Shown here one piece after another: positions 1 to 50,378 of a DNA stretch of 50,378 bases. Under the pieces are notes generated by a model. The model ran no database searches and was not told the DNA's origin. It was given only the letters and a program-made list of their open reading frames with translations. The position numbers and the translations under genes were made by a program. The DNA is from Kiloniellaceae bacterium (GTDB taxonomy: Bacteria; Pseudomonadota; Alphaproteobacteria; Kiloniellales; J153). The stretch is from NCBI GenBank assembly GCA_021776055.1, contig JAJFGP010000036.1, forward strand, positions 1 through 50,378. The letters are read 5' to 3'. How positions within the stretch are numbered: the first letter of the stretch is position 1; every line of letters starts with the position of its first letter.

Positions 1-1
1 C

Positions 2-391
2 AAAGAAAACGTTGAGTGCCCTGCGTGTTCAACCCCAATGTCCATCTTGCTAGAAAACATATCCGGAAGCAGCAAGGACACAACTTGCGGCAATTGCGAC
101 GCCAACATCCGATTCTCCAGAGCAACTAAGAGTATCAACTCGAAAATTATTGCTGTCGAATCCGCTATTTCATCTCAATCTCAAATGCTAGAGCCAGGAT
201 TCGTGGAAGTTGTTGCAGAATACCTACCAGACCAACCATGGCCAACAGGAATTCACAAGGAAATCGCAACAAAACTCGGAGTATCAAATGCTAAGGTATC
301 GGCGGCTATACAAGAGCTGATTCGCCAAGGCAAAGTTTCCCAACAGGTTGCCGGAGTTCTCTATGAATCCAAAGATATAGCTAGTTCATAG
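2..391 (+). CDS. Partial zinc-ribbon / winged-helix-like hypothetical protein (5' end outside window)
   Basis: The reading frame is open from base 2, so the gene starts before the window; the ATG at 38 is probably internal. Reading from base 2 gives a CPAC motif just before that methionine and a CGNC motif about 20 residues later, a CX2C...CX2C pair typical of a small zinc ribbon. The last ~60 residues (HKEIATKLGVSNAKVSAAIQ) look like a helix-turn-helix or winged-helix unit. That combination suggests a DNA- or RNA-binding role, but I do not recognise the family. The gene is clearly richer in A and T than everything to its right and uses AT-ending codons, which hints at horizontal origin. It converges on the carboxypeptidase gene, with 44 bases between their stop codons. 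Confidence 0.55.
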   Translation, partial: KENVECPACSTPMSILLENISGSSKDTTCGNCDANIRFSRATKSINSKIIAVESAISSQSQMLEPGFVEVVAEYLPDQPWPTGIHKEIATKLGVSNAKVSAAIQELIRQGKVSQQVAGVLYESKDIASS

Positions 392-435
392 GAAATTATA
401 AATTCTTCTTGTAGGGCCATCGGATCAACCCAGTT

Positions 436-1929
436 TCATTCTAGAAAACGACCGATAAGGTGCACCTCAAAAGCCTTAGGGTCCAGGGGGCTGCCGGTGG
501 CCTGCTCGAGCAGTTCATCGGTCGAATGGAACGAGCCCCAGGCATGCACGTTCTGGCGCAGCCAGCCGATAAGCGGCGCGAAATCGCCGCGCCCGATAGC
601 CGCCAGGATTTCCGGGACCGCTGATTTGGCGGCGGCAAAGAGCTGGGCGGCGGCGATAGCGCCCAGGGTATAGGTCGGAAAATACCCCCAGGCGCCATCA
701 AACCAGTGGATATCCTGCAAGCAACCATCTCCGTCATCCGGCGGGACAATGCCTAAAAGCTCCTTCATGCCGGCATTCCACGCCCCCGGCAGGTCCGCCA
801 GCGCCAGATCGCCGGCGATTATCTGCTTCTCCAGGCGATAGCGCAGGATGACGTGGGCCGGATAGGTCACCTCGTCCGCATCGACGCGGATGAAGCCGGG
901 CCGAACTTGGTTGTACATGCGCTGCAGGTTGTCCGCCGCCCAGGCCGGTCCGTCGCCGGCAAAGGCCTCCCGTGCCAGAGGCGCCAGGTAGGCCACGAAC
1001 TCGGCACCCCGGCAGGCCTGCATTTCGATCAGCAACGACTGGCTTTCATGGGCGGCCATGCCGCGCGCCGCCCCCACCGGCTGGGCCCGCCACTCGCTGG
1101 GCAAGCCGCGCTCGTAGAGGGCATGCCCGGTCTCGTGCAGGACGCCCATCAGGGCCTTGGCGAAATCCCCCTCGTCATAGCGCGTGGTGATGCGCACATC
1201 GTCGGGCACCCCGCCGCAAAAGGGGTGTAGGCTGGTATCCAGCCGGCCATGGGTGAAATCGAAGCCAACCGCGGCCATGAGGCGCCGCGCCAGGGCTTCC
1301 TGCGCGGCAATGGGGAATGGGCCTTCCGGGGCAAGCGGCTGTTGCGCCGCCGCCTGCTTTTCCAAGACGCGGCCTAGGAAATCGGGCAGGAACTTAGCCA
1401 GTTGGTCGAAGACCACGTCGATGCGAGCGGCGGAGCCGCCAGGCTCGAACTCGTCGAGCAGCGCATCGTATGGCGCACACCCAAGCAGCGCCGATTTTGC
1501 CGCCGCCGACTCGCGCACCAAGTCGAGCAACGCCTGCATGGTTGGCAGCACGGCGGCGAAGTCACTTTCCGGCCGGGCCTGGCGCCAGATCATTTCGCAG
1601 CGATTGCGCGCCCGACTCAGGGCCTCCACCAAATCGGTGGGCAGTGCCGTGGTATGCAACCAATCCCGGCGCATCTCGCGCAAATTGGCGCGGCGCCAGG
1701 GATCCAGGGCCTGGCCTTCTCCCTCCGCCTCCTCCAGCAGGTCGCCCACGGCCGGGTCGCTCAAAAGATCGTGACAGGTGACTTGCAGCACCGCCAACTG
1801 CTCACTGCGCGCATCGGCGCCACCGGCGGGCATCATGGCCGACATGTCCCAGTTCAACATGCCAGCCGCCTCGCGCAGGGAATTCAAGCGGCGAAAGCGG
1901 GTTTCGAGGGCCTCATAGGCGCGCGTCAT
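436..1929 (-). CDS. M32 family metallocarboxypeptidase
   Basis: Zinc carboxypeptidase of the Taq/thermostable carboxypeptidase 1 family, a cytoplasmic enzyme that removes C-terminal amino acids. The 497 residues are the usual length. All M32 signatures are visible: the DTSLHPF block near residue 231, DVRITTR near 244, the zinc motif HETGH at 265-269, the HES block near 294, the IRVDADE block, and GCLQDIHW near the end. There is no signal peptide. It is the last gene of the oxidase operon and overlaps the SURF1 gene by 17 bases, so translation is probably coupled. No functional link to oxidase assembly is known to me; it is probably a passenger at the end of the transcript. Confidence 0.93.
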   Translation of the reverse strand: MTRAYEALETRFRRLNSLREAAGMLNWDMSAMMPAGGADARSEQLAVLQVTCHDLLSDPAVGDLLEEAEGEGQALDPWRRANLREMRRDWLHTTALPTDLVEALSRARNRCEMIWRQARPESDFAAVLPTMQALLDLVRESAAAKSALLGCAPYDALLDEFEPGGSAARIDVVFDQLAKFLPDFLGRVLEKQAAAQQPLAPEGPFPIAAQEALARRLMAAVGFDFTHGRLDTSLHPFCGGVPDDVRITTRYDEGDFAKALMGVLHETGHALYERGLPSEWRAQPVGAARGMAAHESQSLLIEMQACRGAEFVAYLAPLAREAFAGDGPAWAADNLQRMYNQVRPGFIRVDADEVTYPAHVILRYRLEKQIIAGDLALADLPGAWNAGMKELLGIVPPDDGDGCLQDIHWFDGAWGYFPTYTLGAIAAAQLFAAAKSAVPEILAAIGRGDFAPLIGWLRQNVHAWGSFHSTDELLEQATGSPLDPKAFEVHLIGRFLE

Positions 1930-2674
1930 CAGATCCTTCCTTATGCGGTGATCGGCTTTGATGCATCACATAGATCACCAGCAAGACCAGGGCCAGCGCA
2001 TACCAGGTCAGCGCATAGCCTAGATGGTCGTTGCGCACCTCGACCGACCGCAGACCGCCGATGGGTAGGCCACCGGGATTTTCGCCCGCTCCTGCGACGA
2101 TATAGAGCGAGGTGATGGCGCCATCCACTCCTGCCTTCATTGCCATCGCCGGCAAATCCATCCACAGCCACTCGTTTTTGGCCGGACTGTTCGCCGGGCG
2201 AAACAGATCGGACCCCTTCCAACCGCCCGTGCGCACCTGCCCCTCGACGGTAACGGCCCCCGTGATCTGCCCGGCGACACGTGTTTCCGCTGCCCTCGCC
2301 GAGCTGTGCACCCAGCCGCGATCGACCAGGATTGTGCGGCCATCCTCGAGCACAAAGGGGGTAACAACGTCAAAGCCGGCTTTTCCCCGGTGCAGGCGGG
2401 CGCCTATATAAAGCTCGCCGTCGTGCAAAAATGTGCCCCGCAAGCGAACCGGCGTGAACTCCAGGGCCGCCGGATCGGCGATGATCCATGGCAGGGCCTT
2501 GGGTGGTTGCGCGCTGCGCGCCGCAAGCTTGGCGATCACCCCTTCCTTCCAGGTCAGGCGTTGCATCTGCCAAGAGCCCAATCCGACCAAGAGCAACACG
2601 CCGGAAAGCGCGGCCAGGGTCGGCACCAGACGCGGCCGGAAATGCCACCGGATGCTACTACTCACCGGCGCCAC
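1913..2674 (-). CDS. SURF1 family cytochrome c oxidase assembly protein
   Basis: Inner-membrane protein of 253 residues that helps insert heme a into subunit I of the aa3 oxidase. It has the SURF1 layout: one N-terminal membrane helix (about 17-36), a periplasmic domain with the conserved GSWQMQRL start and an ILVDRGWV block in the middle, and a second helix near the C-terminus (LTWYALALVLLVIYVM). It directly abuts the DUF983 gene upstream and overlaps the M32 gene downstream. This position at the end of a ctaC-D-B-G-E cluster is the standard alphaproteobacterial arrangement and supports the call. Confidence 0.93.
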   Translation of the reverse strand: MAPVSSSIRWHFRPRLVPTLAALSGVLLLVGLGSWQMQRLTWKEGVIAKLAARSAQPPKALPWIIADPAALEFTPVRLRGTFLHDGELYIGARLHRGKAGFDVVTPFVLEDGRTILVDRGWVHSSARAAETRVAGQITGAVTVEGQVRTGGWKGSDLFRPANSPAKNEWLWMDLPAMAMKAGVDGAITSLYIVAGAGENPGGLPIGGLRSVEVRNDHLGYALTWYALALVLLVIYVMHQSRSPHKEGSDDARL

Positions 2675-3058
2675 CTAGTCGTAATCCACCGTGCCCGAGT
2701 CGCTCGCCTTGTGGTGAAACTGCAGGGCGATCAGAACACCTTTCATCGGCCGCAGCATCGCCAAGCTGCCGCCTAGAATCAGCGGCGGCCAAATGGCCAT
2801 ATGCACCCACATGGGTGGCGCGAACCGGGCCTCGACAAGAAGCGCCATCGGGACCACGAGAAATCCAAGAATAAGGATAATGAACACCGACGGGCCGTCG
2901 CCGCTATCGGCCTTGCGCAAATCCAGGCCGCAGACCGAACAGCGTTCGGCAACCGTTAGGAAACCCGTGTAAAGCGCCCCTTGGCCACACCGTGGGCAGC
3001 GGCAGGCAAGACCCGTGGCCAGAGGCGAGCGGTGCGGGAAATGGTCCTTATCGGCCAT
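2675..3058 (-). CDS. DUF983 family zinc-finger membrane protein
   Basis: A 127-residue member of DUF983, a family usually found in oxidase gene clusters between ctaE and SURF1. It shows two CX2C pairs (CPRCGQG near residue 20 and CSVCG near 41), probably a zinc ribbon, then two membrane helices (about 56-75 and 85-103). Its molecular role is not established; the location suggests help with oxidase assembly. It lies 30 bases after ctaE and touches the SURF1 gene with no gap. Confidence 0.88.
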   Translation of the reverse strand: MADKDHFPHRSPLATGLACRCPRCGQGALYTGFLTVAERCSVCGLDLRKADSGDGPSVFIILILGFLVVPMALLVEARFAPPMWVHMAIWPPLILGGSLAMLRPMKGVLIALQFHHKASDSGTVDYD

Positions 3059-3088
3059 GACACCCGCCGCCGGTCAAAGTCTCCTGGC

Positions 3089-3886
3089 TCAGGAGCCCCA
3101 CAGGTAGACGCAGCTGAACAAGAACAGCCAAACCACGTCGACGAAATGCCAATACCAAGCGGCCGCCTCGAAGCCGAAATGGTGATCCGGCTCGAAGTGC
3201 CCGCGCGCGGCGCGGAATAGGCAGACAATCAGGAAAATCGTCCCGATGATGACGTGGAAGCCATGGAAACCAGTCGCCATGAAGAAGGTAGAAGGATAGA
3301 TACCCTCGGTAAAACCGAAGGCCGCATGGGCGTATTCATAGGCCTGCAAGGAGGTGAACAGAATCCCCAAGAGGACGGTCACGATCAGACCTTGCACCGT
3401 ACCGCGTTGATTGCCCTTGCGCAGTTCGTGATGCGCCCAGGTGACCGTGCAGCCCGAGAGCAGCAGGATCAGGGTATTGAGCAACGGCACCCCAAAGGGA
3501 TCAAAGACCTCGACGCCGACCGGTGGCCACTGGAAGCCGGTCGCCTCGGTCGGGTACAGCGACGCATTGAAATAGGCCCAGAAGAAAGCGGCGAAGAACA
3601 TCACCTCCGAAGCGATGAACAGCGCCATGCCATAGCGCAGGCCGATCTGCACGATGGGCGTGTGATGGCCTTCGACGGTCGCCTCGCGCACCACATCGCG
3701 CCACCACAGGTACATGGTGAGCAAAACCAGCCCTAGGCCGATCGGAATCAACCATGGCGTCATATCGTGCATATAGAGAACGCCACCGGCGGCCAATACC
3801 CCCGCCCCCATGGCGCCCACGAATGGCCAGGGGCTGGGCGTGACCATGTGATAGGGGTGGTTCGCGGCGTGGCTGTCTTGGCTCAT
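3089..3886 (-). CDS. ctaE: Cytochrome c oxidase subunit III
   Basis: Third core subunit of the aa3-type oxidase, a seven-helix membrane protein that stabilises the complex and binds lipid next to subunit I. The 265 residues are full length. Family blocks are clear: HPYHMVTPSPWPF at the N-terminus, SEVMFFAAFFWAYFNASL in the middle, the GFHGFHVIIGT block, and a C-terminal end of AAAWYWHFVDVVWLFLF. It sits between ctaG (38 bases upstream) and DUF983 in the operon. Confidence 0.97.
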   Translation of the reverse strand: MSQDSHAANHPYHMVTPSPWPFVGAMGAGVLAAGGVLYMHDMTPWLIPIGLGLVLLTMYLWWRDVVREATVEGHHTPIVQIGLRYGMALFIASEVMFFAAFFWAYFNASLYPTEATGFQWPPVGVEVFDPFGVPLLNTLILLLSGCTVTWAHHELRKGNQRGTVQGLIVTVLLGILFTSLQAYEYAHAAFGFTEGIYPSTFFMATGFHGFHVIIGTIFLIVCLFRAARGHFEPDHHFGFEAAAWYWHFVDVVWLFLFSCVYLWGS

Positions 3887-3924
3887 GGCATCCTCGTCTC
3901 GGCTGTCACTCTAATGGGCCGGTA

Positions 3925-4554
3925 TCAATTGTTGGCCGGCGTGCCGCTGTGCGCGGCGGCCGATTGCTGGGTATCTAAGCGGGTATTCTCAGCGGTGTTG
4001 CCGCTGTTCTCTCCATCGTCGTCCAGGCTATGGAAAAAGGTATAAGACAAGGTAATCGTTTTTACCTCATCGAGGTTGCGGTCATCCATGATCGCCGGAT
4101 CGACGAAAAAACTGACCGCCATCTCAACCTCTTGCCCGGGCTCGAGGCGCTGCTCATCGAAGCAAAAACACTGAACTTTATTGAAATATTGGCCGGCCTT
4201 CAGGGGCGTGACGTTGAACGTCGCTGTCCCGGTCAGCGGTGCCTCGCTGAGGTTGCGCGCCGTATAGAACGCCAACCCCGACTCGCCGACACGCACCGAA
4301 ACTTGGCGCTGATTGGGTTGGAACGTCCACGGCAACTTGGGATCCACGTCGGCGTTGAAGCGCACGGTCATGGTTCGGTCGACGATGGCATCCGGCGCCT
4401 CCGTCGCGACCTGCGTGGTGCCGCCAAAACCGGTCACCTGGCAGAATAGGCGGTAGAGCGGCACGGAGGCGAAGGCCAGGCCAACCATGCCCACGGCAAC
4501 GCTAGCCAAAACAAGGCCGGTGCGGGTATTGCGCCGGGAGGTCTTTGGCGTCAC
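3925..4554 (-). CDS. ctaG: Cytochrome c oxidase assembly protein CtaG (Cox11)
   Basis: Copper chaperone that delivers copper to the CuB site of subunit I. One N-terminal membrane helix (about 13-33) anchors a periplasmic domain with the copper-binding CFCF motif (C129, C131). Start is GTG at 4554, three bases after the stop of the small membrane protein gene, with a GGGAGG ribosome site inside the end of that gene. After the conserved ITLSYTFF block comes a ~30-residue polar tail rich in N, T, S and A that is longer than usual and probably disordered. Confidence 0.95.
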   Translation of the reverse strand: MTPKTSRRNTRTGLVLASVAVGMVGLAFASVPLYRLFCQVTGFGGTTQVATEAPDAIVDRTMTVRFNADVDPKLPWTFQPNQRQVSVRVGESGLAFYTARNLSEAPLTGTATFNVTPLKAGQYFNKVQCFCFDEQRLEPGQEVEMAVSFFVDPAIMDDRNLDEVKTITLSYTFFHSLDDDGENSGNTAENTRLDTQQSAAAHSGTPANN

Positions 4555-4557
4555 GGC

Positions 4558-4689
4558 CTACTGCCCTCCCATGCGGACGATGGTGACCAGATAGACAACC
4601 ACGACAAGGCCAAGCAGTGCCAGCATCAGCGCTATGTTCTTGGCGCGTTGTTTGCGGTGCATGTCGTTGCGCGGTTGCCGTTCGCTCAT
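4558..4689 (-). CDS. Small single-helix membrane protein of the oxidase operon (CoxF-like)
   Basis: A 43-residue protein beginning MSERQPRNDMHRKQRAKNIA, then one membrane helix (ALMLALLGLVVVVYLVTIV) and a short RMGGQ end. A basic N-terminus before one helix predicts the N-terminus in the cytoplasm. Small proteins like this lie between ctaB and ctaG in many alphaproteobacterial oxidase operons and are often called CoxF or simply hypothetical. Spacing is tight: 5 bases after ctaB and 3 before ctaG, so it is surely part of the operon. Function unknown; accessory subunit or assembly factor by position. Confidence 0.82.
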   Translation of the reverse strand: MSERQPRNDMHRKQRAKNIALMLALLGLVVVVYLVTIVRMGGQ

Positions 4690-4694
4690 CGCAC

Positions 4695-5624
4695 TCACCC
4701 GATGCCCCCGATGTTGCTGACCCGATCGACGATCAATGCCGCGAACAACAAAAATAGATAGAGAATGGAGAATGCAAACAGGCGTCGCGCCGCGGCCTCG
4801 CCCGTATCGCGCAGAACCGCGATGGCCAGCACAAGAAAGGCCCCGCCGAGCAGCGCCACGACCGCCCCATAGAGAATACCGACCGTACCGAGCATCGTCG
4901 GCAATAGGCTGGCGACCACCAAAGCCACCGAATAGGCAACGATCTGGCGCCGCGTGGCCGCGGCACCGGCAACCACCGGCAGCATCGGCACACCGGCCTT
5001 GGCGTAGTCGCCCGCCCGATACAGCGCCAGCGCCCAGAAATGCGGCGGCGTCCACAGAAAGATGATCAGGAACAGGGCCAGGGCTTCCAGATCCACGTGC
5101 CCGGTCACGGCGACCCAGCCGATAACCGGCGGAAAGGCTCCGGCGGCACCGCCAATGACGATGTTCTGCGGCGTCCGGCGCTTCAGCCACATGGTGTAGA
5201 CGAAGACATAGAACCCATTCGCCGCCGCCAGCAACAGGGCGGCGGTCCAATTCGTCGCCACGCCCATCAACATGACGGCAAATAGGCTCAGGGCGACGCC
5301 AAAGGCCAACGCCTCGTCCGGTGCAATGCGACCGGCGGGCAACGGCCGGTGCCGGGTCCGCGCCATGACCGCGTCGATGTCCCGGTCGTACCACATATTG
5401 ATGGCCCCGGCCGCCCCGGCGGCCACGGCGATACACAAGACCGCGACGGCAGCCAACAGCGGGTGCAACTGTCCGGGTGCTGCGATCAGGCCGGCGATGC
5501 CGGTAAAGACCACCAACGACATAACCCGTGGCTTGAGCAGGGCCACGAAGTCGCTGACGCGCGCGCCCTCGGCGAGCGCTTGCCCCGACGCTTTGCTTGC
5601 CGTGGTCAGCGAGGTATCCGTCAC
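4695..5624 (-). CDS. ctaB: Protoheme IX farnesyltransferase (heme O synthase)
   Basis: Adds a farnesyl group to heme B to make heme O, the precursor of heme A for the aa3 oxidase. The 309 residues form a polytopic UbiA-superfamily protein. The first Asp-rich substrate motif is NMWYDRDID followed by [10 protein letters not shown]; the [19 protein letters not shown] loop and the [13 protein letters not shown] block are typical of CtaB. Start is GTG at 5624 with GAGGGG just upstream. It lies between ctaD and the small membrane protein gene. Confidence 0.96.
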
Positions 5625-5663
5625 GTGCCCCTCCCAGTCGCCGCTTTCAACGGCAACCGTCTC

Positions 5664-7265
<1,602 letters not shown>

Positions 7266-7280
7266 TTATCCCTCTCCCAA

Positions 7281-8126
7281 CTACTCGGCTAAACCGGCTC
7301 GTGCCACGCGCGTCGACGGCGCGGGCTCATCGATCTGCGCGAATTCTTCCTTGGCCGTCTCGACCCACGCCGCGTACGCGTCTTTCGACACCGCCTTGAT
7401 GGCGATCGGCATGAAGGAATGGCCGCTACCGCAAATCTCCGAGCATTGCCCGTAAAACGTGCCTTCCCGGGTAATCTCGACCCAGGTCTCGTTGATGCGG
7501 CCGGGAACCGCGTCCAACTTCACGCCCATCGCCGGCACGGCAAAAGAGTGCAGGACGTCGTCGGCGGCGATTAACAAGCGGATTTTGGTGTTAATCGGCA
7601 GGACCACATAATTGTCGGTATCCAACAGGCGGTGCTGTCCGTCCTGCAAATCTTCCTCGTCCACCATGATCGCATCGAACGTGAAATTGCCATCATCTGG
7701 GTACTCGTAACTCCAATACCACTGATGGCCGATTGCCTTGACGGTCATGTCCGCGTCTTCCGCCCGATCAGCATAATAGAGCAGCTTGAAGGACGGGATG
7801 GCGATGATCACCAAGATGACCACCGGAATGACGGTCCACAGAACCTCGACGAGCGTATTGTGCGTCGTGCGCGACGGGTTCGGATTCCGCTTCTCCGAGA
7901 AGCGATACATCACGTAGAGCAGCAGCCCTAGAACGAAGATCGTGATCAGTGTGATGACGATGAGCAGCAGATTATGAAAATCGGTAATCCGCTCCATGGT
8001 CGGCGACGCCGCCGGATCGAACCCTAACTGCCAGTTTCTCGGCACCTCGGCGTGCACCAATTCCGCCCAACTGGCAACTGGCACCGCCGCCGCAATTGCG
8101 AGGCCAACCTTACGCAAGATCCCCAT
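7281..8126 (-). CDS. ctaC: Cytochrome c oxidase subunit II
   Basis: Subunit that takes electrons from cytochrome c through the binuclear CuA centre. The 281 residues start with a signal peptide-like segment (to about residue 26), then two membrane helices (about 52-75 and 95-117) and a periplasmic cupredoxin domain. CuA ligands are H193, C228, E230 (carbonyl), C232, H236 and M239 in QCSEICGSGHSFMP. There is no fused heme c domain. This is the first gene of the operon; the 174-base gap before it should hold the promoter. Confidence 0.97.
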   Translation of the reverse strand: MGILRKVGLAIAAAVPVASWAELVHAEVPRNWQLGFDPAASPTMERITDFHNLLLIVITLITIFVLGLLLYVMYRFSEKRNPNPSRTTHNTLVEVLWTVIPVVILVIIAIPSFKLLYYADRAEDADMTVKAIGHQWYWSYEYPDDGNFTFDAIMVDEEDLQDGQHRLLDTDNYVVLPINTKIRLLIAADDVLHSFAVPAMGVKLDAVPGRINETWVEITREGTFYGQCSEICGSGHSFMPIAIKAVSKDAYAAWVETAKEEFAQIDEPAPSTRVARAGLAE

Positions 8127-8228
8127 GCTCTAACTTCCCGTTTCGCAGCGTGGCGCGTGACTGCCCGTTAAGGACGGCGCCACAGCTTGCCCGTGGTGGT
8201 ATGACAACTTGCTTCTGATACCCGATTC

Positions 8229-8265
8229 TGCGCGCGGAAGCTATAACAAGGTCGCCATGGTCACA
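8229..8265 (-). promoter_or_regulatory. Possible promoter of the oxidase operon
   Basis: On the minus strand the gap before ctaC contains TTGTGA, then 15 bases, then TATAGC (plus-strand TATAAC-type bases around 8242-8247). This is a weak sigma-70 match with a short spacer, and it would give a leader of about 110 bases. It is the best candidate I see in the gap, but it is not convincing. Confidence 0.25.
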
Positions 8266-8300
8266 AGCCTGGAACCGAAGGCCGCCGCCCGTTTTTTTGC

Positions 8301-9620
8301 CTAATCGTTGTGCGAATCACTATCACGTGCAACTAACCGGCGTAGTCGCCATACGCCGAAGCCGACCAACCCGACGACAACGGGAATGGCGGCTCCCGTG
8401 ATGACGTCGATATTCAGTGAAATGCCGGCCGCCTTCACCGCCTTCGCCGCATAGCCGATCAACCCAACCAGATAATAGCTGATCGCAGCGATGGACAGGC
8501 CCTCGACGGTCTGCTGCAAGCGCAGTTGCATCTTGGCGCGCCGATCCATGGAGTGCAGCACATTGCTGTTCTGCGCCTCAAGGGTGACATCCACCCGCGT
8601 GCGCAACAATTCGCCGGCACGCGCGATGCGTGCCGACAGAGTTTCCAGCCGGACCATCACCGCCTCGCACGTTCGCATGGCCGGCGCCAGCCGGCGCTCC
8701 AAGAAATCGTCGATCGTTTGCAAACCTTCGAGCCGCTCTTCCCGCAACTCCTCGACCCGTCTGCAGACCAGTGCATGATAGGCGCGCGCCGCGCCAAAGC
8801 GATAATTCACCGCGGCGGCGATCCCCTCGACCTCGGCGGACAGCCGCGTCAAATCGCCAAGCAACTTCTGCTCGTCCGGCAGGCCGGTGATCTCGCTCAG
8901 CCGCGCCGTAAGCTCGGTCAAGCGCTCCCCGGCACGCGTGAGCCGGCTGCCGTAGCTGCGCGCCGCCGGCAGGGCGAGAAGCGCCACCGAGCGGTATGTC
9001 TCGATCTCGCATAGCCGTTGCACCAGACGGCCTGCTTGGCGCGGCTTGAGATGCCGATCGCGCACCAGAATGCGGCCAAAACCGTCATCATGGATGGCAA
9101 AATCCATCCACACGGTCGCCGCACCGCCAGATACCAGGCTGCCGGCAAAATTGTCACTGCCGAAAAGAAGCGCCAAATCGTCGATGTCGCGCTGGGCCGA
9201 TTCGCGCGACTCCATCTCCAGATGGATGGCGACCAGGAGCTCTCCGGGTAAACTCTGCAGCCAATCCAGCGGGACCAGGTCCATCACCGGGGCCGCGAAT
9301 GGCGCCGCCGCCGTATCGAAGCCGGGCGAACCCGCGTGCTGGAAAAACGTATAGGTCGAGAATTCCGTGTGCCGTTCCCACTTCAGTTGCAGAGGCCCGA
9401 GATCGGCCATCAGGTGCCGGTCGTCCGCCGCTGGCGGCGGGGCCCCGAAGCGCTCGCACAGGGCCGTCACCCGCGCGTGATCGGCGGCGGCCGTTCCTTC
9501 GCCGGAGAACAGCGCCAGATGAGTCACCCGTTGCGGCGGCGCCAGGCGCGCAAACGGCCGGGCGTGAATTTCGTCGGTCAGCGCCCGGCGCAAAGGGTGG
9601 TCGCGCAACCCCGTGACCAT
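8301..9620 (-). CDS. DUF3422 family membrane protein
   Basis: A 439-residue protein matching DUF3422, a family common in alphaproteobacteria and without a known function. The N-terminus (HPLRRALTDEIHARPF) is the family hallmark. The middle is mostly helical and the end carries two membrane helices (SYYLVGLIGYAA and GAAIPVVVGLVGFGVWRL). The start is ATG at 9620. It is divergent from tldD, with 128 bases between the two starts, and a -10-like box for tldD touches its start codon. Confidence 0.88.
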   Translation of the reverse strand: MVTGLRDHPLRRALTDEIHARPFARLAPPQRVTHLALFSGEGTAAADHARVTALCERFGAPPPAADDRHLMADLGPLQLKWERHTEFSTYTFFQHAGSPGFDTAAAPFAAPVMDLVPLDWLQSLPGELLVAIHLEMESRESAQRDIDDLALLFGSDNFAGSLVSGGAATVWMDFAIHDDGFGRILVRDRHLKPRQAGRLVQRLCEIETYRSVALLALPAARSYGSRLTRAGERLTELTARLSEITGLPDEQKLLGDLTRLSAEVEGIAAAVNYRFGAARAYHALVCRRVEELREERLEGLQTIDDFLERRLAPAMRTCEAVMVRLETLSARIARAGELLRTRVDVTLEAQNSNVLHSMDRRAKMQLRLQQTVEGLSIAAISYYLVGLIGYAAKAVKAAGISLNIDVITGAAIPVVVGLVGFGVWRLRRLVARDSDSHND

Positions 9621-9628
9621 GCTATAAT
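9620..9628 (+). promoter_or_regulatory. Extended -10 promoter element for tldD
   Basis: The sequence TGCTATAAT is a perfect extended -10 (TGNTATAAT). No clear -35 lies 17 bases upstream, which fits an extended -10 promoter. Transcription would begin near 9635, about 115 bases before the tldD start. The element overlaps the first base of the divergent DUF3422 start codon. Confidence 0.5.
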
Positions 9629-9748
9629 CTCCCCCTACATTTCCCCGCGGACCCGCGCACCATGACCGCTGAGCGCCGGTTCTTGCAATATGGTTTTGCG
9701 CCTTTAACTTCGGGCACCACCGGAACCGAACCCTACGGAGTAGCCGCC

Positions 9749-11182
9749 ATGTCGCAGATCGCCACCACGGACGACATCTTCTTCAACCGGGCCGGGCTCG
9801 ACCGTCCGCGTCTGCAATCGATCGTGGATGAGGCCTTGCATGGCGCCGACGACGGCGAGCTTTACCTTGAATACTGCCAGTCCGAGAGCCTGAGCTTCGA
9901 CGACGGCCGCCTGAAGAGCGCTTGCTTCGACGCCACGCAAGGATTCGGTCTGCGGTGCGTGGCCGGTGAGGCTGCCGGTTATGCTCATGCCAGCGAGTTG
10001 TCGGAGGCCGCGATCCGGCGCGCGGCGGAGACCGTTCGCGCGGTTCACACGGGGCGCGGCAGCGTCATGGCGGCGGGGCCGAGCCGCACCAATCAACGGC
10101 TTTACGGCGAAATCAATCCACTGGCCGAGATGCCCTTCGACGCCAAAGCCAAATTACTGGCCGATATCGATGCCTTTGCCCGTAGCCGCGACCCACGGGT
10201 ACGCCAGGTCACCGCCTCGTTGGCCGGTGAATGGCAGGCGATCCAGATTCTGCGGGTCGGCGGTGAGCGCTCGGCGGATATCCGGCCCTTGGTCCGGCTC
10301 AACGTCTCGGTGGTCGTTGCCGAGGGCGATCGCATGGAAAGCGGCAGTTACGGCGGCGGCGGGCGGGTCCTCTACGACGGGCTGATCACGCCTGAGTTCT
10401 GGCAAGGGGCGGTCGACGAGGCCCTGCGGCAGGCCATCGTCAACCTCGACTCGGTGGCGGCACCCGCCGGCGAAATGGCCGTGGTGCTCGGCTCCGGCTG
10501 GCCCGGAATCCTCCTGCACGAGGCCATCGGCCATGGCCTGGAGGGCGACTTCAACCGCAAGAAGACCTCGGCCTTCGCCGGCCTCATGGGCCAGCAAGTC
10601 GCGGCGCGCGGTGTTACCGTGGTCGATGACGGCACCATCAACGACCGGCGCGGCTCACTGACGATCGACGACGAAGGCACACCGAGCCAGTGCACCACGC
10701 TGATCGAGGACGGCACCCTGGTCGGTTATATGCAGGATCGGCAGAATGCCCGCCTGATGGGCATGGCGGCCACCGGTAACGGCCGCCGGCAAAGCTATGC
10801 GCACATTCCCATGCCGCGCATGACCAATACCTACATGCTCGGCGGCGACCGCTCGCCCGAGGAGATCCTATCCTCGGTCAAATCCGGCATTTACGCGGTC
10901 AATTTCGGCGGCGGTCAGGTGGATATCACCTCGGGCAAGTTCGTCTTTACCTGCACCGAGGCCTACCTCATCGAGAACGGCCGCCAGGGCCAGGCGGTCA
11001 AGGGCGCGACCCTGATCGGCAACGGCCCGGATGTGCTGACCCGGGTCTCGATGGTGGGCAACGACATGGCCCTGGACGACGGGATTGGCACCTGCGGCAA
11101 GGAAGGCCAAGGGGTCCCCGTGGGTGTCGGCCAGCCGACCTTGAAGATCGACAGTCTAACCGTCGGTGGCACGGCCGCCTAA
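9749..11182 (+). CDS. tldD: Metalloprotease TldD
   Basis: Catalytic subunit of the TldD/TldE (PmbA) zinc protease, which degrades unfolded peptides and matures some peptide antibiotics and modified peptides. The chosen ATG gives 477 residues, the usual length, and has CGGAG eight bases upstream; a longer frame from 9662 adds 29 residues unlike the family. The zinc motif is HEAIGH with H257 and H262, followed by GLEGDFNRK. The C-terminal GTCGKEGQGVPVGVGQPT block is typical. The partner gene pmbA is at 25735. Confidence 0.95.
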   Translation: MSQIATTDDIFFNRAGLDRPRLQSIVDEALHGADDGELYLEYCQSESLSFDDGRLKSACFDATQGFGLRCVAGEAAGYAHASELSEAAIRRAAETVRAVHTGRGSVMAAGPSRTNQRLYGEINPLAEMPFDAKAKLLADIDAFARSRDPRVRQVTASLAGEWQAIQILRVGGERSADIRPLVRLNVSVVVAEGDRMESGSYGGGGRVLYDGLITPEFWQGAVDEALRQAIVNLDSVAAPAGEMAVVLGSGWPGILLHEAIGHGLEGDFNRKKTSAFAGLMGQQVAARGVTVVDDGTINDRRGSLTIDDEGTPSQCTTLIEDGTLVGYMQDRQNARLMGMAATGNGRRQSYAHIPMPRMTNTYMLGGDRSPEEILSSVKSGIYAVNFGGGQVDITSGKFVFTCTEAYLIENGRQGQAVKGATLIGNGPDVLTRVSMVGNDMALDDGIGTCGKEGQGVPVGVGQPTLKIDSLTVGGTAA

Positions 11183-11315
11183 ATTTCCCGTATAAGCGGT
11201 AAATAAATCGCTGATTTCCGGCCGCTGGCCGGCGGGCAGACCGGAAAATAGCCAAAAAATAGCGAAAAACCGGGCTTTTCCGAGCGCGTGATGGGCCGAG
11301 ATTCTTAGCCGCATC

Positions 11316-11331
11316 TTAAGGGATTGTTAAC
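11316..11331 (+). promoter_or_regulatory. CtrA-type binding box
   Basis: The sequence TTAAGGGATTGTTAAC is a perfect TTAA-N7-TTAA(C), the recognition pattern of the alphaproteobacterial cell-cycle regulator CtrA. It lies in the non-coding gap after tldD, about 60 bases before a strong hairpin and in the orientation expected for a plus-strand promoter. No protein-coding gene follows on the plus strand. Confidence 0.6.
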
Positions 11332-11345
11332 TGGCCTAGGCTTAA

Positions 11346-11428
11346 ATGGGCTCACCTAACCCTTCCCCTAGACAAGTACCCTTGTACCCCAGAGAGCCGC
11401 GGTCCCCCAGCCGCGGCTCTCCGCTTTT
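11346..11428 (+). ncRNA. Candidate small RNA downstream of a CtrA box
   Basis: Between the CtrA-type box and the T-tract after the hairpin there is room for a transcript of about 75-85 bases. It would carry a C-rich single-stranded 5' part (CCCTTCCCCTAG), which could pair with ribosome-binding sites, and a strong 3' terminator hairpin. I do not recognise it as a known RNA family. A 36-codon frame begins at 11346 but has odd composition and runs through the hairpin, so I do not favour a peptide. Confidence 0.35.
11392..11428 (+). terminator. Rho-independent terminator hairpin
   Basis: A perfect 11-base-pair stem, GAGAGCCGCGG (11392-11402) with CCGCGGCTCTC (11411-11421), closes an 8-base loop and is followed by CGCTTTT. 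It ends plus-strand transcription, either from tldD 210 bases upstream or from the possible CtrA-driven RNA. An outer ACCCCAGA/TCTGGGGT pairing (11386-11393 with 11428-11435) gives an alternative structure. Confidence 0.75.
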
Positions 11429-11452
11429 CTGGGGTGCCCTATTGAGCCTTCC

Positions 11453-12820
11453 CTAATAGGCATCCTCGGCAAACAGCGGATCGACGCTCTCGCCCCAGCG
11501 GCTGTAGTACGCCGCCAACTGATCCTGGGCCCGGCATTTCCCCGTATCGACAATCTGGCGCAGCGGTGCCAAGTGCAGGCGCTCGTCCTCGCCCAGACTG
11601 TTCTGCCGCGCCCGGCGGGTCAGCCCGGCATCAGCCAGGGCGAGGACCTGACGGGCGACAGCAAACAGCTTGTCGCCGCGAAATTCCGTATCGAGAGCCT
11701 GGCGCGGCACCTCTGCCCGCAGGAAGGCGTGCTCCTCCAGCGTCCAGTCCTTGACCAGATCCCAGGCGGCCGCGAGCGCCTCGCGGTCATACAGCAGACC
11801 CACCCATAGGGCCGGCAGGGCACATAACGACCCCCAGGGTCCACCGTCGGCGCCGCGCATCTCCAGATAGCGTTTCAGGCGCACTTCCGGGAATAGGGTG
11901 GAGACGTGATCCGTCCAATCGCCGGTCGTTGGAATTTCGCCCGGCAGCGCCGGCAGACGGCCGGCCATGAAATCGCGGAACGACTGGCCGCTGGCGTCGA
12001 TGTACTCGCCATCCCGGTAGACGAAATACATGGGCACATCCAGGACATGATCCACGTAGCGCTCGAATCCCATGCCCGGCTCGAAAACGAAAGGCAGGAT
12101 GCCGCAACGGTCCGGATCGGTGTCGGTCCAGATGTGGCTGCGGTAGCTGAGGAAGCCGTTTGGCTTGCCTTCGGTGAAGGGTGAGTTGGCGAACAGTGCT
12201 GTCGCGATCGGCTGCAAGGCCAGGGAGACGCGGAACTTCGTCACCATGTCGGCCTCGGACTCGAAATCCAGGTTCACTTGGACCGTGCAGGTTCGCAGCA
12301 TCATGTCGTGGCCCAGGTTGCCGACCTTGGACATGTGCGCCTTCATGATCCGGTATCGCGCCTTGGGCATCCAGGGTATGTCATCGCGCCGCCACTTGGG
12401 CTGAAAACCCAGGCCGATCAGGCTAACGCCCAATGGTTCGGCGACTGCCTTGACCTGAGCAAGATGTTGCTGCACCTCGGCACAGGTCTCGTGGATGGTA
12501 TCGACAGGCGCGCCGGATAGCTCCATCTGGCCGCCTGGCTCGAGGGTGATGTTGCAACCACCGTGCGTGAGCGCGACCGGAACCCCATTTTCGAGGATCG
12601 GCTCCCAACCGAAACGCGCCACCAAGCCTTCGAGCAAAGCCCGGATGCTGCGCTCACCATCGTAGGGCAACGGCCGCAGATCGCTGACAGTGTACGCGAA
12701 CTTCTCGTGCTCGGTGCCGATCCGCCATAGATCGGGCGGCTTACAGCCGGCCTCGAAAAAATCCACCAGCTGCGCTTTGCTGGTGATCGGCTCCCCTTTG
12801 GCTTGCGGCGGTGCGGACAT
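11453..12820 (-). CDS. gshA: Glutamate-cysteine ligase (plant/alphaproteobacterial type)
   Basis: First enzyme of glutathione synthesis: joins glutamate and cysteine with ATP. The 455 residues match the GCS2/plant-type class used by alphaproteobacteria rather than the E. coli class. Visible blocks are RIGTEHEKFAY near residue 37, the glycine/glutamate-rich ITLEPGGQMELSG that binds glutamate and metal, and TCTVQVNLDFESE. ATG start at 12820. It lies 43 bases downstream of rsmE and is probably cotranscribed with it. Confidence 0.95.
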   Translation of the reverse strand: MSAPPQAKGEPITSKAQLVDFFEAGCKPPDLWRIGTEHEKFAYTVSDLRPLPYDGERSIRALLEGLVARFGWEPILENGVPVALTHGGCNITLEPGGQMELSGAPVDTIHETCAEVQQHLAQVKAVAEPLGVSLIGLGFQPKWRRDDIPWMPKARYRIMKAHMSKVGNLGHDMMLRTCTVQVNLDFESEADMVTKFRVSLALQPIATALFANSPFTEGKPNGFLSYRSHIWTDTDPDRCGILPFVFEPGMGFERYVDHVLDVPMYFVYRDGEYIDASGQSFRDFMAGRLPALPGEIPTTGDWTDHVSTLFPEVRLKRYLEMRGADGGPWGSLCALPALWVGLLYDREALAAAWDLVKDWTLEEHAFLRAEVPRQALDTEFRGDKLFAVARQVLALADAGLTRRARQNSLGEDERLHLAPLRQIVDTGKCRAQDQLAAYYSRWGESVDPLFAEDAY

Positions 12821-12863
12821 GGGCGGTCTCGGCCTCTATCTGGTGAAGAAATGCTCGGCCATA

Positions 12864-13634
12864 TCAGACCGGCAAGAAGGCGCCGCGGGGCGGACGCGAC
12901 CGGCCGTCACCCAGAACGGCCTGCCAGCAGGCCAGCGCGGCGACGGCCGCCGTATCGGCACGAAGCAGACGCGGCCCCAGGCCAACCGGGGTAACAAACG
13001 GCAGTTCGAGAAGGGCGTCAAGTTCGCTTTGTGCAAAGCCACCCTCCGGTCCGGTCAGGATCGCCCATGGCCCCGAATCGGCCGCGGCAAGAGCTTCGGC
13101 GATCGGCGCCGCCGTCCCGGACTCGGCGCACAGCAGCAGGCGCCGGCCGGCCGGCCAGGCGGCGATAAGCTCAATCAAGGTCACCGGCTCACGCACCTCG
13201 GGCACGCTCAGGCGGGTACATTGTTCCGCCGCCTCCCGGGCATTCGCGGCCAGCCGGTCGACGTTGACCCGGCTCACGACCGTCCGTTGGGTCATCACCG
13301 GCTGCAGCACGGCGCAGCCCAGCTCGGTTACCTTTTCCGCCAAGAAGTCGATACGCGCCCGCTTAATCGGGGCGAAAATCGTCCACACGTCCGGTTCCGG
13401 AGTCGGTTCCCGCCGCTGCCGCTCGACAGCCAGCGAGCACCAGCCCTTGCCGAGACCATCGATACGGGCCAGCCATTCGCCATCGCGGGCATTAAAGACC
13501 GCCACCTGCGCCCCGCGCGCCAAGCGCAAAACGCTGCGCAGGAAATGCGCCCGGCCATGGTCCAGGCCAATCTCGCGCCCAGTGCTCAAACCTTCGTCGA
13601 CGTGCAGCCGCGTCTCGATACGGGTCTCATCCAT
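12864..13634 (-). CDS. rsmE: 16S rRNA (uracil-1498 N3)-methyltransferase
   Basis: SPOUT-class methyltransferase that methylates U1498 of 16S rRNA. The 256 residues show an N-terminal PUA-like part (about 1-75) and the C-terminal knot motifs ILTGPEGGF and GLGPRLLRADTAA, which bind S-adenosylmethionine. Start is ATG at 13634. In many Rhodospirillales this gene is divergent from ubiA; here about 3.3 kb of other genes separate them. Confidence 0.94.
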   Translation of the reverse strand: MDETRIETRLHVDEGLSTGREIGLDHGRAHFLRSVLRLARGAQVAVFNARDGEWLARIDGLGKGWCSLAVERQRREPTPEPDVWTIFAPIKRARIDFLAEKVTELGCAVLQPVMTQRTVVSRVNVDRLAANAREAAEQCTRLSVPEVREPVTLIELIAAWPAGRRLLLCAESGTAAPIAEALAAADSGPWAILTGPEGGFAQSELDALLELPFVTPVGLGPRLLRADTAAVAALACWQAVLGDGRSRPPRGAFLPV

Positions 13635-13854
13635 GCCCGGCCCTTCTCTGTCCTCCTCGGACCTTAAGCCCAGGTCCGTGTTCTCATCAACGAGAGTTCG
13701 GCCGGTGGCGGGGCGTCGATGTCGGCGTTAGGGCCAGCACCGATCGCGAGCCAACAGATTTTTACAATGCCGTCTGGTACTATTTCCGGACTTCATCTTT
13801 CTAACGAAGATAGGAAATATCTATATGATCGAGGTGCCATCGGCACACCTGTAG

Positions 13855-14715
13855 TTGTGCTCGGCTCACTGGGATAGCCAGCAGTCGTGGCGTGCGTGCA
13901 ATCGCGCTTGTATCATTGAACGGGAGATCAAAATCGGCAAGCCGCAAAAGCTCGGTTATTTGGTCTTCGCGGTCGCCGTTCTGATGGCTGTCAGCGTCAT
14001 CGCGACGAAATGGTCGGCGGGAGATCTCAACTTCGTAGCACGTCAATACCCTGCGGGATTCCAGGATCTAGTTCTGAACTCTGGCGCGTCGAGACGGACC
14101 CCGGCTTCCTCGCTACTTGTCGGCCTCGAAACCGGCCTCGCGGAACAAAAACCAGAACCCATCAGCGATATATGCAACGCGTTGTTCAGCGATGCTGCCG
14201 ACCCAACGGTTGGCCCCGCCGGCGCGGATGTAACAATCGTTGAATTTTTTGACTATCAGTGTCCGTATTGTCGGGTCGTGGCAGAGTTCCTTAGCGAAGT
14301 TCAAGCCAATGATCCGCGAGTACGAATTGTCTACAAAGAGTGGCCTGTTTTGGGATCGGATTCCGAATTCGCAGCGCGCGCTGCACTGGCCGCTGCGCGC
14401 CGGGGTCAATATCTGCGATTTCACGAAACCTTGATGAGAACCCGCGGCGTTCCAAACGAGGCATTAGTCCGGTACGCGGCAAACAAGGTTGCCATTGATC
14501 CAGACCAGCTCCTGGTCGAGTTGAAATCAGCAGAGATCGACGACGTTATTCGCCGAAACAGACAGCTTGCCAAACAACTTGGCTTGATCGGTACGCCATC
14601 TTTTGTCGTCGGCCGAACAATCGTGGAGGGGGCGATCACTCGCAATCAAATGGAGAAACTGATTGATTTGGAAGCCAAGAGCCCCGCGACCGCCATTTGC
14701 CAAAACAGATCCTAG
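13855..14715 (+). CDS. DsbA-family thiol-disulfide oxidoreductase, start uncertain
   Basis: Membrane-anchored or exported thioredoxin-fold protein that probably forms or rearranges disulfide bonds in the periplasm. One N-terminal hydrophobic helix (GYLVFAVAVLMAVSVIA) is followed by the DsbA domain with the active site CPYC in VEFFDYQCPYCRVV and the cis-proline loop GTPSFVVG. The annotated TTG start adds an unlikely segment and has no ribosome site. A GGGAG lies six bases before an ATC codon at 13933, and no ATG or GTG is in frame before the hydrophobic helix. The start may be non-standard or the 5' end damaged. Lower GC than its neighbours suggests transfer. Confidence 0.75.
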   Translation: MCSAHWDSQQSWRACNRACIIEREIKIGKPQKLGYLVFAVAVLMAVSVIATKWSAGDLNFVARQYPAGFQDLVLNSGASRRTPASSLLVGLETGLAEQKPEPISDICNALFSDAADPTVGPAGADVTIVEFFDYQCPYCRVVAEFLSEVQANDPRVRIVYKEWPVLGSDSEFAARAALAAARRGQYLRFHETLMRTRGVPNEALVRYAANKVAIDPDQLLVELKSAEIDDVIRRNRQLAKQLGLIGTPSFVVGRTIVEGAITRNQMEKLIDLEAKSPATAICQNRS

Positions 14716-14841
14716 CGATTTCTTCTGAACGACACCTGAATTCGCGCGGGCAATCGTCATTGTCATATCCTGCCTCTTGGCCGTCCCTCGGACCCTGGGC
14801 CGAGCCTGTAGGTGGGGCGGGTTGCTATTGAGGCCCCAGCA

Positions 14842-14873
14842 CCCCCGGCCGGAGGTCGGATCGGAGCCGGGGG
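14842..14873 (-). terminator. Hairpin after the secreted-protein gene
   Basis: CCCCCGGC (14842-14849) pairs with GCCGGGGG (14866-14873) around a 16-base loop, shortly after the minus-strand stop at 14884. No T-tract follows, so this may slow or end transcription with help from Rho. It lies between two convergent genes. Confidence 0.3.
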
Positions 14874-14883
14874 CGCCGCGGGC

Positions 14884-15615
14884 CTATTCGGCCCTGCCCG
14901 GAAGCGAGAGATCGCCTGAGGCCACGTCGTGCACTTTGACCACACACAGCAAGGGTGCGGCCATGTCGGGGTGTACCTGCAAGTCGGCGGTCACACCATC
15001 GAACGGTGTTCCGGCGCCCCCAATCGTCGCCGGGGCCGCGACTTCGATTGTATCACCGGCCAAATGCGGCACGTATCCGGGGCTATCGAGCAGGATGGGC
15101 AGGCCCGGCCAGGTTTCGGGCAAGCGCGGCGCCTCGCCCGGTGGGATGTCCTTGACCTTTAAGCTGCCGGGACCGCACGCCTCGTCAGGGGTCAAAACCA
15201 CCCAATGGCTGTGCCAAGTCTCGCCGTCATTACTCTGGTCGCCGTCACCGTTTTCGTCATAGAGCGGCGTATCGTCAAAATCCGGGTGCGCGGTGACCGT
15301 CAAGGCCAGGATGCCTGCGCCCGGCGCGAAACCGGCGGCCCCGCTGTCCAGGCCAGTGGGCCAAACATAGGCCGCTACGTGGCTGCCCGGCGTCTGCCCA
15401 TGTGCCACCGGTTTATCGGCGCCAACTCGGCCACCGGCAACCATACGGAAGAGCAACTGATCACCCTTTGCGGTGACGGTCGTGCGCCGAATATCAAACG
15501 ACGGCGCGATGCCCGGCGTCGCCGGTGCGACAATATCCTGCGCCAGCACCGAAGTGGCGAGGAGCACCGTGGCACCGGCGGTAACGAGAGATGTCAGATA
15601 CGTACGAGATGTCAT
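14884..15615 (-). CDS. Secreted hypothetical protein with calcium-loop-like motif
   Basis: Protein of 243 residues with a clear Sec signal peptide (MTSRTYLTSLVTAGATVLLA, cleavage probably after the alanine of SVLAQD near residue 25). I do not recognise a named family. Visible features are an acidic DENGDGDQSND loop at 120-130 with the DxNxDGD spacing of calcium loops, an HSHW motif at 135-138 that could bind metal, and two cysteines (C147 and one near the C-terminus) that could form a disulfide. ATG at 15615 is chosen because GGAAGGA lies about 8 bases upstream and the signal peptide starts there. It is divergent from a MarR-type gene, with an operator-like palindrome between them, so it is probably the target of that regulator. 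Confidence 0.72.
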   Translation of the reverse strand: MTSRTYLTSLVTAGATVLLATSVLAQDIVAPATPGIAPSFDIRRTTVTAKGDQLLFRMVAGGRVGADKPVAHGQTPGSHVAAYVWPTGLDSGAAGFAPGAGILALTVTAHPDFDDTPLYDENGDGDQSNDGETWHSHWVVLTPDEACGPGSLKVKDIPPGEAPRLPETWPGLPILLDSPGYVPHLAGDTIEVAAPATIGGAGTPFDGVTADLQVHPDMAAPLLCVVKVHDVASGDLSLPGRAE

Positions 15616-15712
15616 GGCAGATTTTCCTTCCATGGGTGTGAATGCGGACTCGCTCGACCCCCTAAATTCCCGAGACCCGAGCCGGGTCCGTAGAACATTC
15701 GGATTCAATTTT

Positions 15713-15733
15713 ATAGTATCGAGTCGCTACTAT
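15713..15733. promoter_or_regulatory. Palindromic operator, site 1
   Basis: ATAGTA (15713-15718) and TACTAT (15728-15733) form a perfect inverted repeat around 9 bases. The right part, TCGAGTCGCTACTAT, recurs exactly at 15776-15790. Size and position in a divergent gap fit a MarR-family operator controlling the secreted-protein gene. Confidence 0.55.
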
Positions 15734-15761
15734 TAGATATCCTAGCTTGCGATTCCGGCAA

Positions 15762-15790
15762 TTGCCAGAACAATTTCGAGTCGCTACTAT
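15762..15790 (+). promoter_or_regulatory. marR promoter with likely leaderless start
   Basis: TTGCCA (15762-15767) and TACTAT (15785-15790) are separated by exactly 17 bases. The predicted transcription start is about 7 bases on, at or next to the A of the MarR start codon at 15797. No ribosome-binding site is visible, so the mRNA is probably leaderless. Confidence 0.5.
15776..15790. promoter_or_regulatory. Operator half-repeat, site 2, over the marR -10 box
   Basis: The 15 bases TCGAGTCGCTACTAT repeat the right-hand part of site 1, 57 bases away. The left arm is degenerate here. The site covers the -10 box of the marR promoter, so binding would block marR transcription, as expected for autoregulation. 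Confidence 0.5.
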
Positions 15791-15796
15791 CTACCC

Positions 15797-16381
15797 ATGA
15801 CGGATGGCGATGGCACAGCGGGGCGCATTGGCGATTTGATCGATCGCCTGGGGCGCCTGGTGCGCAGTCAGGAACAGGCTGGCGGCCTCAACCCGGCGCA
15901 GTGGGAAGCCTTGCGCTATCTGGCCCGGGCCAATCGCTTCTCCCGCTCCCCCGGCGCCCTGGCCGAATTCCTGGGATCGACCAAGGGCACCGCATCGCAG
16001 ACCGTTCTCGCCCTTGAGCGGAAGGGCCTGGTACGCCGCGAACGCGATCCCGACGACAGGCGCGCCGTCCGCCTGGGACTGACCGGTGCCGGCCGGACCC
16101 ACCTGCGCCGCGATCCGCTACGTGAATTCGCCGGCGCCGCGAGCGCGCTGACTAAGGAGGCGCAAAACGGCCTATCGGCGGGCCTCGGTGATATTCTCGG
16201 CCAATTACAGCGCCACAACGGTCGGCGGCCCTTTGGGACGTGTCAGCATTGCCGCTTCTTTCAGCGGCGCGGCGCGGCGAAGCAGAGCGATGGTCCGCAC
16301 CGCTGTATCCTTCTCGACGTGGCTTTGAGCGAGGCCGACAGCGGCCTGATCTGCGTCGAGCAGGAGGAAGCATCTGCCTAG
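15797..16381 (+). CDS. MarR-type transcriptional regulator with C-terminal cysteine cluster
   Basis: DNA-binding repressor-like protein of 194 residues. Residues ~32-100 form the MarR winged helix: recognition-helix block STKGTASQTVLALERKGLV and wing DPDDRRAVRLGLTGAG. Beyond the usual ~145 residues there is a ~45-residue tail with C149, C152, C170 and C186 (CX2C-X17-C-X15-C, starting FGTCQHCRFF). Four cysteines in this spacing could bind zinc or an iron-sulfur cluster, or act as a redox switch. The gene is divergent from a secreted-protein gene and has operator-like repeats over its own promoter. Plausible role: redox- or metal-responsive control of that neighbour. Ligand and target are inferred. 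Confidence 0.85.
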   Translation: MTDGDGTAGRIGDLIDRLGRLVRSQEQAGGLNPAQWEALRYLARANRFSRSPGALAEFLGSTKGTASQTVLALERKGLVRRERDPDDRRAVRLGLTGAGRTHLRRDPLREFAGAASALTKEAQNGLSAGLGDILGQLQRHNGRRPFGTCQHCRFFQRRGAAKQSDGPHRCILLDVALSEADSGLICVEQEEASA

Positions 16382-16417
16382 AGCACGGTGGCGAAGGGAT
16401 TGCCGACGTGCTAGCCC

Positions 16418-16957
16418 ATGCGCATGAACACGTGGATCGCCCTTCTGCGCGGCATCAATGTCGGCGGCAGCAATATCCTACCGATGAAAGACCTGGTGGC
16501 GACGCTGGAAAGGCTGGGCCTGGCAAACGTCAAAACGTACATCCAGAGCGGTAACGCGGTTTTCCAAAGCCCGGAGACCAAATCATCGGCATTGGCCGAG
16601 CAAATAACCGCCGCCATCTTCAAGAAGCACGACCTTAAACCGCGCGTCTTGGTGCTAAGCCGCAAGGAATTGGAACAGGCCGCAACCAACAACCCTTTTC
16701 CTGAAGCCGAGACGGAGCCAAAGACGCTGCATCTCTTTTTCCTAGCTGAACCGCCTCGGGACCCCGATCTAAAAGCCCTGAACACCATCAAGTCGGATAG
16801 CGAGCGCTTCGTCCTGGACAAAAAAATCTTCTACCTTCATGCGCCCGAGGGGATCGGACGATCCAAACTCGCGACACAGGCAGAGAAACACATTGGTGTC
16901 GAGACAACGGCCAGGAACTGGCGCTCTGTTGTGAAAATTCTGGAGATGACGACGTAA
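16418..16957 (+). CDS. DUF1697 domain protein
   Basis: A 179-residue protein of the DUF1697 family, whose biochemical role is unknown. The N-terminus (WIALLRGINVGGSNILPM) and the YIQSGNAVFQ block are the family hallmarks; the C-terminal TTARNWRSVVKI block is also typical. Two methionines are possible starts (16418 and 16424) and no strong ribosome site decides between them. It precedes ubiA by 11 bases but has no obvious functional link to it. Confidence 0.88.
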   Translation: MRMNTWIALLRGINVGGSNILPMKDLVATLERLGLANVKTYIQSGNAVFQSPETKSSALAEQITAAIFKKHDLKPRVLVLSRKELEQAATNNPFPEAETEPKTLHLFFLAEPPRDPDLKALNTIKSDSERFVLDKKIFYLHAPEGIGRSKLATQAEKHIGVETTARNWRSVVKILEMTT

Positions 16958-16968
16958 AGAGGCGGGTT

Positions 16969-17913
16969 ATGAGCGAACCGACCTCACAAGCACCGGCGAC
17001 CGCCGCCAGCGATATTGCCCACGACCACTGGGTGCTGCGCCTGGCGCCGTTGGCGGCTCGGCCCTATCTGCGCCTGATCCGCGCCGACCGGCCCATCGGT
17101 ACCTGGCTGCTGCTTTTTCCCGGTTGGTGGAGCCTGAGCCTGGCCGCGGCGGGGGACGGCCGCTGGCCCGACTGGCGCCTGGCGGCGCTGTTCGCCGCCG
17201 GTGCCCTGCTCATGCGCGGGGCCGGGTGCACCTACAACGACATCGTCGATCGCGACATTGACGCCCAGGTCGCGCGCACCGCCGGGCGGCCGATTCCCAG
17301 TGGCGAGGTCTCGGTTACCCACGCGGGTGTCTTCCTCGCCGCCCTGCTCGGCCTCGCCTTTTTGATCCTGCTTCAGCTCAACCCTTTCGCCATGGCGCTT
17401 GGCGCCGCGTCGCTGGCCCCCATTGCCGTCTATCCGTTCATGAAGCGGTTTACGTACTGGCCGCAAGCCTGGCTGGGATTGACCTTCAATTGGGGAGCGT
17501 TGCTCGGCTGGGCGGCGGCTACCGGCGGCCTGACGCTGCCACCACTTTTACTGTACGGGGCAGGTATCGCCTGGACCCTGGGCTACGACACCATCTACGC
17601 GCACCAGGACAAGGAGGACGATGCGCTGGTCGGCGTCAAATCCACGGCCTTGCGTTTTGGCAACACAACGCGGACTTGGCTGATCGTGTTCTACGGGCTG
17701 GCGGTGGCGCTATTCGCGGCAACAGGTATCGCGGCCGACATGACCTGGCCTTTTTATATGGGGGTCGCGGCAGCGGCGGCGCATTTCGCCTGGCAGATCG
17801 CGACGCTCGACGCCGACGATCCCGGCAATTGTTTGCATCGCTTCAAGGTCAACCGTCACATTGGCTGGCTGCTGCTTGCGGGCATTGTGGCGGCCGGTTG
17901 GTTAGCGCCGTAA
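16969..17913 (+). CDS. ubiA: 4-hydroxybenzoate polyprenyltransferase
   Basis: Membrane enzyme that attaches the polyprenyl tail to 4-hydroxybenzoate in ubiquinone synthesis. The 314 residues carry both Asp-rich motifs of the UbiA superfamily, NDIVDRDID near residue 90 and YDTIYAHQDKEDD near 206, in a multi-helix protein. ATG at 16969 has AGAGGCGGG just upstream. The last 12 bases overlap the convergent gene at 17902. UbiD, which acts on the product, is encoded at 20636. Confidence 0.95.
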   Translation: MSEPTSQAPATAASDIAHDHWVLRLAPLAARPYLRLIRADRPIGTWLLLFPGWWSLSLAAAGDGRWPDWRLAALFAAGALLMRGAGCTYNDIVDRDIDAQVARTAGRPIPSGEVSVTHAGVFLAALLGLAFLILLQLNPFAMALGAASLAPIAVYPFMKRFTYWPQAWLGLTFNWGALLGWAAATGGLTLPPLLLYGAGIAWTLGYDTIYAHQDKEDDALVGVKSTALRFGNTTRTWLIVFYGLAVALFAATGIAADMTWPFYMGVAAAAAHFAWQIATLDADDPGNCLHRFKVNRHIGWLLLAGIVAAGWLAP

Positions 17914-18651
17914 TTCCTCGAAGTGCGGCGTGGATGTGGGCACCGCCCCATCTCCCATGGCGGTGATGAGGGCTCGCCGATACGCCGGGTCACGAACGGT
18001 CCGCAATATTACGTCGTCTAGCGGCGCATCGCCGCCGTGCCGCCCGTGCACGAGGTCGAGGGCCTGGACTTGCGCCATGGCCACGTGCGCCCGATCTCGC
18101 GCAGCCACTTCGACCAAGGCCAGCGGTCGTCCCGCGGCGGCCAAGCAACCCCGGCGGGAAAGATAGACATACGCTTCGGCCAACCCGTCCGTGGGTCCCT
18201 CCTCCAACTCCAGGGTGATCCCGTCCAGGCGCCCGTAGACGTAGACTTCGCCGCCCAATTCAGTCTCGTGCATGCGGATGAGCTGCGGCTCGTCCAACCA
18301 GGTGACGAAGACTTCAACCTGCACCCCCGGTGCATGGTGCAAGTTGGCGGCGATGGAGCCATAGCGGCTTACATGTGCCGAATAGACCACGTCGTAGTCA
18401 TGCAACCAGGCGCGGCTGACCGGAATCTCGGCGGCCTCACCGTACTTGCGGCGAAGCTGCTCCGGTGCCCGGTTCGAGCCGTGCGCGATGACCGGCACCC
18501 GGCCGACATAGCGGCTCGAGTCTGGAGGCTGCGCGGACATCGGCAAGGCCTGTCCGCTGCGCAGAAGATAGGATTCCGGGAACGCTGCGAAGGGGTACGA
18601 TTTGGCGAGGGAGAGCAACTCTGCATCGCCCTGAGGTAGAGGCCAGGGCAC
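17902..18651 (-). CDS. Conserved hypothetical protein, possibly gamma-glutamylcyclotransferase-like
   Basis: A 249-residue soluble protein starting with GTG. The segment VPVIAHGSNRAPEQLRRKYG resembles the GSN loop near the start of the gamma-glutamylcyclotransferase/AIG2-like fold, and ELGGEVYVYGRLDGI could belong to the same barrel. This resemblance is weak and function is unassigned. The stop overlaps the convergent ubiA gene by 12 bases. The upstream neighbour is the DUF4170 gene, 21 bases away on the same strand, so the two may form an operon. Confidence 0.65.
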   Translation of the reverse strand: MPWPLPQGDAELLSLAKSYPFAAFPESYLLRSGQALPMSAQPPDSSRYVGRVPVIAHGSNRAPEQLRRKYGEAAEIPVSRAWLHDYDVVYSAHVSRYGSIAANLHHAPGVQVEVFVTWLDEPQLIRMHETELGGEVYVYGRLDGITLELEEGPTDGLAEAYVYLSRRGCLAAAGRPLALVEVAARDRAHVAMAQVQALDLVHGRHGGDAPLDDVILRTVRDPAYRRALITAMGDGAVPTSTPHFEELRR

Positions 18652-18672
18652 GGCGACCGTCGCTAGCGGCGA

Positions 18673-18885
18673 TTAGTCGGTGCAGGGCGGAGGTATATCG
18701 GGATTGATACACTCAATCCGATAGCGGCAGGTGCAAGTATCAACAGTCTGCCACGCGTGCTTTGCCCATTCTTCCTTGGCGGCGTCATAGTCGGTAAACG
18801 GCCCGAACCACTTTTCTTCACCGCCGATGATTTCGTTGAAGTGCGTATCCTTGTATTCGCCACCAACGACCCAAAACGAAGTCAT
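18673..18885 (-). CDS. DUF4170 family small protein
   Basis: A 70-residue protein with the DUF4170 pattern: FWVVGGEYKDTHF, then WFGPFTDYDAAKEEW, then TVDTCTCRYRIE. The function is unknown; the family is small, cytoplasmic and largely alphaproteobacterial. ATG at 18885 fits the family start; a GTG six codons upstream (18903) is an alternative. GGTGGGAG lies very close to the ATG, which leaves the choice open. The C-terminal PDIPPPCTD tail is unusual. Confidence 0.75.
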   Translation of the reverse strand: MTSFWVVGGEYKDTHFNEIIGGEEKWFGPFTDYDAAKEEWAKHAWQTVDTCTCRYRIECINPDIPPPCTD

Positions 18886-18903
18886 CGCTCCCACCCCGAT
18901 CAC

Positions 18904-19177
18904 CGTTAACTTGCCAAGTATAGCACGTCATCTAAGCAAATTAGTTAAGATCTACACAGAATTGTAACTGTCCAATCAAGAAAATCTACAAAAATGTTCA
19001 TCATTACGGTTAACGCGATGCTTGACCGATTCGTAGGCCTCGCGCAATACGCCTCCCGGCGTTTCTCACGGGTAGCCCATGGAAAGAGATGCTAGTGTTG
19101 CCGCCGGGTCGGCTGGCCTAGATCGGCTGGCTCAGATCGGCCAGCCCAAATCGGAATGAATGGGGGATACGCATCCG
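18904..19177. other. Non-coding gap before the SPFH gene
   Basis: AT-rich stretch of about 270 bases between a minus-strand and a plus-strand gene, so it should hold two divergent promoters. I see no full sigma-70 match, no hairpin terminator and no RNA gene. Its right end contains the three 14-base repeats listed separately. Confidence 0.4.
19109..19150 (+). repeat. Three tandem 14-bp repeats
   Basis: Units TCGGCTGGCCTAGA (19109-19122), TCGGCTGGCTCAGA (19123-19136) and TCGGCCAGCCCAAA (19137-19150) follow each other with no gap; a fourth TCGG begins at 19151. The first two differ at two bases; the third is more diverged. They end 27 bases before the start codon of the SPFH gene. They could be a regulator site or simple slippage. 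Confidence 0.7.
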
Positions 19178-20176
19178 ATGTTCTTTGACCTTGCCGAGTT
19201 GTCCGGATTTTCCGTTTTCGTAATCGCCGTCGCCATCCTGGCGATCATCCTTGTCTTCATGAGTACCCGCGCCGTGCCGCAGGGCACCGAATTTACGGTC
19301 GAGCGTTTCGGCCGTTACGTGCGCACCCTGTCGCCAGGCCTGCACCTCATCGCGCCCATCATCGACCGCATCGGCGCCCGCATGAACATGATGGAGAACG
19401 TCTTCGACGTGCCGCAGCAAGAGGTCATCACCCGCGACAACGCCTTGCTGCAGGTGGACGGGGTCGTCTTCTACCAGGTGTTGGATGCGGCCCGCGCCGC
19501 CTATGAAGTGCGTGAGCTGGAGCGGGCGGTGCTCAACCTGACCATGACCAACATCCGTACGGTCATGGGCTCGATGGATTTGGACGAGCTGCTCTCCCAG
19601 CGCGACAAGATTAATCACCAGTTATTGACCGTGGTGGACGATGCCACGGCCCCTTGGGGTGTGAAGGTCACCCGCATCGAAATCAAGGACATCACGCCGC
19701 CCAAGGATCTGATCGAATCCATGGGCCGCCAGATGAAGGCAGAGCGCGACAAGCGCGCCACCATCCTGGTCGCCGAGGGCGAGCGGCAGGCCGAGATCCT
19801 GCGTGCCGAAGGTGAAAAGCAAGGCAACATCCTAGCTGCCGAGGGCCGCCGCGAAGCCGCCTATCGCGACGCCGAAGCACGCGAGCGCGAGGCGGAGGCC
19901 GAGGCACGGGCGACCACGATGGTCTCGGAGGCCATCGCCAAAGGCAACGTGCAGGCGATCAACTACTTCGTTGCCCAGCGCTATGTCGAAGCCCTTGGCC
20001 GCTTCGCCGACTCACCTAATCAAAAGACCTTCTTCATGCCGGTGGATGCCACCGCCGTCATGGGTGCCGTGGCCGGCATCTCCGAAATCGTGCGCGAGTC
20101 CATGGCCGAATCCACCAGCGGTGCACGGCGCGGCCCGTGGACCGCTCCGCCGCCAGGCGACGGGAACAGGGGCTGA
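19178..20176 (+). CDS. SPFH/band 7 membrane protein (stomatin/QmcA type)
   Basis: Inner-membrane scaffold protein linked to lipid microdomains and quality control. One N-terminal helix (VFVIAVAILAIILVFM) is followed by the SPFH domain (QGTEFTVERFGRYVRTLSPG onwards) and a long charged coiled coil (EGERQAEILRAEGEKQGNIL and its continuation). ATG at 19178 has GGGGGA ten bases upstream; an ATG six codons earlier (19160) is also possible. It is followed after 3 bases by an NfeD gene, the standard partner of SPFH proteins. Confidence 0.93.
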   Translation: MFFDLAELSGFSVFVIAVAILAIILVFMSTRAVPQGTEFTVERFGRYVRTLSPGLHLIAPIIDRIGARMNMMENVFDVPQQEVITRDNALLQVDGVVFYQVLDAARAAYEVRELERAVLNLTMTNIRTVMGSMDLDELLSQRDKINHQLLTVVDDATAPWGVKVTRIEIKDITPPKDLIESMGRQMKAERDKRATILVAEGERQAEILRAEGEKQGNILAAEGRREAAYRDAEAREREAEAEARATTMVSEAIAKGNVQAINYFVAQRYVEALGRFADSPNQKTFFMPVDATAVMGAVAGISEIVRESMAESTSGARRGPWTAPPPGDGNRG

Positions 20177-20179
20177 GCC

Positions 20180-20620
20180 ATGAGCCCGACCGACATCGTC
20201 TTTTGGCATTGGTGGGTCGCCGGCATCGTTCTGCTGGGTATCGAGATTTTCGCCCCCGGCTTCTGGTTCCTTTGGATGGCGGTCGCCGCCGGGGTCGTCG
20301 GCGCGATCCTGTTTTTTCTGCCCGATACGACCTGGCAATGGCAGGTGCTGTTGTTCGCCGTGCTGGCGGTCACCTCCATGATCGGTTGGCGCGCCTATCA
20401 GCGCCGCCACCCGACACAAAGCGACCAGCCAAATCTAAACCGGCGCGGCGCGCAATACGTCGGCCGCGTCTTCACCTTGGACGAGGCCATCGTCAACGGC
20501 ACCGGCAAGATCCGGGTCGACGACACCACCTGGAAGGTAACCGGCGACGACCAGCCGTTGGGCGCCAAGGTGAAGGTCACCGGTGTCGCGGGAACCGTGT
20601 TGACCGTCGAGCCGGCCTGA
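20180..20620 (+). CDS. NfeD family membrane protein
   Basis: A 146-residue partner of the upstream SPFH protein. It has two or three membrane helices in the first ~75 residues (WHWWVAGIVLLGIEIFAPGF at the start) and a C-terminal OB-fold domain (GRVFTLDEAIVNGTGKIRVD, then GVAGTVLTVEPA). NfeD/stomatin pairs are thought to act together in membrane organisation. The gene starts 3 bases after the stop of its partner. Confidence 0.92.
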   Translation: MSPTDIVFWHWWVAGIVLLGIEIFAPGFWFLWMAVAAGVVGAILFFLPDTTWQWQVLLFAVLAVTSMIGWRAYQRRHPTQSDQPNLNRRGAQYVGRVFTLDEAIVNGTGKIRVDDTTWKVTGDDQPLGAKVKVTGVAGTVLTVEPA

Positions 20621-20635
20621 GCCTTCTGCCGCCGC

Positions 20636-22159
20636 ATGCCTTACGCCAGCTTACGCGATTTTATCGACCGGTTGGAAACCAGCGACCGGCTGGTGCGTGT
20701 CTCGCACCCAGTCTCCCCGCATCTGGAAATGACCGAGATTCAAACTCGCTTGCTAGCCGATGGCGGGCCGGCGGTTCTGTTCGAGAATGTGGTGAGCGCC
20801 GACGGGCGCGCCTACGACATGCCGGTGCTGGCCAACCTGTTCGGCACGGTCGAGCGTGTCGCCTGGGGCATGGAGCGGGAGCCGGCGGAACTGCGCGCAC
20901 TCGGCGAGACCCTGGCCTTCCTGCGCCAACCGGAGCCGCCCGGCGGCCTGCGCGATGCCTGGGAGAAAATCCCGTTACTCAAAAGCGCCCTGGCCATGCG
21001 GCCAAAGACGGTCACCAGCGCCCCGTGCCAAGAAGTGGTGCTGCAAGGCGACGACATCGATTTGGCCGAACTGCCGATCCAGACCTGCTGGCCGGGGGAA
21101 CCGGCGCCGCTGATCACCTGGCCGCTGGTGGTCACCCAGGGGCCTACCGCAGGGGACACCGGGGCGCGGCGCGAGGACGACTTCAACCTGGGCATTTATC
21201 GCATGCAGGTGCGCAGCCGGAACCAGACATTGATGCGCTGGTTGCGCCATCGTGGCGGCGCCCAGCATCACGCGCGCTGGAAGCAAGCAAAGCGCGACCC
21301 CCTGCCCGCCGCCGCCGTGATCGGCGCCGATCCGGGCACCATCATCGCCGCGGTCACACCGCTGCCGGAGACTCTTTCCGAGTACCATTTTGCCGGCCTG
21401 TTGCGCGGCAAGCGGGTCGAGTTGGTGGATTGCAAGACCGTGCCGCTAAAGGTGCCGGCCAGCGCCGAGATCGTCCTCGAGGGCCATGTCAGCCTGGACG
21501 ACTACGCCGACGAAGGCCCGTACGGCGATCACACCGGCTACTACAACGCGGTCGAAAGCTTCCCGGTCTTCACCATCACCGCCATCACCCGGCGGCAGAA
21601 GCCCATTTATCTGTCCACCTTCACCGGCCGGCCGCCGGACGAGCCGTCGATCCTGGGCGCCGCCTTGAACGAGGTTTTCGTGCCGCTGTTGCAGCAACAG
21701 TTCCCCGAGATCGTCGATTTCTGGCTGCCGCCGGAGGGGTGCAGCTACCGGGTTGCCGTGGTCTCTATTCGCAAAGCCTATCCGGGACATGCCAAGCGGG
21801 TGATGATGGGCATCTGGTCGTACCTGCGCCAATTCATGTACACCAAATGGGTGATCGTCGTGGACCACGACATCGACGCCCGCGACTGGACGGACGTGGT
21901 CTGGGCCATCTCCACCCGCATGGACCCGGCGCGCGACATCACCCTGATCGAAGGCACGCCCATCGATTACTTGGACTTCGCCTCGCCGGAAAGCGGCCTG
22001 GGTTCCAAGATCGGCCTGGACGCCACCGACAAATGGCCGCCGGAAACCAAGCGCGAATGGGGTCGCCAAATTCGTATGAGCGACGATGTGGTCGACAAAG
22101 TCACGCGCATGTGGGACGACCTGGGCCTGCCCGGCGACGGCAAGCCGATCTGGAAATGA
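20636..22159 (+). CDS. ubiD: UbiD family decarboxylase
   Basis: Prenylated-FMN-dependent decarboxylase of 507 residues. The closest match in kind is the 3-polyprenyl-4-hydroxybenzoate decarboxylase of ubiquinone synthesis. Blocks seen: [20 protein letters not shown] at the start, [12 protein letters not shown] and [20 protein letters not shown] in the cofactor region, and the glutamate-rich [20 protein letters not shown]. UbiA lies 3 kb upstream, which supports a ubiquinone role. Other UbiD-family substrates cannot be excluded by sequence reading alone. The cofactor-making UbiX is not in the window. Confidence 0.9.
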
Positions 22160-22190
22160 GGTGCTGGCGCGGGCCGCGTGAGATGTCCGG

Positions 22191-24248
22191 ATGAGCGCCT
22201 ATCTCTATACCTTCATCGACTTCGTCGCAGCCCACCGGCACTGGGCATACGCGTTGGTGTTTCTCGTCGCGTTCAGTGAATCCCTTCCGGTTATCGGCGC
22301 GGTCATCCCCGGTTCGACGGCGATCATCGGCATCAGCGCCCTGGTGCCCAGTGGCGCTGTCGACCTGATACCGCTGCTCCTTGCGGCCATCGCCGGAGCG
22401 ATCGTCGGGGACGGCTTTGCCTTCTGGCTCGGCTACCGCTACCGCGAACAGATCGTCCGCATGTGGCCGTTTAGCCGGCATCCGGAAATCATCGCCAAGG
22501 GCACCGCGTTCTTCGACCGGCATGGCGCCAAAAGTGTGCTTCTCGCCAGGTTTACGCCGCCGGTACGACCGTTCGTGCCGCTGGTGGCCGGCATTCTGCA
22601 CATGCGGATGCTGCGCTTCTACGTGGCGAACGTGCTCTCCGCCCTGGCCTGGGCACCGGCACACGTGCTGCCCGGCGTGCTGGTCGGGGCCTCGCTGGCG
22701 CTGGCCGGCGCCGTGGCCGGGCGCCTGGCTGTCCTGTTGGTCTTGCTGGTCGGCGCGTTGTGGGCAGCCCTACTCCTGGCACGGCTCGGCTTGCGCTGGG
22801 GCCTGCCGCGCCTCGATACCGAGCTGAACCGCCTATGGCGCTGGATCATCAGCCACGAGACCGCGCCTAGCCGGCTGCTGCGCGCCTACCTCGACCCGGC
22901 ACGGTCAGAGTTCAAAACACTGTTGCTTCTGACCAGCGTCCTGGTCGTCGCAGCAGCTCTATTCGTTGGTATTCTAGAAACAGTGGTGACGGCATCACCT
23001 TCGGTGGCGATGGATGTGGCGGTCTATCATTTCTTTCAAGGATTGCGCACCAGTTGGGGCGACCGCATTCTGGTCGGTGTAACCGAACTTGGTGACGCGG
23101 CCGTGACCATGCCGGTAGGCGCGGCTATCCTATTTTGGTTGGTCTGGCGGCGGGCTTGGCACGCGGCAGCCTACTGGCTTGGCGCGATTGCTCTGGCCGT
23201 GGCCTTCACCATAGCCTTCAAGTTGGTCCTGCAGGTACCGCGACCCGCCGATCTTTATGCCGGGGTGAACGAATTTTCCTTCCCCAGCGGCCATACAATC
23301 GTCAGCGCCACCGTCTATGGCTTCTTCGCTCTGCTCGTTGCCCGCGAGGTGGGCCCGCGTTGGCGCGCCGTGCTTACCGGCGGAACCGCGCTCTTGGTGA
23401 CTGCCATCGCCCTCTCGCGCTTGTATCTGGGAGCGCACTGGCTCTCCGATGTTGTCGGCGGTATTGCCTTCGCCCTGGCTTGGGTGGCGCTGTTGGGCAT
23501 CGCCTATTTACGCCATCGACCGCCGCGATTAGGCGCTGGCGCTCTGCTTGGCGTTGCCGGGCTGGCCTTGTCACTTGCCGGCACCTATCACGTGCTACGG
23601 GCGCATCCGGCTGATTTACAGCGCTATGCGGCGCATGAGGATATCCGCATTGTCGGCGCGGCGGACTGGCGCCCTTCGGCGTGGCAAAGCTTGCCGGCGC
23701 GACGGATCGATCTCGAGGGCGAAGCGGAGGAGCCGCTGACTCTGCAGTGGGCCGGCCAGCCGCAAATCCTGATGAAGGAGTTGCAAGCCGCCGGCTGGCG
23801 CGAGAGCACGCCATGGACCCTGCAAAGCCTGCTGCTATGGCTCGCCCCGAGTGCCGATCCACTTGTCCTGCCGGTCCTGCCACGCTTGCACGACGGGCGC
23901 GCCCCGGTCTTGGTCCTGGTGCGCGCGAATCCATCAGGCAATGGGCACGATGGACGCCTCGCCCTGCGGCTGTGGGCGAGTGATGTTGCCCTCCAAGACG
24001 GCATGGCTGCCCCGCGTCCGGTCTGGGTCGGCGCCATCATCGAGGAACGATTGCGGCGGCCGCTTGGCCTAATGACGCTGACGACGGCCAGACCCGGGGC
24101 AAATGGCCCGCGCGACATTTTGGCGGCGGCGCTCGATCGCTCGGACCGCGTGCACCGCGCCCTTCTGGCACCGGATCGAACCTGGGACGGTCAAGTGATC
24201 CTGGCATCGGATTCGGGGCTGGCCGCCGGCCAGGGGAGCAAGCCATGA
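22191..24248 (+). CDS. DedA - PAP2 phosphatase - LssY fusion membrane protein
   Basis: A 685-residue three-part membrane protein. Residues ~1-200 are DedA/SNARE-associated (SESLPVIGAVIPGSTAI, then RFTPPVRPFVPLVAGILHM), a family linked to lipid flipping. Residues ~230-430 are a PAP2 lipid phosphatase with its three motifs: KLVLQVPRP, PSGH and SRLYLGAHWLSD. Residues ~480-680 match the LssY C-terminal domain of unknown role. Together they suggest dephosphorylation and movement of a lipid phosphate such as undecaprenyl diphosphate or phosphatidic acid. The next gene is diacylglycerol kinase, which carries out the opposite step, 16 bases downstream. Confidence 0.9.
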   Translation: MSAYLYTFIDFVAAHRHWAYALVFLVAFSESLPVIGAVIPGSTAIIGISALVPSGAVDLIPLLLAAIAGAIVGDGFAFWLGYRYREQIVRMWPFSRHPEIIAKGTAFFDRHGAKSVLLARFTPPVRPFVPLVAGILHMRMLRFYVANVLSALAWAPAHVLPGVLVGASLALAGAVAGRLAVLLVLLVGALWAALLLARLGLRWGLPRLDTELNRLWRWIISHETAPSRLLRAYLDPARSEFKTLLLLTSVLVVAAALFVGILETVVTASPSVAMDVAVYHFFQGLRTSWGDRILVGVTELGDAAVTMPVGAAILFWLVWRRAWHAAAYWLGAIALAVAFTIAFKLVLQVPRPADLYAGVNEFSFPSGHTIVSATVYGFFALLVAREVGPRWRAVLTGGTALLVTAIALSRLYLGAHWLSDVVGGIAFALAWVALLGIAYLRHRPPRLGAGALLGVAGLALSLAGTYHVLRAHPADLQRYAAHEDIRIVGAADWRPSAWQSLPARRIDLEGEAEEPLTLQWAGQPQILMKELQAAGWRESTPWTLQSLLLWLAPSADPLVLPVLPRLHDGRAPVLVLVRANPSGNGHDGRLALRLWASDVALQDGMAAPRPVWVGAIIEERLRRPLGLMTLTTARPGANGPRDILAAALDRSDRVHRALLAPDRTWDGQVILASDSGLAAGQGSKP

Positions 24249-24264
24249 GTGACGGAGAACAAAC

Positions 24265-24615
24265 ATGAAGAACCAGGGATTCTCCCGACGGCTTCGTTAT
24301 GCCGCGCTCGGCCTCGCGTGGGCATGGCGGCGTGAAAACAGCTTCCGAATCCAGATCACAGCGGCCGTCCTTGCCGGCGCTAGCCTGCTGATCCTTCGCC
24401 CCCCGCCAATATGGTGGGCAGTCGTCGCGCTTGCGGTCGCGCTGGTGCTCGCCGCCGAGCTTTTCAACGCCGCCATTGAGGCGCTCAGCGACCACTTGCA
24501 CCCAGATCTTCACCCGGAAATTCGAGCCGTGAAGGACATCGCCGCAGCGGCCGTGCTCTGCGCCTGTGCCGGTGCCTTGATCGTCGGTCTGAGCCTGATA
24601 ATCTCGCTCTTATAG
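24265..24615 (+). CDS. dgkA: Diacylglycerol kinase (DgkA type)
   Basis: Small integral membrane kinase that phosphorylates diacylglycerol to phosphatidic acid. The 116 residues have the DgkA pattern: an N-terminal GLAWAWRRENSFRIQ, three membrane helices, and the catalytic AAELFNAAIEALSDHL segment followed by EIRAVKDIAAAAVL. GGAG lies upstream of the ATG. It probably shares a transcript with the DedA-PAP2 gene. Confidence 0.93.
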   Translation: MKNQGFSRRLRYAALGLAWAWRRENSFRIQITAAVLAGASLLILRPPPIWWAVVALAVALVLAAELFNAAIEALSDHLHPDLHPEIRAVKDIAAAAVLCACAGALIVGLSLIISLL

Positions 24616-24653
24616 AATCCCTCCCGAGTCGAGATTGCCGGAGCGACGCTAGC

Positions 24654-24965
24654 ATGAAATTCCATCGCGCCCAGGATTTCACGGGCGGCCAGGCCTGGGA
24701 GGCGCTGGATATTGCCGAGATCGACGGGGCGACCGTGCGCCTGCATTGGACCGACAAGCCGTACGTCTGGCACGTCAACGACGGGGCCGAGGTCTTTGTG
24801 GTGGTCGATGGCACCGTCGATATGCACACCCGAATCGGCGGGTTGGAATCAGTGCAGCGCATGACGGCCGGCGATATTTGTTACGCGGAGCCTGGGGACG
24901 AGCACCTGGCGGCCCCGGACGGGCCGGCGCGCGTTCTGGTCATCGAACGCAAGGGTAGCGTCTAG
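24654..24965 (+). CDS. Small cupin domain protein
   Basis: A single-domain cupin of 103 residues. The barrel is seen in AEVFVVVDGTVDMHTR and DICYAEPGDEHLAAPDGPAR. The usual metal-binding HxH pair is not complete: WHVND gives one histidine and GDEH another. It may bind metal weakly or only a small ligand. No reaction can be assigned. Its last 4 bases overlap the convergent reductase gene. Confidence 0.8.
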   Translation: MKFHRAQDFTGGQAWEALDIAEIDGATVRLHWTDKPYVWHVNDGAEVFVVVDGTVDMHTRIGGLESVQRMTAGDICYAEPGDEHLAAPDGPARVLVIERKGSV

Positions 24966-25555
24966 CGGGGAGACTCCGCCACGGCGCGCAAGTCCCGCAT
25001 GTGCTCGGCGAAAAGCAGCAGTTCCTTGGAGAACCGCTCGATCCGGTCGAGAATGTCGGTATCCACCACATCATAGAATCCCGCATCGCCGGGCGCACCG
25101 GCGTAGTCGGACACCTGTGTACAAACCTGCGTGGGGATGCTTACACCCAGGACACCGCGCACAACCTGGCGCAAATGATCGACCGCTTGCGTCGATCGCC
25201 CGCCGTGCCCGGCCAGCCCAACCGGCCGGTAGCGGAAATCGTGGATGCTCAGATAATCGAGGGCATTCTTGAGCACGCCGGCATAGCTGTTGTGATAGGT
25301 CGGCGAGGCAAGGACATAGGCATCCGCCGCCGCCGCCAGGCGCAGCAGCGTCGCCACACCGGCATCGGGATGGGTACGCGCCGACCCGCGCAACTCAGGG
25401 TTCAACGGTGGCAGCGGGGTTTCGTGTAGATCGATCAACGCGACCCGGGCGCCATCCCGGCGCAGCACGTCACCGATACGACGCGCCAAGCTGCGCGTGT
25501 ACGAAAGGCTGCGCGGGCTGCCAGCAAGGATAACGATCTCGAGAGGTACGGCCAT
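24962..25555 (-). CDS. NADPH-dependent FMN reductase family protein
   Basis: Flavodoxin-fold reductase of 197 residues that transfers electrons from NAD(P)H through FMN, as in the SsuE/ChrR group. The phosphate loop is ILAGSPRSLSYTRSLARRI and the second FMN loop SPTYHNSYAGVLKNALDYL. ATG at 25555 is chosen because the fold begins directly after it; an upstream extension to 25672 has no similarity to the fold. The substrate is unknown. The gene is divergent from pmbA. Confidence 0.88.
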   Translation of the reverse strand: MAVPLEIVILAGSPRSLSYTRSLARRIGDVLRRDGARVALIDLHETPLPPLNPELRGSARTHPDAGVATLLRLAAAADAYVLASPTYHNSYAGVLKNALDYLSIHDFRYRPVGLAGHGGRSTQAVDHLRQVVRGVLGVSIPTQVCTQVSDYAGAPGDAGFYDVVDTDILDRIERFSKELLLFAEHMRDLRAVAESPR

Positions 25556-25734
25556 GGCGGCGCCAGATTTAGCCAATGCCGCGGGCCAACGCAACAGTTG
25601 GGCGCCACACCATGCTCTAGCGTCGGGGCATCTAGACCTGTATAAGGTTGCGGCTTGAGAGGCTAAATGCAACCGAACCCCTGGAATCTAATTAGTCCAC
25701 AGCCTGCGGGCGCGGGCGCGAGAGAGGCTTGCGT

Positions 25735-27078
25735 ATGACCGGTGATACCCAGGCACAGGACCTGCTCGGCGATTTGATTGGCAAGGCCACGGCCGCCGGA
25801 GCGGATGCCGCCGATGCGATTTTGCTGCGCTCGGCATCGCTTTCCCATGCCCAGCGCCTCGGCGCCATCGAACGCCTGGAGCGGGAGGAAAGCCGCGATC
25901 TGGGCTTGCGGGTTTTCCTGGGCAAGCACCAAGCCTTCGTCTCCTCCACCGATCTATCGCAGACGGCAATCGACGAGTTGCTCACCCGCGCCATAGCCAT
26001 GGCCCGCAGCGTCCCGGAAGACCCCTATTGCGGCATCGCCGATCCGGATCAGCTGGCGCGAGAGATCCCGGCTTTGGATATCTTCGACGCGGACGAGCCG
26101 GCGACCGAACAGCTTATTGAGCAAGCCAAGGTCTCCGAAGAAGCGGCGCGAAGCGTTCCCGGCGTGACCAACTCGGAAGGCGCCGAGGCATCCTGGAGTT
26201 GCAGCCGCATAACCCTCGCCGCCTCCAATGGTTTTTCGGGTGGTTACGCGGTCTCGCGCCATGCCACCAGCGTATCGGTCCTGGCCGGGGAAGGTCAGGC
26301 CATGGAACGTGACTATGACTTCTCGACCTCGGTCTATAACGAGGATCTGGAAGGCGCCGCGGCACTTGGCCAGCGCGCCGGCGAAAAGGCCGTCCGCCGC
26401 CTTGGCGCGCGCAAACCGGCGACCGGCAAAGTCACCGTGATCTTCGACCCTCGCGCCGCCAACAGCCTGCTCGGCCACCTGGCCGGGTCCATTTCGGGAC
26501 CGGCTATCGCCCGGGGCACCAGTTTTCTCAAGGACAAGCTGGGCGAAGCGATTTTTGCGCCCGGCATTACCATCGTCGACGATCCGCACCGCCAGCGGGG
26601 CCTGCGCTCGCGCCCGTTCGATGCCGAAGGTGTGGCTACGACCCGGCGTAACATTATCGAAGATGGGCGCCTGATCACCTGGATTCTCAGCCTCAGCTCG
26701 GCCCGTCAGCTCGGTTTAGCCACCACCGGCCATGCCGTGCGTGGTATCTCGGGACCGCCAAGCCCGGCAACCAGCAACCTCTATATGGAGCCGGGCAGCC
26801 AGACGCCACAGGAGCTGATGGCCGATATTCGCCAGGGTTTCTACGTCACCGAGATGATGGGCATGGGTGTCAACGGCGTGACCGGCGACTACAGCCGCGG
26901 GGCTGCCGGGTTCTGGATCGAGGATGGACAGATCACCTATCCGGTGCACGAGATCACCATCGCCGGCAACCTCAAGGACATGTTCCGCAACCTGACGCCA
27001 GCCAACGACCTGACCTTCCGCTATGGCGTCAACGCCCCGACCCTGCGGGTCGAGAACATGACCGTCGCCGGGGAATAG
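25735..27078 (+). CDS. pmbA: PmbA (TldE) subunit of the TldD/E protease
   Basis: Non-catalytic partner of TldD; the heterodimer forms a closed chamber that degrades unfolded peptides. The 447 residues lack the HExxxH motif of TldD, as expected. Family blocks are RLEREESRDLGLRVFLGKHQ in the first domain and GVNGVTGDYSRGAAGFWIE near the end. ATG at 25735 has AGAGAGG about 7 bases upstream; a TTG at 25729 is less likely. TldD is encoded 14.5 kb upstream at 9749. Confidence 0.94.
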   Translation: MTGDTQAQDLLGDLIGKATAAGADAADAILLRSASLSHAQRLGAIERLEREESRDLGLRVFLGKHQAFVSSTDLSQTAIDELLTRAIAMARSVPEDPYCGIADPDQLAREIPALDIFDADEPATEQLIEQAKVSEEAARSVPGVTNSEGAEASWSCSRITLAASNGFSGGYAVSRHATSVSVLAGEGQAMERDYDFSTSVYNEDLEGAAALGQRAGEKAVRRLGARKPATGKVTVIFDPRAANSLLGHLAGSISGPAIARGTSFLKDKLGEAIFAPGITIVDDPHRQRGLRSRPFDAEGVATTRRNIIEDGRLITWILSLSSARQLGLATTGHAVRGISGPPSPATSNLYMEPGSQTPQELMADIRQGFYVTEMMGMGVNGVTGDYSRGAAGFWIEDGQITYPVHEITIAGNLKDMFRNLTPANDLTFRYGVNAPTLRVENMTVAGE

Positions 27079-27085
27079 CCCCTCC

Positions 27086-28030
27086 CTAAGGCATTACTAG
27101 GCGCAATACGTCAGGCACCACGTCGATTTCCACGGGAAGAGTCGCGACGATATCGCCGTCCGCTTGCAACGGCTCGCCGGCGGGCTCGGCGATGGTCACA
27201 TGGCGCGCCAGCAGAATTCGATAATCAAGCCGCCGCGCCAGACGACCGGTTTGCAGCGCCACCATGTACCGCAAGACGGCAAGCGGCCCGCCTCTCTCGA
27301 ACAGGCAGACATGCAGCACCGGATCATCGATCGCCGCCTCGGGCGCGCAGACATAGCGGCCGGCGTAATGGCGCCCGTTGGCGATAATCAACGAGGCGGC
27401 CTCGTACACCGCCCCATCCACCGTCACCCGGTAGCGTGGGCAGCGAAAGGCCCCGAGCTGTCGCAGGCTTTCGGCCACATAGGCACCTTTGCCGAGCGCC
27501 CTTTTTAGGCCCGGATTGACGCCGGCGACCACGTGCGCGTCGAAGCCGACTCCAGCCATCAAGGAAAAATGGGTCCGGCGACCGGCCTGGTCTCGCAGGC
27601 GTCCAAGGCAGACCGTTCGCGCCCTGCCGGCTGCCACCACCTCGGCCAATGCCCGTGGATCCGCGGGCAAGCCGATCTCGATGGCCAACACATTGGCCGT
27701 GCCGAGCGGCAGGATCGCCAGCGGTGGCGCGCCGGCCACGGCCACAAGGCCGTTGATAACCTCGGCAACCGTCCCGTCGCCACCCGCGGCCACCACCGCG
27801 TCATACCCCATGCCAACAGACTCACGGGCCCAGGCCTCGGCATCGCCGCGCGTTGCTGTTTCCCGCACCTCGGTCTGGCAGCCGAGTGCCTGTAGGCAGT
27901 CAAGCGTACGGGCAAACAGCCCGCCACGCCGACCGGCCGTCGGATTGCGAATGACCAGCAGATTGCGAAAATGCGGATCGCCGCCTACCGCAGGCCGGCG
28001 GGTGCGCCACGCGTCTGATTTGTTAAACAC
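27086..28030 (-). CDS. Diacylglycerol/sphingolipid kinase family protein
   Basis: Soluble lipid kinase of the DAGK-catalytic (YegS/LCB5) family, 314 residues. The phosphate-binding blocks are VIRNPTAGRRGG near residue 26, AAGGDGTVAEVINGL, and LPLGTANVLAIE. Such enzymes phosphorylate diacylglycerol or related lipids. GTG at 28030 is the only usable start before the conserved NPTAG block. It is divergent from the PlcP/Agt-like pair, and three PhoB-like repeats lie directly before its start, so phosphate control is likely. It could convert PlcP-made diacylglycerol into phosphatidic acid. Confidence 0.9.
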   Translation of the reverse strand: MFNKSDAWRTRRPAVGGDPHFRNLLVIRNPTAGRRGGLFARTLDCLQALGCQTEVRETATRGDAEAWARESVGMGYDAVVAAGGDGTVAEVINGLVAVAGAPPLAILPLGTANVLAIEIGLPADPRALAEVVAAGRARTVCLGRLRDQAGRRTHFSLMAGVGFDAHVVAGVNPGLKRALGKGAYVAESLRQLGAFRCPRYRVTVDGAVYEAASLIIANGRHYAGRYVCAPEAAIDDPVLHVCLFERGGPLAVLRYMVALQTGRLARRLDYRILLARHVTIAEPAGEPLQADGDIVATLPVEIDVVPDVLRLVMP

Positions 28031-28031
28031 T

Positions 28032-28060
28032 GATACAGTTCAATAACAGAGTCTTTACAG
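28032..28060 (-). promoter_or_regulatory. Three PhoB-like (Pho box) repeats
   Basis: Read on the minus strand, the 7-base units CTGTAAA, CTGTTAT and CTGTATC follow each other with exact 4-base spacers (GACT and TGAA), an 11-base period. On the plus strand they occupy 28054-28060, 28043-28049 and 28032-28038. The Pho box consensus is CTGTCAT-N4-CTGTCAT, so each unit keeps CTGT and varies in the last three bases. They lie in the divergent gap between a lipid kinase and a PlcP/Agt-like pair. Confidence 0.6.
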
Positions 28061-28197
28061 ATTTTGGACTGTTACATGAAGTTTTGAATATTAGCAAAGA
28101 TAAACGATGAAATAATTTGTTTTCGTGTAATTTTCCAGTGCAAATCTCATCCAGATACTTGCTCGTACAACGATCACAGCGTGGAGCATTGTAGCGG

Positions 28198-28977
28198 ATG
28201 CACGGCATCCTGGAAAAGAACCGCTACCGAACAATTTGGATTTCCGACGTTCATTTGGGCACTCGGGGGTGCAAGGCGGATTACTTGCTCGATTTTCTGA
28301 AATGGAACGAGTCCGACGTGCTCTACCTGGTCGGCGATATCTTCGATGGTTGGCGCCTCCGGCGCTCGTGGTTTTGGCCGCAGAGCCACAACGACGTGGT
28401 GCAAAAGCTGTTGCGCAAGGCGCGCAAGGGGACGCGCGTCGTCTACCTGCCGGGCAACCACGACGAAGTTTTACGGCCCTACGTCGGCATGCACCTCGGC
28501 GGCATCGTGCTGGCCGACGAGGTGATCCACGAAACCGCTGACCGCCGCCGGTTGCTAGTTATCCACGGCGACCAGTTCGACGGCATCGTCCGCTACGCGC
28601 GCTGGCTCGCGCTGCTCGGTGATTTTGCCTATACCGCGGCGCTGGCGATCAATCATTGGTACAATCTGCTGCGGCGGCGCCTCGGCCTCGGATACTGGTC
28701 GCTCTCGGCCTATCTCAAGCAAAAGGTCAAAAACGCCGTCCGCTTCATCGATGATTACGAAGCGGCGTTGGCGGACCAAGCGCGCCGACGCGGCATCGAT
28801 GGTGTCGTCTGCGGACACATTCACAAGGCCGAGGTCGGCAAGCGTGACGGCATTCTGTATTGCAACACCGGTGATTGGGTGGAGAGTTGCACCGCTCTGG
28901 TCGAGCACACGGATGGCCGGCTGGAAATCATCCATTGGGCGGAGACACGCGCCCTATCCATGTTGTCTCACGGCTAA
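28198..28977 (+). CDS. PlcP/LpxH-like metallophosphoesterase
   Basis: Calcineurin-type phosphoesterase of 259 residues with a two-metal site: D17 and H19 (SDVHLG), D47 (VGDIFDGW), N87-H88 (GNHDE), H123 (HGDQFDG), H207 and H209 (CGHIHK). Automatic annotation often calls it UDP-2,3-diacylglucosamine diphosphatase. Location argues for PlcP, the phospholipase C-like enzyme that removes phospholipid head groups during phosphate starvation, because the next gene is an Agt-like glycosyltransferase joined by a TAATG overlap. An LpxH-type lipid A role remains possible. Confidence 0.85.
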   Translation: MHGILEKNRYRTIWISDVHLGTRGCKADYLLDFLKWNESDVLYLVGDIFDGWRLRRSWFWPQSHNDVVQKLLRKARKGTRVVYLPGNHDEVLRPYVGMHLGGIVLADEVIHETADRRRLLVIHGDQFDGIVRYARWLALLGDFAYTAALAINHWYNLLRRRLGLGYWSLSAYLKQKVKNAVRFIDDYEAALADQARRRGIDGVVCGHIHKAEVGKRDGILYCNTGDWVESCTALVEHTDGRLEIIHWAETRALSMLSHG

Positions 28978-29975
28978 TGCGCCTGCTCATTGTCAGCGAC
29001 GCTTGGCTGCCGCAGATCAACGGGGTGGTCCGGACCCTCACGCGCGTCAAAGACGAAGTGGAGCGCCTCGGTCACGACGTCCATGTGATTTCGCCGGATC
29101 TCTTCCCCACGCTTCCCTGCCCTAGCTATCCGGAGATTCGGCTGTCGCTGACCCCTGGGCGCAAGCTGGCCCGGCTGATCGATCACCTGGCGCCCGAGGC
29201 GATCCACATCGCGACCGAAGGGCCGCTGGGACACGCGGCACGGCGCTACTGTCTACGCCGTGACCAACAATTCACATCGTCGTATCACACGCGTTTTCCC
29301 GAGTATGTGGCGGCTCGCCTGGGTTTACCGCTAGCGCTGAGCTACGCGATGCTGCGCCGCTTTCACCGGCCATCCTCGGCGGTGATGACGGCCACGGAGT
29401 CGTTACGCCATGATCTTAAGCAGCGCGGATTTCGCAACCTGCGCGCCTGGTCGCGCGGTGTCGATACGGATCTCTTTCATCCTGGCCCAAAGGACCTCTA
29501 TGATTTACCGCGCCCGGTCTTCATCAATGTGGGTCGCGTCGCGATTGAGAAAAACCTGACGGCCTTTCTCGACCTCGATTTGCCGGGAAGCAAAATGATT
29601 GTCGGCAACGGCCCGCAGCTTCCAGCCCTTAAGCGGCGCTATCCGGATGTCCACTTCACCGGTGCCAAAACGGGGCCGGACCTAGCACGCCACTATGCCG
29701 TCGGAGATGTCTTCGTCTTCCCCAGCCGGACCGATACGTTCGGCCTGGTCTTGCTCGAGGCCCTGGCCAGCGGCCTGCCGGTGGCGGCATATCCGGTCCC
29801 TGGGCCCCTGGATGTCATCGGCGGAACCGGAACCGGCTGCCTCAGCGAGGATCTGGCGGATGCGGCCATTCGGGCCCTGAAGATCTCGCCGGACCGCTGC
29901 CGCACCCATTCCCTGCAGCATTCCTGGAAGGCGTGCGCCGAGCAGTTTCTCAGCCTTCTGGAGCCCATCCACTAG
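28977..29975 (+). CDS. Family 4-like glycosyltransferase (Agt-like)
   Basis: Cytoplasmic-face glycosyltransferase of 332 residues with a GT-B fold. Seen: the glycine loop LPQINGVVRTL near residue 11, the HTRFPEY block at 104-110 typical of lipid glucosyltransferases, and the nucleotide-sugar motif DTFGLVLLE with E261. Agt enzymes put glucose or glucuronate on diacylglycerol to make phosphorus-free glycolipids. The start ATG overlaps the stop of the PlcP-like gene by one base (TAATG), which indicates coupled translation. The sugar and acceptor cannot be read from sequence. Confidence 0.85.
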   Translation: MRLLIVSDAWLPQINGVVRTLTRVKDEVERLGHDVHVISPDLFPTLPCPSYPEIRLSLTPGRKLARLIDHLAPEAIHIATEGPLGHAARRYCLRRDQQFTSSYHTRFPEYVAARLGLPLALSYAMLRRFHRPSSAVMTATESLRHDLKQRGFRNLRAWSRGVDTDLFHPGPKDLYDLPRPVFINVGRVAIEKNLTAFLDLDLPGSKMIVGNGPQLPALKRRYPDVHFTGAKTGPDLARHYAVGDVFVFPSRTDTFGLVLLEALASGLPVAAYPVPGPLDVIGGTGTGCLSEDLADAAIRALKISPDRCRTHSLQHSWKACAEQFLSLLEPIH

Positions 29976-29989
29976 GCCCGTCGCGATGT

Positions 29990-30272
29990 AGAGCACGACC
30001 TCTCCAAATGGAATCGCCTGCGCCGGGGCCATTTGTGGCGCGGTCAGGAGCAGGGTGCCCAGTGTTTCTCAAGGCTTGGGCGTAGCGGGACTACGGGCAA
30101 GCCCCGCGACGCAGCCGCGCCGCAAAGGGTCCCGGCCCTTCGGGTTGTGCCCTGGCGGGCGCCCGCTGCGTTGCCCCGCTTGGCCGATATCCCGCATCGC
30201 CCGGCGCGGCGCGCCTGACGGGCGCCCGCCAGAACGCAACGCAGGCGGTTCCATTTGGAGAGGTCGTGCTCT
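29990..30272. repeat. 283-bp palindromic repeat element (MITE-like)
   Basis: Terminal inverted repeats of 33 bases (29990-30022 and 30240-30272) match at 32 positions; the arm begins AGAGCACGACCTCTCCAAAT. Inside are further inverted pairs: CTGGCGGGCGCCCG (30152-30165) with CGGGCGCCCGCCAG (30219-30232), and a nested GGCTTG...CGTAG...CTACG...CAAGCC hairpin near 30074-30104. The core is very GC-rich with no credible gene and no transposase. I see no clear target-site duplication. It fills the gap between the glycosyltransferase gene and the MsbA-like gene and ends 24 bases before the chosen MsbA start. It could end transcription, act as a structured RNA or be a non-autonomous mobile repeat. Confidence 0.75.
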
Positions 30273-30296
30273 GGTCGGGTCGGCGCCAACCATGGT

Positions 30297-32180
30297 ATGG
30301 TCCCGCCCGACTTCGGCAGCGTAGCAGCATCCTTGTCCAAACAAGACGTTTCATCCGCGCCCGGCAAGACATCCGGGCCCATTCACCTCGACAGAACCAC
30401 CCGCACATTGGTTGGGCGGTTGGTGCGCGATTATCTGCGCCCGCACAGCGGCCGAATCGCCGTCGGGCTGGTGTGCATGGCCATCGTCGCCGCCTCGACT
30501 GCGGCCTTTACCCAGCTCATCAAGCCGATCATCGATGACATCTTCATCGATCAACGACAGGAAGCACTTCTACCCGTGGCGATTGCGGTGTTGGTCGTCT
30601 TTGCGGCCAAGGGGATCGCGACCTATGCCCAGGCGGTGCTGATGAGTTTCGTCGGCCACCGGGTCGTCGCGGACCTGCAACAGCATTTGTACGAGCGGCT
30701 GATCGGCGCCGATCTGGCTTTTTTCCACCGGGTGTCGCCGGGTGATCTGGTCGCCCGCTTTATCAACGACATCAATATGCTGCGCAGCGCCGTGTCGACC
30801 ACCCTGGTCGGCTTGGGCAAGGATTCGCTGACCGCCTTAGCGCTTATCGGTGTCATGTTCTACGAGGACTGGCTGCTGGCCCTGGTCGCCTTCGTTGCCT
30901 TCCCGGCGGCGATTCTGCCGATGGTGCGCATCGGCCGGCGGGTGCGCAGTATTTCCGCCGATACCCAAGCCCAAGTCGGCCGGCTGACGACCCTGCTCGA
31001 CGAGTCGTTCCAAGGTATGCGCTACGTCAAGGCATACGCCATGGAGGCATACGAATCCCTACGCGCGCGCGCAACCATCGATGAGGTTTTTCGCCTGAAC
31101 TACCGCAGCGCCCGGGTGCGCAACGCGCTGCACCCGGTGATGGAAATCCTCGGCGGTCTGGCTGTCGTCTCGGTCATTCTCTACGGCGGACATCAGGTGA
31201 TCTCGCAAGGCAAATCGCCGGGCTCCTTCTTTGCCTTCATCACGGCCTTGCTGCTGGCCTACGAACCGATGAAACGGCTGGCCAAGCTCAATGCCAACCT
31301 GCAAGAGGGCCTGGCGGCCGCGGAGCGGGTCTTTGAGTTGCTCGATCAGGAACCGGAGATTCAGGAAAAACCCGACGCCCGGCCGCTTACCGTAGCCGGC
31401 GGCGCCATCCGTTTCACCGACGTAAGCTTCTCCTACGAGACCGGTACGGCAGCGCTAAACGAGGTGAGCCTGGAGGTGCCGGCCGGACGCACTGCCGCCT
31501 TGGTTGGCGCCTCGGGTGCTGGCAAATCGACGGTCCTCAATCTGATCCCACGCTTTTACGATGTAGGCCGCGGCGCGGTAAGTGTTGATGGCCAGGACGT
31601 GCGCGATGTCACCTTGGACTCGCTGCGCCAGCAGATCGCCCTTGTCAGCCAGGAAATTTTGCTTTTCGACGATACCATCCGCGCCAACATCGCCTATGGC
31701 CGTCCCGGCGCCAGCGACGCCGACATGGCCGCCGCCGCCGCCGCCGCCGGTGCCGACGGGTTCATCGCCGAGCTGCCGCAAGGATACGAGACGCCGGTCG
31801 GCCCGCGCGGCGCCAAGCTGTCGGGCGGCCAGCGGCAACGCATCGCCATCGCCCGGGCGATGCTGAAGAACGCGCCGATTCTGCTGCTCGACGAGGCGAC
31901 CTCGTCGTTGGATAGCGAGTCGGAGCGGCATGTGCAGAAAGCCCTGGCCGAGCTAATGGCTGGCCGCACAACCCTGGTCATCGCACACCGGCTGTCCACT
32001 ATTGTCGATGCGGATGTCATTTTTGTCATGGATGGCGGGCGCGTGGTCGAATCCGGTTCCCACGCCGAGTTGCTTGACCGCGCCGGCCCCTATGCACGCC
32101 TCTATGCCGCGCAATTCGTCGAAGAAGACGACAGCGCCGCCGCCGAGGTCGCTCGCGCCCACGCTAGAACCCGAGCATAA
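30297..32180 (+). CDS. MsbA-like lipid exporter (ABC transporter)
   Basis: Half-transporter of 627 residues: six membrane helices in the first ~330 residues and a C-terminal ATPase domain with Walker A GASGAGKST, signature LSGGQRQRIAIARA and Walker B ILLLDEAT. By length and by its place before lipid A genes it is probably the flippase for lipid A core or another lipid. ATG at 30297 is the first in-frame start beyond the inverted-repeat element; a longer frame from 30255 would begin inside the repeat arm. A TTG at 30333 is also possible. Confidence 0.9.
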   Translation: MVPPDFGSVAASLSKQDVSSAPGKTSGPIHLDRTTRTLVGRLVRDYLRPHSGRIAVGLVCMAIVAASTAAFTQLIKPIIDDIFIDQRQEALLPVAIAVLVVFAAKGIATYAQAVLMSFVGHRVVADLQQHLYERLIGADLAFFHRVSPGDLVARFINDINMLRSAVSTTLVGLGKDSLTALALIGVMFYEDWLLALVAFVAFPAAILPMVRIGRRVRSISADTQAQVGRLTTLLDESFQGMRYVKAYAMEAYESLRARATIDEVFRLNYRSARVRNALHPVMEILGGLAVVSVILYGGHQVISQGKSPGSFFAFITALLLAYEPMKRLAKLNANLQEGLAAAERVFELLDQEPEIQEKPDARPLTVAGGAIRFTDVSFSYETGTAALNEVSLEVPAGRTAALVGASGAGKSTVLNLIPRFYDVGRGAVSVDGQDVRDVTLDSLRQQIALVSQEILLFDDTIRANIAYGRPGASDADMAAAAAAAGADGFIAELPQGYETPVGPRGAKLSGGQRQRIAIARAMLKNAPILLLDEATSSLDSESERHVQKALAELMAGRTTLVIAHRLSTIVDADVIFVMDGGRVVESGSHAELLDRAGPYARLYAAQFVEEDDSAAAEVARAHARTRA

Positions 32181-32211
32181 CCGTGCCCGCGGGCGCTCCA
32201 ACAACAAACCC

Positions 32212-32949
32212 ATGAACCTGCACAAGCGCATTCTCAAGGCAACGTCGGTGCGGCTTTTCCTCGCCTGGGTGGCATCGCTGTATCTTCGCCTGGTCTTATC
32301 GACCGTGCGCTGGGAGACAACGCATCCAGCAACCGTCCGGGAACTGATCTTGTCGCACCGACCGCTCATCACGTGTTTCTGGCACGGCCGATTGATGATG
32401 ATGCGCGCCGGCTTGCCCAACCAGAGGCCTATCCACGCCCTGATTTCCGAACATCGCGACGGCCTGCTCATCTCGCGCGCCTTGCGGAATCTTGGCGTGT
32501 ACACGGTTGCAAGCGCCCGCCGCCGAGAGCGACAACCAGTTCTGCGCACCATGGTGCGCTTGCTAGCCGAGGGAAACTTGATTGCCATCACGCCGGACGG
32601 ACCGCGCGGACCGCGCATGCGGGCTAAGGCCGGTGCTATCAAGTTAGCGCAGTTATCCGGCGTACCCGTGATCCCGGCCAGCGGCTCGGTGAAACGGCGC
32701 ATTTTGTTGGGAACCTGGGACCGGTTCTGCGTAGCACTACCGTTCTCCCGTGGCATCATTCTGGCTGGCGAACCGATCGATGTGCCGCGGGATGCGACAG
32801 AGGCGGAGTTGGAGCGCTTGCGCCACCTGCTCGAAGATCGCTTGAATGCCTTAACCGCCGCCGCTGACGAACATTTCGGACAACCGACCGTCGAGCCAGC
32901 CGCGGCGCCGAAACGCGCGAAGGATGGAGCCGGCCATGCGCGCGCCTGA
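32212..32949 (+). CDS. DUF374 lysophospholipid acyltransferase family protein
   Basis: Membrane-associated acyltransferase-like protein of 245 residues. The DUF374 blocks are TCFWHGRLMMM, SEHRDGLLIS, and TPDGPRGPRM near the middle. The family is usually encoded beside the Kdo transferase and lpxK genes and is thought to act in lipid A or core assembly; the reaction is unproven. It follows the MsbA-like gene by 31 bases and overlaps lpxK by 14 bases. The last ~30 residues form an alanine/lysine-rich tail. Confidence 0.88.
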   Translation: MNLHKRILKATSVRLFLAWVASLYLRLVLSTVRWETTHPATVRELILSHRPLITCFWHGRLMMMRAGLPNQRPIHALISEHRDGLLISRALRNLGVYTVASARRRERQPVLRTMVRLLAEGNLIAITPDGPRGPRMRAKAGAIKLAQLSGVPVIPASGSVKRRILLGTWDRFCVALPFSRGIILAGEPIDVPRDATEAELERLRHLLEDRLNALTAAADEHFGQPTVEPAAAPKRAKDGAGHARA

Positions 32950-33916
32950 GTTTTGGTCCACGGGCGGTGCTTTATCGACAATCCTAACGCCCCTGGGCGC
33001 GGTATTCGGTCTGGCAGGACGCCTGCGGCGAACCTGGGTCCGACCGATGCGCCCGCCGATCCCGGTGATCTGTGTCGGCAATCTGGTCGCCGGCGGGGCC
33101 GGTAAGACGCCGGTCGCGATGTCCCTGTTGCCGGCGATAGCCGCGCGCGGCTTGGCACCGCACGCCTTGAGCCGAGGTTATGGCGGAACCGAAACCGGGC
33201 CGATACGTGTCGATCCGAGCCGACACACCACCGGCCAGGTTGGGGACGAGGCCCTCTTGCTGGCCGCTATCGCGCCGACCTGGGTGGCGCGTGACCGAAC
33301 CGCCGCGGCCTTGGCGATTGCGGCAGCCGGCGGCGATGTCATTGTCATGGACGATGGTTTCCAGAACCCGGCGGTGGCCAAGGATTTATCCTTGCTCGTG
33401 GTGGACGGCGAGTACGGCTTTGGCAACGAGCGCCTGATCCCCGCCGGGCCGTTGCGCGAGCGCGTTGCAGACGGGCTTGGCCGCGCCGACGCAATTGTCG
33501 TGTTGTATCCCGACCGGTTGGGGATCGCCGATAGGTTTTCGGCGCGTTTACCGGTGCTACGGGCACAATTGTCGCCAACGGCGGACGGCGCGCATCTGGC
33601 AGGAAAACGGGTTCTGGCTTTCGCCGGTATCGGCCGGCCGGAGAAATTCTTTGCCACGTTGGATTCGCTTGGCGCCGTGCTGGTGGGCTGCCGGGCCTTT
33701 GCCGACCATCACCGCTACCGGCCCACCGAAATCGAGGAACTTCTGGAGCGTGCGGAAAGCCTGGATGCCCTGCCGGTAACCACCGAGAAGGACGCCGTGC
33801 GTCTGCCGCCGCCCCTACGGGCGCGGGTACATGTCCTGGCCGTGACCTTGGACTGGCTGGATGCGGGCGGGTTGGAGTCGCTGCTCAACCGCCTTCCCAA
33901 GGCGCCATCGCCATGA
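32936..33916 (+). CDS. lpxK: Tetraacyldisaccharide 4'-kinase
   Basis: Adds the 4'-phosphate to the lipid A precursor at the inner membrane. The 326 residues begin MRAPEFWSTGG, the usual LpxK start, with the P-loop GNLVAGGAGKTP and the VMDDGFQNPAV block. ATG at 32936 has GGATGGAG about 6 bases upstream. It overlaps DUF374 by 14 bases and the acyltransferase gene by 4 bases. In many relatives waaA lies just before lpxK; it is absent here. Confidence 0.95.
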   Translation: MRAPEFWSTGGALSTILTPLGAVFGLAGRLRRTWVRPMRPPIPVICVGNLVAGGAGKTPVAMSLLPAIAARGLAPHALSRGYGGTETGPIRVDPSRHTTGQVGDEALLLAAIAPTWVARDRTAAALAIAAAGGDVIVMDDGFQNPAVAKDLSLLVVDGEYGFGNERLIPAGPLRERVADGLGRADAIVVLYPDRLGIADRFSARLPVLRAQLSPTADGAHLAGKRVLAFAGIGRPEKFFATLDSLGAVLVGCRAFADHHRYRPTEIEELLERAESLDALPVTTEKDAVRLPPPLRARVHVLAVTLDWLDAGGLESLLNRLPKAPSP

Positions 33917-34815
33917 GCCCCTGGCGGCGCGGCAAGTTTCTTCTGGAGGCCCTCGGCTTTCTCCTCGCGGTTGGATTCTTGCGTCTGTTTTCCCCGGAGG
34001 GCGCCTCGAACCTGGGCGGGTTCCTGGGGCGCACGATCGGTCCGCGCCTGGGTATCACCCGGCGGGCGCGACAGAATCTTCGCTTGGCGTTTCCCGAGAA
34101 GACCTCGCCGGAAATCGAGACCATCGTGCGCGGCATGTGGGACAACCTGGGCCGGGTAGCCGCCGAATACCCGCACCTGGGGCGCATTGCGGCGGCGGAT
34201 AGCGACCGCGTCGAACTGGTGAACATCGACGATGTCCGAGCCCTGCCGAACGGCCCGACGGCCGGTATTCTCGTCTCCGCGCATCTGGCTAATTGGGAAA
34301 TCTTGCCGGTCGTCGCGGCGCGCACCGGCATCGATATGATGGGTGTGGTGCGCGAGCCCAACAACCCTTATGTGCGGCCGCTGCTCGAACGTCTGCGGGG
34401 CATTGCCGGCGGCGAGCGCACCGATAAAGGCTCCAGGGGCGCGCGCGAAGCTGTTCAGGTGCTGCGCAACAATCGCGTTCTCGCCATGCTCATCGACCAG
34501 AAGATGAATACCGGCATTTCATTGCCTTTCTTCGGGGCCGAGGCGATGACCCTGGTGGCGCCGGCACAACTTGCCCTGCGGTTTCGCTGTCCGCTGGTGC
34601 CGATACGCGTCGAGCGTCTCGGGCCCGCCCGTTTTCGCGTGGAGGCGCAGCCGCCGCTGGTCTTACCGGAAACCACCGACCGGGACGCCGCAGTGGCTCA
34701 GATCATGACCGAGCTCAACCGTATTCTGGAAAACTGGATTCGCGAGCGGCCCGAGCAGTGGCTGTGGCTACACCGGCGCTGGCCGGACTCGGCCCGCCGG
34801 GCTGGCTCACCCTAA
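33913..34815 (+). CDS. LpxL/HtrB-type lipid A acyltransferase
   Basis: Lysophospholipid acyltransferase-superfamily enzyme of 300 residues that adds secondary acyl chains to lipid A. The catalytic block SAHLANWEIL corresponds to the HxxxxE/D motif, and DQKMNTGISLPFFG is the second typical block. The C-terminal ERPEQWLWLHRRWP is a strong family marker. It overlaps lpxK by 4 bases (ATGA) and the convergent SPOR gene by 4 bases. Which acyl chain it transfers cannot be told. Confidence 0.92.
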   Translation: MSPWRRGKFLLEALGFLLAVGFLRLFSPEGASNLGGFLGRTIGPRLGITRRARQNLRLAFPEKTSPEIETIVRGMWDNLGRVAAEYPHLGRIAAADSDRVELVNIDDVRALPNGPTAGILVSAHLANWEILPVVAARTGIDMMGVVREPNNPYVRPLLERLRGIAGGERTDKGSRGAREAVQVLRNNRVLAMLIDQKMNTGISLPFFGAEAMTLVAPAQLALRFRCPLVPIRVERLGPARFRVEAQPPLVLPETTDRDAAVAQIMTELNRILENWIRERPEQWLWLHRRWPDSARRAGSP

Positions 34816-35144
34816 CGGCGCACCACGAGACAATCCATACGCTGCGCCTTGAGCTGCAGGCACATGTCCTCGGCGGTCGCCTCGTTCGGAAATGGCCCGA
34901 TCTGGATGCGATAGAAGGTGCCGCGAGCCCCCAGGTTCGCTTCCTCCAAGGTTAGTGTCATATCGCCCAGAAGTTCCGCATTCTTGGCGCGCAGCAGCTC
35001 CCAGTGCCGTTGCGCCAGGTCCGACGAGCCCATCGAGGCCAGTTGAACAAGGTAGCCGGTAGCCGCCTGCACCGAGCGGCCCGACAGCCCTTGGCCCGCG
35101 ACAAAACCAACGAGCACTCCGGCAATAACCAGCAACGACCTCAT
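34812..35144 (-). CDS. Small exported SPOR domain protein
   Basis: A 110-residue protein with an N-terminal signal or anchor (MRSLLVIAGVLVGFVAGQGL) and one SPOR domain (GYLVQLASMGSSDLAQRHWE through CLVVRR). SPOR domains bind denuded peptidoglycan at division sites. It lies 97 bases downstream of the M23 peptidase gene on the same strand, and both act on the cell wall, so they probably work together. Confidence 0.85.
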   Translation of the reverse strand: MRSLLVIAGVLVGFVAGQGLSGRSVQAATGYLVQLASMGSSDLAQRHWELLRAKNAELLGDMTLTLEEANLGARGTFYRIQIGPFPNEATAEDMCLQLKAQRMDCLVVRR

Positions 35145-35241
35145 AACAAGCCCCCGAAATTAGCGCAAAACTCACCGTCTGATGGAGCTTAGCAGATTCC
35201 ACCCGCCGGGGTCACCGGCGCGATTAGCATCCAGCCGAACC

Positions 35242-36066
35242 TTAATCCGCCGGCATGGGCGGCACAAAAAAAGCCGGGTCGAGGCGTTGATCGAACCAAT
35301 TGATCCGCCAATCAAGATGCGCCCCGGTCACCCGCCCGGTCCGGCCGACACTGCCGATGGGGTCGCCTTGCCTCAACTCGTTTCCTTCCTTCACCCAGAC
35401 TTCCTTCAGGTGCGAATAGACCGAGGTCAGGCCGTGCCCATGGTCAAGCAAGACGGTCCCGCCGGTGTAGTACATATCGCTATCGGCGATGGTGACCACG
35501 CCATCCGCCGGGGCCACCACCGGCGTTCCCTCGGGGGCCGCAACGTCGAGACCGAAATGCGGCCGGCGTGGCTTGCCGTTGAGAATGCGCCGGCTGCCGA
35601 AGACGCCACTGATCGGACCGGTCACCGGCCAGATGAATCCGCTGGCATAGAGCGGCCGCGGCGCATCCACCGCCCGTGCCTGGGCGATGCGAGCGTTCTC
35701 GGCCTGGATCCGGGCCAGCACCTCCGGCGGTGGCGAGACCATTTTTTTCGGCAGGCCATCGATGCGCTGAACTTTGTATTCCCGCTGCGCAATGCTCAGA
35801 GTGCGCTGCTCGCGCGTGCCATCCGGCAGCACGACCTGTAGCGCTGCCTCTTTAGGCGCGTCCCAGTTAAATCCGAAAATAAAATCGCCGGTCGCCGTTA
35901 CCCGCACGTTGCGGTCATTCAGGGTAACCTGGGCGCCCGGTTCCGTATGGCCATAGACTAAACCACCCTGCTGGAATTGACCGTCCAGGCGCAATTCCGC
36001 GCCAACAGCAGGCGCGGCCAGTAAAACCGAGACCAGCAGCCAGCAATATGCGAAAGGTAATTTCAG
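35242..36066 (-). CDS. M23 family peptidase, likely CTG start
   Basis: Exported LytM-type peptidoglycan endopeptidase of 274 residues. The signal peptide reads [22 protein letters not shown] beta domain ([18 protein letters not shown]) follows, then the M23 core with zinc ligands in [16 protein letters not shown] and [10 protein letters not shown] and the last histidine in TGAHLDWRI. No ATG, GTG or TTG is in frame near the signal peptide. A CTG at 36066 overlaps the xseA stop as CTGA, the same layout as the common ATGA overlap, with AAGG upstream. I take that as the start. Confidence 0.82.
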
Positions 36067-37517
36067 AGCAATGAGCCTTGCGGGTTGTTGCCCGAGCGGG
36101 GCTTGGGTTTGCGTTTTGGCGCCGGTGTCCCATCGGCCGTGGCGGCAACGCGGCCATCCTCGAACTCGATCTCGAGGGCCAGGCCGGCGGTTACCTGACC
36201 GGCGCGGGCGACCAATCCGTCCGGACCATGCACCGCCGCAAAGCCGCGTTTGAGCACGTTCTTGTACGAGGTGCTTTGCAGCACACGATCGAGGGCGGCC
36301 AGACTTTGCCGGGCGTCGATGAGCCAGCGTGGCCGTTGCAGCAGCGCGAAGAAGCGCTGTGCCGGCGCCGTCAGGCGCTCCCGCGCCAGGGCCAGTTGCC
36401 GCTGGGGATGGGGCACCCGCGCCGCCAGTTGATTGACCCGATCGCGATGCTGCCGGAGCAGCTGGTCCGCCGCATGGCGAAAACGTTCGACCCGCTCGTC
36501 CAAACGCTGGCTTTTTTCCTCCAACAGGCGCCCGGGATCGGGCAAGCCCCGGCCCAGGCCCTCGATCAGGGTACGTTGCGTCTCGATCAGGCGCCCGGCC
36601 GCGGCGCGCAGGCGCCGGTCGGTATCGAGGGTCTGTGCCACGAGTTCGGCACGCACCGGCACCGCCATCTCCGCCGCGGCGGTAGGGGTTGGTGCCCGCC
36701 GGTCCGCGGCCAAGTCGATGAGCGTATTGTCGGTCTCGTGCCCAACGGCGGAAATGAGGGGAATCGCCGAGCCGGCGGCGGCGCGCACCACCACTTCCTC
36801 GTTGAAGGCCCAAAGATCCTCCAGGCTGCCACCGCCGCGAGCAACAATCAGCAGATCGGGCCGACGCACCGATCCGTCGGCCGGTAACCGGTTGAAGCCG
36901 TCGATGGCGGCGGCGATCTGCTCGGCCGCGCCCTCGCCCTGAACCAGCACCGGCCAGACCAGCACATGGCGCGGGAAACGGTCCGCCAGCCGGTGCAAAA
37001 TATCGCGAATGACCGCCCCGGTGGGCGAGGTGACCACACCAATCACCTCGGGCAGGTAGGGAAGCGGCCGCTTGCGCGCCGTATCGAACAGACCTTCCGC
37101 GGCCAATGCCCGCTTGCGCGCCTCCAGCAGCTTGAGCAAAGCGCCTTCGCCGGCCAGTTCGATACTTTCGATAACGATCTGATACTTCGATCGCCCCGGA
37201 TAGCTTGTAATGCGGCCGCTGGCGATTACCTCCATGCCATCTTCCGGTGCGATGCCGAGACGGCCGGCGTTACCGCGCCAGCACACCGCGTCGAGAACCG
37301 CGTTCTCATCCTTCAATGACAGATACAGATGGCCCGATGCGGCGCGCTTGAAACCGGAGATTTCACCGCGCACGCGAACCCACTCGAAAGTGCCTTCAAG
37401 GGTGCGCTTAACGGCCTGGGAGATTTCCGAGACCGAGAAAAGCGGCCGGTTGTCGGCCGCCCCGGACTCATCCGTTCCGGCGCTCGTGTGATTGGGATCG
37501 GTTGAAAAGTCGCTCAT
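36063..37517 (-). CDS. xseA: Exodeoxyribonuclease VII large subunit
   Basis: Large subunit of the single-strand exonuclease VII. Residues ~25-125 form the OB-fold ([20 protein letters not shown]), followed by the catalytic XseA domain with [18 protein letters not shown] and [18 protein letters not shown], then a long coiled coil. ATG at 37517 gives 484 residues; a GTG three codons earlier is possible. The stop overlaps the M23 peptidase start (CTGA). XseB is not in the window. Confidence 0.95.
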
Positions 37518-37590
37518 GGCCTGCACCTATGGTACAAGACCCACGGCGCCGAGACCAGCCACCGGATGCACAGGAGAGGGGCGGTAAAGC

Positions 37591-38850
37591 ATGAACGTAC
37601 TGGTGGTCGGCGGCGGCGGCCGCGAGCATGCCCTGTGCTGGAAGATTGCCGCTTCGCCGCTATGCGACACGCTCTACTGCGCGCCCGGCAACGCCGGCAT
37701 CGCCGCGAACGCCGAGTGTGTCGCCATCGATGCCGACGATGTGGAGGGCCTGGTCGCCTTCGCCACCGATTATGCCATCGACTTCGTTGTCGTCGGACCG
37801 GAGGCACCGCTGGTCGCCGGCCTGGTCGACCGCCTGTCCGAGGGTGGTATCAAGGCCTTTGGACCGACCGCCGCCGCGGCCATGCTGGAAGGCTCCAAGG
37901 GTTTCCTCAAGGATCTATGCGCCAGCTACGGCATTCCGACCGCCGATTACGGGCGCTTCGTCGACGCCGGCTCGGCCAAAAGCTTCGTGCGCGAGGCCGG
38001 AGCGCCGATCGTCATAAAGGCGGACGGTCTGGCGGCCGGCAAGGGCGTCATCATCGCCAAGACCGTCACCGAGGCGGAGGCAACCATCGATGCCATCATG
38101 GTGGATCGGGTCCTCGGTGCGGCCGGTCAGGCTCTGGTTATCGAGGAGCTGCTGGAGGGCGAGGAGGCTAGCTTCTTTGCCCTAGTCGATGGCGAGACGG
38201 TGCTACCCCTGGCCTGGGCGCAGGATCACAAACGCGCTTTCGATGGCGACCGCGGACCCAACACCGGCGGCATGGGCGCCTATTCCCCGGTCCCAGAGAT
38301 ATCGCGCCAACTTGAGGCCGAGGTGCTCAGCGATATCGTCCGGCCCACGGTACGGGCCATGAAGGAACAGGGACACCCTTATAAGGGTGTGCTCTATGCC
38401 GGCCTCATGCTCACCGCCGACGGGCCGAAACTGTTGGAATACAACGTCCGCTTCGGTGACCCGGAGTGCCAGGTTCTGTGCTTGCGCTTGATATCCGACT
38501 TGTTGCCGGCGCTGATTGCGACTTGCGATGGCGTCCTGTCCACCATGGACCTGCGCTGGACCGAGCAGCCGGCGCTAACCGTTGTCATGGCCACCAAGGG
38601 CTATCCGGGTGCCTACCGCAAGGGGTCCGAGATTCGGGGATTGGAGGCGGCGGCCGAGCAGCCGGACGTGATGATCTTCCACGCCGGAACCACCACCGGG
38701 CCGGATGGTGGGTTGCTGGCCAACGGCGGCCGGGTGCTCGATGTCACGGCGACCGGACCGACCATGGCCGAGGCCCGGGCCCGCGCCTACGCCGCGGCCG
38801 ACCGGATCGACTGGCCGGAGGGCTTTTACCGCCGCGATATCGGCGCCTAA
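37591..38850 (+). CDS. purD: Phosphoribosylamine-glycine ligase
   Basis: Second step of purine synthesis: joins glycine to phosphoribosylamine with ATP. The 419 residues are full length with an ATP-grasp fold. Seen: [19 protein letters not shown] at the start, [16 protein letters not shown] in the ATP site, and [12 protein letters not shown] plus [13 protein letters not shown] near the catalytic centre. AGGAGAGG precedes the ATG. It is divergent from xseA. Confidence 0.97.
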
Positions 38851-38985
38851 TTGACCGCCAATTCCGCCTAAAATCACCGATTTTCGGTAAGACCCCAAAA
38901 GCCTCCCACACGGTGTTTCGAGCGAGCATATTTTCGGGTACCATGCCTTGGTTGGCCGGCACACCACTGCGGCCGAACGAGGAGG

Positions 38986-39531
38986 ATGATGCGCCACCAC
39001 GGGGCCAGGACAAAGGTCCTCGACCGGTTATTGGCCTCGTTGGCCGAAGCCGACCAGGGGAGCAGGGAGCTCGACATCATCATGTCCTTTGTCTTGGGGG
39101 AAACCTCGGGCGAGGCCGGCAAGATGGTTGAGTTGCTGGTGGACGAAGGCTACCCCTGGGATATCGTCTCCGAGCTTCTGGATCACGACCTGCCGTCCTA
39201 TACGACCGCGCTCGATGCCGCCCTGCCCGGCGAGAATATTGTGCTCTCCGTCTACTCGACACGCCGGCGGCTGTGGGGCGCCGCGCATCGGATCACCGAT
39301 GGGCAGCACGTGATGCGCTGGGCCGCGACCGAGTGCTTGGCGCGACGCTTGGCGGCACTCTCGGCCCTGACACAGACGAAGACCGCAAAGCCCACCGAGA
39401 CGACGGAATTTGCGGAGGCGACACCGCCCAATGAGCCCACCCCTCCACCCGAGACCGATAGTGGAGATCAGGCGGGGAGCGATGAGGTGGAAGATGGCGA
39501 GGAAGAGACCGAGTGGAAGATCCTGTTTTGA
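38986..39531 (+). CDS. Conserved hypothetical protein with acidic tail
   Basis: A 181-residue soluble protein I cannot assign. Residues ~1-125 are mostly helical (DRLLASLAEADQGSRELDII; RMLWG-like basic stretch near RRRLWGAAHRI). The last ~50 residues are rich in T, P and E and end in a strongly acidic DEVEDGEEETEW run, probably disordered. AGGAGG sits directly before ATG 38986, so the second ATG at 38989 may be used. It precedes mipZ by 23 bases, so the two are probably in one operon and may share a role in division or chromosome positioning. Confidence 0.7.
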   Translation: MMRHHGARTKVLDRLLASLAEADQGSRELDIIMSFVLGETSGEAGKMVELLVDEGYPWDIVSELLDHDLPSYTTALDAALPGENIVLSVYSTRRRLWGAAHRITDGQHVMRWAATECLARRLAALSALTQTKTAKPTETTEFAEATPPNEPTPPPETDSGDQAGSDEVEDGEEETEWKILF

Positions 39532-39554
39532 TCTTGGGGGTGTAGATCGCACGC

Positions 39555-40406
39555 ATGGATGGCTCGATCATAAAATGCCTGCCTGGGCAGCGGCCGCCCT
39601 ATGTGATCGTCATCGGCAACGAAAAAGGCGGCACCGGCAAATCGACGACTGCCCTGCACTTGGTCGTGGCCTTGCTGAAACTTGGCTACAAGGTCGGCGC
39701 TATCGACCTGGATTCCCGGCAAGGCACGTTGTCGCACTACCTAGCCAACCGAGCCGCCTTTGCAGATGAGAGCGACCGGCCCTTACCCATGCCGGAACAT
39801 CGGTGCGTCGAGCGTTCGGATGCCGATGCACGCAGCACCGCCGAAGCCGAGGACAAGCAACACCTGCGCAAGGCATGCGCGGAGTTGGCGCATTGCGATT
39901 TTCTGGTCATCGACACGCCGGGCAGCGATGCCTTTCTCTCGCGTCTGGCGCACGAAAACGCCGATACTCTGGTAACACCGCTCAACGACAGTTTTCTCGA
40001 CATCGACGTGCTGGCACAGATCGACCGCCGCCGCCGGGAAGTTCTGGGCCCCAGCCGGTATTGCCAAATGGTCTGGGAGCAAAGCAATCGGCGCGCTGTT
40101 GATGGCCGAGCGCCAATCGATTGGGTCGTGATGCGCAATCGCCTGACCCATATCGAGGCGCGCAATAAACGCGAAATCGGCGCACTTCTGACGCAGCTTG
40201 CCACCCGCATCGGCTTTCGCCTCGCACCAGGCTTTGGCGAACGCGTGGTCTTTCGCGAGCTCTTCCTCAATGGGCTGACGTTGCTCGATCTGCCGGAGAT
40301 GGCCGAGGGCGATGGAGAATCGGCGGCGCCAAGCCACCTTGCCGCTCGGCAAGAGATCCGCATGCTGCTCGAATCGATTGGCCTGAGCGCGACTGTCTCA
40401 GCCTAG
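39555..40406 (+). CDS. mipZ: MipZ-type division-plane positioning ATPase
   Basis: ParA/MinD-superfamily ATPase of 283 residues. In alphaproteobacteria MipZ binds the ParB centromere complex and sets up a gradient that blocks FtsZ assembly near the poles. The deviant Walker A is GNEKGGTGKSTT at 21-32. GAIDLDSRQGTLSHYLANRA follows, then Walker B in FLVIDTPGSD. The ENADTLVTPLNDSFLDIDVL segment is typical of MipZ rather than ParA. It is convergent with the ParA-SPOR pair, 13 bases from the SPOR gene stop. Confidence 0.92.
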   Translation: MDGSIIKCLPGQRPPYVIVIGNEKGGTGKSTTALHLVVALLKLGYKVGAIDLDSRQGTLSHYLANRAAFADESDRPLPMPEHRCVERSDADARSTAEAEDKQHLRKACAELAHCDFLVIDTPGSDAFLSRLAHENADTLVTPLNDSFLDIDVLAQIDRRRREVLGPSRYCQMVWEQSNRRAVDGRAPIDWVVMRNRLTHIEARNKREIGALLTQLATRIGFRLAPGFGERVVFRELFLNGLTLLDLPEMAEGDGESAAPSHLAARQEIRMLLESIGLSATVSA

Positions 40407-40419
40407 AACGACCGCGCGG

Positions 40420-42411
40420 TCAGTTACCGCCGGAAGTTTTGACGACCAGGCACGCCTGGCGCTTCGCTGTCAACTGGGCACACAGGTTTGCGGCATCCCG
40501 CTGACTGTCGAAAGCCCCGGTGCGGACGCGAATGACGGTGCCATAATCCACCAGCTTCACCTCATCGAGCGCGGGTACCATGTCGGACAGAATCTCGGGG
40601 AACCGTTGCTTGAGTTTGCTCCACTCCTGCTCGGCCCCCGCCCGTGTTTTTACGGACGCGAGTTGGACGACAAAGTCCGCGACTTTCGTCGCCGGTGTTC
40701 CCTGTAACCCGGCCTGATCGTCCGCCGGAACGCTACCGGCTTCCGCGGGTGCTGGCTTGCGCAACGGAACCGGTACCAACCGAATCACCGAATCATCTAT
40801 GCCGGTAGCCGGCGCAACCTCGGGGGTACTGCTGGCCTCGACGTCCGTTGCGGTATCGGGGGACGCGGCATCGGGTGCAAGATCGGGCCCGGGGGCGGTG
40901 TCGGGTGTGGCATCCAACGGCGTAGCCGGCACCGATTCGGATGCCGACTCGGGTGCCATAAGGGCGGGCTCAAGGGTCGGCGCGGGCGGCAATGACGGTC
41001 GGCTCGGCGCCGGCAGGTTCACTGATTCCTGCACCGTCTTGACTACCAGGCCAAATTCATGATCGCCGGTCGGCAAGGCCACCTCCGGCACAAAGACCCA
41101 TTCGCCGAACGCATCCGCCTGAACGGTGCCAATCGGCTCGCCGTTGTCGAGGACAATAAGTTCACTGTTCGGCGCCGCCCGGCCGGCGATCACCGCCTCG
41201 CCGCTCGCTTCCAGACGCACCACATCGACGGTTGGCTTCACGGGAGCCGCCGGCGCGGGGGGCGCGGTCTGCTGTGTGGTAGCAGCCTGTTCTGTGCTGG
41301 CGGTCTGGGCGGGAACAGCCTGGGCAGGAACAGCCTGAACTGGCGCGGTTGCGCTCTGATCGGTCGTCCCTTGCGTCTCGCTCGGCTGTGTCTCGCTCGG
41401 CGCTTCGGCCGACTGCAAATCAGCCGCCTCAGCCTCGGTGGGAATTCCGCTAGAGCTCGACTCGCTGTCCACCGGGCTTAGAACCGGCTCCGGGATGCTG
41501 GCTTCGAGCGGTGTTGGCGGTGTTGGCGCCGTCGGTTCCGGCTCAATAGCCACCGTGCTCGCCGGAGTTTCGCTCACCGGTGTTTCTACCGATGGCGTCG
41601 CGGGCTCGACCAGCGCCGGAGATTCCACTATCGGCGGCGGCGGTTCGACCGAGGTTGGCACCGTAACGTCGCTTGCGGTGTCGCTTGCCACCACGGGTTC
41701 CGATGTCGAACCAAAGCGCAAGGTCCCGAAGCCCCAGTCAACATCCGGATTCGCCATGTTCCAGCCGACGACAAGGGCCGCAAACGCCGCCGCCAAGGCT
41801 CCAAACGGCAGCAACCAGCCACCGCCGGACGCACGCTTGGGCCGAGCCATTGCCTCGACGCCAACCCGCCAATCTGGATCCGGGGTCGGAGCAAGGGCCG
41901 GCGCCTCAAGGGACGCATCGGCCTCGGATTCTTGTGGCAGAGGAATCTTCAATTTTGGCACCGACCCAACCTCCGCCGGTGCGCGCAGTTCCGCAGCCGG
42001 TTTTGGCTCGACCCGCAGTGTTAACTCAGCTTGTTGCTTCGGCTCCGGCTCGAGGGTCGCCGCCAAATCAATTGCCACCAAGTCCGCCGACACGAAGTCC
42101 GCCGGCTCCATATCGGGCTCGTCTTCGGCCAGGTCCGGCGATAGCTCTGGACGGTACTTCTTGCGCAAGAGGTCGAACGGCAGGAGGCTGGCCGCTGGGG
42201 CGGACTCAACACTCCGCTTTCCGGTCGCCTTCGTCTTAGGACTTGTGCCCGTGTCTTGCGACATCGAGTCGAGCGATATCTCCTCGTCGCTCTCAATCGG
42301 ACGCAACGATGGTTCCGTTGGAACGCCGCGCACAGTGGCAAGTTTGACCGGGGTTGCTCCGCCTTTTTTCGCCAAGAACGGCTTGGACGACGATACCTCT
42401 CGCAGACTCAT
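40420..42411 (-). CDS. Large single-pass membrane protein with SPOR domain
   Basis: A 663-residue protein: a cytoplasmic acidic/proline-rich region (~1-197), one membrane helix (WLLPFGALAAAFAALVVGW, ~198-217), a long periplasmic P/E/T/A-rich linker, an Ig-like module (SGEAVIAGRAAPNSELIVLD; GTVQADAFGEWVFVPEVALP) of the kind seen with LysM proteins, and a C-terminal SPOR domain (DFVVQLASVKTRAGAEQEW to the end). ATG at 42411 is chosen because GGCGGAG lies 6 bases upstream and it follows the ParA gene by 13 bases. It probably links a cytoplasmic ATPase to peptidoglycan at the septum or pole. Confidence 0.8.
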   Translation of the reverse strand: MSLREVSSSKPFLAKKGGATPVKLATVRGVPTEPSLRPIESDEEISLDSMSQDTGTSPKTKATGKRSVESAPAASLLPFDLLRKKYRPELSPDLAEDEPDMEPADFVSADLVAIDLAATLEPEPKQQAELTLRVEPKPAAELRAPAEVGSVPKLKIPLPQESEADASLEAPALAPTPDPDWRVGVEAMARPKRASGGGWLLPFGALAAAFAALVVGWNMANPDVDWGFGTLRFGSTSEPVVASDTASDVTVPTSVEPPPPIVESPALVEPATPSVETPVSETPASTVAIEPEPTAPTPPTPLEASIPEPVLSPVDSESSSSGIPTEAEAADLQSAEAPSETQPSETQGTTDQSATAPVQAVPAQAVPAQTASTEQAATTQQTAPPAPAAPVKPTVDVVRLEASGEAVIAGRAAPNSELIVLDNGEPIGTVQADAFGEWVFVPEVALPTGDHEFGLVVKTVQESVNLPAPSRPSLPPAPTLEPALMAPESASESVPATPLDATPDTAPGPDLAPDAASPDTATDVEASSTPEVAPATGIDDSVIRLVPVPLRKPAPAEAGSVPADDQAGLQGTPATKVADFVVQLASVKTRAGAEQEWSKLKQRFPEILSDMVPALDEVKLVDYGTVIRVRTGAFDSQRDAANLCAQLTAKRQACLVVKTSGGN

Positions 42412-42424
42412 CGTATGCTCCGCC

Positions 42425-43138
42425 TTATCGTATGTTCTGCCGTCCGCCACCAGCCACGGCGAACAATTTGTCAGCGGCTGGCGATGCCGGTAGGGCCGGC
42501 ATGACCGAAAGCTGCAGATTGCCGTCGATCCGGTTGGCCAGATATTTCCATAACTTGCGGACCTCCGCCGCCGAGCGGCTCTCCCCCGGTAGTTCCATGA
42601 CCGTCCGTCCGTCGATCATGCTTGAGGCGAAGTCCACCCGTTGATGAACGATGACGGGCGCCAACAAGCCGTGCCGAGACAAGATGCTCACCGCTTCGCT
42701 GGTAATCCGGGCCCGCGGAGTCGCCGCATTCAAGACAAAGATCAGAGGTTTGCCCAAATGCTCGACCAACTCCACGGTCGCGCCGATGGATCTTAGATCA
42801 TGCGGACTGGGCCTGGTCGGAATGACCACCAGATCCGATAGCTTGATGATATCACCGATGGCCGAGGTGAGCGCCGGCGGCGTGTCGATAACGAGGAGCT
42901 TGGTCCCCATTTCGCGCAACCGCTCGATGTTTTCCGCAAGATCGGTTAGCGCCGTCTGCATAAAGATCGGTGTCGGCGCAGCGCGCTTGTTCCACCAATC
43001 GGAGAGGCTACCCTGCGGATCGACATCGACCAATGCCACCGGCCCATTACCCGCCCGTTCTGCCTGAACGGCCAGATGTCCGGCCAAAGTGGTTTTCCCT
43101 GAGCCTCCCTTGCGGGAGGCAATCGCGATTACTTTCAT
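42425..43138 (-). CDS. ParA-family ATPase paired with SPOR protein
   Basis: A 237-residue ATPase of the ParA/MinD superfamily, distinct from the neighbouring MipZ. The deviant Walker A is ASRKGGSGKTTLAGHLA; VALVDVDPQGSLSDWWNKR follows and Walker B is in LLVIDTPPALTSA. No ParB gene is adjacent, so it is probably not a plasmid-type partition ATPase. ATG at 43138 has GGAAG six bases upstream. The membrane SPOR protein gene is 13 bases downstream, which suggests a positioning ATPase with an envelope partner. Confidence 0.87.
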   Translation of the reverse strand: MKVIAIASRKGGSGKTTLAGHLAVQAERAGNGPVALVDVDPQGSLSDWWNKRAAPTPIFMQTALTDLAENIERLREMGTKLLVIDTPPALTSAIGDIIKLSDLVVIPTRPSPHDLRSIGATVELVEHLGKPLIFVLNAATPRARITSEAVSILSRHGLLAPVIVHQRVDFASSMIDGRTVMELPGESRSAAEVRKLWKYLANRIDGNLQLSVMPALPASPAADKLFAVAGGGRQNIR

Positions 43139-43494
43139 TTTTTGCTTCCGAGCCCCCGGATTCAAATCGGGTTGGTTCGTTGTGCTCGAGCCGATTGCGG
43201 TCTAGTTCCCCCAGAACCTGCAGCGGACCCACTACATAACTTCGCTACATCTGCACAATCTACTATATCTAGTCGGCGGGCGGAACCCTGCGTATGCTGC
43301 AACAGCAAAAATAGTTGCCGAATTACCGCAAAATTTCGCCCCCGATTCGGTTTTTACTGTCATGCCCACGGTTTAGCCGGCCCACCCCGATTCGCATCCA
43401 GGTGCCGACGGCGGCCCCAACGGCCCATGGCACGGTGGCCGGGCCTGAAAACACGCCGGATTTCGATTCGATTTTTGCATACGAGCGCATACGC
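43139..43494. other. 356-bp non-coding gap between parA-like gene and tadA
   Basis: Both flanking genes are on the minus strand, so this gap should hold the parA promoter and the tadA end. I see no strong promoter. A plus-strand hairpin CCGAAT (43318-43323)/ATTCGG (43345-43350) followed by TTTTT looks like a terminator, but no plus-strand gene precedes it. The rest has no recognisable feature. Confidence 0.4.
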
Positions 43495-43959
43495 TCAACC
43501 GGGTCGACGAGCCGCAAAAAACTCGCGCAATAGCGCAGCGCATTGTGTTTCCTCGAGTCCACCGACAACTTCGGGCCGATGATGGCAAGTGCTATGCGAG
43601 AATATCCTGGGACCATGATCTACGCCACCGCTTTTCGGATCATACGCGCCAAAATAAAGACGCCGCAGCCGGGCGAAGGAAATAGCGGTGGCGCACATCG
43701 GGCAGGGCTCCAGGGTGACGTACAAATCGGCACCCTCGAGTCGTTTCAGACCCAGGCGTTGGGCGGCGGCGCTGATTACCAACAGTTCGGCATGCGCCGT
43801 GGGATCACAGCGCGACTCGACCTCATTGTGCGCCCGCCCCAGCACCTCACCACTGCCCCCGTCCACAAGCACGGCACCGACAGGCACCTCGCCTAGATCG
43901 GCGGCGGCTTTGGCCTCTTCGAGGGCCTGCAATATAGGCGATGCGTTGCGGTTTGCCAT
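43495..43959 (-). CDS. tadA: tRNA adenosine deaminase
   Basis: Converts adenosine to inosine at the wobble position of tRNA-Arg(ACG). The 154 residues carry the zinc deaminase motifs HAE in DPTAHAELLVISAA and PCPMC in VTLEPCPMCATAI. ATG at 43959 matches the family start (ALEEAKAAADLGEVPVGAVL soon after); a frame extended to 43995 adds 12 unlikely residues. Confidence 0.94.
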   Translation of the reverse strand: MANRNASPILQALEEAKAAADLGEVPVGAVLVDGGSGEVLGRAHNEVESRCDPTAHAELLVISAAAQRLGLKRLEGADLYVTLEPCPMCATAISFARLRRLYFGAYDPKSGGVDHGPRIFSHSTCHHRPEVVGGLEETQCAALLREFFAARRPG

Positions 43960-44058
43960 GGCCACGAACCTGACCGCGCGCCCCGTTTGGGTCAAGGGTC
44001 GACCGGGTCACGCGGCCGCCGTTGCCAGGCGGCGGCGCGGCCCCTATACCTGCGCCCC

Positions 44059-44778
44059 ATGGGCACCCGGCCGGTTATTGGTCTAACCCTGGATGCGGAA
44101 GCCGCGGGCGGTTATGCCAAATACCCGTGGTATGCCATCCGGGAGAACTATTGCACCGCCGTGCTTCGCGCCGGCGGTCTTCCTGTTCTGTTGCCTCACG
44201 AACCCGGCGAAGCCTCGGCCTATGTGGATACGCTGGCGGGGCTGGTGATCACCGGCGGCGGCTTCGACATCGACCCGGCGCATTTCGGCGCCAGCACCCG
44301 TCATGCGACGGTAAAAACCAAGGATCGGCGCACCGCCTTCGAACTTGCGGCAACGGAGGCCGCATTGTCTCGGCACCTGCCGGTCCTGGGCATCTGCGGC
44401 GGCGCGCAGCTTCTCAACGTCGTCTTCGGCGGCACCCTGATCCAGCACATCCCGGACGAAGTACCCAATGCCCTGGCGCACGAACAACCAAACCCGCGAG
44501 ACCAACCCGGACATGACGTAGCGCTAGCACCGGAATCTCTGTTGCACCGTATCTGCGGTGCGCCGGCCCTGGCCGTAAACAGTGCGCACCATCAAGCCGC
44601 CAAGGAGGTTGGCGCCGGAGTCTCGGTCGTCGCCCATGCACCGGACGGTGTCATCGAGGCCATCGAGGTGCCGGCGCAGCGGTTCTGCATCGGCGTCCAG
44701 TGGCATCCGGAATTTGCGATTAGCCCCAGCGACGAGGCTATTTTTTCAGCCCTGATGGCCGCCGCCGGTGCACCGTGA
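44059..44778 (+). CDS. Gamma-glutamyl-GABA hydrolase-like C26 amidotransferase
   Basis: Class I glutamine-amidotransferase-fold hydrolase of 239 residues, similar in type to PuuD. The catalytic cysteine is in GICGGAQLLNVVFGG and the histidine/glutamate pair in GVQWHPEF. These enzymes cleave gamma-glutamyl amides; the exact substrate is not known here. ATG at 44059 is the family start. Its stop overlaps the GTG start of the next gene by 4 bases. Confidence 0.88.
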   Translation: MGTRPVIGLTLDAEAAGGYAKYPWYAIRENYCTAVLRAGGLPVLLPHEPGEASAYVDTLAGLVITGGGFDIDPAHFGASTRHATVKTKDRRTAFELAATEAALSRHLPVLGICGGAQLLNVVFGGTLIQHIPDEVPNALAHEQPNPRDQPGHDVALAPESLLHRICGAPALAVNSAHHQAAKEVGAGVSVVAHAPDGVIEAIEVPAQRFCIGVQWHPEFAISPSDEAIFSALMAAAGAP

Positions 44779-45620
44779 CGACCACCTCCAAAACAAGTGC
44801 TCCCGAGCGGATTGCGAAAGTAATTGCCCGCGCCGGCCTATGCTCGCGGCGGGAGGCGGAGCGCTGGATTACCGCGGGGCGAGTCAGCATCGATGGTATC
44901 CGTCTCGATAGCCCAGCGACCACGGTACCACCCGGAGCGACGGTCACCGTCGACGGCGCCCCCTTGCCGGCGCTCGAACCGGCCCGCCTGTGGCGTTATC
45001 ACAAGCCCAAGGGCGTAATTACCACGGCACACGATCCGCAGGGCCGGCCAACAGTCTTCGACAAATTGCCGGATTCTCTGCCGCGCGTGCTGACCATCGG
45101 CCGCCTCGACTTCAATTCCGAGGGGTTGTTGTTGTTGACCAATGACGGCGCCGTAAAGCGGCGGCTGGAGTTGCCGGCCACCGGCTGGACGCGGCGTTAC
45201 CGGGCGCGGGTGCACGGCAGGCCGGACGCGGATCAGCTAAAGGCTTTGTCCCGCGGCGTGCGCATCGACGGCATGAACTACGGGCCCATGGAAGCTACGC
45301 TGGAGCGACAATCGGGCGCCAACGCGTGGCTCGAGGTGGCCCTCAAGGAAGGCAAGAACCGCGAGGTGCGGCGCGTTCTCGAGCATCTCGGCCTGACAGT
45401 CAACCGGCTGATCCGGGTGGCCTATGGTCCCTTTCAGCTTGGCCACCTGGCACCCGGCGAGGTGCGCGAAGTGACGGGCAAGGTACTGCGCGACCAGCTT
45501 GGCGGGGGCAAGCCAAATACCGGCACCGCCCGCCGTACCGCGCCCAAGAAAAGTCCGGGGCCCAAGAGAAAACCTGCCCACAAAAAGAAGAGCCATGCGC
45601 GTCGTCGCCGGCCGACATAG
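44775..45620 (+). CDS. RluB/RsuA-type rRNA pseudouridine synthase
   Basis: Isomerises a uridine in rRNA to pseudouridine; the closest type is RluB, which acts on 23S rRNA. The 281 residues have an S4 RNA-binding domain (residues ~8-60), the catalytic aspartate D112 in GRLDFNSEGLLLLTND, and the KEGKNREVRRVLEHLGL block. After about residue 245 there is a lysine/arginine-rich tail that probably binds RNA. Start is GTG at 44775. Its end overlaps rsmD by 26 bases. Confidence 0.9.
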   Translation: MTTTSKTSAPERIAKVIARAGLCSRREAERWITAGRVSIDGIRLDSPATTVPPGATVTVDGAPLPALEPARLWRYHKPKGVITTAHDPQGRPTVFDKLPDSLPRVLTIGRLDFNSEGLLLLTNDGAVKRRLELPATGWTRRYRARVHGRPDADQLKALSRGVRIDGMNYGPMEATLERQSGANAWLEVALKEGKNREVRRVLEHLGLTVNRLIRVAYGPFQLGHLAPGEVREVTGKVLRDQLGGGKPNTGTARRTAPKKSPGPKRKPAHKKKSHARRRRPT

Positions 45621-46176
45621 GGGCCGCCATATCGAGGCGCCCGAGGGTCTGACGGTGCGCCCCACCGCCGATCGAACCCGCGAAGCTATGTTCAACATTC
45701 TCGAGCGGGGCAAGCTGCCGTGGCCATTCGAGCGTACCGACTCCGGCAACCCGCTGGTTGATGCGTGGGTGCTCGATGCCTTCGCGGGCACCGGCGCGCT
45801 AGGCTTGGAAGCCGTCTCGCGCGGCGCGGCGCACGTCACATTCATGGAAAATCAAGCGGCCGCGGCCGCGGCCTGCCGCAATAATATCGAAGCACTGGGC
45901 GAAGAATCCCGATGCGAGATCGTCCGCTACGACGTCCTGCGCCCGCCGCACGCACCAAGGTCCTGCGATCTTGTGCTGATGGATCCGCCCTATGGTCAGG
46001 GCCTGGCCGCACCGGCCATGGAGGCACTGCGCGCCGCCGGCTGGATCACAGCCGGCACGTTGGTCGTTGTCGAACTGATGGCCAAGGAAGACTTCCCAGC
46101 GCCCGCCGGCTTCGCCACCGTGGATACGCGCAAGTACGGCAAGGCGCGGTTGGAGTTCCTGTGCGCCGAGCCGTGA
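45595..46176 (+). CDS. rsmD: 16S rRNA (guanine-966 N2)-methyltransferase
   Basis: Methylates G966 of 16S rRNA. The 193 residues start MRVVAGRHRGRHIEAPEG and carry the S-adenosylmethionine block VLDAFAGTGALGLEAVSRGA and the catalytic DPPY in VLMDPPYGQG. ATG at 45595 lies within the end of the pseudouridine synthase gene, so translation is coupled. It converges on hpf with no gap between the stop codons. Confidence 0.95.
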   Translation: MRVVAGRHRGRHIEAPEGLTVRPTADRTREAMFNILERGKLPWPFERTDSGNPLVDAWVLDAFAGTGALGLEAVSRGAAHVTFMENQAAAAAACRNNIEALGEESRCEIVRYDVLRPPHAPRSCDLVLMDPPYGQGLAAPAMEALRAAGWITAGTLVVVELMAKEDFPAPAGFATVDTRKYGKARLEFLCAEP

Positions 46177-46572
46177 TTATTCGCTAACGTTGCCCTGATC
46201 AGGTGCGGTCTCAGGGCCGGCTTGCGGCGCCGCGCGGGTCTTCACGTCGCCGCGGATTTTGCGCGCATGGTCTTCGAGCTGGCGTACCGCGGCGTTGAAG
46301 GCGTCGCGGATAGCCACATAGGCATCCTCGTGCGCATGGTCCTTTGGTCCCGCGTGATTGACCACCAACTCTTTGCCGGGCACGGAAATATTGATCCCTA
46401 TCGTGAATAGCTTGCCCTTGCGGTGGTTGCGATGCGGCGCCTCGACGACCACACGACAGCCGATAATGCGGTCGAAATGGCGTTCGAGCTTCGCCGCCTT
46501 CTCGCGAATATTGGCTTCAACCGCCGCGGATGGATCCATATGACGAAAATTGATTTCCAGCGGGATTTTCAT
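46177..46572 (-). CDS. hpf: Ribosome hibernation factor (HPF/RaiA family, short form)
   Basis: Binds the 30S subunit in stationary phase and helps store inactive ribosomes. The 131 residues comprise one HPF domain (MKIPLEINFRHMDPSAAVEA to DAFNAAVRQLEDHARKI), then a ~25-residue polar tail. The long C-terminal dimerisation domain is missing, so this is a short-form protein. Many alphaproteobacteria carry a long form; whether one exists elsewhere cannot be seen. Confidence 0.88.
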   Translation of the reverse strand: MKIPLEINFRHMDPSAAVEANIREKAAKLERHFDRIIGCRVVVEAPHRNHRKGKLFTIGINISVPGKELVVNHAGPKDHAHEDAYVAIRDAFNAAVRQLEDHARKIRGDVKTRAAPQAGPETAPDQGNVSE

Positions 46573-46607
46573 TTGGCACCCCTCGTGCTGGTGAGAACAT
46601 CCGGCAT

Positions 46608-48395
46608 CTAACGCCGGCCAAACAGCCGCTCTATGTCGGCGAGCTTAAGTTCTATGTAGGTCGGCCGACCGTGATTGCACTGGCCGGAGTGCGGTGTTTC
46701 CTCCATCTGACGCAATAGGGCATTCATTTCCTCCACATTGAGGCGGCGCCCGGCGCGTACCGAACCATGACACGCCATGGTCGAGCACACCTCGCCCAGA
46801 CGCTCGCGCAAGGACAGTGTATCACCCAACTCGCTCAGTTCATCCGCCAAATCGCGCAGCAAAGCACCGGCATCGATCTCGCCCAGCAACGCCGGCGTCT
46901 CACGTACCGCCAAGGCGCCGGGCCCGAAGGGCTCGATGACCAGGCCCAGCTCGCGCAATTCCTCGGCGCGTGCCGTCAGGCGGCTTGCCGCGGCCTCCTC
47001 CAGTTCCACCACCTCAGGGATCAGCAGGATCTGGCTAGCCACGCCGCCGTCGGCCAGTTGCCGCTTCATACGCTCATAGACCAGGCGCTCGTGCGCCGCA
47101 TGCTGATCGACGATGACGATGCCGTCATCGGTCTGCGCAACCACATAGGTGGCATGGACCTGGGCGCGGGCCGCACCAAGCGGATAGTCCTCGAAGTCCG
47201 CGACCGAGTCATTGGCGGGTGTCGCAACCGCCGACGGGGCCGCCGCCAATCCCGGCAGCGGCGCATGATAGACCGCCGCCGCGTTGGCGAAGCCTCGGCC
47301 CCCAGCGGTAAAACCAGCGGACGAGCGCGGCGCCTCCGCAAAAGGCCGGGCGGCGCCAAGGGCTGCCATGGCAACACTGCTGGATGCCCGGTGCCCGGCG
47401 GCGGCCAAGGCGTGCTTGCAGGCCCCGACGATGAGGCCGCGCACTAGGCCGGGATCGCGGAACCGCACCTCCGCCTTGGCCGGGTGCACGTTCACGTCCA
47501 CCGCATCCGCCGGCAGATCGAGGAACAAAGCCAACATCGGGTGGCGGTCGTGCGCCAACACATCGCGGTAAGCGCCGCGCACGGCGCCATGCAACAGCTT
47601 GTCGCGCACCGGCCGGCCATTGACGAACAAGTACTGGTGTTGCGCCGTGCCCCGGTTAAGAGTCGGCAAACCGATATACCCGCTTAGGCGGAAACCCTCC
47701 CGCTCGGCCTCGATGGGCAAGGCGTTCTCGGCGAACTCGCGGCCCATGATGGCGCCCAAGCGGCGCAAGCGGGCATCGAACAGCTCGCCTTCGGCGGCGT
47801 TTAGGCGCAGCAGATCGCGCCCATCGGCTACGAGGGTAAATCCAACATGCGGATACGCCATGGCCAGGCGATTCAACGCGTCCTGGGCATGACCCAACTC
47901 GGTCCGCACGGTCTTCAGGAATTTAAGGCGCGCCGGCGTGGCATAGAAAAGATCGCGCACTTCGATGCGCGTGCCCGGCGCTTGGGCCGCCGGCTTGAGC
48001 GTATCCTGCCTTCCGCCCTCGACCGCTAGGCTCCACGCTTGGGCATCGGCGCCGTTAGGCCGGCTGGTGACGTTCAAGCGGGCAACGGCACCGATCGACG
48101 GCAGCGCTTCGCCGCGAAACCCCAGGGTATCGATGCGCACCAGATCGTCGTCAGGCAGCTTGGAGGTCGCATGCCGCTCGACGGCCAGGACGATTTCGTC
48201 CGCGGTCATGCCGCAACCATCGTCGGTGACTGAGATCAGTGCCCGCCCACCATCGCCCATGGTCACATCGATGTGCCGGGCCTGGGCATCCAGGGCGTTC
48301 TCCACCAGTTCCTTGACCGCCGCCGCCGGCCGCTCGACCACCTCGCCGGCGGCGATTTGGTTGACCAAGGTTTCAGGCAGGCGGCGGATGGTCAT
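46608..48395 (-). CDS. mutL: DNA mismatch repair protein MutL
   Basis: Links mismatch recognition by MutS to strand removal. The 595 residues have the GHKL ATPase domain ([35 protein letters not shown]), a proline/alanine-rich linker, and a C-terminal dimerisation domain. The endonuclease motif DQHAX2EX4E is present in [13 protein letters not shown], so this MutL probably nicks DNA itself. The CNHGRP block near the end is the CPHGRP motif with P replaced by N. It overlaps pgi by 4 bases (ATGA). Confidence 0.96.
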
Positions 48396-49696
48396 GTAAC
48401 AGGTTTCGTCAAGTATTCCCGGGTCAACACTTTACCCTCCTCGACCGCCGGCTGGTCAAAGGCATTTACGCCCAACAGGTCGGCGGCGACGATGGTCTCG
48501 AGCATGAAATGCATGAGCAGGGCGCCCAGGGTCGCCTCGTCGAGAGTGGCGATCCGGATCAGCCGGACCGGCCGGCCATTGCGCGCCAAGGTTTCGGCGG
48601 TCGCCCGCGCCGCCGCGTCCAGCAGATCGCCGTAGGCGTGCCCGGCCAGACTGTCGCTGCCCACGGAATGGGCGGTCTCGGCATCCATCACCGGACCTTG
48701 GCCCACGCCCGCGGGCATGACGATGGTGAACATCTTGTCACGCGGACCGGCTAGGTAAAGTTGGAGCTGGCTATGGTGATCGGCGGTGCCCATGGCGCGG
48801 ATCGGCGTCGTGCCGGTGCCGTCCTTGCCCAGGCTTTCCGCCCAAAGCTGCCGGTACCACAAGCCGAAGGTGGCCAGCCGGTCGCTGTAGGTCAGGACCA
48901 CGCTTTGGCTGATTTTCCGCTCGTGCAGCAAGGCCACGGCGATGGCAGCACCTATGGCCGGTGCCGATGCTTCCACCCGGTCGGCCTTCAGCGTGGCACT
49001 CAGCACTTCATGCGCGCCACGGCGCAGGGCATCGACATCCAGACCAACAATCATCGCCGGCAATAGGCCGACCAGCGAGAGCACGGAGAACCGGCCGCCA
49101 ATCCCCGGATCATGATCGAAACACGGCAGGCCATAACGTTCGGCCAGGGCTTTCAGAGGACTCGGATTCGGCTCGGTTATAACCATCGCGTGCGCCGGCA
49201 CCTTGTCGCTCCCGACCGCTTCGGCCAGCGCCGGCAGCAAGATCAGCGCCTGAGCCATGGTCTCGGCGGTACCGCCGGACTTGGAGATCGCGATGATTCC
49301 GGTGTGCTTCAGATCGAGGGCACCGAGCAGTGCCGCCAAGGTGTGCGGATCCACATTGTCGAGGAAATGCAGGCGCGGATCGCCACCGGTTGGCCCGAAC
49401 CCCTGGTCGCACAGTGCATAGAGCGTCTGCCCACCCAGCGAAGACCCGCCGGTGCCGAGCACCACCACGTCGCGGAAGCGCCCGCGCCAATCGTCGGCCA
49501 GCGGACGCAGCGGCGCCAGATCATCCACACCCGCCGCTACGCTTAGAAACGGCAGGCTGCCGGACTCGGTAAGTTGGCAGAGGCGATCATGCGCCGGTGC
49601 CGCCGCCAGCAGCGAGCGGGTAAAGGCATCCTCGCTCAAACCGGTATCACCGATCGAAGCGGCCAGACAGGTGTCCGTCAGGTGACGATAGAGCAT
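48392..49696 (-). CDS. pgi: Glucose-6-phosphate isomerase
   Basis: Interconverts glucose-6-phosphate and fructose-6-phosphate. The 434 residues make this a short Pgi, closer to the archaeal/bacterial short class than to the ~550-residue E. coli form. Phosphate-binding blocks are [17 protein letters not shown] and [16 protein letters not shown]; the [19 protein letters not shown] block carries catalytic histidines. ATG at 49696. It precedes mutL with a 4-base overlap. Confidence 0.92.
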
Positions 49697-49737
49697 TGCC
49701 CTACTAGTCTAGCAAAGTCGCGCCGAGTCGCGGTGCC

Positions 49738-50378
49738 CTAGCCTTCGAGCTCAGGCGCCGAACGAGTCGGGGTGACACCGTCGGGCCGACCGACCACCAC
49801 GACAGTTAGCGTGCTTTCGTCATACAGGCGGGCCGCGACACGGCGCGCATCCTCGACGGTTACCGCCTCGATGAAGCTGTTGCGCCGATCCAGATAGTCG
49901 ATCCCCAAATTCTCGACCTGCATGCCCACGAGCATCCCGGCGATGCGGCCTGAACTGGAGAAGCGCAAGGGAAACGAGCCGGTCAGATAGGTCTTGGCAT
50001 CGCGCAACTCGTCCTCGGTTGGCCCGTCGGCGGCGATCCGCCGCCATTCCTGGCGGATGAGATCGAGCGATTCGGCGACACGGCTGTTCTGTGTCCCGAC
50101 GCCACCGATGACCATCGCCGAACGATCGAGGGGGAACAGGTAGGAATAGACCGAGTAGGCCAGGCCCCGCTTTTCGCGCACTTCCTCGTAAAGGCGCGAG
50201 GCAAAACCGCCGCCACCGAGGATATAGTTGACCGTATAGGCGGTGTAGTAGTCGGGATCCTCGCGCGCGATGCCGTTCTGTCCGAAGACGACAACGCTTT
50301 GCGGCACATCTTTCTCGACCACCACCAAATCACCAGATGCATTCGGATCGATCCGCGGCACATCGAACGCCGCAGCCT
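49738..50378 (-). CDS. M16 family peptidase, C-terminal part (5' end outside window)
   Basis: The frame runs off the right edge, so only the last ~213 residues are seen. The segment GGGGFASRLYEEVREKRGLAYS is the conserved second-domain block of M16 zinc peptidases and processing-peptidase-like proteins. The catalytic HXXEH would be in the missing N-terminal half or in a paired subunit. It is 41 bases upstream of pgi on the same strand and may share its transcript. Confidence 0.9.
   Translation of the reverse strand, partial: AAAFDVPRIDPNASGDLVVVEKDVPQSVVVFGQNGIAREDPDYYTAYTVNYILGGGGFASRLYEEVREKRGLAYSVYSYLFPLDRSAMVIGGVGTQNSRVAESLDLIRQEWRRIAADGPTEDELRDAKTYLTGSFPLRFSSSGRIAGMLVGMQVENLGIDYLDRRNSFIEAVTVEDARRVAARLYDESTLTVVVVGRPDGVTPTRSAPELEG

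Follow-up and report, generated by a model that had tools for sequence, protein, structure and literature searches.

A plcP gene with a neighbouring agt is the commonest marine arrangement, and plcP clusters carry putative Pho boxes (PMC4796936). In the operon of Methylosinus trichosporium OB3b, plcP is located directly upstream of agt with a Pho box ahead, and a plcP-agt knock-out in Methylosinus abolished glucuronic acid diacylglycerol (PMC9239053). The same direct succession of plcP and agt is found in the 'type 2' context of marine heterotrophs, and the known systems also include the Agt of Agrobacterium and the PlcP of Sinorhizobium, as cited in PMC4796936. Sugar-nucleotide motifs of Agt have been defined as GRVAxEKN and FPSxTDTFG (PMC8231724). 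The word "kinase" is absent from the main text of PMC9239053 and PMC4796936, and no paper describing an association of PlcP with a diacylglycerol or lipid kinase was found among the open-licence papers searched.

The locus studied here lies in a stretch of 50,378 nucleotides from a Kiloniellaceae bacterium, analysed as a whole and called the window (contig C113; the genome comprises 3.72 Mb in 183 contigs). From left to right, the order is pmbA (25729-27078, plus strand; PF19289, a conserved flank of the kinase by synteny in relatives), a lipid kinase gene (27086-28030, minus strand), a gap of 167 bases, plcP (28198-28977, plus), agt (28977-29975, plus), a 283-base repeat element, msbA (30271-32180, plus), DUF374, lpxK and an lpxL-type acyltransferase gene. 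The plcP and agt genes are fused by TAATG at 28975-28979, in which one A is common to the plcP stop and the agt start. A first-pass annotation had described the kinase as divergent from a phosphoesterase-glycosyltransferase pair joined in this way, and all three genes were found to be real. As judged from its sequence, the locus is a PlcP-Agt system of the known kind with a Pho box. It shares with the known operons the position of plcP directly upstream of agt, the Pho box ahead, the signatures of PlcP and Agt and the presence of PhoB-PhoR. It differs from them by the addition of a divergent lipid kinase, with the array of Pho half-sites facing the kinase.

The phosphoesterase scored over the cut-off of PF00149 and carries the motifs DVHL, VGDIFDG, GNHDE, HGDQF and GHIHK, which correspond to the D-x-H, GD, GNHD, HGD and GHxH metal-binding set. 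This superfamily and its metal motifs are common to E. coli LpxH, and the neighbourhood downstream (msbA, DUF374, lpxK and the lpxL-type acyltransferase) might suggest that the protein is instead an LpxH-type lipid A enzyme; its sequence matches in the PDB are also LpxH (best E 4e-6). Such an identity is extremely improbable on the remaining evidence. The protein scored far under the cut-offs of two LpxH models (43.7 bits against 190.35, and 47.4 bits against 134), and the GNRD of E. coli LpxH is replaced in it by GNHDE. A quick tree of 119 rows put the protein within the PlcP clade, surrounded by sequences from Rhodospirillales, with E. coli LpxH on a very long branch outside; the clade also includes a PlcP from a Methylosinus species, the nearest stand-in for an experimentally studied PlcP. 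LpxI, which performs the corresponding lipid A reaction in many alphaproteobacteria, is encoded elsewhere in this genome. Moreover, the phosphoesterase gene is missing in family relatives whose msbA remains at the locus. LpxH identity was rejected on the missed cut-offs, the presence of LpxI and the tree. The adjacent gene for a non-phosphorus lipid, expected of plcP, is provided by agt, which overlaps the plcP stop. The phosphoesterase is thus predicted to be PlcP and not LpxH, in agreement with the earlier proposal; the grouping with LpxH that had been named there as refuting was not obtained. Two further loci of one family (L220 and L221; genomes G035 and G022, family f8) encode a second PlcP-like paralogue each, more distant (about 48-49% identity) and with the motifs GNHDPE and GHIHH.

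The agt product (PF13439/PF13692) is a predicted GT4 diacylglycerol-dependent glycosyltransferase with both Agt signature motifs, GRVAIEKN and FPSRTDTFG. Between agt and msbA is a dispersed repeat element (29990-30272, 283 bp) with 33-bp terminal inverted repeats that are 97% complementary; four other near-full copies occur in the genome at 82-91% identity. The element is predicted to fold into a long and very strong hairpin (fold z = -12.2), which may terminate agt transcription. Its right end coincides with a break in homology against a same-genus genome. The other conserved flank is msbA. Its mechanical TTG start at 30255 falls within the element, and the match to the same-genus genome starts at 30271; the msbA product scored 578.9 bits with TIGR02203, under the cut-off of 602.

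The kinase scored 142.4 bits with TIGR00147 (cut-off 118.65), and its domains PF00781 and PF19279 were over their cut-offs. Upstream of the conserved core, no ATG, GTG or TTG start other than the GTG at 28030 is present. The protein is predicted to be a lipid kinase of the YegS/Rv2252/BmrU family, with which it shares the DAGK_cat and YegS_C domains. The nearest solved structures are YegS and DgkB, but the cut-offs of the narrower equivalog models for YegS and DgkB were not reached. Bacterial lipid kinases with other substrates exist, such as the ceramide kinase CpgB of Caulobacter (PMC10331486). A DedA-PAP2-LssY_C fusion protein and a DgkA-type diacylglycerol kinase are encoded 2.5-6 kb from the locus (22191-24615), so that two unrelated lipid kinases are close together.

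The gap between the kinase and plcP contains CTGT starts on the minus strand at 28060, 28049 and 28038, spaced by exactly 11 bases: CTGTAAAGACT CTGTTATTGAA CTGTATCAGTG. These three units, already recognised in the first-pass annotation, span 28028-28060 and belong to a longer array. Further half-sites upstream at 28071 and 28082 bring the array to about five units (28028-28082, minus strand), which read from 28082 down to 28028 as ACTTCATGTAA CAGTCCAAAAT CTGTAAAGACT CTGTTATTGAA CTGTATCAGTG. The array is directed toward the kinase, and its end abuts the kinase start codon. A Pho-box matrix was built from pstS promoters of the window genome and of 29 relatives in the same order, 30 genomes in all (consensus CTGTCATAAAACTGTCACnnAAcTGTAGTAA); one of the 30 training sites was the pstS box of the window genome, and none came from a plcP locus. 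With this matrix, the best three of about 100,000 18-mers in the 50.4 kb window were at 28032, 28043 and 28054, all on the minus strand. The array consists of direct repeats with 11-bp spacing that match the lineage's own pstS boxes.

Evidence for regulation in the genome itself was sought by genome-wide pattern searches and by the matrix inside the window. Across all 3.72 Mb, exact CTGTNANNNNNCTGTNA is present at two sites only, in this gap and upstream of pstS. One-mismatch matches numbered 66 genome-wide against 76 in the reversed control, and the pattern alone is therefore not enriched genome-wide. This result, together with a shuffle p of only about 0.02 for the best two-unit score, speaks for a chance origin of the array in a gap rich in A and T, at a locus without phosphate control. 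We regard that as very unlikely. The two-unit value is modest because the gap is AT-rich, and the strength of the array is therefore its length: half-site arrays of three, four and five units at 11-base spacing gave p = 0.002, <0.0002 and <0.0002, respectively, when the gap was shuffled 5000 times, and all three were top-ranked in the window. Pho boxes are also present in the orthologous gaps of relatives. The genome encodes a single PhoB that passes the curated cut-off, and its gene shares a contig with phoR-pstS; PhoR-PstS is accompanied by a canonical Pho box CTGTCATAAAACTGTCAC. Also on the contig of phoB and pstS is a gene for a protein with an Acetyltransf_5 domain, which may be OlsB of the ornithine lipid pathway (G000:C97:46144-46467).

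The gene identities, the array, the PhoB-PhoR-PstS genes and the conservation of Pho boxes ahead of plcP, all read at the level of sequence, make it highly probable that this is a Pho-regulon PlcP-Agt lipid-remodelling locus in which the PhoB array drives plcP-agt, with the kinase as an ancestral neighbour. The earlier proposal of a remodelling pair behind a PhoB-type array is thus supported, in a genome with PhoB-PhoR-PstS. By analogy with the characterised systems, phosphorylated PhoB would bind the 11-bp array in the kinase-plcP gap at low phosphate and raise plcP-agt transcription. PlcP would then cut the phosphate head group off phospholipids to give diacylglycerol, to which Agt would add a sugar, with mono-hexosyl or glucuronosyl diacylglycerol as the likely product. 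Several observations count against the remodelling reading. The array faces the kinase, and no plus-strand Pho box scored above -1.4 bits; at a distance of about 115-170 bp from the plcP start, the array would act on plcP from upstream in reverse orientation. Its single units are weak (2-9 bits), plcP is missing in all eight family relatives, and no good sigma-70 promoter for plcP was found in the window. In 12 relatives, where 1.3 would be expected, a -10-like motif, TTGnTATA, precedes plcP by about 70-85 nt; this motif is absent from the window.

The divergent kinase had been singled out previously as the less usual part of the locus, a third member under the same repeats. This was not borne out by the comparison with relatives. 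A divergent kinase adjoining plcP-agt was found in Reyranella, Azospirillum, Magnetospirillum, Niveispirillum and many other Rhodospirillales, and the arrangement is therefore not unusual. At these loci pmbA often flanks the kinase, and msbA the far side of agt. Within the window's own family, plcP was present in none of the eight relatives, and the lineage therefore does not carry the locus as a fixed trait. Four of the eight have the kinase next to msbA without plcP-agt, and in three of these four pmbA was also seen on the other side. Homology to the same-genus genome is interrupted from window position 27967 to 30271, a segment in place of which that genome has 116 bases. Loss of plcP-agt in the family relatives is the simpler reading, because the full gene order is present in other families; gain in the window genome is the alternative. 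In one genome of another family (L224; G013, f6), agt follows the kinase with no plcP between and no plcP match in that genome, which is a case of partial loss. At a further locus (L157 1799-4200; G009, family f2), plcP-agt is apparently divergent from a dapA-like gene and from genes that, by eye, encode a phosphonate-type binding protein and an ABC ATPase.

The association of the box with either gene was compared across loci. For the best box ahead of plcP in relatives, the mean z was 3.2 where a divergent kinase is present and 2.3 where there is none, against 0.6 with reversed-column matrix controls, and a box of at least 8.5 bits was found at 73 of 109 loci. Ahead of kinases without an adjacent plcP, the mean box z was 0.09 (n=18), against 1.77 for those with an adjacent plcP (n=41; Mann-Whitney p = 2.5e-5, relatedness ignored). 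Among the 18 kinases without an adjacent plcP, a Pho box was thus generally not retained, with two to three exceptions that have a weak box (L116, L215 and L224), and membership of the kinase in the Pho regulon is not supported. Conversely, eight genomes of one family (f4) have Pho boxes ahead of plcP-agt without an adjacent kinase. At the two f4 loci that were read (L222 and L223; G052 and G059), plcP-agt directly follows a pstS paralogue. In the f4 kinase regions read, the kinase is beside msbA, pmbA was also seen in most, and a box is mostly lacking. The position of the box does not decide which gene is served, since its distances to the kinase and to plcP both vary widely (sd 49 and 64). 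The occurrence of the kinase beside msbA, without or apart from plcP-agt and generally boxless, argues that the array belongs with plcP-agt. The kinase is probably an older neighbour at pmbA-msbA and no dedicated third component.

These data also bear on the inference made in the first-pass annotation that the kinase is a true third member, co-activated by PhoB with plcP-agt and returning some of the diacylglycerol to phosphatidate. The array does face the kinase and abut its start. In the 36 kinase-adjacent loci with a box, the box is directed toward the kinase in 16 and toward plcP in 20, and a kinase match was obtained in 27 of 30 plcP-bearing genomes against 13 of 30 without plcP. The 13 plcP-less genomes nevertheless retain the kinase, and kinases without an adjacent plcP are generally boxless as described above. 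At pstS, the -10 lies within or adjacent to the final unit; the same use of the array here would put the transcription start at the GTG or within it, so that the kinase would either have a leaderless message or be blocked by PhoB. A separate DgkA gene is 2.5 kb away, and synthesis of phosphatidate would oppose the saving of phosphorus. Co-activation of the kinase is therefore considered unlikely.

The block of the kinase leads to another reading, in which PhoB acts as a two-way switch: the array would activate plcP-agt and block the kinase, so that diacylglycerol would go to Agt and not be re-phosphorylated. The contact of the array with the kinase start in the window is consistent with this, as is the position of the array in Reyranella-like loci, where it overlaps or abuts the kinase start. 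The support is positional, however; at three Rhodospirillaceae loci (L012, L014 and L020), some 70 bp separate the box from the start of the kinase, and the narrower models do not assign a substrate to the kinase. We consider such a switch improbable. If it were true, diacylglycerol from phospholipid breakdown would be routed to glycolipids.

On the preferred reading, in which the array drives plcP-agt and the kinase is an older neighbour, the locus adds lineages to the bacteria predicted to swap phospholipids for glycolipids under phosphate limitation. The locus is patchy within its own family and therefore marks an easily lost trait. The recurrent kinase-plcP-agt order offers a natural comparison for how diacylglycerol may be split between glycolipid synthesis and phospholipid re-synthesis.
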